This document shows, one piece after another, positions 1 to 30,265 of a stretch of 30,265 nt of DNA; position 1 is the first letter of the stretch; each line of letters begins with the position of its first letter. The notes under the pieces were generated by a model that saw only the letters and a program-made list of their open reading frames with translations, was not told where the DNA came from and did no database searches. The position numbers and the translations under genes are program-made. The DNA comes from a virus: IMG/VR virus record IMGVR_UViG_3300030060_001273, positions 1 through 30,265 of that record, one strand, 5' to 3'.

Positions 1-400
1 GTTCCCAGTAAGAATAAAAGACCAAGAACACGATATTAAAGTAGATAATGAAATGATTGAACTATCACATACACCTACTGGATGTTTAATGTTAAAAAGA
101 AGTGTATTAGAAAAAATGATTAAACACTATCCAGAGTTGAATATCCGCCAAGAAACTGTAGTTGACGGAGAAAAAGTATTAAAACCTAATCTCTATAATT
201 TTTTTGATACTTACTACGATAAAGAAACTAAGCGATACTATGGTGAGGACTTTGCTTTTTCAAGGCTATGGAATAAAATTGGTGGTAAGTGTTATGCTCT
301 AATAACAGAATATATTACTCATGTCGGTGAGTTCCAATACACTGGTAGACTTATTGACGAAATGATTCCCCAAAGTATTGATACTTCGTCTAAGAAATAG
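1..400 (+). CDS. Glycosyltransferase-like protein, C-terminal part (5' truncated)
   Basis: The reading frame is open from base 2, so the gene begins left of the window; only about 132 C-terminal residues are present. The internal ATG at 53 has no good ribosome-binding site and is probably not the start. The segment TGCLMLKRSVLEKM, then FFDTYYD, then GEDFAFSRLW and a late ITHVGEF with a histidine, follows the pattern of the C-terminal half of small GT-A-fold glycosyltransferases found in marine phages, where an acidic ED and a His contribute to catalysis or metal binding. It presumably modifies a glycan or a virion component, but the donor and acceptor cannot be told. It lies 36 bases before the first complete virion gene, in the same direction. 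The family call rests on motif resemblance only, since the N-terminal nucleotide-binding half and its DxD are outside the window. Confidence 0.6.
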   Translation, partial: FPVRIKDQEHDIKVDNEMIELSHTPTGCLMLKRSVLEKMIKHYPELNIRQETVVDGEKVLKPNLYNFFDTYYDKETKRYYGEDFAFSRLWNKIGGKCYALITEYITHVGEFQYTGRLIDEMIPQSIDTSSKK

Positions 401-436
401 TAGAATATACCTAACAAATATATATAGGAGAAATTT

Positions 437-1234
437 ATGATAGTACCAATAGCTGCTGGAGTAGGAAGTTTTCTGTTAGCGAAAGCAAGTGGAGCAAGTA
501 ACAGAGATGCTTTAATAGCTGGTGGTATAGGTGCTTTATCTGGATATGGTTTAGCTGGTGGTACATTTGGAACTGGTAAGGCATTATTAACAGGAGCAGA
601 TGCAACTACAAAAGCTGGATTGTTAGGTATTGCACAACAATCAGCACCAGTAGCAATAGCAGGAGGATTAGGAGCAGGAACTTTAGTAAGTGCTATGAAC
701 GCACCAACTCCACAACAAGCAGATTTGTCTGGGCAACAATTTAGAACAGGTTTTGAAGGAACTGACCCACAAGCATACGCAAGAGCTACGGAAAATTTAC
801 AAGGCATTACACAAACCGCATCTTACGCACCAGACCCCTCGCAACAAGGAACAGTAACACCTAGTGTATATGACTTTGATAATACACAAATGTACACAGC
901 AAAAGAAGGTGGGTTAGCTGAGATAAAAAGATTTAAAGAAGGTGGAGTAAATTATCTACCTAGTAAAAAAGAACACGATGAGGGCGATGTTAATAATTAT
1001 GTAAGAGCTACTGGATATGTAGAAGATGGTAGTGGAACTGGTGACAAAGATACAGATACAATGTTAGCACAGTTAGCAGATGGTGAATTTGTCAGTAGAG
1101 CAGATGCGGTATTAGGTGCTGGTATTATGGAAGGTGCAAACCCAGAAGATTTTAAAGAGATGAGAAAAATGGGAGCAAAGTTTTTTTATAAACAACAAGA
1201 CCAGTTGAAGAGAATATACGATATTACTTCATGA
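437..1234 (+). CDS. Putative virion structural protein with DGEF motif
   Basis: This 265-residue protein starts at an ATG behind GGAG at 427-430. Residues 1-100 are rich in Gly, Ala and Leu, with two or three short hydrophobic stretches, and may insert in or cross a membrane. The C-terminal half is polar. Residues about 205-225 contain DTMLAQLADGEFVSRADAV, a form of the S/DTVPAMLxPGEFV motif that recurs in phage tail and tail-associated proteins, where it is thought to be structural. The gene overlaps the next by four bases (ATGA), so translation is probably coupled. Its place at the head of the internal-protein cluster suggests a tail or ejection role. No enzyme motif is visible. The structural assignment is an inference from motif and context. 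Confidence 0.55.
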   Translation: MIVPIAAGVGSFLLAKASGASNRDALIAGGIGALSGYGLAGGTFGTGKALLTGADATTKAGLLGIAQQSAPVAIAGGLGAGTLVSAMNAPTPQQADLSGQQFRTGFEGTDPQAYARATENLQGITQTASYAPDPSQQGTVTPSVYDFDNTQMYTAKEGGLAEIKRFKEGGVNYLPSKKEHDEGDVNNYVRATGYVEDGSGTGDKDTDTMLAQLADGEFVSRADAVLGAGIMEGANPEDFKEMRKMGAKFFYKQQDQLKRIYDITS

Positions 1235-1644
1235 TTGACATAAAAGCATTAGATGTTGATTCTTGTTGGAGTGATGCATCAGAAGTTTTAAAAGATGCAA
1301 TAGACATGAGTAATGGTCGCCACACTTTAGAGACGACCTACGAAGGATGTAAATTAGGTACAATGAGTTTGTACGGAGTTTTTTATGGAGAAGCAATTTT
1401 GAGTTATTTTGTAACATCACAAGTAATTTACCCAAACAAAAAAATATTAGGAATTATATTTTGTGGTGGCGATAGAGTAATAAAATTTATTAAAGAGATA
1501 GAACACTTTTTTAAATTAGAAGCTATTAAAGAAAACTGCAAAGGATTAGAAATTATAGGAAGAAAAGGTTGGGATAGAATAATTAAAAATACACCTAATC
1601 TTGAGTTCAAAGCTAAAGGAATATTTTATGAAATGGATGCTTAA
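1231..1644 (+). CDS. Acyltransferase-fold-like virion protein (T7 gp13-like position)
   Basis: The protein has 137 residues. The pattern of an early CW, a central strand, and a late LEIIGRKGWDRIIK followed by FYEMDA resembles small phage proteins related to the GNAT acyltransferase fold that sit between tail-tube and internal-core genes. In T7 the protein at this position is gp13, needed for correct internal-core assembly. No clear acetyl-CoA-binding Q/RxxGxG/A loop is seen, so enzyme activity is doubtful. The start overlaps the preceding stop as ATGA, and the next gene begins 17 bases before this one ends. Function is inferred from gene order and weak sequence resemblance. Confidence 0.5.
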   Translation: MIDIKALDVDSCWSDASEVLKDAIDMSNGRHTLETTYEGCKLGTMSLYGVFYGEAILSYFVTSQVIYPNKKILGIIFCGGDRVIKFIKEIEHFFKLEAIKENCKGLEIIGRKGWDRIIKNTPNLEFKAKGIFYEMDA

Positions 1645-2716
1645 ACTTCTACCGAATAAGTTTAAAGTTTGGTTATATAAAAAACTATATTGTGATATTG
1701 CACAACAAGGAGAATATGAAGATACAGAACTAGCTCATGTTAACCCTTATGAAGTAAAGATATTAAAACAAATAGGTGGTAGTGGTGAGGTAAATAGTAA
1801 GACTGGATTACAAGGTTATTTTGGAGGTGGCGGTTCAGCTCCAGCACCAGCTCCATCTGGAGGTTCTGGTACGCAAGAAACTATCTCAAGAGAAGCTCCA
1901 GAAATAGAAGCAAGAAAATTAGCATTATACGATCAAGCTATAGAACTAGCTAGACAACCTATGACTATACCAGAATATCAAGTGGCAGGTCCTTCACCAT
2001 TAGAAAGACAAGCCTTTACACAATCTGGTCAGACTGGTATTGGAGCAGTGCCAGTACAAGCTGGTATCGGTAGCACAGTAGCTGCTGGTCAAACAGCAAT
2101 GCAAGACATAACACAACAAGGCGGTTTGATTGATTCTTTTATGAACCCTTATCAACGATATGTGATTGATGAAATCAATAGACAAAGTGCTATTAAACAA
2201 AACCAACAAGCTGCTCAAGCAGTGGAGGCAGGTGCTTTTGGTGGTGGTAGAGAAGGTATACAAAGAGCAGAAGAAGAAAGATTACGATTAGGGTTAATAG
2301 GTCAAGCACAAGCGGATGCGTTTAAAGATGCACGAGCCTCGGCTCAAGCTCAACAACAGTTTCAAACACAAGCTCTGTTAAATCAAGCAAGTGCGTTTTC
2401 TAATCTAGGACAGACACAACAACAAATGGCTCAGAAAGATATAGCTCAACAATTATCTTCTGGTCAGTTACAAAGAGACATAGCACAAAAAGGTTTGGAA
2501 GCTCAAAGAGCTACAGAAGTTGCAAGACAAGCTGAACCATTTCAAAGAATTGAATTTGCAAAAGGTATTATGACTGCTTTACCAACTACAGCATCACAGA
2601 TTACTGCAACGACAGGACCAGGTGCTAATCCACTAGCACAAGCAGCAGGTGCTGGTATAGGTGCATATGCAGCTTATAATTTATTAAAACCAACTGGACA
2701 ACAAACACCTCAATAG
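1628..2716 (+). CDS. Ala/Gln-rich internal virion protein (gp14-like position)
   Basis: The ATG at 1628 is preferred over an in-frame TTG at 1601 because AAAGGA (1615-1620) lies seven bases upstream; this gives 362 residues. A short basic, amphipathic N-terminus (KWMLKLLPNKFKVWLYKKL) is followed by a Gly/Ala/Pro linker (about residues 65-90). The long Ala/Gln-rich helical body includes FMNPYQRYVIDEINRQ and AGAFGGGREG, a signature seen in many unannotated marine phage structural proteins. The C-terminus is Ala/Gly-rich and mildly hydrophobic. Composition and position match T7 gp14-type proteins, which form part of the internal core and are ejected with the DNA. No catalytic motif is seen. The family is recognised, but its exact role is not established. 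Confidence 0.55.
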   Translation: MKWMLKLLPNKFKVWLYKKLYCDIAQQGEYEDTELAHVNPYEVKILKQIGGSGEVNSKTGLQGYFGGGGSAPAPAPSGGSGTQETISREAPEIEARKLALYDQAIELARQPMTIPEYQVAGPSPLERQAFTQSGQTGIGAVPVQAGIGSTVAAGQTAMQDITQQGGLIDSFMNPYQRYVIDEINRQSAIKQNQQAAQAVEAGAFGGGREGIQRAEEERLRLGLIGQAQADAFKDARASAQAQQQFQTQALLNQASAFSNLGQTQQQMAQKDIAQQLSSGQLQRDIAQKGLEAQRATEVARQAEPFQRIEFAKGIMTALPTTASQITATTGPGANPLAQAAGAGIGAYAAYNLLKPTGQQTPQ

Positions 2717-2723
2717 GATAGAT

Positions 2724-4403
2724 ATGGAAATAGATAACGAAAAATTAAGTGAAGAAGATATAAAATTTGGTTTTGAACCAAGGGCAAATGATGAGTTAAG
2801 AGAAAATATAAAAAACTCTAATACAAATAATCAAAATAACGATAATACACAACCAACAATTGTTACACCTACAACCACGACTACTGCACCAGTGTTCGAA
2901 AGAGACCAAAGAGTTGCTCTAACTTTATTACCTTTAGCGAGTGCATTGTTACAAGGTAAAACACAAGGTGGTCAATCACAGTTATCTGGTTTATTAGCTG
3001 CGACTGGTCAAGGACTTGCTGGTTCAGCAAATGCTGCCTTACAAATTGCACAACTAGAAGCACAAAATGCAAAAACAAAAACGACTACTCCTAAACAATA
3101 CAAGTTGCAACAAGGAGTTGGACAAGTTCAAATAGGTAATAAAATATTTACTCCACAGATGGGCAAAATAATAAGTTTAGATGATGCAACCGTAGCACAA
3201 TATCCAGTAGACACTTTTGTACAAGTTACACCAGATAAGAAAGGCACTATAAAAACTGAAAAGTTTGGTTTGTTTTATGTTGGTAGTAAAGAAGAGGCTA
3301 AAAGATTATATCCAAATAATCCAGAGATACAAAAATTAATAGTAGCAACTACTAAAAATCAAATTGGTAATCCAGTTGTTAAAGACAATCAAAGACTTCT
3401 TGCTAATGTAATATTTAAAGATGGAATACAAACAGAATCAAGACTAGATTTTGCCTCTAAACAACCTACTGGAATGAGAGATATTGCAAAAGGAACTTTA
3501 GAGTATCAACCAGATAAAGCTACTGCAAAAAAATATTTAGCAGACAGAGGAATTAAAGAAGGTATTGAGGGTTATAATTATGTTCTAGGAAAAATAGTAA
3601 ATAAAGATTTAGCAGGAAAGACAGTTTTTGAACAAAATGCAGCTTTAGTTATAAGTGCTGAAGCTCCAGATGTAGCAGGTGCTCCTATTACATCTGTAAA
3701 TTTAGTTCCTGAAAAAGATATAAAAAGTTTTACTTTTGAAACAAGAAAAGGATATGTTAAAAAACTGCAAGATAATTTAGCATCAGCTACTTCTCAATAT
3801 GGTCAATTAGAAAAAAGAATAGATGCAGTTTTAGATGTATTACCTAATACTCCAACAGGTGTAGTAGAAGCTAACTTATTACCTTTTAAAAGATATTTAG
3901 TGGGTCTTGGTTTTGGAGATATGAGTGATGTAAATAAATTGTCTGCTCAAGAATTAATAAAAAGTTCGTCTGATGCGTTAGCTCCATTAATGAGAGAAGC
4001 TGGTGCTGGTTCTACCTCTGATATGGAGTTTGAATCATATAGAAATGCAGCTGTGTCTTTAAAAAATTTACCTTTGGCAAACTATGTAAGTTTATATATG
4101 TTAAAGGCTATCAAAGAAAGTGTTTTACAGAGAACTGCTAAAAGAATAGATTTAGCACAAAATTTAAATAGAAGTACACTTAGTATAGAAGAACAAATTA
4201 AAAAAGAGGATAACGGTATTTTTAGAAAATATACAGGATTAAAAGACGATGCTGAAGAATTAGCATGGCTAAAAACTGTGCCTAGAGGTGAAGTTATTTT
4301 AAATAGGGATAAACTTGGTAATGCTATTTTTACCGATGACGATGGAAACGAGTTAGCTCAGTTTATAGTAAGTGATGGAGAAGGTGGAGCAATATTTCAA
4401 TAG
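2724..4403 (+). CDS. Putative internal/ejection virion protein (559 aa)
   Basis: It starts seven bases after the previous stop, with AGGATAG as a modest ribosome-binding site. The first 50 residues are acidic and Asn/Thr-rich and look disordered. They are followed by a hydrophobic Leu/Ala/Gly helix (about residues 55-110). The middle is a mixed alpha/beta region with repeated short strands (FVQVTPDKKG, GLFYVGSKEEAKRLYP). The C-terminal third is helical, with LMREAGAGSTSDMEFES near residue 430, a Gly-hinge motif often found in phage ejection proteins. It lies between two other large proteins of the same module. The position matches the T7 gp15 slot, but sequence similarity to gp15 cannot be claimed. 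No lytic transglycosylase motif was found. Confidence 0.5.
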   Translation: MEIDNEKLSEEDIKFGFEPRANDELRENIKNSNTNNQNNDNTQPTIVTPTTTTTAPVFERDQRVALTLLPLASALLQGKTQGGQSQLSGLLAATGQGLAGSANAALQIAQLEAQNAKTKTTTPKQYKLQQGVGQVQIGNKIFTPQMGKIISLDDATVAQYPVDTFVQVTPDKKGTIKTEKFGLFYVGSKEEAKRLYPNNPEIQKLIVATTKNQIGNPVVKDNQRLLANVIFKDGIQTESRLDFASKQPTGMRDIAKGTLEYQPDKATAKKYLADRGIKEGIEGYNYVLGKIVNKDLAGKTVFEQNAALVISAEAPDVAGAPITSVNLVPEKDIKSFTFETRKGYVKKLQDNLASATSQYGQLEKRIDAVLDVLPNTPTGVVEANLLPFKRYLVGLGFGDMSDVNKLSAQELIKSSSDALAPLMREAGAGSTSDMEFESYRNAAVSLKNLPLANYVSLYMLKAIKESVLQRTAKRIDLAQNLNRSTLSIEEQIKKEDNGIFRKYTGLKDDAEELAWLKTVPRGEVILNRDKLGNAIFTDDDGNELAQFIVSDGEGGAIFQ

Positions 4404-4411
4404 GATAAATT

Positions 4412-6817
4412 ATGGCATCAATTAAAACAAGCAAATCAGAAGTTAAAAATATAGACAAAGGAATAGAGTTTCCAGATATGCCTGAAATGACAGGAGAGTT
4501 TGCCACATTAGGTGACATACCAGAACAGTTTAAAATTATGTTTACAAGAGGTGCTTTTGGTAAGGCAGAGGTAATTAATAATGCTTATAAAGACGATGAG
4601 AGATATGGTGGAGTTTTTGTAGATAAATTTAACAATCCAATAGTAGTCTTTAATGATAAACCCTTCTATGTTAATAAAAAAGGATTATCTCGTACTGATT
4701 TTTCGGACTTTGCAGCAGAAATGGCAAAATTTGCAGGACCTACAAGAATAATGAGTGCTATTAAGTCTTTTGGTGGTAAAATATTATATGGTGTGCCTTT
4801 ATACGGAGGTACTGAACTAGGTGCAGAGGCTTTGAGTAATTTTTTTGCACCAGAAACTGCTGAAAAAAATGCTAAGTCTTTACAAGATTCTGTAGAGGAT
4901 GCAACAAAAGTTGGAGCATTATCAACAGCGACTGATATACTACTGCCTCCTACTTTTTCTTTAATGGGTCGAGCTGTAAAAAGTGGTACTACTGTGGGAT
5001 TAGATATAGCAAAAAATGTATTTCCTAGATATAAACCTGGTTTAGACAAAGTGACTGGTCAATCAATTTTAAAAGAAGCAGATATTGTAGGAGAAGAAGT
5101 AGCAAAAGAAGAAATACCTTTGACTATAGGACAAAGATTAGGAGATAAAATTCAACAAGGCAGAGAAGAGTTAATAAGATTTAGTAACGCTGCTGGAAAA
5201 AGAGCACAAGAAATTATTACAAACTTTGACGAAAAACAGTTACAAGTTGTTAGAAATATTGCTAATGGTTTAGCTGATAAATTTGGTTCTGGTTCTGGTA
5301 TATTAAAAAGTGAAACACCTATTCAAGATGTGGTAGAAGGCATTACCACCGTAGTTAAAGAAGGTGCAGAAAATATAAAAAAGAAATCTCAAGATTTATA
5401 TACTAAAGTACAAAATTCTGTTGACTCAAATACTGGTGTATCATCTATTGTTGTAGACACAACTACAGCTACCGATTTATCTCAAAAACTTGTACAACAA
5501 CTAGATGACAAAGGTTTAAATGAGGCAACTTTAAAAATTATGCCCATTTTAAAAAATGCTAGAAACCAAATTATAAATGAATTACCAAAAGCAAAAAATT
5601 TAGTTGATATACACAGACTACAAAAAAATATTAATTTACAATTTAGAGAAGCACAAGGAGAGCAAAAAAATTTAATAGGTATGTTAAAAGGTGGTTTAGA
5701 TGATGCTGTGTTTAAAAATATTGATGAGGGTTTATTGCTTGGTGATGAACAAGTTATAAAAGAATTAGCCGAGGCTACTGGCTTGTACAAAGATTACTTA
5801 ACTATTACTGGAAAAATACAAGGTAAAGATTTAGCTAAAAGAAAAGTTAATTCTATTTTAGAAAAACTTACTACAGAAGGTCTGTCTCCTCAACAAGTAG
5901 CTAATAGTATCTTTGGACATAATAAATTAAACAACCCAAGTGAAATGGTTACAGTAATTAATAAATTAGAAGCTATTTTACCTGCTGGTGCGAGAGACCA
6001 AGTAATGAAAAAATTAAAAGATGGTATTTTAGTAAAAGCATTTATGGGTAAAGACCCACTTAAAAATACAGTTGTAAATAGAACTTCAATCGTTAAAAAC
6101 TATAATGCAATATTTAAAGAAGGTAAAGAACTAGTCAACAGATTATTTACTAAAGATGAGTTAAACGCAATAGAAGTATTTAAAGATAAAGTGTTACCAA
6201 CAATAGCAGCAGAACAAAGAATTAATCCATCTGGAACAAGTTATCTAATGTCTACATTTTTAGCAGACACTCTTAAAGGAGGTTTACTATTAAATTTAGC
6301 AGGGTCTTTAGGAAAAACTGTTAGCTCTGTTGGTAGAATGACTCCAGTATTAAGTGAGGCATTTAAAGAGGGTTCTGAACAGATAGCTGAAAAACAAGCA
6401 AATGAAGCCATAGAAAATTTTATAATAAATATGGAAGTAAATCCTTGGATTAGTAGAGTAACTGGACAAGTAGTGAGAAACAAATTAATGGAAGAAAAAG
6501 GTGGGGATGTTGATATAAAAGAACTACCACCAGAGTTAAGACCTCAAAGTGCCATAGAGACTGATGAAGATATATTAGTTGCTGAAGCAGATGTACCAAA
6601 AGAAACACCACAACAAACAATAGGCAACATACAACCTTCACGACCCAACATTAATATTCAACCACCTACTAGAACAACGGAACAACCAGTACAGACTGCT
6701 TCCCTACCTACCACTCCTAATGCAAAAGGTATTGCGTCTCTTAATAAGGGGGAGCAGTTTGGGGGTTTATTTCCACAAGATGATCTAGGTAAGTTAATCG
6801 CTAATAGGAAAGTTTAA
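4412..6817 (+). CDS. Large ejection-type virion protein (801 aa)
   Basis: A long, mainly helical protein starts eight bases after its upstream neighbour. Near residues 65-100, GGVFVDKFNNPIVVFNDKPF followed by YVNKKGLSRTDFSDFAAE is a pattern common to the N-termini of large podovirus internal proteins: a short beta region leading into a membrane-prone helix. A hydrophobic Gly-rich segment follows (about residues 110-150). The central part is long charged helices likely to form coiled coils. The C-terminal 90 residues are Pro/Thr/Gln-rich and disordered, ending in GIASLNKGEQFGGLFPQDDLG. It occupies the T7 gp16-like slot, but the SLT peptidoglycan-hydrolase motif of gp16 was not found. The likely role is passage of DNA across the envelope; this is an inference. 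Confidence 0.5.
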   Translation: MASIKTSKSEVKNIDKGIEFPDMPEMTGEFATLGDIPEQFKIMFTRGAFGKAEVINNAYKDDERYGGVFVDKFNNPIVVFNDKPFYVNKKGLSRTDFSDFAAEMAKFAGPTRIMSAIKSFGGKILYGVPLYGGTELGAEALSNFFAPETAEKNAKSLQDSVEDATKVGALSTATDILLPPTFSLMGRAVKSGTTVGLDIAKNVFPRYKPGLDKVTGQSILKEADIVGEEVAKEEIPLTIGQRLGDKIQQGREELIRFSNAAGKRAQEIITNFDEKQLQVVRNIANGLADKFGSGSGILKSETPIQDVVEGITTVVKEGAENIKKKSQDLYTKVQNSVDSNTGVSSIVVDTTTATDLSQKLVQQLDDKGLNEATLKIMPILKNARNQIINELPKAKNLVDIHRLQKNINLQFREAQGEQKNLIGMLKGGLDDAVFKNIDEGLLLGDEQVIKELAEATGLYKDYLTITGKIQGKDLAKRKVNSILEKLTTEGLSPQQVANSIFGHNKLNNPSEMVTVINKLEAILPAGARDQVMKKLKDGILVKAFMGKDPLKNTVVNRTSIVKNYNAIFKEGKELVNRLFTKDELNAIEVFKDKVLPTIAAEQRINPSGTSYLMSTFLADTLKGGLLLNLAGSLGKTVSSVGRMTPVLSEAFKEGSEQIAEKQANEAIENFIINMEVNPWISRVTGQVVRNKLMEEKGGDVDIKELPPELRPQSAIETDEDILVAEADVPKETPQQTIGNIQPSRPNINIQPPTRTTEQPVQTASLPTTPNAKGIASLNKGEQFGGLFPQDDLGKLIANRKV

Positions 6818-6818
6818 A

Positions 6819-7049
6819 ATGGATAATATGATGTTATGGAACATCTTGCTAACACTGTTAGCTACTGGATTTGGTTGGGCATTTAATAAAATGTTTCAAG
6901 AAATAAAACGATTACAAATACTTCTCAATAAAACTAGAGAAGAGTATCTACCTAAAAAAGATTTTAATTCTGATTTTAAGGAGGTCTTAAATTATCTTCG
7001 TAGACTAGAGGATAAGCTAGATAGACACATGGAGAATAATCGTGGATGA
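6819..7049 (+). CDS. Small membrane-anchored coiled-coil protein
   Basis: The 76-residue protein has an N-terminal transmembrane helix (about residues 4-24, LWNILLTLLATGFGWAF) followed by a charged heptad-like helix (KMFQEIKRLQILLNKTREEYLPKKDF, then LNYLRRLEDKLDRHMEN). Proteins with this W-rich helix and the K-T-R-E-E and R-L-E-D-K-L-D pattern are widespread in phages, with some resembling holins or spanin-like accessory proteins. A holin role is possible, but one transmembrane segment and the virion-gene context do not decide it. The start is one base after the previous stop, and its end overlaps the next gene by eight bases. Confidence 0.6.
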   Translation: MDNMMLWNILLTLLATGFGWAFNKMFQEIKRLQILLNKTREEYLPKKDFNSDFKEVLNYLRRLEDKLDRHMENNRG

Positions 7050-10000
7050 AGAACAAGGTATCACTGCCCTAGGACCAGAGGATTTAGGTACTGTAGAGGT
7101 TACTCCAAATGTTGAAGAGACAGAACAAAAGGAATCTGCGTTTCCACAATTTACAGATGAAGCGAAAAGGCAAAGAGGTATTGAGGGATTTAAATCATTT
7201 AAGAAGGGTTTTAAACAGGCTTTACCATATATAGGACAGTTAGGTGCAGATTTAGTACCTGGTTCTGGTATTACAGAAATATTTGGACAACAAATTGATG
7301 TAGTAGAAGGAGGTAAAAGACTATCCTTTCCAAAACAAGTTGAAAGAACCACAGAATTAGCTAAAGAAGGTAAAACTACTGAGGCTATAGTTAGTGGTGT
7401 TGACACATTACTGACAGGAGCTGCTGGTGCTGGTGAAGGTATGATGGTTGCTGGAGCAGTTCTACCTTCAATTTATGGTAAGGCTTTATCGATTGCTGGA
7501 TGGGGATTATATGGATTATCAAAAGGTGGAAGAGCAATATTAAGAAACACTAAAACTGGTAAAAAAATATTAGCTGATATTGAAGGAAATGCACAGACTG
7601 GTTATGATATTAAAAGTATTAAAATTCCTGAAAATGTAGAATCTGATGACACTATTAAAACATTAGAAGATAATATAGATATAGAAACTGTGAAGACAGA
7701 TGACACCGATACAGAAGTTGCTATACCTGAAAACATAAAAGACTTAAATAACACAGAAGCGATTACCTCTTATGTTATAGCACCAGAGGATGTAAATAGA
7801 AATCAATTAATTGCAAAGATTGAAAACGACCCAGAAGTAAAAGCTAAGACAGATAAATATTTAGAGGAAAAAGGTTTTACGGAAGAAACTGTACCAGTAT
7901 TTAGATTAATTACTCCTAATAAAAAAGGTGCAGAGATTGGAGAAGAAAGTATAATATCTGGTTCATTAACACCAGAATCTAATATAGCCACTATGAGATA
8001 TTTTCAAGGAAGAGGTGGAGGTCAAAAACAATTAGTTCGTTATGATGTTCCAAAAAGTAGAATAAAGTTAGCTATGGGTGGTGTTAAAAATGACATTAAA
8101 CAAAGCTCAAATAAAATTATAAAAGAAAAAGGTATTGGTCAAACAGAACCTAAAAGAACTATGGCTGATTTGAGAGCAGAAGCTATGGGTGGTGGTAGAT
8201 TAAAAAGCAAAGTTACTAACCCAAGCAAAACAGCAAAAGAATTAATAGATATGCAAGATGAAGTAATTGCTGATGTTACTGGTTTGAAAAAAAATGTTTA
8301 TGAAGGAAATTATAATGAAATACTAGCAAATGATGTAGTAGAAAATATTACAAAAGGTAAGTATAAAAACTACGAACAAATGCAATCTGATTTACCTTCA
8401 AATAGAGATTTTACCACAAGTAAAGATGTTGATGATTTGTTTAGTAAAAAAGTTACATATGAACAGTTTGAAAAAATAAAAGATGACAGAGCAAAAGAAA
8501 CTTTTGATAAAGTAGTAAACTTTTACAAGTTAGATGCACCTAAACAAGATGAAGGTATCAAGGCTCTAGGACCTAAGACGATAGAAGATATAATCAAACC
8601 TAAAGGTGAAATACGAAGCCAAGGAGGTTTTAAATTTAATCCAGAAGTAACACAAAAGAACTTACGACTTCAAAAGACTAGATTAAAAAAGTTAAAAGAA
8701 GGAGTGCAAACAGCAGGAGAACCAAAAAACAAAAGAATAGTTTTAAAATCAGATAATCCAGATAATCCAGATTTTGCTATTGGTAAAATTAATTTTGACG
8801 ATTGGACTAAAAGAGTAGAAAAAGTTTTATCAGATGACGAAATAAAAGGAGCAACTAATTGGTATAGTGAAGTTTATGATTATTTTAAATCAGCTCCATA
8901 TATTAAAAGTGAGGAAGAAGCAAAGACTTTAGCTCAAGCATGGTTTGCTGGTGCACAAAGAAAGTCTCCACAAAAAGCATTAGCTAATGTTCTGTCAATA
9001 AGAAGTTTATTAAGACAAGGTAAAACTCCAGAAGAAATATTGGCAATGGACAAGATAGAAGAGGGTGGAACAGAACCTGCTACTAAAGCCATATTATCTG
9101 TGCTTACTGGAAGAGAGGCATCTGGTGTGGGTTTTAAAATATCAGATTTTCGAGACAACTTAGATAATAAAAATGTTAGGTCTGTTATGGGTAATGACCC
9201 AGAGGGTGGACAACCTTTTACAGTTGATGTTCACACAGGAAGAGATATGGGTTTAGTTGACCCATCTTTGTTAAGTTTATTAAAAGACAAGGGATATAAA
9301 ATACCAGATAATATTATAGATGATTTTGGTGAAGGTGGATTATCAAATGACTTGTATCAAAATAGAGCAATATTTGGTCTTGAGTTAACAGACCATTTAA
9401 ATAAAATTAAATGGAAAGGTAAAGACGATTGGCAACCCTCTGAAATACAAGCGATAGGTTGGACTACTTTAACAAATCTTTATGGGGGTGCTAATACTGC
9501 TGGTAATATCAAAGATGCTTTAAATTTAAATGTCCGTAGAGTTTCTATGGAAGTAAAACCTGGTACTGGCTCACCTTGGGATAAAATGTTTGGAAAAGAT
9601 TACTCTGAATTACCCATAAGCGACCAAATTAAAATTAACGATGAAATTACTAATGAAGCAATAAATGAAATAGCAAAAAGTGAAAATGTAGATTTATATA
9701 ACAATGTATTTGGTACTGGTGGTTGGCAAACTTATGTTAACCCAAGTACAGTTCAAGAAATTTTAGGTATTAAAAGTGAGGCAATACGAATAGGAGCTAA
9801 ATTAGGATATGTTCTTAATCAAACAGAAATTTATATTAATGGCTCTAAAGCATTGACTAAAAATCCTCAAGCATACACATACGATTTAGTTGAAAGAGAT
9901 TCTACAAAATTAAGAGACTCAAAATACATTAATGATTTGTTTACTCAAATATATGAAAAAACAAATGGTGTCATAGTTGGTTTTCAACCTATTGAAACCA

Positions 10001-10497
10001 TAGATAACAAAATTGGTATTAGAATGATTGTAGGACCAGATACAGTTAATCAATTTTATAAAGATAGAAAAATACCTAAAAAAGGTAATGAAAGTAAAAA
10101 AAATCAATTCTTTGAAAAGGATTTGCAAAAACAAATAGAGGATGTTATAAAGAATACAGACGAAGAATTTGATTTATTTACAACTGAATCTGATTTAACA
10201 GTTTTAAAAAACGATTGGAAAAACAAAGGAGAAGAAGATGGGCAAAATTATAAACAATATTTTAGTAAGAAAACCGTCACAGATGCTACAACTGAAAGCG
10301 ACAGGGTACTCGATAATATTAGGCAAAAACTTACGGACAGCTTCAGAGACAAAATCAGAAATGCCCAAGGAACAAAAAGACCAGACACAGAAGAAGTCTT
10401 AGTACCAGAAGATATAAATACTGAAAACATACCTAAAAAATCTATTGGAGGTTTTATAGAACGAAACACCTACGACTGGGTGTATCTCGATGGTTGA
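7042..10497 (+). CDS. Giant multidomain virion protein with ART-like and DUF7178-like regions
   Basis: A GTG start at 7042 behind GGAG (7031-7034) gives 1151 residues. An acidic N-terminus carries GITALGP (residues 6-12); a helical, Gly/Ala-rich membrane-prone region lies at about 60-175; an acidic Thr/Asp linker follows. Residues about 284-347 (VPVFRL, then a Ser/Thr stretch, then NIATMRYF and LVRYDVPKSRIKL) resemble the beta core of an ADP-ribosyltransferase-like fold found in phage MuF-type and polyvalent proteins; a clear catalytic ExE/QxE is missing. A second GIKALGP occurs near residue 506. Residues about 603-735 (NWYSEVYDYF to VDVHTGRDMGL) have the shape of a DUF7178-like domain (WY...A...SP...VDxHxxR). 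The C-terminus IGGFIERNTYDW is a tail motif seen in marine phage proteins. Probably carried in the virion and delivered to the host; activities are not established. Confidence 0.5.
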   Translation: MDEEQGITALGPEDLGTVEVTPNVEETEQKESAFPQFTDEAKRQRGIEGFKSFKKGFKQALPYIGQLGADLVPGSGITEIFGQQIDVVEGGKRLSFPKQVERTTELAKEGKTTEAIVSGVDTLLTGAAGAGEGMMVAGAVLPSIYGKALSIAGWGLYGLSKGGRAILRNTKTGKKILADIEGNAQTGYDIKSIKIPENVESDDTIKTLEDNIDIETVKTDDTDTEVAIPENIKDLNNTEAITSYVIAPEDVNRNQLIAKIENDPEVKAKTDKYLEEKGFTEETVPVFRLITPNKKGAEIGEESIISGSLTPESNIATMRYFQGRGGGQKQLVRYDVPKSRIKLAMGGVKNDIKQSSNKIIKEKGIGQTEPKRTMADLRAEAMGGGRLKSKVTNPSKTAKELIDMQDEVIADVTGLKKNVYEGNYNEILANDVVENITKGKYKNYEQMQSDLPSNRDFTTSKDVDDLFSKKVTYEQFEKIKDDRAKETFDKVVNFYKLDAPKQDEGIKALGPKTIEDIIKPKGEIRSQGGFKFNPEVTQKNLRLQKTRLKKLKEGVQTAGEPKNKRIVLKSDNPDNPDFAIGKINFDDWTKRVEKVLSDDEIKGATNWYSEVYDYFKSAPYIKSEEEAKTLAQAWFAGAQRKSPQKALANVLSIRSLLRQGKTPEEILAMDKIEEGGTEPATKAILSVLTGREASGVGFKISDFRDNLDNKNVRSVMGNDPEGGQPFTVDVHTGRDMGLVDPSLLSLLKDKGYKIPDNIIDDFGEGGLSNDLYQNRAIFGLELTDHLNKIKWKGKDDWQPSEIQAIGWTTLTNLYGGANTAGNIKDALNLNVRRVSMEVKPGTGSPWDKMFGKDYSELPISDQIKINDEITNEAINEIAKSENVDLYNNVFGTGGWQTYVNPSTVQEILGIKSEAIRIGAKLGYVLNQTEIYINGSKALTKNPQAYTYDLVERDSTKLRDSKYINDLFTQIYEKTNGVIVGFQPIETIDNKIGIRMIVGPDTVNQFYKDRKIPKKGNESKKNQFFEKDLQKQIEDVIKNTDEEFDLFTTESDLTVLKNDWKNKGEEDGQNYKQYFSKKTVTDATTESDRVLDNIRQKLTDSFRDKIRNAQGTKRPDTEEVLVPEDINTENIPKKSIGGFIERNTYDWVYLDG

Positions 10498-11128
10498 ACC
10501 AGTTTCAGCGGTTTTAACTGGTATAGCATTAGTTAAATCTGCAACCTCATTTATTAAGGAAAATCTCAACACAGTAAACGATATTTCTGGTATTGCTAAA
10601 CAGATAGACCAGATGTTTGAAGGTCAACAACAAATTAATAAAGAAAGGTCTAAACAAGCTAATAGCACAGCGAATGAGTTAGGTTTATCTAATGTGGCTG
10701 ATAGTATAATATCTGCTCGTTTGGCAGCTGAAGAGATGCAGCAAGTAAAAAATATGATAAATTTAAGGTTTGGTCCAACGACATGGGATAGTATTCTCAT
10801 GGAAAGAAAAAGAAGAATAGATGCAAGAAAAAAAGCCATTCAAAAGGCTAAAGCAGATAAATTAAGAAAACAAAGAGAAATATACGACATGATACGATTA
10901 GGATTTATTGTGATAGCAGTAATAGGTTTTATAGCGGTAGCTATAGGTATTACAGTAAAAATAGTTTTAGCACACACGATACTCGACCAAGATGACCAAT
11001 CTTGCAAAATTTTTGAACCACGATATTTTTTAATATGTCTCAGTGAAGGAAAAGAAGCAGCTACTATAGAGTTTGAATTAGACCAAAAAAAAAATAGAGG
11101 TAATTGGATTGTCGATGACGATGAATAA
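10490..11128 (+). CDS. Coiled-coil protein with one transmembrane segment
   Basis: This 212-residue protein overlaps the previous gene by eight bases. It begins with a mildly hydrophobic helix (VEPVSAVLTGIALVKSATSFIKE). Long charged helices follow (residues about 30-135, with a KKAIQKAKADKLRKQREI basic stretch). A strong transmembrane helix lies at about residues 138-160 (GFIVIAVIGFIAVAIGITV), and a short C-terminal domain with two cysteines (SCKIF, LICLSEGK) follows. The topology suggests a cytoplasmic coiled coil with a membrane anchor and a small outer domain, perhaps Cys-bridged. Similar proteins occur in uncultured marine phages without a known function. Roles in ejection or lysis are possible; I have no evidence to choose. 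Confidence 0.5.
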   Translation: MVEPVSAVLTGIALVKSATSFIKENLNTVNDISGIAKQIDQMFEGQQQINKERSKQANSTANELGLSNVADSIISARLAAEEMQQVKNMINLRFGPTTWDSILMERKRRIDARKKAIQKAKADKLRKQREIYDMIRLGFIVIAVIGFIAVAIGITVKIVLAHTILDQDDQSCKIFEPRYFLICLSEGKEAATIEFELDQKKNRGNWIVDDDE

Positions 11129-11142
11129 TAGTATACTATAAT
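11128..11142 (+). promoter_or_regulatory. TATAAT box within an ATAGTATACTAT palindrome
   Basis: A perfect 12-base palindrome (ATAGTATACTAT, 11128-11139) overlaps a consensus -10 hexamer TATAAT (11137-11142), 19 bases before the start codon of the Lys/Met/Gly-repeat gene. No good -35 is present at the right distance. It may be a promoter needing an activator or repressor, or a chance AT-rich palindrome. The short 5' leader contains AAGGAG. Confidence 0.4.
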
Positions 11143-11161
11143 TTTAACCAAGGAGAAACAC

Positions 11162-11380
11162 ATGAGAAAAAGTAAAGGTATGAGAAGAATGGCAAAAGGT
11201 GGCACAAAGATGATGAGGGCATCAAAAGGCGGTACAAAAATGATGGGTGCAATGAAGGGTAGAATGGCTTCCAAAGGTTATGCTAAAGGCGGTGTAAAGA
11301 TGATGAAAGCCTCTGTAGGTAACTTAGCTGACATTCGTAAAATGGCTGCAAAGAAAGGCTATAAACTAGTTAAAAAATAA
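11162..11380 (+). CDS. Small basic KGG-repeat protein
   Basis: A 72-residue, strongly basic protein is preceded by AAGGAGAAACAC. It carries tandem imperfect repeats: KGGTKMM twice and KGGVKMM once, with MKGRMASKGYAKGG between them. Twelve residues are Met and there are no acidic residues before position 57. The non-repetitive C-terminus (NLADIRKMAAKKGYKLVKK) looks like an amphipathic helix. Such Lys/Gly/Met peptides are found next to virion genes in pelagiphage-like genomes. A nucleic-acid-binding or DNA-condensing role is plausible from charge alone. It has its own TATAAT box, suggesting separate, perhaps abundant, expression. Function unknown. Confidence 0.6.
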   Translation: MRKSKGMRRMAKGGTKMMRASKGGTKMMGAMKGRMASKGYAKGGVKMMKASVGNLADIRKMAAKKGYKLVKK

Positions 11381-11416
11381 AAGTTGATTTCTTATCAAAT
11401 TACATTACCATGAGGT

Positions 11417-12109
11417 ATGGCATATTTAACTGCAAACATACCTTACTTTAAATGTTGGGTAAGAAAAGAATTTACACACAATCATAGACAGTATCATGGC
11501 GAGTTCGTACACGCACTTGCCATTGCGGTTACTTGTATACCTGATAGATCTTTATCTTTTCAAGTTGTGTTTACTGGTTGTGAAGATGAAGCTACAAGAA
11601 CAGAGAGTCCACATGGTGGAGCTATGTGGGCAAGGATGCCAATACAAAGTTTGGTAGCTGATGAAATGCTAGATGACTACCCTCCACGAATCCAGAATCA
11701 TTGGGTACAACCTTGGGATTGCTCAAGTAGAGATTTCAGTATTATAAAATACGATAGAGCAAGTAGTTCTCCTTGGATTACAAAAATAGATGGTGAGTTT
11801 TATAATGCTAAATATTATTTTACTATAGACTACACAAACGGAGATGACATGAACGCATTAGGTGATGATGTAGCACAACACAAACAATCTCATGTACTAG
11901 CAATAACTAGTGGTGAGTTTAAAGGTCAGATAGTAGCACAACCAAATAACAGAGTAAGAGCAACTAATCCTGCATTATGGGTAACTGGTTCTGGTGCTCC
12001 AGATTTTGTTCCTAGTCAATATGAGTTTAGTGCAGAAGATGATGAGTCTTACTTAGATCCAGAATATACTTTTGATAATTTGTACGCAAAAAAAAAGGAG
12101 ACTAAGTAG
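11417..12109 (+). CDS. Conserved marine-phage protein of unknown function
   Basis: The 230-residue protein is probably soluble and beta-rich. It begins MAYLTANIPYFKCWVRKEF and has HGEFVHALAIAVTC, HGGAMWARMPIQSLV, QPWDCSSRDFS and a late NNRVRATNPALWVTGSGAPDFVPSQ. I recognise this pattern from proteins of uncultured marine phages and pelagiphages, always without a known function. The placement after the internal proteins suggests a virion or assembly role. The ribosome-binding site is weak (GAGG one base before the start), although AACTGC and neighbouring bases give no better start. The 3' end lies inside the stem of a bidirectional terminator and overlaps the convergent minus-strand gene by eight bases. 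Confidence 0.6.
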   Translation: MAYLTANIPYFKCWVRKEFTHNHRQYHGEFVHALAIAVTCIPDRSLSFQVVFTGCEDEATRTESPHGGAMWARMPIQSLVADEMLDDYPPRIQNHWVQPWDCSSRDFSIIKYDRASSSPWITKIDGEFYNAKYYFTIDYTNGDDMNALGDDVAQHKQSHVLAITSGEFKGQIVAQPNNRVRATNPALWVTGSGAPDFVPSQYEFSAEDDESYLDPEYTFDNLYAKKKETK

Positions 12110-12120
12110 TCTCCCCTTTT
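12088..12120. terminator. Bidirectional rho-independent terminator between convergent genes
   Basis: An A-tract is followed by GGAGAC, the loop TAAGTA, GTCTCC, then CCTTTT. The eight-base palindrome (GGAGACTA at 12097-12104, TAGTCTCC at 12107-12114) has A-rich and T-rich flanks, so either strand forms a stem followed by U-rich RNA. Both genes' stop codons sit inside the stem. Confidence 0.85.
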
Positions 12121-12452
12121 ATTTGTTTATCTATATGGTTTGCTATGTTCTCCAACAAACTTGGTGAGGTGTCTGGTTTACCATAGTGGTCAGAAACTTT
12201 ATTGCTAACTACTTCTTCACTATCTTTTATAGTCAACCAAACTTCATCATTGTGGTCAGGTGTAGTCAAAAAATCTATCACTGCTGCGTTAACTATTTTA
12301 TTAGGTGAATGTTTGTCTTGCATCTCTCCCAAGAAATCAAAAAATTCATCGTCACCCAAACCATCACCCAACTTGTCTATACTATCTTTATTCTTAATAG
12401 GTTTAGTCAATATTTTTTTCAACCTATCTTTATCTATATGCCATGTTCCCAT
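12102..12452 (-). CDS. Small acidic protein of unknown function
   Basis: This 116-residue protein is encoded by the last gene of a three-gene minus-strand operon. The start ATG at 12452 shares one base with the stop of the upstream gene (TAATG) and has the block AACAAAGGAGAAA five bases away. It is acidic and soluble, with a DKLGDGLGDDEFFDFLGEM segment, a central helix and VSDHYGKPDTSPSLLENIANHI near the end. No domain is recognised. It is the kind of accessory protein phages carry near promoters with operators, for example for host takeover or anti-defence, but that is speculation. Confidence 0.6.
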   Translation of the reverse strand: MGTWHIDKDRLKKILTKPIKNKDSIDKLGDGLGDDEFFDFLGEMQDKHSPNKIVNAAVIDFLTTPDHNDEVWLTIKDSEEVVSNKVSDHYGKPDTSPSLLENIANHIDKQIKGETT

Positions 12453-12616
12453 TATTTTTCTCCTTTGTTATTTTCTGCATAAGACATTGCTACATTTTTA
12501 TCTGCAAAATACATAATGTCTGTATTAGTATCTATAAAATTTTCTCTTAACAAAACTATAGGCTTAACCTCATTAGTTTGTTTATCTAACTGATATATTG
12601 TTACTTTTTTAGTCAT
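12452..12616 (-). CDS. Small protein (54 aa), unknown function
   Basis: A 54-residue protein beginning MTKKVTIYQLDKQTNEVKPI and ending SYAENNKGEK. The start ATG at 12616 has GAAAGGA upstream on the minus strand, and the stop overlaps the next gene's start as TAATG. The pattern of a beta-strand pair followed by a short helix would fit a compact alpha/beta fold. The reading frame is supported by the ribosome-binding site, the coupling with the following gene and the absence of another ORF in the gap. No family recognised. Confidence 0.55.
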   Translation of the reverse strand: MTKKVTIYQLDKQTNEVKPIVLLRENFIDTNTDIMYFADKNVAMSYAENNKGEK

Positions 12617-12638
12617 GTAATTATCCTTTCAAATTTTA

Positions 12639-12950
12639 TTAATATTTATAACTTACTAAATCTGCTTCTAATTTTTTATAATCTTTTTTATCTAAAGTGT
12701 GGCTTTTGGGCAAATAATTGAAATTTGATAACTTTGCTTTTTTCAATGCGTTGTTCCATAATTTAAGAGCCTTATTATCGTGAAAACCTACATAATCATT
12801 ATGTAATACTGGAAATTGTTTCTCTAAATTATGTGTTAGTATATTAGATAATTCTGTTAAGCTTTTTGTTCCCCAAATTGTACCGTCTGTTTTAATAACC
12901 ATAACTTTATCATTTGTTAATTTTACTAATTTTATTTTACTTATTGTCAT
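12639..12950 (-). CDS. Small basic protein of unknown function, first gene of operon
   Basis: This is the promoter-proximal gene of the minus-strand operon, 103 residues, with AACAAAGGAGAAA just before its ATG. The N-terminal 35 residues have a two- or three-strand pattern (KIKLVKLTNDKVMVIKTDGTIWG) like a small SH3- or WYL-like barrel. The rest is helical and Lys-rich (ALKLWNNALKKAKL, DKKDYKKLEADLVSY). No catalytic motif. A nucleic-acid-binding role would fit the charge but is not shown. It is driven by a promoter carrying a perfect palindrome in its spacer, so its expression is probably regulated. Confidence 0.6.
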   Translation of the reverse strand: MTISKIKLVKLTNDKVMVIKTDGTIWGTKSLTELSNILTHNLEKQFPVLHNDYVGFHDNKALKLWNNALKKAKLSNFNYLPKSHTLDKKDYKKLEADLVSYKY

Positions 12951-12978
12951 TTTTTTTTCTCCTTTGTTTTATATAATA

Positions 12979-13007
12979 AATATAGCACATCAAGATGTGA
13001 TATGCAA
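12979..13007 (-). promoter_or_regulatory. Sigma70-like promoter with palindromic operator in the spacer
   Basis: On the minus strand: TTGCAT (13007-13002), a 17-base spacer, then TATATT (12984-12979) with TG just before it (extended -10). The spacer holds the perfect 14-base palindrome CACATCAAGATGTG (12986-12999), and one further base pair outward the flanks ATA and TAT also match. A dimeric repressor bound here would block polymerase. It drives the operon 12950-12102. Confidence 0.7.
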
Positions 13008-13078
13008 ATATACACTTATAACACCCAGAAAACTAGGCTTTTGTAAAAGCTACATTATTTACAAATGACGAATCGATT

Positions 13079-14485
13079 CTATTCTAAGAAAGCTAATACT
13101 TCTTCATTCAAAGTTTGAGCAGATATTTGTATTTTGTTCTTTAATGCTTTCAGTATAAATTCGTCAATAGTTTTAATTGCTACTAAATCTATGTAAGTAA
13201 CTTTATCCGCAGTCTGACCTTTGCGGTGGTTTCTAGCTTCTGCTTGTAGTCTCTCTTCTAAGTTGTAAGAGTTGTTAAAAAATATTTGTATGCTACTAGC
13301 ATTTAAAGTTAATCCATATCCGCCTACACTAGGATTGCTAATTAAATATTTACAGTCTTTATCTTCATTAAATTTTTTTACTACACTGGGTCTGTCTTTT
13401 GTATCTCCATATAAAGTCACTACTATATTGTTATTTTTATATTTCTTAGCTATCTCTTTTGCTATCAGTTCAATAGAGTATCGAAAAGTAGACCATATAA
13501 TAACTTTACCATCTATCTCATCTAAGATATTTAGTAGCTCTCTTAACTTAGCATTGTCTAGTTCAACCAACTTGCCATCGTCACTATACACGAACCCAGA
13601 ACAAACTTGTTGCAGCTTAGATATTTCTGTTAACTTGTTTGTGATTGATGCTTGTTTATCTTGTATTATTACTCTTGCTTGTTCTTTTAAAATTTCATAT
13701 GTGTTGCGTTGTTGATTAGATAAAAATATATTTCTTCTCTGCCATACTTGTGGTGGTAAATCTAAACAATCTTTTTTTAAACATCGATAGGTAAAAGATT
13801 GCATCTTTTGTTCTAACTCATCTAGGTTTATAAATTTAAAAGGTATCTCTATCTTTCTATTACCAGATACTGATATTCTATTCATTAAACTATATCTTGC
13901 TTGAAAAGAATAATACGATTTAAAACCTAATAGCTCTTCATCTAAAAATCCTATCTGACTCCATAAATCCAAAGGTGATTTAGTTATTGGTGTTCCAGTA
14001 AGTATTCTTTTGTATCTACATCCTTTAGAAAGTTTAGATAAGTTTTTAGTTCTCTTTGCGGTTCTATTTTTTATAGTAGTGCTTTCATCAACTACTATCA
14101 TAGTTTTCAATCCGTAAAACTTTATTAATTCGTATGCAGTTTCATATCCAGACTTATGACTAAATGCTTCTACATTCATTAAATACCATGTTAGACAGTC
14201 TGGTCTAGGTGCAAAAGTTTTATGGATCTTATGCATAAAAATATAATTTTTAGAACTAGCATGTTTATCTATCTCTTCTTCCCAATTTGTATAAACACTA
14301 TTAGGAGCAATCACAAACACTGTATCGATATTGTTGGTGTCATATAAGTATACTGCATTGTCGATAATAACTTTCGTCTTGCCAGTTCCTTGCTCCATGA
14401 ACAAACCAAAAACTCGTTGTGTTGCTCCTTTTTTCAAAGCATCTCTTTGATGCTCCATAGGTTGTGTTTTATAATTATGCGACAT
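13079..14485 (-). CDS. SNF2-family DEAD/H-box helicase
   Basis: A 468-residue ATP-dependent DNA translocase/helicase of superfamily 2. Visible motifs: a Q-like QPMEHQRDAL, Walker A EQGTGKTK (31-38), motif II DEST (133-136; the family usually has DEAH/DESH), motif III LTGTPITKSP (162-171), and in the second RecA domain VIIWSTFRYS and motif VI ARNHRKGQ (about 417-424). The length matches compact phage SNF2 proteins without accessory domains. Phages use such enzymes in replication, recombination or defence evasion; which applies is not clear. The start has no ribosome-binding site of its own: the strong GGAGGTG serves an overlapping eight-codon ORF, so translation is probably coupled. It follows ardC on the same strand with a 40-base gap. 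Confidence 0.85.
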   Translation of the reverse strand: MSHNYKTQPMEHQRDALKKGATQRVFGLFMEQGTGKTKVIIDNAVYLYDTNNIDTVFVIAPNSVYTNWEEEIDKHASSKNYIFMHKIHKTFAPRPDCLTWYLMNVEAFSHKSGYETAYELIKFYGLKTMIVVDESTTIKNRTAKRTKNLSKLSKGCRYKRILTGTPITKSPLDLWSQIGFLDEELLGFKSYYSFQARYSLMNRISVSGNRKIEIPFKFINLDELEQKMQSFTYRCLKKDCLDLPPQVWQRRNIFLSNQQRNTYEILKEQARVIIQDKQASITNKLTEISKLQQVCSGFVYSDDGKLVELDNAKLRELLNILDEIDGKVIIWSTFRYSIELIAKEIAKKYKNNNIVVTLYGDTKDRPSVVKKFNEDKDCKYLISNPSVGGYGLTLNASSIQIFFNNSYNLEERLQAEARNHRKGQTADKVTYIDLVAIKTIDEFILKALKNKIQISAQTLNEEVLAFLE

Positions 14486-14501
14486 AATCTTTTTCTATCA
14501 T
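14475..14501 (-). other. Eight-codon upstream ORF overlapping the SNF2 helicase start
   Basis: On the minus strand a near-perfect Shine-Dalgarno GGAGGTG (14513-14507) stands five bases before ATG at 14501. The ORF encodes MIEKDYVA and stops at 14475-14477, past the helicase ATG (14485) in another frame. In the helicase frame TGA/TAG stops block any upstream extension. Translation of the helicase therefore probably depends on re-initiation or coupling. Confidence 0.5.
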
Positions 14502-14513
14502 AATATCACCTCC

Positions 14514-14546
14514 AAGAAAGTGGCATTAAGCCACCTTCTTTTTTTC
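14514..14546 (+). terminator. Stem-loop with T-tract at the ardC 3' end
   Basis: AAGAAAGTGGC, loop ATTAA, GCCACCTTCTT: ten of eleven pairs, followed on the plus strand by five more T and CTCCC. In that direction it looks like an intrinsic terminator, stopping transcription antisense to the minus-strand operon. On the minus strand it is a strong hairpin (GTGGC/GCCAC) around the ardC stop codon without a U-tract, possibly limiting read-through into the helicase gene. Confidence 0.45.
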
Positions 14547-15458
14547 TCCCTTCTTTTGTAATCCATCCAAGAAGTCGATTGCTTGAGTAGCCTTAGTTAT
14601 TGCTTTCATAACTTGTTCTGGCTTTTTATCAAGTTGTTCAATCCAACCATTTAGATATTGAGCATGGTCACTTCTTACTGTTGGTGATATACCTAACAAA
14701 GTGCTTAATATTGCTGAACCAGTTTCTGCAACTAACTCTTCCATTGCATAAGCATCAGATCCAAAACCACCAGAAAAATCTCTTTTTAATCTTTTATCAC
14801 TACCTGTCCAATGAACTAATTCATGAAGTAATGTACCATAGTAAGATTCAGTATCATGAAAATCTTCAACCTTTGGCATTTTAATAAAGTCACCACTTGG
14901 AGAAAAGAAAGCTCTACCACCGCCAAATTTAATATTAGCTTTTGTCTTAGAAACATAGTTTTCTACATCTTTTAATACAGTAACCTTAGATACTTTTTTC
15001 TCTTCAGTTTTTTTCACGATAGGATAATCTTGAATCTGGCTAGCATTAAAAACTGGATATGGTTGAAAGTACCAAATTTTTTTCTTAACATCTTTTAATT
15101 CTCCACTATCAGTGATAACGCCAAAATCTCTATCTACTACTTCTATAGGAGCATTAAAAAAAACATGATGTGCAGTTTCATGTTTCTTAACATAATATCC
15201 TTTTTTCTTCCATGCATTAGCAGTTCCCCAAAGATTACTTTCATAACCATTGTCTTCAGCTTCCATTGCTAAATTAATAATGTTAAAGCCATGATAAGAT
15301 TTACCATCTGATATTTTTTTTGGTATATCAAATCTTGCAATATTAGAAGTCCAACCTTTTTTCCAGTTAGTACCTTCTGTTTTCATAAGGTGCGTTAATT
15401 TTTTAGCTACCCTATCAATGATTTCTTTTTTAGTTCTTTTTGCTTTATATTTTTTCAT
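14526..15458 (-). CDS. ardC: ArdC-type antirestriction protein (zincin domain)
   Basis: A 310-residue protein with both ArdC parts. The N-terminal ssDNA-binding-like domain (DUF1738 pattern) has WKKGW, NIINLAM and NLWGTANAWKKKGYYVKKHETAHHVFF. The C-terminal metallopeptidase-like domain has HELVHWTG (His212, Glu213, His216) and a downstream AMEELVAE supplying a third acidic ligand. ArdC proteins bind ssDNA and protect incoming DNA from type I restriction; many replicons and phages carry them. I chose ATG 15458 over an in-frame GTG at 15497, because AAAGGAAA precedes it and the promoter's predicted start point falls at about 15497. Its promoter is close to consensus, implying early, strong expression. 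It faces the replication operon across a divergent promoter region. Confidence 0.85.
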   Translation of the reverse strand: MKKYKAKRTKKEIIDRVAKKLTHLMKTEGTNWKKGWTSNIARFDIPKKISDGKSYHGFNIINLAMEAEDNGYESNLWGTANAWKKKGYYVKKHETAHHVFFNAPIEVVDRDFGVITDSGELKDVKKKIWYFQPYPVFNASQIQDYPIVKKTEEKKVSKVTVLKDVENYVSKTKANIKFGGGRAFFSPSGDFIKMPKVEDFHDTESYYGTLLHELVHWTGSDKRLKRDFSGGFGSDAYAMEELVAETGSAILSTLLGISPTVRSDHAQYLNGWIEQLDKKPEQVMKAITKATQAIDFLDGLQKKGEKKKVA

Positions 15459-15503
15459 CGTTTTTTCCTTTGTTTTATTGTGAAAAAAATGTCTCACGAA
15501 TCA

Positions 15504-15532
15504 TTTATATAATATTTTATTATAAATGTCAA
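15504..15532 (-). promoter_or_regulatory. Near-consensus sigma70 promoter for ardC
   Basis: On the minus strand: TTGACA (15532-15527), exactly 17 bases, TATAAA (15509-15504). Predicted transcription start near 15497, giving a leader of about 40 bases before the ardC ATG. The motif ATATCACA (15534-15541) lies just upstream of the -35. Confidence 0.75.
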
Positions 15533-15610
15533 CATATCACAATATATTTATTATATCCTATTATCATAAGTCATATTTCCTTTAGGTATTTCACCTATTT
15601 ATTTTTTTAT

Positions 15611-15639
15611 TTGACTTAACCTGTTTTATTTTGTAAAAC
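15611..15639 (+). promoter_or_regulatory. Promoter of the replication operon
   Basis: TTGACT (15611-15616), a 17-base spacer, TAAAAC (15634-15639), then GAAAGGAG (15651-15658) and ATG at 15665. The -10 matches four of six bases. The -35 hexamer TTGACT is identical to those at 22813 and 26100. A weak hairpin TAGGT-ATTTC-ACCTA followed by T-rich sequence lies at 15583-15597, just upstream. Confidence 0.55.
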
Positions 15640-15664
15640 AAAAAAATACTGAAAGGAGTTATTT

Positions 15665-16213
15665 ATGAATTTAGAAGAAGAAGCAAAGAAGATTTCAGAG
15701 CTCAGTACAGACAGTATCTCGGACATTGCTACTCAGTGTGATTCATTAATATTACTTCAAGATAAAATTAAAAAGACTGAAGAATCATTAAAAGATTTGA
15801 AAGAACAAGAACGAAAATTATCTGAGGAAGTGATACCTAATTTATTACATGAAAGTGGAGTGACTGAGATTAAGACCACTGATGGTACTACAGTTCAAGT
15901 GAAACCTTTTATCAAAGCATCTATTACAAAAGCAAATCAAGAAAAGGCTTTTGCATGGTTACGAGATAATGGGTTTGAAGATATTATCAAGAATCAATTA
16001 TCTGTAAACTTTAGTCGTAGTGAGGACAACCAAGCTAACGATATTTTTGAAGATTTAAAATCTAAAGGACTTGCAGTTAGTCGAGACGAAAAGGTAAATA
16101 CAAACACTTTGACTGCCATGATGAAAGATTTAATCTTAGTTAAAAACGAAGCAGTTCCTATGGATGTATTTTCAATTTATCAATCAAACAAAACTAAAAT
16201 AATAAGGAGTTAA
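15665..16213 (+). CDS. Conserved phage protein next to SSB gene, unknown function
   Basis: The first gene of the replication operon, 182 residues, with a strong AAAGGAG. Residues about 25-60 form a charged coiled coil (LLQDKIKKTEESLKDLKEQERKL). The remainder is alpha/beta with GVTEIKTTDGTTVQVKPF, AFAWLRDNGFEDIIKNQLSVNF and MDVFSIYQSNKTKI at the end. I recognise the family from many marine phages, where it lies directly upstream of the SSB-like gene; no activity is known to me. The strict pairing with SSB suggests a replication or recombination accessory, for example a loader or an SSB partner. That is inference from context. Confidence 0.6.
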   Translation: MNLEEEAKKISELSTDSISDIATQCDSLILLQDKIKKTEESLKDLKEQERKLSEEVIPNLLHESGVTEIKTTDGTTVQVKPFIKASITKANQEKAFAWLRDNGFEDIIKNQLSVNFSRSEDNQANDIFEDLKSKGLAVSRDEKVNTNTLTAMMKDLILVKNEAVPMDVFSIYQSNKTKIIRS

Positions 16214-16214
16214 C

Positions 16215-17054
16215 ATGCAAAAAGAAATAGCAACCAAGAAACAAAATTTACCAACCAAAATAAATTTAGAGGAGTTTGCCGACCAAGGCACAGAGGACAT
16301 TACTGCCAAAGACCAAAAACTTCCTATCTTAAAAATACTTTATGCTAATAGTCCAGTTTTGGATGAAAGCGATGGTAAGTTTATTGAGAAAGCAAGACAA
16401 GGTGATATATATAATGAGGTCACTGGTTCATTGTATAAAGGTAAAGATGGAATTTATGTTGTACCTTGTTACTACAAAAATTCTTACAATGAATGGGCAG
16501 ACAGAGGAGACTCACCAGGTAGACCCATAGCCATCCATACAGACCCAAATGTAATGAACAGAACACAAAGAGGAGATGATGGTAAAGACAGAATTATGGA
16601 AGGTGAAGGTCAAGGTAATTACATTGAAGATTCTGGTAATCACTTTGCATATATTTTAAATGATAAATTTGAACCAATAGAATCTGTTCTTATTGTCATG
16701 AAATCTACACAGAAGAAAAAATCTAAAGTGTGGAATAGCATGATGAAATCTAGAATGGGTAGTGGGTCAAAAGGAAGATTTGTTATGCCAAGTTGGGCGA
16801 CTGTTTATAAACTATCCACGACCAAAGAGTCTAATTCACAAAACTCTTGGTATGGATGGGTTATTGAATATGTAGAAACTTTGGATGTAACAAAAGACAA
16901 TGATACATTACAAGCTACTAAAGAATTTTATGAAGCAGCTAGACAATCTGACATATTTGGAAAGGTGGATTTTGAGTCTGAAAATGTTGAAAAGACAGTA
17001 GAAGAAAAACCTACTAAAAAACAACAAACTAATTCAGACGATACTCCTTTCTAA
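16215..17054 (+). CDS. Putative single-stranded DNA-binding protein
   Basis: 279 residues; the start is one base after the preceding stop with AAGGAG ahead. The body (residues about 30-230) is beta-rich with many aromatic residues (IYVVPCYYKNSYNEWADRGD, SWYGWVIEYVETL) as in OB-fold proteins. The last 40 residues are Lys/Glu/Gln-rich and disordered and end in SDDTPF. This closely matches the DDDIPF acidic-hydrophobic tip of bacterial SSB and phage gp2.5-like proteins, which recruits polymerase, helicase and primase. It lies immediately before the primase, sharing one base (TAATG). The role in coating ssDNA at the fork is inferred from the tail motif, fold pattern and gene order. Confidence 0.65.
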   Translation: MQKEIATKKQNLPTKINLEEFADQGTEDITAKDQKLPILKILYANSPVLDESDGKFIEKARQGDIYNEVTGSLYKGKDGIYVVPCYYKNSYNEWADRGDSPGRPIAIHTDPNVMNRTQRGDDGKDRIMEGEGQGNYIEDSGNHFAYILNDKFEPIESVLIVMKSTQKKKSKVWNSMMKSRMGSGSKGRFVMPSWATVYKLSTTKESNSQNSWYGWVIEYVETLDVTKDNDTLQATKEFYEAARQSDIFGKVDFESENVEKTVEEKPTKKQQTNSDDTPF

Positions 17055-18622
17055 TGCATGAGCAATTGTCGGAGTTATTTAAAGGTAGCTCTGACTCTTT
17101 TATCAAGTCTACCACAGATGGTAGGCTTGATGAGAGAGGTAAGAAAGTAACAACTTACACTACTATAAATAAGTCCATAACCAAAAGAGATTGGAAGGCT
17201 CACTTAGACGGAAAAGTTCGTATAGGTGTTCGACCAGAAAAAGATGGTAAGTGTCGGTGGGGATGTATAGATATAGATCCCAGCTCTTATAAAAATTATT
17301 CACAGAAAAAATATGTGGATATAATAAGAGATTTTAAATTACCGCTAGTGCCAGTGAAATCTAAATCTGGTGGTCTACATATTTTTGTTTTTTTAAATGA
17401 ATGGGTAGATGCAAATAAAGTAGCGGATAAATTATCAGTAATAAATAATAAATATTTTTTAGCTCAAGAAATATTTCCATGTAATAAAGCATTAAATATG
17501 CCTTACCAAAATATGGATAGTAGTATGGAGTTTGCATACAACGATAATAACAATCCAGTATTAATACAAAAATTTATTCAGATAGCAAAAGAAAAAACAT
17601 TATCACCAGAGGAGTTTTTTAAATTACAGATAAAAGAATATGAACCAGAAAAGTCTTGGAAACATTTTCCGCCTTGTGTACAAAAGTTAATACAAGAGCA
17701 ATGGACAGGCAACAACCGAAACAATTATTTATTTAATGTGTTGGTATTAGAAATGAAAAAAAATAATGCTAACACAATGCAAACTTTAGAAGAGATTGCA
17801 CAAAGTAGAAACACACAAATATTTCATAATCCATTACCACGAAACGAAGTGACACAACTAACAAAGAGTGTACACAAAAGTAGTTACGATTATCAGTGTC
17901 CGCCAAAGCATCCAGAGTATGCACCGATATGTAATAAAGAATTATGTAAACAAAGAAGGTTAGGAATTGGTGAAGCTACACCAGAGGTAATAGAAGATTT
18001 TTCTGACATAACTTTTATACGAGATACAAAAACTATTTACTATGAGTTCAGTTATCAAGGACAACGAGTCACGATACAACCAGAGGACATGAAAGATGAA
18101 AAAACTTTTCGCACTAGATTATTACGATACAGAATTTTTTGGATGACATTACCCAAAAGTAAAAAAGGTCCTTCACCATTTGAATTATTAATGAAAGGTA
18201 TTGTCGAAAGGTCAGTAGAAGATTCACAACATAAATTTGAAGATACAGTAGAAGAAGAAAAATATAATACATTAAAAAAGTTTTTTGAAAGTCACATTGA
18301 ACAAGATAATTATGAGAGATTAAAAGATGGCTATGTCGTATTAGATACGAACACCAACACTTGTTATTTTAAAAAAATAACTTTGGATAAATTTATCAAG
18401 AAAAATGCAGCACGAATATTTAATACTACTACAGATGCTTTGCGTTTGTTAGGATGTAGAAGAAAAGATTATCATGAAGGAGAAAAAAATATCTGGCATG
18501 TAACATTACCAGAATTTATTAGTCACGAAATTATTAAACAAAAACCAAAAGAGAAAGTAACAGAATTAGACGAAGAGTATCATGACAAGTTTAGGACTAC
18601 AGAAACAAAAAGAGATACATAA
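17054..18622 (+). CDS. AEP-superfamily DNA primase
   Basis: A 522-residue protein with an archaeo-eukaryotic primase core. Residues 67-75 are CRWGCIDID, giving the catalytic DxD (Asp73, Asp75), and SKSGGLHIFVF (103-113) supplies the SGGxH nucleotide-binding motif. A following EIFPCNKALNMPYQNMDSSMEFAY (split in my reading by a loop) fits the third motif region. Cys282, Cys293 and Cys298 (CPPKH, ICNKELC) form a probable zinc-binding segment. The C-terminal half (about residues 320-520) is unrecognised, alpha/beta, and lacks any P-loop, so helicase activity must come from another protein. It makes primers for the phage polymerase. Its stop region overlaps the helicase gene by 41 bases. Confidence 0.75.
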   Translation: MHEQLSELFKGSSDSFIKSTTDGRLDERGKKVTTYTTINKSITKRDWKAHLDGKVRIGVRPEKDGKCRWGCIDIDPSSYKNYSQKKYVDIIRDFKLPLVPVKSKSGGLHIFVFLNEWVDANKVADKLSVINNKYFLAQEIFPCNKALNMPYQNMDSSMEFAYNDNNNPVLIQKFIQIAKEKTLSPEEFFKLQIKEYEPEKSWKHFPPCVQKLIQEQWTGNNRNNYLFNVLVLEMKKNNANTMQTLEEIAQSRNTQIFHNPLPRNEVTQLTKSVHKSSYDYQCPPKHPEYAPICNKELCKQRRLGIGEATPEVIEDFSDITFIRDTKTIYYEFSYQGQRVTIQPEDMKDEKTFRTRLLRYRIFWMTLPKSKKGPSPFELLMKGIVERSVEDSQHKFEDTVEEEKYNTLKKFFESHIEQDNYERLKDGYVVLDTNTNTCYFKKITLDKFIKKNAARIFNTTTDALRLLGCRRKDYHEGEKNIWHVTLPEFISHEIIKQKPKEKVTELDEEYHDKFRTTETKRDT

Positions 18623-20192
18623 AAAAACTATAAAGATTTTTGGACCACCAGGTACTGGAAAGACTTATACTTTAATTGAACGCATCTTAAAAAGATATTT
18701 AGCAAAGGGTGTGCATCCTAATGATATTGCTTACATAAGTTTTACAAACAAAGCGGTCAATGAAGCAGTGGATAGAGCTATCAATACTTTTCCTAATTTT
18801 AGTATTAAAGATTTTGAAAGATTTAAAACACTACATAAATATTGTCGTAGATATTTTGAAGAAGAAATATTTGACCCAAAAAACTGTATGATAGATTTTG
18901 CATTACAAAGTAAAATTATTAAAACATCAGATAATCGTCTAGCTGACGATGGTTTTATATATAAAGATTGGTCACTAGGAGTGTATGACAAAGCACGAAA
19001 CACGATGCAAGACCCAGTGTTAACTTATAAAAAAGAAACATATAAAAAAGATTCTTTAGAAATATATTTAAGAAAAATATCTACCTACCAACACTACAAA
19101 AAAGATAGCTTCATAGATTTTACTGACATGATAGAACGAGCTATCGATGAGGTAGATTTTCCTAAATTAAAATTATTAATATTAGATGAAGCTCAAGACT
19201 TCACTCCACTACAATGGTCATTGATTTATAAAATGGTAGATAATATAGACCGCATTTACATAGCTGGTGATGATGATCAATCTATTTATTCTTGGAGTGG
19301 AGCAGACTCAAAATATTTTACACACTATTTTTCTGGTAGAAAAGTTGTGCTACGACAAACAAAAAGATTTGGACAAGCTATCTATGACTTCTCACAAATT
19401 ATTCGTAGAGGTATTATCGACAGCTTAGACAAAGAATATTATCCATCTGACAAAGATAGTTATGTAAAACGATATTTAAATTTTAGAGAGATACCATTAC
19501 ATTTAGAAGGAACTTGGTACATCTTAGGTAGAGTTAATTCTACAGTAAATGAATTACGGATGATGGCTAAAGATGCTGGTTTATATTTTGCGGATAATCG
19601 AGGTAATAAATCTTTTGACCAAAAGCAATGGGATGCGATTAAGAGTTGGACTAAAATTGCTAATGGTAAAAGCATCACGAAACACGAAGCAGAAAACATG
19701 ATGAAATATATTCGTGAAATAAAAGACAGTTCATTTCGTTCTGTAAAATTTTGGGTGAGCTTACCAGATACACAAGAGTATGACTTTGATGGATTGATTG
19801 ATTGGTGTGGCTTAAATTTAAATGACGATAGTGCTACTAAACCTTGGTACGAAATATTGAAAAGAAATTTTCATCCACCACAAGTTACATACTTCGTAAG
19901 ATTGTTACAACGATATGGTCAGAAAACTTTAGATAACGAACCACAAATAATTATTGATACTATTCATTCTGTCAAGGGTGGACAGAGTGAAAATGTATTA
20001 GTATATAGTCGCACTAATTGGATAGCTTCTTTTCAAAACAAAACACCTTTTGAAAAAAGTGAAGAACGAAAAGTTTTTTATGTTGCAGTAACAAGAGCTA
20101 AAAAAAGATTGCACATATTAAGCACTGACCATAAATATAATTATCCGATTGGAGAAAATTATCTTACTTATTTAAGGGAGAAAAAAAAATGA
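18582..20192 (+). CDS. UvrD/Rep-type superfamily 1 DNA helicase
   Basis: 536 residues. Motifs in order: I GPPGTGKT (21-28), Ia YISFTNKAVNEAVDRA, II LDEAQD (201-206), III IAGDDDQSIYSWSGAD (227-242), IV LRQTKRFG, V IIDTIHSVKGGQSENVLVYS, VI FYVAVTRAKKRLHIL (around 499-513). This is the full UvrD/PcrA/Rep set in a protein shorter than E. coli UvrD (720), with reduced 1B and 2B insertions. It unwinds DNA with 3'-5' polarity in the family. The start lies 41 bases inside the primase gene, so the two are translationally linked, and in the absence of a DnaB-like gene this may be the fork helicase. The stop overlaps the next start as ATGA. Confidence 0.88.
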   Translation: MTSLGLQKQKEIHKKTIKIFGPPGTGKTYTLIERILKRYLAKGVHPNDIAYISFTNKAVNEAVDRAINTFPNFSIKDFERFKTLHKYCRRYFEEEIFDPKNCMIDFALQSKIIKTSDNRLADDGFIYKDWSLGVYDKARNTMQDPVLTYKKETYKKDSLEIYLRKISTYQHYKKDSFIDFTDMIERAIDEVDFPKLKLLILDEAQDFTPLQWSLIYKMVDNIDRIYIAGDDDQSIYSWSGADSKYFTHYFSGRKVVLRQTKRFGQAIYDFSQIIRRGIIDSLDKEYYPSDKDSYVKRYLNFREIPLHLEGTWYILGRVNSTVNELRMMAKDAGLYFADNRGNKSFDQKQWDAIKSWTKIANGKSITKHEAENMMKYIREIKDSSFRSVKFWVSLPDTQEYDFDGLIDWCGLNLNDDSATKPWYEILKRNFHPPQVTYFVRLLQRYGQKTLDNEPQIIIDTIHSVKGGQSENVLVYSRTNWIASFQNKTPFEKSEERKVFYVAVTRAKKRLHILSTDHKYNYPIGENYLTYLREKKK

Positions 20193-20347
20193 AATGTTAC
20201 AACTGTGAAACAAAATTAATATGGGGTGGAGACCATGATTGCGAAGATGATGAGGAACATGAGATAGTGACAAATTTATCTTGTCCAAGTTGTGGTGCTT
20301 TTCATTTAGTGTATTGGGGTAAAAGAGAAGATGACAAGAAAGAATAA
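20189..20347 (+). CDS. Small zinc-ribbon protein
   Basis: 52 residues beginning MKCYNCETKLIWGGDHDCED. Two CxxC knuckles (CYNC at 3-6, CPSC at 32-35) should bind one zinc ion, with an acidic loop between them. AAGGGAG precedes the start, which overlaps the helicase stop (ATGA). I recognise this small protein as common in marine phages, close to replication genes, without known function. A DNA- or protein-binding adaptor is likely. Confidence 0.65.
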   Translation: MKCYNCETKLIWGGDHDCEDDEEHEIVTNLSCPSCGAFHLVYWGKREDDKKE

Positions 20348-20510
20348 AAAGTATGCAGTGTATGCAAAAAAAATTATTTATTACAAAAGACAAGCAATGG
20401 GAAGAAGTGAAGAAGAAGTAAAAAGTAAAATGGAAAGATTAAAAACAAAAGACACTTATGATATAATAGATACAGAGTTTTTTATAAGTGAAATTTTACA
20501 GGAGGAGTAA
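20331..20510 (+). CDS. Small basic protein, unknown
   Basis: 59 residues, MTRKNKKYAVYAKKIIYYKR at the N-terminus and an acidic helical C-terminus (SEEEVKSKMERLKTKDTYD and EFFISEILQEE). It overlaps the zinc-ribbon gene by 17 bases and is followed directly by the next ATG. GAGAAG lies immediately before the start. The first 20 residues have a basic amphipathic look. No family recognised; the call rests on gene packing. Confidence 0.45.
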   Translation: MTRKNKKYAVYAKKIIYYKRQAMGRSEEEVKSKMERLKTKDTYDIIDTEFFISEILQEE

Positions 20511-20579
20511 ATGACATATATAATAGCTTACACGATTATTAGTACCATAATTGGTTTACATAATGCAGGAGTTATATGA
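20511..20579 (+). CDS. Tiny hydrophobic peptide (22 aa)
   Basis: ATG follows the preceding stop without a gap and has a very good Shine-Dalgarno, AGGAGG, six to seven bases away. The product MTYIIAYTIISTIIGLHNAGVI would be a single membrane-inserting helix. It ends in ATGATG shared with the next gene. It may be a real micropeptide or mainly a translation-coupling device. Confidence 0.4.
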   Translation: MTYIIAYTIISTIIGLHNAGVI

Positions 20580-20767
20580 TGGGTAAATATCAAATTAATT
20601 ATAAAATGGAATTTAAAACCAGACCAAGTAAGTTCGAAGTAGAATGTAAATTATTTGATTTGCTTAAAAATGGTTTTACTTTAAAATCAGTAGAAGAGAC
20701 AAATACTATCGTAAGAAAAAAACATATACAGGAGAAAAAAAATGAGTGTCTGGGAAAAGGGCAGTGA
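20576..20767 (+). CDS. Small protein, unknown
   Basis: 63 residues, preceded by GCAGGAG (20564-20570). The pattern YQINYKMEFKTRPSKFEVECKLFDLLKNG has a strand followed by a helix rich in Lys and Phe, then KSVEETNTIVRKKHIQEKK. It overlaps the next gene by 26 bases, and the last residues (ECLGKGQ) are encoded within that gene's start region. No family recognised. Confidence 0.5.
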   Translation: MMGKYQINYKMEFKTRPSKFEVECKLFDLLKNGFTLKSVEETNTIVRKKHIQEKKNECLGKGQ

Positions 20768-20942
20768 ACACTATAAAGAATTTAAGATACAACCTTCACA
20801 GTTTATTAATAAAAACGAATTAGGTTTTGCTGAGGGCAATGTCATTAAATACATTTGTAGACACAAAAGCAAAGGCAAAAAATCTGACATATTAAAAGCA
20901 ATTCATTATTGTGAAATGATAATAGAGAGAGATTATGAGTAG
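20742..20942 (+). CDS. DUF3310 domain protein (T7 gp1.7-related)
   Basis: 66 residues, nearly all DUF3310: HYKEFKIQPSQFINKNELGF, then EGNVIKYICRHKSKGKKSDILKAIHYCEMII. The GNVIKYxxRxxxK and DxxKAxxY pattern is diagnostic. The same domain occurs in T7 gp1.7, reported to be a nucleotide kinase, but the lone small form here lacks any extra region, so enzymatic activity is not implied. GGAG at 20731 precedes the start. It overlaps the polymerase gene by eight bases, which fits a role in nucleotide supply or replication. Confidence 0.8.
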   Translation: MSVWEKGSEHYKEFKIQPSQFINKNELGFAEGNVIKYICRHKSKGKKSDILKAIHYCEMIIERDYE

Positions 20943-22806
20943 CGGTTTACAATTAGTTTTTCCACTACAACAAACCAACATGTGGTCACCACCTACAGAG
21001 TATGTGGATTTATCAGATTGCGATGAGGTAGCAATAGATTTAGAAACAAGAGATGAGGGTATTAACAATGGGTTAGGATCTGGTTGGGCATTAGGTAAAG
21101 GTGAGATTATTGGTTTTGCAGTGACCTCGAAACATGGTAGCTTTTATTATCCATTTGGGCATCTAGGTGGTGGTAATCTTATCAAGGAACAAGTCCTACG
21201 ATACATGAAAGATGTTTGTGCTTTACCTTGTCGTAAAATCTTTCACAACGCATCTTATGATGTTGGATGGTTACAATCGTATGGAATAAAAGTAGAAGGT
21301 GAGATTGTAGATACAATGATTGCTGGTTGCTTAATCGATGAAAACAGATTTAGTTATTCTTTAAACGCATTAGCAAAAGAATATTTAGGTGAGATAAAAG
21401 CGGAACAGGGATTACGAGAGTCTGCTCAACTGTATGGTGTTGACCCAAAGAATGAAATGTGGAAACTACCCTCTGAACATGTTGGACATTATGCTGAACA
21501 AGATAGCAAACTTACTTATAACTTATGGCAAAGATTTAAACATGAAATAGTTAAACAAAACTTAACAACTATTTGGGAACTAGAACGAGACTTATTGCCA
21601 CACTTAATTGAAATGAGAAGTCGAGGTATACGAGTAAATACTGATGGTGCAGAAAAATTAAAAATAGATTTTAAACAAAGAGAAAAAACTACATTACAAA
21701 ATATAAAAAAGTTAGTTGGTAAAGATGTAGACATATGGGCAGCAAGAAGTATCGCCATAGCTTACGATACACTAGGTATTGAATATCCTAAAACAGTAAA
21801 GACTAAAGAACCAAGTTTCACGCAACAATGGTTAAACGATGATGCTAACGATATTTCAAAATTAATTGTACAAGCAAGAGAACTCAATAAATTTCATAAT
21901 ACTTTTATTAACAGTATTTTAAAATACACACACAAAGGTCGAATACATGCAGAGATAAACCAATTAAGAGGAAACAATGGTGGCACAGTAAGTGGTCGAT
22001 TATCCATGAGCAATCCAAACTTACAACAACTACCAGCAAGAAATAAAGACTTTGGTAATTTAATACGAGGATTGTTTTTACCAGAAGAAGGTGAGAAGTG
22101 GGTCGCCTTAGACTACTCGCAACAAGAACCCAAAGTGGCAATCCATTATAGTTTAGCTTTAGACTTTGATGGTGCAAAAGAAATAGCTAAAGCATATGAA
22201 AGCGGTGATGGAGACTTTCATCAATCAGTTGCAGACTTATGTGGTATTGATAGAAAGAGTGCTAAAAGTATTTCATTAGGTTTAATGTATGGTATGGGTA
22301 AAAATAAATTAGCGAATATGTTGGGTTTAACTTTTGATGAAGCAAGTTCTCTTATTGATAAGTATAATCGCAAAGCACCATTTTTAAAAATGCTATCCGA
22401 TAAGTGTATGGATAAAGCACAAAACGAAGGAGTGATACGAACTAAGTTAGGAAGAAAATGTCGTTTTGATTTATTCGAACCAAAAGATTTTGGAATACAT
22501 CAAGCAGAAAAATTTGAAAATGCCAGTGCAAAGTATGGTGCTAAAAACATTAAACGAGCTTACACATATAAGGCATTAAATAGATTGATACAAGGAACAA
22601 GTGCCGACTCTACAAAGAAAGCAATGTTGGATTGTGCAACCTTGGGTCACTTGCCACTATTACAGGTTCACGATGAATTGTGTTTTAGTATTAAAGATAA
22701 AAAAGACATTGAGATTATAAAAGAAACTATGGAGAACTGTGTAGAGTTTTTAGTTCCGATGAAAGTGGATGTAGCAATAGGTGACAATTTTGGTGAAACA
22801 ATATAA
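20935..22806 (+). CDS. polA: Family A DNA polymerase with 3'-5' exonuclease
   Basis: 623 residues. The N-terminal proofreading domain has Exo I IDLET (Asp35, Glu37), Exo II NASYD (Asp109) and Exo III YAEQD (Asp190), all intact. Polymerase motifs: A LDYSQQE (Asp393, Glu398), B RKSAKSISLGLMYG (Arg440, Lys444, Tyr452), C QVHDE (Asp580). There is no 5'-3' nuclease domain, as usual for phage enzymes. Aligning motif B to E. coli Pol I (R754, K758, F762, Y766) puts Leu448 at the Phe762 position. Leu762 polymerases are frequent in marine viruses and have been linked to slower or temperate lifestyles. It replicates the phage genome with the primase, SSB and helicase encoded just upstream. Confidence 0.93.
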   Translation: MSSGLQLVFPLQQTNMWSPPTEYVDLSDCDEVAIDLETRDEGINNGLGSGWALGKGEIIGFAVTSKHGSFYYPFGHLGGGNLIKEQVLRYMKDVCALPCRKIFHNASYDVGWLQSYGIKVEGEIVDTMIAGCLIDENRFSYSLNALAKEYLGEIKAEQGLRESAQLYGVDPKNEMWKLPSEHVGHYAEQDSKLTYNLWQRFKHEIVKQNLTTIWELERDLLPHLIEMRSRGIRVNTDGAEKLKIDFKQREKTTLQNIKKLVGKDVDIWAARSIAIAYDTLGIEYPKTVKTKEPSFTQQWLNDDANDISKLIVQARELNKFHNTFINSILKYTHKGRIHAEINQLRGNNGGTVSGRLSMSNPNLQQLPARNKDFGNLIRGLFLPEEGEKWVALDYSQQEPKVAIHYSLALDFDGAKEIAKAYESGDGDFHQSVADLCGIDRKSAKSISLGLMYGMGKNKLANMLGLTFDEASSLIDKYNRKAPFLKMLSDKCMDKAQNEGVIRTKLGRKCRFDLFEPKDFGIHQAEKFENASAKYGAKNIKRAYTYKALNRLIQGTSADSTKKAMLDCATLGHLPLLQVHDELCFSIKDKKDIEIIKETMENCVEFLVPMKVDVAIGDNFGETI

Positions 22807-22812
22807 TATAAC

Positions 22813-22841
22813 TTGACTTATTTTGTAATATCACATATTTA
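22813..22841 (+). promoter_or_regulatory. Sigma70-like promoter downstream of polA
   Basis: TTGACT (22813-22818), 17 bases, TATTTA (22836-22841). The -10 is weak. The spacer contains ATATCACA (22828-22835). It would drive the ribbon-helix-helix, methyltransferase and following genes. The predicted start point (about 22848) falls at the ATG of the small peptide at 22849. Confidence 0.45.
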
Positions 22842-22848
22842 ATAAGAC

Positions 22849-22926
22849 ATGGCAAAAATACTATTAATAACTATTTTTGGAGCTAATACAATCGTTTGGT
22901 TGTATTTACTATTATTAACTTTATAG
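22849..22926 (+). CDS. Tiny hydrophobic peptide (25 aa)
   Basis: MAKILLITIFGANTIVWLYL and five more hydrophobic residues, a likely transmembrane helix. There is no ribosome-binding site; if the promoter at 22813 is real, the mRNA would be leaderless. The stop precedes GAGA and the next ATG by nine bases. It is weakly supported, resting on composition and position only. Confidence 0.3.
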   Translation: MAKILLITIFGANTIVWLYLLLLTL

Positions 22927-22935
22927 GAGATTATT

Positions 22936-23133
22936 ATGGACACTACTAAATGGAGAACAGTAGCAATACGAGTTGAAGATTTTAAATTACTAAAAGGATT
23001 GTGTGAAAAAAAATACCGCAACCCAGCAGCTATGATTGGTAAATTAGTAAATGATTACATTACTTACTTATCTAAAAAAGAACAAATTAAAATAGAGAAG
23101 TTAAAGAAGCAGTTGATGAATGGACAAAAATAG
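22936..23133 (+). CDS. Ribbon-helix-helix DNA-binding protein
   Basis: 65 residues with AGGAGA upstream. KWRTVAIRVEDFKLLKGLCE forms the beta strand and first helix, NPAAMIGKLVNDYITYL the second helix, as in Arc/MetJ/CopG-type regulators, which bind operators as dimers through the strand. A basic C-terminal tail (KKEQIKIEKLKKQLMNGQK) extends the second helix. It overlaps the methyltransferase gene by 14 bases. It is the only clear DNA-binding regulator in the window and so a candidate to act at the shared promoter motifs. Confidence 0.65.
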   Translation: MDTTKWRTVAIRVEDFKLLKGLCEKKYRNPAAMIGKLVNDYITYLSKKEQIKIEKLKKQLMNGQK

Positions 23134-24076
23134 AATACCTCTTTTTCCATTTGATAAACCAACATTAAATCAAGCAAAAGATTCTTTTAATCAATTATGT
23201 TTATATCAAGACTACCGATATAAAAAAGGTGCTTGGTTTTCAAAGGGAGAAATAGAAGGAAATTTTTACATAGGTCAAAGTAAAGTAGGTTTACAAGCTA
23301 GTGATTATTTTAATTGGAATATCAGAATGTCTTGTGACAGTTTAACCTCTCCTTCTCCTATAAGAAGTTGGTATGATAAAAAAATTAGAGTTGGTTTAGA
23401 AAAATGTATTTACTACAAAGATACTCCTGCTTCATGGAAAACAGCTTTATCTTTAAGAAAATATATTCCTTCGCAATTTAGACCTTCTGCTGCTAAAATT
23501 TTATTACATAAATTCAATGTAAAAAAATGGTATGACCCTTGTGGGGGTTGGGGAGATAGATTAGTGGCAGCACAATCTATTTGCAATTTGCTTCATAATA
23601 AAATTGAATATTATTGTAGAGAGACAAATCCTTTAGTATTTACTGGATATGCAGAGCAAGTAAAACAGTTTGGAGGAAATTGTTACTTTGAATATAAGGG
23701 TGCAGAGGTTGACAGTCCAGCAGAAGATTATTTTGATTTTGTTTTTACTTCTCCGCCTTATTATAAAATAGAAAAATATCATGGTGAGTTACAATCTTAT
23801 AAAAAATACAGAAAGTTTGAAGATTGGGTTGAGGGTTTTTTATTACCAATGTTACATCATGCATGGAAAAGTTTAAAAAAGGGTGGAGTTTTTGCAATTA
23901 ATATAGCTAATGTATATGCTAATCACACTTATAACGATTGTTGTACTCCTGTAATTAAATTTATTAAAAGTAAAACAAAATTAAATATAATAGGATATTC
24001 GATGGGAAAAAGACCTAACAGTTTATCTGATAAAACAGGTATTTATTGTGAACCTATTTTTTATGGTGTCAAATAA
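23120..24076 (+). CDS. DNA methyltransferase (SPPY-type)
   Basis: 318 residues. S-adenosylmethionine-binding motif I is DPCGGWGDRL (139-148), followed by motif IV TSPPYY (210-215). S/DPPY enzymes methylate an exocyclic amino group: N4-cytosine or N6-adenine. TSPPY favours N4-cytosine, but the choice is uncertain. Motif I precedes IV, so it is not the beta order. The first 130 residues (WFSKGEIEGNFYIGQSKVGL, SPSPIRSWYDKK) form a family-specific domain, possibly for target recognition. No restriction endonuclease is adjacent; as a solitary phage methyltransferase it probably protects DNA from host restriction. Coupled to flanking genes by overlaps (14 bases upstream, TAATG downstream). Confidence 0.8.
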   Translation: MDKNRIPLFPFDKPTLNQAKDSFNQLCLYQDYRYKKGAWFSKGEIEGNFYIGQSKVGLQASDYFNWNIRMSCDSLTSPSPIRSWYDKKIRVGLEKCIYYKDTPASWKTALSLRKYIPSQFRPSAAKILLHKFNVKKWYDPCGGWGDRLVAAQSICNLLHNKIEYYCRETNPLVFTGYAEQVKQFGGNCYFEYKGAEVDSPAEDYFDFVFTSPPYYKIEKYHGELQSYKKYRKFEDWVEGFLLPMLHHAWKSLKKGGVFAINIANVYANHTYNDCCTPVIKFIKSKTKLNIIGYSMGKRPNSLSDKTGIYCEPIFYGVK

Positions 24077-24252
24077 TGGGTATGATGGATGATGCTTGGA
24101 AAGAAGCGATAGCTTCTGTAGGAAAAAAAACTCTCGACAAAAAACAACAAGGCGAATATGTTATCTGTAGTGTTTGTAAAGGGGAAGGTGTTGTACTAGT
24201 CGATGACAAAGAAAACTCCAAAGACAGTTCTGTTTTCAGAGATAAGTTATGA
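24076..24252 (+). CDS. Small CxxC protein
   Basis: 58 residues. The start shares one base with the methyltransferase stop (TAATG). It has one CSVC knuckle (residues 31-34) followed by KGEGVVLVDD, a pattern like half of a DnaJ-type or rubredoxin-type zinc motif. It could bind zinc as a dimer. It overlaps the following gene by 50 bases, which is long; both frames look coding. Unknown function. Confidence 0.45.
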   Translation: MGMMDDAWKEAIASVGKKTLDKKQQGEYVICSVCKGEGVVLVDDKENSKDSSVFRDKL

Positions 24253-24460
24253 GGATTTTGAAGAGTTCCTAAAACTGCATCTCGATAATATTAAAGATTT
24301 AATGCAGACCCTCGACCCACGAACCTTAGAACCAGATGATAGACATTTATATATAGACACTGTATACGCACAATATATATTACATAAAGACAAAGGAAGT
24401 CCGTTAACAAAAACTTATAAGGATTTTTTAGTTGATGCTATTAAGTTATACGGACATTAA
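24203..24460 (+). CDS. Small helical protein, unknown
   Basis: 85 residues: MTKKTPKTVLFSEISYEDFE, then mostly helix with LDPRTLEPDDRHLYIDTVYA. No transmembrane segment and no catalytic motif. It overlaps the CxxC gene by 50 bases and couples to the next gene by TAATG. No family recognised. Confidence 0.55.
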   Translation: MTKKTPKTVLFSEISYEDFEEFLKLHLDNIKDLMQTLDPRTLEPDDRHLYIDTVYAQYILHKDKGSPLTKTYKDFLVDAIKLYGH

Positions 24461-24924
24461 TGTATTTACCACAACCAAATGTATTAGCAGTTTTAGGATA
24501 TTATAATAGTAAACAAGTCTTGTTCACAGAACGCAATCCAGAAGAACAATTATTTTGTTATGTTGTTTTGAATTGTATTGAAGATGTTCTCGTACCTCAC
24601 AATGATAGAAAATCTGCATTACTAAAATGTGAAGCTCATAATTGGTTAGTAGGAAATAGTAGAGATTTTAATTTAGTATGTGATTGGGCATTATTAGAAC
24701 CAGAGCATATTAGTCAATCTTATATTAGATCATTACAAAAAGGTCTTGTTAAATTTACCACGAGACAAGTAAAGTGGCAGAAATATTATAACAATTACTT
24801 AGAATTAAAATCTATCAACATTCGTGAGAAACGAAGAAGAAAAGGTGAACTCAAACGATTACGAGAAGAGGTACATCAATCAACGACCACTTTTACTTCT
24901 ACTATTTATATGAGTGTTATTTAA
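24460..24924 (+). CDS. Conserved phage protein of unknown function
   Basis: 154 residues, the last gene of the plus-strand replication region. The centre, RKSALLKCEAHNWLVGNSRD and FNLVCDWALLEPEHI, is a pattern I recall from proteins near methyltransferase genes in marine phages. The C-terminal part is very basic (KRRRKGELKRLREEVHQ), suggesting nucleic-acid contact, and ends in a Thr-rich tail. The start is TAATG-coupled. It converges on the GNAT-like gene with an eight-base overlap and no visible terminator between them. Confidence 0.55.
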   Translation: MYLPQPNVLAVLGYYNSKQVLFTERNPEEQLFCYVVLNCIEDVLVPHNDRKSALLKCEAHNWLVGNSRDFNLVCDWALLEPEHISQSYIRSLQKGLVKFTTRQVKWQKYYNNYLELKSINIREKRRRKGELKRLREEVHQSTTTFTSTIYMSVI

Positions 24925-25339
24925 AATATTCAAAATTATAACTGGTCTTATTGTTAGATAATAATTTTGCTCCGTTTCTTAAATGAAACTTTTTAGCCAT
25001 TTCTGTTTTTGGCGACAATGTTACAAATCTTTCAGTTTGTAATATTTGTAATAATTCGTTTAATATAGTTCGACCAAATCCTTTTTCGTATGACCACACT
25101 GTATAAAATATTGTAAATTCTTTTGCATTTTCTTGTGAGTACATTTCTAATTCTTGCATAGTAATTGGTAGCTCAAATGTATTAGCAATACACACAACTG
25201 CTTTGTCTTGTATTGTATAGATATTTCTACCTTGTGTTGTTCTAAACCTGTAACTAACATCTCGCACTGGGTCGTCTTTGATTTTTACTTGTGCTTGGTT
25301 CGTTACTTTACTTAGTTTCGATTTTGTCTGGTGTAACAT
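24917..25339 (-). CDS. GNAT-fold-like protein
   Basis: 140 residues from ATG 25339 (a TTG three bases earlier is less likely). The sequence FTIFYTVWSYEKGFGRTILN and LLQILQ, then RFVTLSPKTEMAKKFHLRNGAKLL and FEYF, has the order of a GNAT acyltransferase: a beta strand, a pyrophosphate-loop-like KGFGRTIL, and a C-terminal strand pair with an HLRNGA. The substrate is unknown. It overlaps the terminase small subunit gene by 32 bases and is presumably co-transcribed with it, hinting at late expression or modification of a packaging factor; that is speculation. Confidence 0.55.
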   Translation of the reverse strand: MLHQTKSKLSKVTNQAQVKIKDDPVRDVSYRFRTTQGRNIYTIQDKAVVCIANTFELPITMQELEMYSQENAKEFTIFYTVWSYEKGFGRTILNELLQILQTERFVTLSPKTEMAKKFHLRNGAKLLSNNKTSYNFEYFK

Positions 25340-25820
25340 CAATTATGTTTTTTGCTTCGCCAATCTTAGACTCTAGTTCCTCTAGTCTTTTTTCTAATTG
25401 GTCTCTACTCATTCCTTCCAAAGTTGAATGGGTTATCTGTTTGTGGTCTACATATAATCCTGCTAACTGACCAGAACGATATTCCGCATTAATGGATGCA
25501 GTAAATTGTCCTTTAGCAGAAGATTGGTCTCGTAAATCATCTAGTATTTTGTATCTTCTTAATTTATCTTTCTCATACTTTTCTTTTTCTTCTAACAATT
25601 TCTTTTCCATGTATCGGCAAACATGAGGGTTGGTATCTGGGTTCGTTAACTTCGATGCAAGGACAAAGGCACTTTCTCTTGTCTTAGGAGTGTAACCAGC
25701 TTCTAACAATGCATCGGTCTTTGTTATCTTACCCCACTTCATAACAAGTATATCAATGAACCTTTTTTGTTTGTCTGTAAGGTCTTTAGTTGTACGAACC
25801 AATTTACTTCTTTGAGGCAT
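25308..25820 (-). CDS. terS: Terminase small subunit
   Basis: 170 residues from ATG 25820 (an adjacent GTG at 25823 is possible). LTDKQKRFIDILV, then TKTDALLEAGYTPKTRESAFVLASKL, is the helix-turn-helix signature of Terminase_2-type small subunits. A central helical oligomerisation region follows (KKLLEEKEKYEKDKLRRYKILDDL) and a C-terminal segment with LEKRLEELESKI, likely a coiled coil that contacts TerL. TerS recognises the packaging site on concatemeric DNA. It is on the opposite strand from terL and separated from it by 2.1 kb, which is unusual. Just upstream lies the repeat-rich noncoding region, a natural candidate for its binding site. Confidence 0.78.
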   Translation of the reverse strand: MPQRSKLVRTTKDLTDKQKRFIDILVMKWGKITKTDALLEAGYTPKTRESAFVLASKLTNPDTNPHVCRYMEKKLLEEKEKYEKDKLRRYKILDDLRDQSSAKGQFTASINAEYRSGQLAGLYVDHKQITHSTLEGMSRDQLEKRLEELESKIGEAKNIIDVTPDKIETK

Positions 25821-25849
25821 CACGAATCACTTTCTATTTCTAAAAATAC

Positions 25850-25858
25850 TATATAGCA
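25850..25858 (-). promoter_or_regulatory. Extended -10 element upstream of terS
   Basis: On the minus strand TGCTATATA, predicted start near 25842, 22 bases before the terS ATG. There is no recognisable -35. It is part of the left arm of a large inverted repeat and is nearly identical to an outward-facing element on the plus strand at 26062-26069. Confidence 0.45.
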
Positions 25859-25918
25859 CTTCCTTAGAAAATAAAAATAAAAAAAAAATTTGCACGAAAA
25901 ACAATCCTAGAAACAGTA

Positions 25919-25961
25919 TTTTTCCCAAAATCTAGGAATTTTTCCCAAAATTTTCCCAAAA
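25919..25961 (+). repeat. Three TTTTCCCAAAA boxes
   Basis: TTTTTCCCAAAA at 25919-25930, again at 25939-25950, and TTTTCCCAAAA at 25951-25961. A fourth TTTTCCCA-like copy is at 26002-26009, and inverted forms GGGAAA and TTGGGAAT lie at 26069-26082. TCCTAGA (25905-25911) and TCTAGGA (25931-25937) form an inverted pair around the first box; a third TCTAGGA is at 26082-26088. Confidence 0.75.
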
Positions 25962-25983
25962 CTTTTTCTCTGTAATGGTATGT

Positions 25984-26013
25984 TTTCTGGGGTTTTTTCC
26001 ATTTTCCCAGAAA
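25984..26013. other. Stem-loop in noncoding hub
   Basis: TTTCTGGG (25984-25991) and CCCAGAAA (26006-26013) are a perfect eight-base inverted repeat with a 14-base T-rich loop that contains a fourth TTTTCCC. Downstream sequence is not a U-tract on either strand, so a terminator is unlikely. Confidence 0.6.
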
Positions 26014-26051
26014 TATGGTCTCCTTAGAACTTTTTTTTATTTTTTTTTTTC

Positions 26052-26074
26052 TAAGCAACGACTATATAGGGAAA
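26052..26074 (+). promoter_or_regulatory. T7-promoter-like 23-base element
   Basis: The core CGACTATATAGGGA, preceded by TAAGCAA, resembles single-subunit phage RNA polymerase promoters (T7: TAA at -17 to -15 and TATAGGGA at -4 to +4), with a poor match in the specificity loop region (-12 to -5). A related copy faces the other way in front of terS. No such polymerase is encoded in the window. Confidence 0.3.
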
Positions 26075-26099
26075 TTGGGAATCTAGGAAATCTAATTGT

Positions 26100-26127
26100 T
26101 TGACTATGTGATAAGATTTGATATAAT
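26100..26127 (+). promoter_or_regulatory. Sigma70-like promoter
   Basis: TTGACT (26100-26105), 16 bases, perfect TATAAT (26122-26127). The spacer begins with ATGTGATA (26106-26113), the reverse complement of TATCACAT. It drives the gene at 26154, which has AACAAAGGAGAAA before its ATG. Confidence 0.7.
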
Positions 26128-26153
26128 TATAATATAACAAAGGAGAAAAGAAA

Positions 26154-26738
26154 ATGACAAACTACAAAACACAAATCGAAACAATCGAAAGGGTTGCTAA
26201 AGAACTTGGTAAAGCTCTTGCTCCTACTGATACTATTTATATTGATAGATTGGTAGTATATTATGAGGCTAGACACAAAGCTATGAGAGATTTTATTAAA
26301 GAAAAAAGTGCTTTTGATTACAGTTATTATAAAGAATTGCACGCAGTATCTGGTGGTGTTACTCTTTATAATCAGCTTCAATATGAGCCTGCACCTTACA
26401 ATGCTACTCAAGATAAAAACTCTCCAGAGTATGATCCTACAAAGCCTCTTTTTGGTTATGATGAAAATGGTCGTAATCCTAGAGTAAAAGAGTTGGCGAT
26501 TAAGAATGCTAAAAAAACTCTTAAAGCTAGAGATGCTAAACTAGGAGTTAAACTTGAAAAGATTGGAGTTACCAAGATTGTAGATTCAAAAGTTAATTAT
26601 ACTACAGATGGTTTTCATGGTTCATATAAAGTTGGTACAAATAGTGGTGATAAAAAGATTGTACTTCAAACTATCGTAGCTGGTGGTTACAATATCCAAT
26701 GTGCTCACTATAGAACTTTGATTAATATTGTTAAATAA
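26154..26738 (+). CDS. Hypothetical protein with atypical codon use
   Basis: 194 residues, not recognised. The N-terminal half is helical (IETIERVAKELGKALAPTD, YEARHKAMRDFIKEKSAF). A Pro/Asp/Asn-rich middle (PEYDPTKPLFGYDENGRNPR) leads to a C-terminal beta-rich part, KVNYTTDGFHGSYKV, then a strand and GGYNIQCAHYRTLINIV. That tail looks like a small compact domain that may recur in other phage proteins. Of 13 leucines I count eight CTT, four TTG, one CTA and no TTA, whereas the rest of the window favours TTA. A strong promoter and ribosome-binding site suggest high early expression. The codon use could reflect recent transfer or selection for expression. Function unknown. Confidence 0.65.
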   Translation: MTNYKTQIETIERVAKELGKALAPTDTIYIDRLVVYYEARHKAMRDFIKEKSAFDYSYYKELHAVSGGVTLYNQLQYEPAPYNATQDKNSPEYDPTKPLFGYDENGRNPRVKELAIKNAKKTLKARDAKLGVKLEKIGVTKIVDSKVNYTTDGFHGSYKVGTNSGDKKIVLQTIVAGGYNIQCAHYRTLINIVK

Positions 26739-26743
26739 TTTAA

Positions 26744-26762
26744 GGGGGGGGGTTACTCCCCC
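26744..26762 (+). other. G9/C5 hairpin after the codon-atypical gene
   Basis: A run of nine G (26744-26752), TTACT, then five C. It can form a five- to six-pair GC stem just after the stop codon at 26736-26738. No U-tract follows, so it may be an mRNA-stabilising or pausing hairpin rather than a standard terminator. A G9 run is exceptional in this low-GC DNA and prone to sequencing error. Confidence 0.5.
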
Positions 26763-26783
26763 TCAACAACAAAGGAGAAATAA

Positions 26784-26987
26784 ATGACTACAGATTATGA
26801 TTTTATAATTAATGACAGTGGAAGTGTTGTAGAATTTATACCGCAATCTACTAAGGCAGAATATTTTTGGGAAAATAAAGTTGATGCAGAGATAGGTTTT
26901 TTTGCTGAGAAGAATTATGCTAATGATATTTTATGTGGTATTCTTACAGAAGGATTAAGTTATAAATTAAATACTTTATGGAGATAG
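26784..26987 (+). CDS. Small acidic protein, unknown
   Basis: 67 residues behind AACAAAGGAGAAA (26768-26780). It starts MTTDYDFIINDSGSVVEFIP and has a central AEYFWENKVDAEIGFFAEKN. Acidic, soluble, alpha/beta pattern. Leucine codons return to TTA here. No family recognised. Confidence 0.6.
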   Translation: MTTDYDFIINDSGSVVEFIPQSTKAEYFWENKVDAEIGFFAEKNYANDILCGILTEGLSYKLNTLWR

Positions 26988-26989
26988 TT

Positions 26990-27199
26990 ATGAGCAAGTA
27001 TAAAAGTTTGTTGATGGATAGAGAACAAGAATTAGATTGTAAGATCTATCTATTCACAAAACGAAAAGATAAAGTAGCAAAACTATTTAAAACTTTACCG
27101 CCATCAGTTTGGTCACACAATTTTTGGATGGAAGTGGGTATTAAATTGGAAAAAGAAATTAAGCTAATGAAGTTGGAGAAAACTAATATTAGTTATTGA
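26990..27199 (+). CDS. Small helical protein, unknown
   Basis: 69 residues from ATG 26990, chosen because GGAG (26980-26983) is well placed; an in-frame ATG at 26978 overlaps the previous gene and has no such site. The sequence is helical and charged, with YLFTKRKDKVAKLFKTLPPS in the middle and KLEKEIKLMKLEKTN near the end. No family recognised. Three hairpins follow directly. Confidence 0.5.
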   Translation: MSKYKSLLMDREQELDCKIYLFTKRKDKVAKLFKTLPPSVWSHNFWMEVGIKLEKEIKLMKLEKTNISY

Positions 27200-27203
27200 T
27201 ATT

Positions 27204-27287
27204 CCTTACTATTCATAGTAAGGTTTCTATGGTCGTTTTTTTAACGATTCCTTTGTTGCACTGACCAGTTTTGTCACTGGTCGGTGC
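27204..27287 (+). other. Three consecutive hairpins in a 100-base intergenic region
   Basis: Hairpin 1: CCTTACTA-TTCA-TAGTAAGG (27204-27223), eight perfect pairs. Hairpin 2: TCGTT-TTTTT-AACGA (27233-27247). Hairpin 3: GCACTGACCAGT, loop TTTGTC, ACTGGTCGGTGC (27258-27287), twelve pairs with one G-U. Hairpin 1 with the following T-rich stretch could terminate transcription; hairpin 3 ends 16 bases before the nuclease ATG. Could be a structured leader or small RNA. Confidence 0.55.
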
Positions 27288-27303
27288 GTTTAGTTAGGAA
27301 GTC

Positions 27304-27714
27304 ATGGAAAAGAATTTATGGTATCAACTTAACTTACTTCAAAAACAAGATAAGGCATGGCATATGACAAGGATAGAAAGCTCTACAATTAACGGAATAC
27401 CAGATGTTCATGCATGTGTGAATGGAAGTTCATTTTGGTTAGAGTTAAAGTCAAATGAAGATAAGAATTTTGGATTATCTAAATATCAAATTATTTGGCA
27501 AATAGATTATATCAATGCAGGTGGTTTAGTTTACAACTTAGTTTTCGCACCCTCGCAGAGGTTGCTCAAACTTATGAGGATTTTGCCCTCGATGTTTGCT
27601 TTTTGTTCTGAAAAAGAGGACAAAGTTGAGAGGTTCGAGGTGCTTGATACAGTAAAATACAACAGCGAAAACTTACACAAAATAATTAAGTCGATTTCGA
27701 TTCGAAACAGTTAG
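27304..27714 (+). CDS. PD-(D/E)xK nuclease (VRR-NUC / resolvase-like)
   Basis: 136 residues. RIESSTINGIPDVHACVNGS and SFWLELKS give the PD-(D/E)xK active site: Asp34, Glu47 and Lys49, followed by QIIWQ, where Gln62 fits the conserved glutamine of VRR-NUC/Hjc-like enzymes. An AGGAAG precedes the ATG. The C-terminal third (SEKEDKVERFEVLDTVKYN) is variable. Such small nucleases process branched DNA or trim replication intermediates, which fits a position next to packaging: resolving concatemers before TerL acts. Length is that of the minimal nuclease domain. Confidence 0.75.
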   Translation: MEKNLWYQLNLLQKQDKAWHMTRIESSTINGIPDVHACVNGSSFWLELKSNEDKNFGLSKYQIIWQIDYINAGGLVYNLVFAPSQRLLKLMRILPSMFAFCSEKEDKVERFEVLDTVKYNSENLHKIIKSISIRNS

Positions 27715-27935
27715 TTCGCATAACCTACATTATGTTAAATAAATCCATATGTTCTTAGTTTGTTCTCCATGCATCGGTAAAGAAGGCTCATGGTAATTTT
27801 GCAACTGGTCAAGCATTTTTTTTATTTTTTTTAGGGTCGCAAAAATTTATGTTACTACAAGTATAGCTATAGGTTAAGTTGAATACATACATATAAGAAC
27901 TAAACATCTAAATTTTTTTATGATATAAATATTTC
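27715..27935 (+). other. Intergenic region before terL
   Basis: 221 bases without a convincing ORF or tRNA. It contains a T8-A-T8 tract (27816-27832) that may end upstream transcripts, though I see no good stem before it, and a TATAGG box (27868-27873) with a sequence context unlike the 26052 element. A late promoter is expected somewhere here; a candidate is listed separately. Confidence 0.5.
27901..27929 (+). promoter_or_regulatory. Possible promoter immediately before terL
   Basis: TAAACA (27901-27906), 17 bases, TATAAA (27924-27929), seven bases before the terL ATG. If used, the mRNA would be leaderless, consistent with the absence of any Shine-Dalgarno sequence before terL. In A/T-rich DNA this match is weak evidence. 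Confidence 0.35.
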
Positions 27936-29411
27936 ATGAGTGCAACAGAACATCTGACTACTGATAGATTAAGATTACAAGTTGAAAAGTTACATATTGA
28001 ACATATAAAACTTTGCCAAGATAATTTTTTATATTTTGTTCAAGAGATGTGGCAAGATTTTATTTGCAGAAAAGAAAAAGAAAAAAGCAAATGGGGTCAT
28101 CATCAAATCATAGCAAATGAATTTACAAAAATAGCTTCTGAAAGAAAAGGAAGGCTCATAATAAACATGCCACCAAGACATACAAAATCAGAATTTGCAT
28201 CTGTATATTTTCCAGCATGGATAATAGGGAAGTTTCCAAAATTAAAAATTATGCAAGTATCACATAACACAGAACTTGCTGTACGATTTGGAAGTAAAGT
28301 TCGAAATATAATTGATTCTTCTGAGTACAAACAAATTTTTGGAGATGTAAAATTGCGTGAGGACTCCAAAGCAAAAGGAAGATGGGAAACTAATCAAGGT
28401 GGAGAATATTATGCTGCTGGTGTTGGAGCATCGATAACAGGTCGTGGTGCAGATTTATTGATTATTGATGATCCACACACGGAACAAGATTCTATGTCCG
28501 ACTTAGCAATGGAACGAGCATATGATTGGTATACATCAGGACCTAGACAGAGATTACAGCCTGGTGGATCTATCTTATTAGTTATGACACGATGGGCAGA
28601 AGATGATTTGACTGGTAGATTATTGAAGGCTCAAAAAGAACCCAAAGCTGATTCATGGAAAACAATTTCTTTTCCAGCTATCTTACCAGATGGTAAACCA
28701 GTGTGGTCAGAATATTGGGAACTATCTGAATTAGAAAAAATAAAAGCATCTTTACCAGTTCGTAATTGGTCAGCTCAATACATGCAAGAACCAACATCCG
28801 AGGAAGGTGCGATTATAAAAAGAGAATGGTGGCAACCTTGGAAGGAAGAACACATACCTAATTTAATTCATGTCATACAAAGTTATGATACTGCGTTTAG
28901 TAAAAAAGAAACTGCGGACTATTCAGCGATTACAACTTGGGGAGTTTTTTATCCAGACGAAGTAACACCAAATATAATTTTGTTAGATGCTATTCGAGGT
29001 AAATATGATTTTCCAGAATTAAAAGTTGTTGCTATGGATGCGTATAAATATTGGGAAGCAGAAAGTGTAATTATAGAACAGAAAGCAAGTGGTGAACCTT
29101 TAACACAAGAATTTAGAAGAATGGGTATACCAGTTATTCCTTTTGTTCCAAGTAAGGGCAACGATAAGTTTGCGAGAGTAAATGCAGTAGCACCATTATT
29201 TGAAAGTGGTGCAGTGTGGTTTCCTTACGGAGAAAGTTTTGCAGATGCAGTGATAGAAGAATGTGCAAGTTTTCCTCATGGTGCGAATGACGACTTTGTA
29301 GATAGCATGACACAAGCAATGCTTCGGTATAGACAAGGCAACTTTGTTGAACTATACTCGGACTATGTAGACAATGAGGATTTACCTCCAAAAGAATATA
29401 ATTATTATTGA
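27936..29411 (+). CDS. terL: Terminase large subunit
   Basis: 491 residues. ATPase domain: adenine/Walker A region MPPRHTKSE (78-86), a Terminase-type P-loop that replaces the usual Gly with Thr83, and Walker B LLIIDDP (174-180) with an adjacent His. LLVMTRWAEDDLTGR gives the coupling motif region. C-terminal nuclease (RNase H fold): Asp318 in SYDTAFS, a central VIIEQKASGEPL, and the HGANDDFVDSM acidic cluster (Asp452, Asp453, Asp456). TerL drives DNA into the procapsid and cuts concatemers. There is no ribosome-binding site in front of the ATG, so the start is inferred from homology to N-termini of related phage TerL and from the lack of an alternative. Confidence 0.92.
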   Translation: MSATEHLTTDRLRLQVEKLHIEHIKLCQDNFLYFVQEMWQDFICRKEKEKSKWGHHQIIANEFTKIASERKGRLIINMPPRHTKSEFASVYFPAWIIGKFPKLKIMQVSHNTELAVRFGSKVRNIIDSSEYKQIFGDVKLREDSKAKGRWETNQGGEYYAAGVGASITGRGADLLIIDDPHTEQDSMSDLAMERAYDWYTSGPRQRLQPGGSILLVMTRWAEDDLTGRLLKAQKEPKADSWKTISFPAILPDGKPVWSEYWELSELEKIKASLPVRNWSAQYMQEPTSEEGAIIKREWWQPWKEEHIPNLIHVIQSYDTAFSKKETADYSAITTWGVFYPDEVTPNIILLDAIRGKYDFPELKVVAMDAYKYWEAESVIIEQKASGEPLTQEFRRMGIPVIPFVPSKGNDKFARVNAVAPLFESGAVWFPYGESFADAVIEECASFPHGANDDFVDSMTQAMLRYRQGNFVELYSDYVDNEDLPPKEYNYY

Positions 29412-29420
29412 GGAATAGTT

Positions 29421-29459
29421 ATGACAAATATCAAAGTAAAAAAACAAGGAGCACAATAA
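29421..29459 (+). CDS. Possible 12-codon ORF
   Basis: GAGGAA precedes ATG at 29421; the product MTNIKVKKQGAQ ends in TAATG coupled to the next gene. It could be a micropeptide or serve to bring ribosomes to the next start, which has its own AAGGAG inside this ORF. Weak evidence. Confidence 0.3.
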   Translation: MTNIKVKKQGAQ

Positions 29460-29893
29460 TGATAGATAAAGGAGTAAAATTAGTACGACTTGTAGGTAAA
29501 ATACCAGGTGCAAAAAAACTTGTTAAAAAAACACTTAATAGAATTGAAGCAAGAAGTCCTACATACAAAAAATTGGTAGGTCGTTATAAAGGATTAACAA
29601 AAAAAGATAAAAAAGTTGTAGATGCTTTTTACTCTGGTAAAAAAGCAGACAGTAATTTATTAACTTCCACTGGTAAAACTTTACAAAAAGAGGGTATGGG
29701 TTCACAAAAAATTGCTACAAGAACCAAAGACGATGGTTTTAAAATTACTGCTAAAATGGATAGCAAGTCAACTCAAAGCATAGTGAATTACATTAATAAA
29801 AGTTTTCCTAAAGATACAATCAAAAAAACTGTAAAGAAAAAAAACAAAGGTGGATTACTTGTTACTCCTAAATTAGCTCAAAGAGGTTTTTAG
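29459..29893 (+). CDS. Small basic protein downstream of terL
   Basis: 144 residues from ATG 29459, which has AAGGAG (29446-29451); an in-frame TTG at 29408 inside terL is less likely. Very Lys-rich, with IPGAKKLVKKTLNRIEARSP, a KKADSNLLTSTGKTLQKEG region and IVNYINKSFPKDTIKKTVKK before KGGLLVTPKLAQRGF. No enzyme motif. The charge suggests DNA or RNA contact, and the position between terL and head genes suggests a virion or packaging role. Unknown family. Confidence 0.55.
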   Translation: MIDKGVKLVRLVGKIPGAKKLVKKTLNRIEARSPTYKKLVGRYKGLTKKDKKVVDAFYSGKKADSNLLTSTGKTLQKEGMGSQKIATRTKDDGFKITAKMDSKSTQSIVNYINKSFPKDTIKKTVKKKNKGGLLVTPKLAQRGF

Positions 29894-30006
29894 TGATTAC
29901 CAAAATAAAAAATATATTTAAAAAAATTAAAAGAAGGCTCTTCGGAAAATTGTGCGAGTGTATGCCAAAGAAGAAAAGTAAAAGAGGGAGACCTAAAAAA
30001 AAATGA
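29893..30006 (+). CDS. Small basic protein with AT-hook
   Basis: 37 residues from GTG at 29893, sharing one base with the preceding stop (TAGTG). The sequence IFKKIKRRLFGKLCECMPKK is followed by SKRGRPKKK, an RGRP AT-hook that binds the minor groove of A/T-rich DNA. CxC at residues 21-23. I recognise similar short proteins near terL in marine phages. The stop overlaps the next start (ATGA). A DNA-binding role is likely from the motif. Confidence 0.55.
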   Translation: MITKIKNIFKKIKRRLFGKLCECMPKKKSKRGRPKKK

Positions 30007-30265
30007 CAAATTATCCAAAAGGAACTTTAGCAAGAGATTTAGTAGAACAAGATAATCCTACTGGTTATCCAAGAGGCTCTCAAGCAGATAAAATTGTAAG
30101 AGCTGAAAGAAGATTAAAAAAACGAACAAAAGAATCTGAGGATAGAAAAAATAAAAAAAAAGTAACAAAACCTAAAAAAGATAGTGGTGCAAGTTTTTCA
30201 AAAAAGTTAGATGCATTTACACAAGTCACTGGCATAGACCCAATACAAAATTTATTAGAAGGTCC
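30003..30265 (+). CDS. Unknown phage protein, 3' truncated
   Basis: At least 88 residues, running off the right end. It begins MTNYPKGTLARDLVEQDNPT and GYPRGSQADKIVRAERRLKK, then a Lys-rich linker and SFSKKLDAFTQVTGIDPIQN. No domain recognised. Coupled by ATGA to the AT-hook gene. Probably part of the packaging/head module that continues outside the window. Confidence 0.5.
   Translation, partial: MTNYPKGTLARDLVEQDNPTGYPRGSQADKIVRAERRLKKRTKESEDRKNKKKVTKPKKDSGASFSKKLDAFTQVTGIDPIQNLLEG

What the first reader, a model, noticed from the sequence alone, without database searches (positions are those of the whole stretch)
7891..8082. ADP-ribosyltransferase-like region in a 1151-residue virion protein
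Residues 284-347 (VPVFRL, a Ser/Thr stretch, then LVRYDVP) follow the outline of ART-fold domains that some phages inject as effectors. The catalytic acidic motif is not obvious, so it could be inactive or misread. If active it would be a virion-borne effector modifying host proteins.
Basis: inference. Interest (0 to 1): 0.55.

Follow-up and report, generated by a model that had tools for sequence, protein, structure and literature searches.

The report
Phage head-linked ADP-ribosyltransferase module
This stretch of a large phage protein is part of a previously unannotated enzyme-like module, predicted to attach ADP-ribose from NAD to host molecules, that sits in genes beside the phage packaging or ejection genes and is probably injected with the DNA.

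Summary
The described residues are real, but the interval is only the middle of a domain of about 187 residues (232-418, window 7735-8295). A 36-sequence alignment gave a confident AlphaFold2 model (pLDDT 86, pTM 0.82): six strands with R288 on strand 1, S306 on strand 2 and E407 on strand 5, the published layout of R-S-E class ADP-ribosyltransferases (PMC7827354). All 50 solved structures listed by VIA-align are ART-superfamily proteins by title or recall, with modest Z (best 5.3). R, S, Q and E are invariant in 36 of 36 sequences. Pfam, PHROGs and NCBIfam hold no model for it. Relatives appear only in IMG/VR contigs, none in bacterial genomes or catalogued phages at the sensitivity used. In 20 of 26 sequence clusters the gene adjoins terminase, portal or ejection-like genes, same strand. 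Best reading: a head- or ejection-delivered ART effector with an intact R-S-QxE site, probably modifying a non-arginine acceptor. Its site differs from the H-Y-D ARTs described for polyvalent proteins. Activity, target and virion presence are inferred.

The parts
7042..10497 (+). 1151-aa carrier protein (polyvalent-like, modular)
   Evidence: open frame; orthologues L002, L003, L005 with module gain or loss; module map
7042..7728 (+). shared N-terminal region, residues 1-229, with a Gly-rich hydrophobic stretch
   Evidence: blastp of this segment: 40-90% identity (best segment) to the N-terminal regions of the other module-bearing carriers of this type and to L005, which lacks the module
7735..8295 (+). 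ADP-ribosyltransferase-like module, residues 232-418 (modelled as residues 230-433, window 7729-8340)
   Evidence: AF2 pLDDT 86, pTM 0.82; the 50 VIA rows are ART-superfamily chains; missing from L005
7903..7905 (+). R288, predicted NAD-binding Arg, strand 1
   Evidence: invariant 36 of 36; strand 54-61 of the model; codon checked
7957..7971 (+). S306-G-S308-L-T310, Ser motif, strand 2; S306 invariant
   Evidence: S306 36 of 36; S308 is S/T in 32 and L in 4 of 36; strand 75-79
8254..8262 (+). Q405-D406-E407, Q-x-E motif with predicted catalytic Glu at the start of strand 5
   Evidence: Q and E invariant 36 of 36; strand 178-182 of the model
8554..10227 (+). second module, residues 505-1062, function unknown; occurs without the ART module in other phage proteins
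   Evidence: blastp hits in 15 ORFs without an ART hit
10435..10494 (+). C-terminal tag KKSIGGFIERNTYDWVYLDG shared by otherwise different orthologues
1601..2716 (+). DNA-ejection-like protein upstream
   Evidence: PHROG 4287 'DNA ejection protein', E 1e-7
2724..6817 (+). two further late proteins (559 and 801 aa) between the ejection-like gene and the carrier
   Evidence: same order in the relatives L002, L003, L012, L016

Best explanation
Residues 232-418 form an R-S-E class ADP-ribosyltransferase with a Q-x-E motif, carried as a swappable module in a large polyvalent-like protein. The protein is probably packaged in the virion (head or ejection apparatus) and delivered with the DNA. In the cell R288 and S306 would hold NAD+, E407 would promote loss of nicotinamide, and ADP-ribose would be passed to a host macromolecule, with Q405 favouring a non-arginine acceptor, as in C3-type enzymes. 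Shown here: modular conservation, invariant residues, purifying selection, genomic context. Predicted: the fold and the placement of the site. Inferred: packaging, catalysis, target.
For: AF2 model pLDDT 86, pTM 0.82, six strands with R, S and E on strands 1, 2 and 5 and a helix after strand 2, matching the R-S-E description in PMC7827354 (passages seen). The 50 rows of VIA-align are ART-superfamily chains; its ranges start at model 53 = cholera A1 residue 1, 52 = pertussis S1 residue 2 and 50 = CARDS residue 1, which with no gap puts R288 on their catalytic Arg (catalytic numbering recalled, residue map not seen). Best viral fold match, E 2.3e-4 and probability 1.00, is a 167-aa Sinorhizobium phage phiN3 protein, probably gp122, which shows R, SWT and E-x-E motifs by eye. 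R288, S306, Q405, E407 invariant in 36 of 36; 20 of these 36 rows, window included, were reached without a search pattern that contains Q-x-E. dN/dS 0.08-0.19 in 5 of 7 ART pairs. Of 26 clusters, 10 lie between terminase and portal, 6 just before portal with no terminase seen upstream, 2 just after a second terminase-portal pair, 2 after the ejection-like trio.
Against: VIA Z is at most 5.3, in a range the tool calls middling. Foldseek against the PDB found nothing with E below 0.65. No profile match to an ART family; profile-profile comparison with the phiN3 protein failed (0.7% probability). A first model from 7 sequences was poor (pLDDT 48). The ARTT position that is usually aromatic is I402, and Q405 ends a helix rather than a loop. 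Sixteen of the 36 rows were found only by a pattern containing Q-x-E, so those rows do not test that motif. Six of 26 clusters have no packaging gene within 2.6 kb. No evidence that the protein is in the virion or active.
Confidence: 0.68

Rival explanations
1. An ART-fold enzyme that consumes NAD+ itself (NADase or NAD+ phosphorylase, as in RES-type members), depleting NAD+ or blocking NAD+-based defence rather than modifying a macromolecule.
For: The structure list includes MbcT and NatT, recalled as NAD+-degrading toxins; PMC9503650 says some phage ARTs may be NADases or NAD+ phosphorylases.
Against: The Q-x-E pair two residues apart is the transfer-specificity motif of R-S-E transferases (PMC7827354) and is invariant. 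NADase activity cannot be excluded by sequence.
Confidence: 0.15
2. An ART fold kept as an inactive, NAD-binding or purely structural domain.
For: Modest fold scores; non-canonical ARTT region; unusually long stretch of about 70 residues between the YDVP strand and Q-x-E.
Against: R, S, Q and E are invariant in 36 of 36 while the lowest identity between clusters is 30%; low dN/dS in 5 of 7 ART pairs.
Confidence: 0.1
3. Not an ART: a different small alpha/beta fold with chance resemblance.
For: No sequence-profile match to ART families; no significant PDB Foldseek E-value. NCBIfam gives weak matches of 11 of 36 members to prephenate dehydrogenase (best 1e-4) and one Pfam match to RsgA (2e-4).
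Against: All 50 listed structural matches are one superfamily, and strand order and positions of the invariant R, S and E agree with it. The window sequence itself matches neither NCBIfam nor Pfam.
Confidence: 0.07

Closest known systems
R-S-E class ARTs (cholera A1, pertussis S1, C3, CARDS type)
   Same: predicted six-strand core with R on strand 1, S on strand 2, E on strand 5 and Q/E-x-E
   Different: no detectable sequence similarity; I402 instead of an aromatic residue in the ARTT position; helical insert before Q-x-E; found in phage packaging or ejection loci
T4 Alt / ModA / ModB (Alt/VIP2 clade, R-S-E-2)
   Same: phage ART; Alt is packaged and injected; R-S-E site (PMC5512222 section 9)
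   Different: Pfam PF03496, which finds T4 Alt at 4e-38, does not match any of the 36 members at E up to 1; Alt is not a multi-module polyvalent-like protein
Tox-ART-HYD2 ARTs of polyvalent proteins (Iyer et al. 2017)
   Same: ART inside large modular phage proteins thought to be injected
   Different: their site is H-Y-D (PMC5512222 section 9); [quoted passage not shown]
Sinorhizobium phage phiN3 gp122 (AKF13389.1, unannotated)
   Same: best viral structure match if, as length and ART-like motifs suggest, it is A0A0F6WCN0; R, SWT, E-x-E motifs by eye
   Different: stand-alone 167 aa, E-x-E instead of Q-x-E, no sequence-level match

Membership tests
[quoted passage not shown]
   predicted: six strands, helix after strand 2; the 50 VIA rows are ART chains
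R-S-E class ADP-ribosyltransferases | Arg on strand 1, Ser on strand 2, Glu on strand 5 | tested here: met
   R288, S306, E407; invariant 36 of 36
R-S-E class ADP-ribosyltransferases | E/Q-x-E in the ARTT motif | tested here: met
   Q405-D-E407
R-S-E class ADP-ribosyltransferases | aromatic residue at ARTT position 3 | tested here: not met
   I402; SdeA and SidE also lack it (PMC7827354 passages)
R-S-E class ADP-ribosyltransferases | NAD-dependent ADP-ribose transfer | not testable with these tools
   needs purified protein
Alt/VIP2 clade (PF03496) | sequence profile match | tested here: not met
   not among Pfam matches of any of 36 members at E up to 1
Tox-ART-HYD2 ARTs of polyvalent proteins | His, Tyr, Asp at strands 1, 2 and 5 | tested here: not met
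   Arg, Ser, Glu instead
Polyvalent proteins | several unrelated (mostly enzymatic) domains in one polypeptide | tested here: inconclusive
   window: ART plus uncharacterised module; relatives add a methyltransferase-like domain (L003 Methyltransf_23 0.0023, below cut-off; L012 phrog_4752 1.1e-16); L064 matches Pfam LPD23 above cut-off
Polyvalent proteins | gene among packaging or virion genes | tested here: met
   20 of 26 clusters beside terminase, portal or ejection-like genes, same strand

The most novel reading that the evidence does not exclude
A separate, unnamed clade of R-S-QxE ARTs has spread as an interchangeable cassette through phage packaging loci (the terminase-portal slot and the slot after the ejection proteins), giving uncultured phages a polymorphic-toxin-like set of injected effectors whose acceptor is not arginine.
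Probability: 0.5. Interest if true: 0.65.

Novelty: new variant of a known kind. Interest (0 to 1): 0.52.

Why it matters
Injected phage ARTs are known mainly from T4 Alt and inferred for polyvalent proteins with an H-Y-D site. An R-S-QxE clade in a modular protein beside packaging genes widens the set of likely first-minutes effectors, gives a profile with which to annotate dark phage proteins, and names exact residues (R288, S306, Q405, E407) for testing. PMC9503650 reports ARTs in only 3% of podo- and siphoviruses, so a profile-invisible clade would mean undercounting.

Tried and rejected
Sequence routes that led nowhere: Pfam, PHROGs and NCBIfam scans of the domain; phmmer and hmmsearch against PDB sequences (one chance hit to RRN6, E 0.12); tblastn of catalogued phages with the whole protein, the window domain and two relatives (only one chance hit, E 1); two scans of bacterial genome contigs (no relatives); profile-profile with the phiN3 protein; profile A5 and PF03496 in phiN3 (no match). 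T4 ModA/ModB were located but not compared. The first AF2 model (7 sequences) was poor and not used for fold search.

Dropped before counts: domain matches shorter than 160 aa and duplicate or contained sequences (102 domain matches to 36 sequences); all 102 ORFs were clustered, short pieces included, which leaves two halves of one broken ORF (L059) as two of the six clusters without packaging neighbours. The weak NCBIfam, Pfam (RsgA) and RRN6 matches are treated as chance because the window sequence itself does not match the first two and the cut-offs are not met or not shown.

Full report
Observation. The three named features are there. The window is a 30,265-base virus record with terminase, DNA polymerase, primase and helicase-like genes and, on the same strand upstream of the carrier, a protein matching PHROG 4287 'DNA ejection protein' at 1e-7, followed by two more large proteins and then the carrier.

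The module. Relatives of the whole protein showed mosaic architecture: L002 and L003 carry the region, L005 has the same N-terminus and C-terminal tag but lacks residues of about 229-505. Searches with the region, with the acidic motif, with an independent motif and with a diverse alignment gave a family of 102 ORF hits over overlapping loci, reduced to 36 distinct domain sequences of at least 160 aa. These fall into 16 clusters at 80% identity with lowest pairwise identity 30%. The module sits early, in the middle or late in its carriers, whose open frames here run from about 290 (cut by a contig end) to about 1,860 residues. The window's residues 505-1062 form another module, found in 15 ORFs without an ART hit. 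No relative was found in bacterial genome contigs or in 50,697 phage records at the sensitivity used.

Active site. In all 36 sequences R288, S306, Q405 and E407 (window numbering) are invariant; 19 of 204 columns are invariant in the 16 cluster representatives. Because one search used a pattern containing Q-x-E, I separated the rows: 20 of 36, window included, come from contigs also reached by patterns without it (six relatives, ten) or do not fit that pattern (L110, L119, L120), and all 20 keep Q-x-E; the other 16 do not test it. A rough chance figure for the four positions falling among 19 of 204 columns is 6e-5; it is post hoc. Purifying selection is seen in 5 of 7 ART-domain pairs (dN/dS 0.08-0.19); one pair has no synonymous change and one gives 0.72.

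Fold. A model from 7 sequences was poor (pLDDT 48). With 36 sequences AlphaFold2 gave pLDDT 86, pTM 0.82. Its strands are 54-61, 75-79, 100-108, 112-115, 178-182 and 188-193 with a helix 82-93 after the second; model residues R59, S77 and E178 (R288, S306, E407) fall on strands 1, 2 and 5. The review PMC7827354 (passages seen) describes exactly that: six strands and a helix, R, S and E on strands 1, 2 and 5, and E/Q-x-E in the ARTT motif. VIA-align 2, over the 311 chains Foldseek ranks highest, lists 50 entries; all are ART-superfamily proteins by title or, for SAIP and CNFy domain 4 among others, by recall. The scores are modest (best Z 5.3, rmsd 4.9, 125 aligned; TreTu Z 5.2, rmsd 3.0, 94 aligned) and Foldseek alone is not significant against the PDB. 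Against viral models two matches pass E 0.001; the best is a phiN3 protein of 167 aa. Of 14 frames of that length in phiN3, one reads like an ART (R, SWT, E-x-E by eye) and is an annotated hypothetical CDS, gp122; its identity with the database entry is inferred from length and motifs, and its best Pfam match is DRAT, another ART, at a non-significant 0.16. Differences from textbook members: the usually aromatic ARTT residue is I402, and the segment before Q-x-E is a helix with a longer insert.

Delivery context. PHROGs identify terminase and portal genes around module carriers in several contigs. With small HMMs for these and for the ejection-like trio, 26 sequence clusters of module ORFs gave 10 terminase-module-portal, 6 module-portal where no terminase was seen upstream, 2 second-type terminase-portal-module, 2 ejection trio-module (the window's type), and 6 with nothing recognised within 2.6 kb, two of which are halves of one broken ORF. 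Every neighbour recognised within that distance is on the same strand. PMC9503650 (abstract, passages, section 3.3.1) treats such neighbourhoods as a sign of head packaging. This is context, not proof.

Mechanism. Most likely the carrier is packaged and delivered with the DNA, the module binds NAD+ through R288 and S306, E407 drives nicotinamide loss, and ADP-ribose goes to a host macromolecule. PMC7827354 ties Glu at the first position of E/Q-x-E to arginine acceptors (Ia) and Gln to asparagine (C3), so a non-arginine acceptor is favoured. Acceptor, activity and packaging are inferred. NADase action and a silent ART fold remain possible.

Comparison with what is known. It works like an R-S-E ART and meets that class's structural and residue features by prediction, except the ARTT aromatic. 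It is not matched by PF03496, which finds T4 Alt at 4e-38 but none of the 36 members. It does not have the H-Y-D site of polyvalent-protein ARTs; [quoted passage not shown] The carrier resembles a polyvalent protein: one relative matches LPD23 above cut-off (L064), others carry methyltransferase-like regions. Literature searches listed no paper that by title or abstract describes this family; that covers only the open-licence library and those terms.

Verdict. A new variant of a known kind: an unannotated R-S-QxE ART clade in phage packaging and ejection loci.

Noticed in passing
L012 ORF 7290-10412: After the ART module this carrier has a region matching PHROG 2579 (ParB C-terminal domain, 2.9e-27), with a YR-type motif that by eye could be a second ART-like domain, and a tRNA-methyltransferase-like region (phrog_4752, 1.1e-16).
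   Followed up: partly
L016 8948-8951: An in-frame TAG splits the carrier into 553 and 536 residue frames, the second still ending in the shared C-terminal tag: natural truncation, read-through or assembly error.
   Followed up: no
window 8554-10227: Uncharacterised module (residues 505-1062) present in 15 ORFs without an ART hit.
   Followed up: partly
window 10435-10494: C-terminal tag GGFIERNTYDWVY-DG kept in orthologues whose middle parts differ; might be a packaging or delivery signal.
   Followed up: partly
window 14526-15497 (-): Anti-restriction protein (phrog_7245, 2.8e-74) next to a DNA-helicase-like gene on the opposite strand.
   Followed up: no
window 11417-12109: Match to PHROG 3704 labelled ferredoxin (1.9e-32) just downstream of the carrier.
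   Followed up: no
phiN3 KR052482.1 79598-80101 (L133): Hypothetical protein gp122 looks like an unannotated R-S-ExE ART by eye, with relatives in other Sinorhizobium and in Vibrio phages.
   Followed up: partly
L001 / L054 (one contig, 3300030118_000500): Carrier broken into 797 and 362 residue frames compared with L002: frameshift or assembly error.
   Followed up: no
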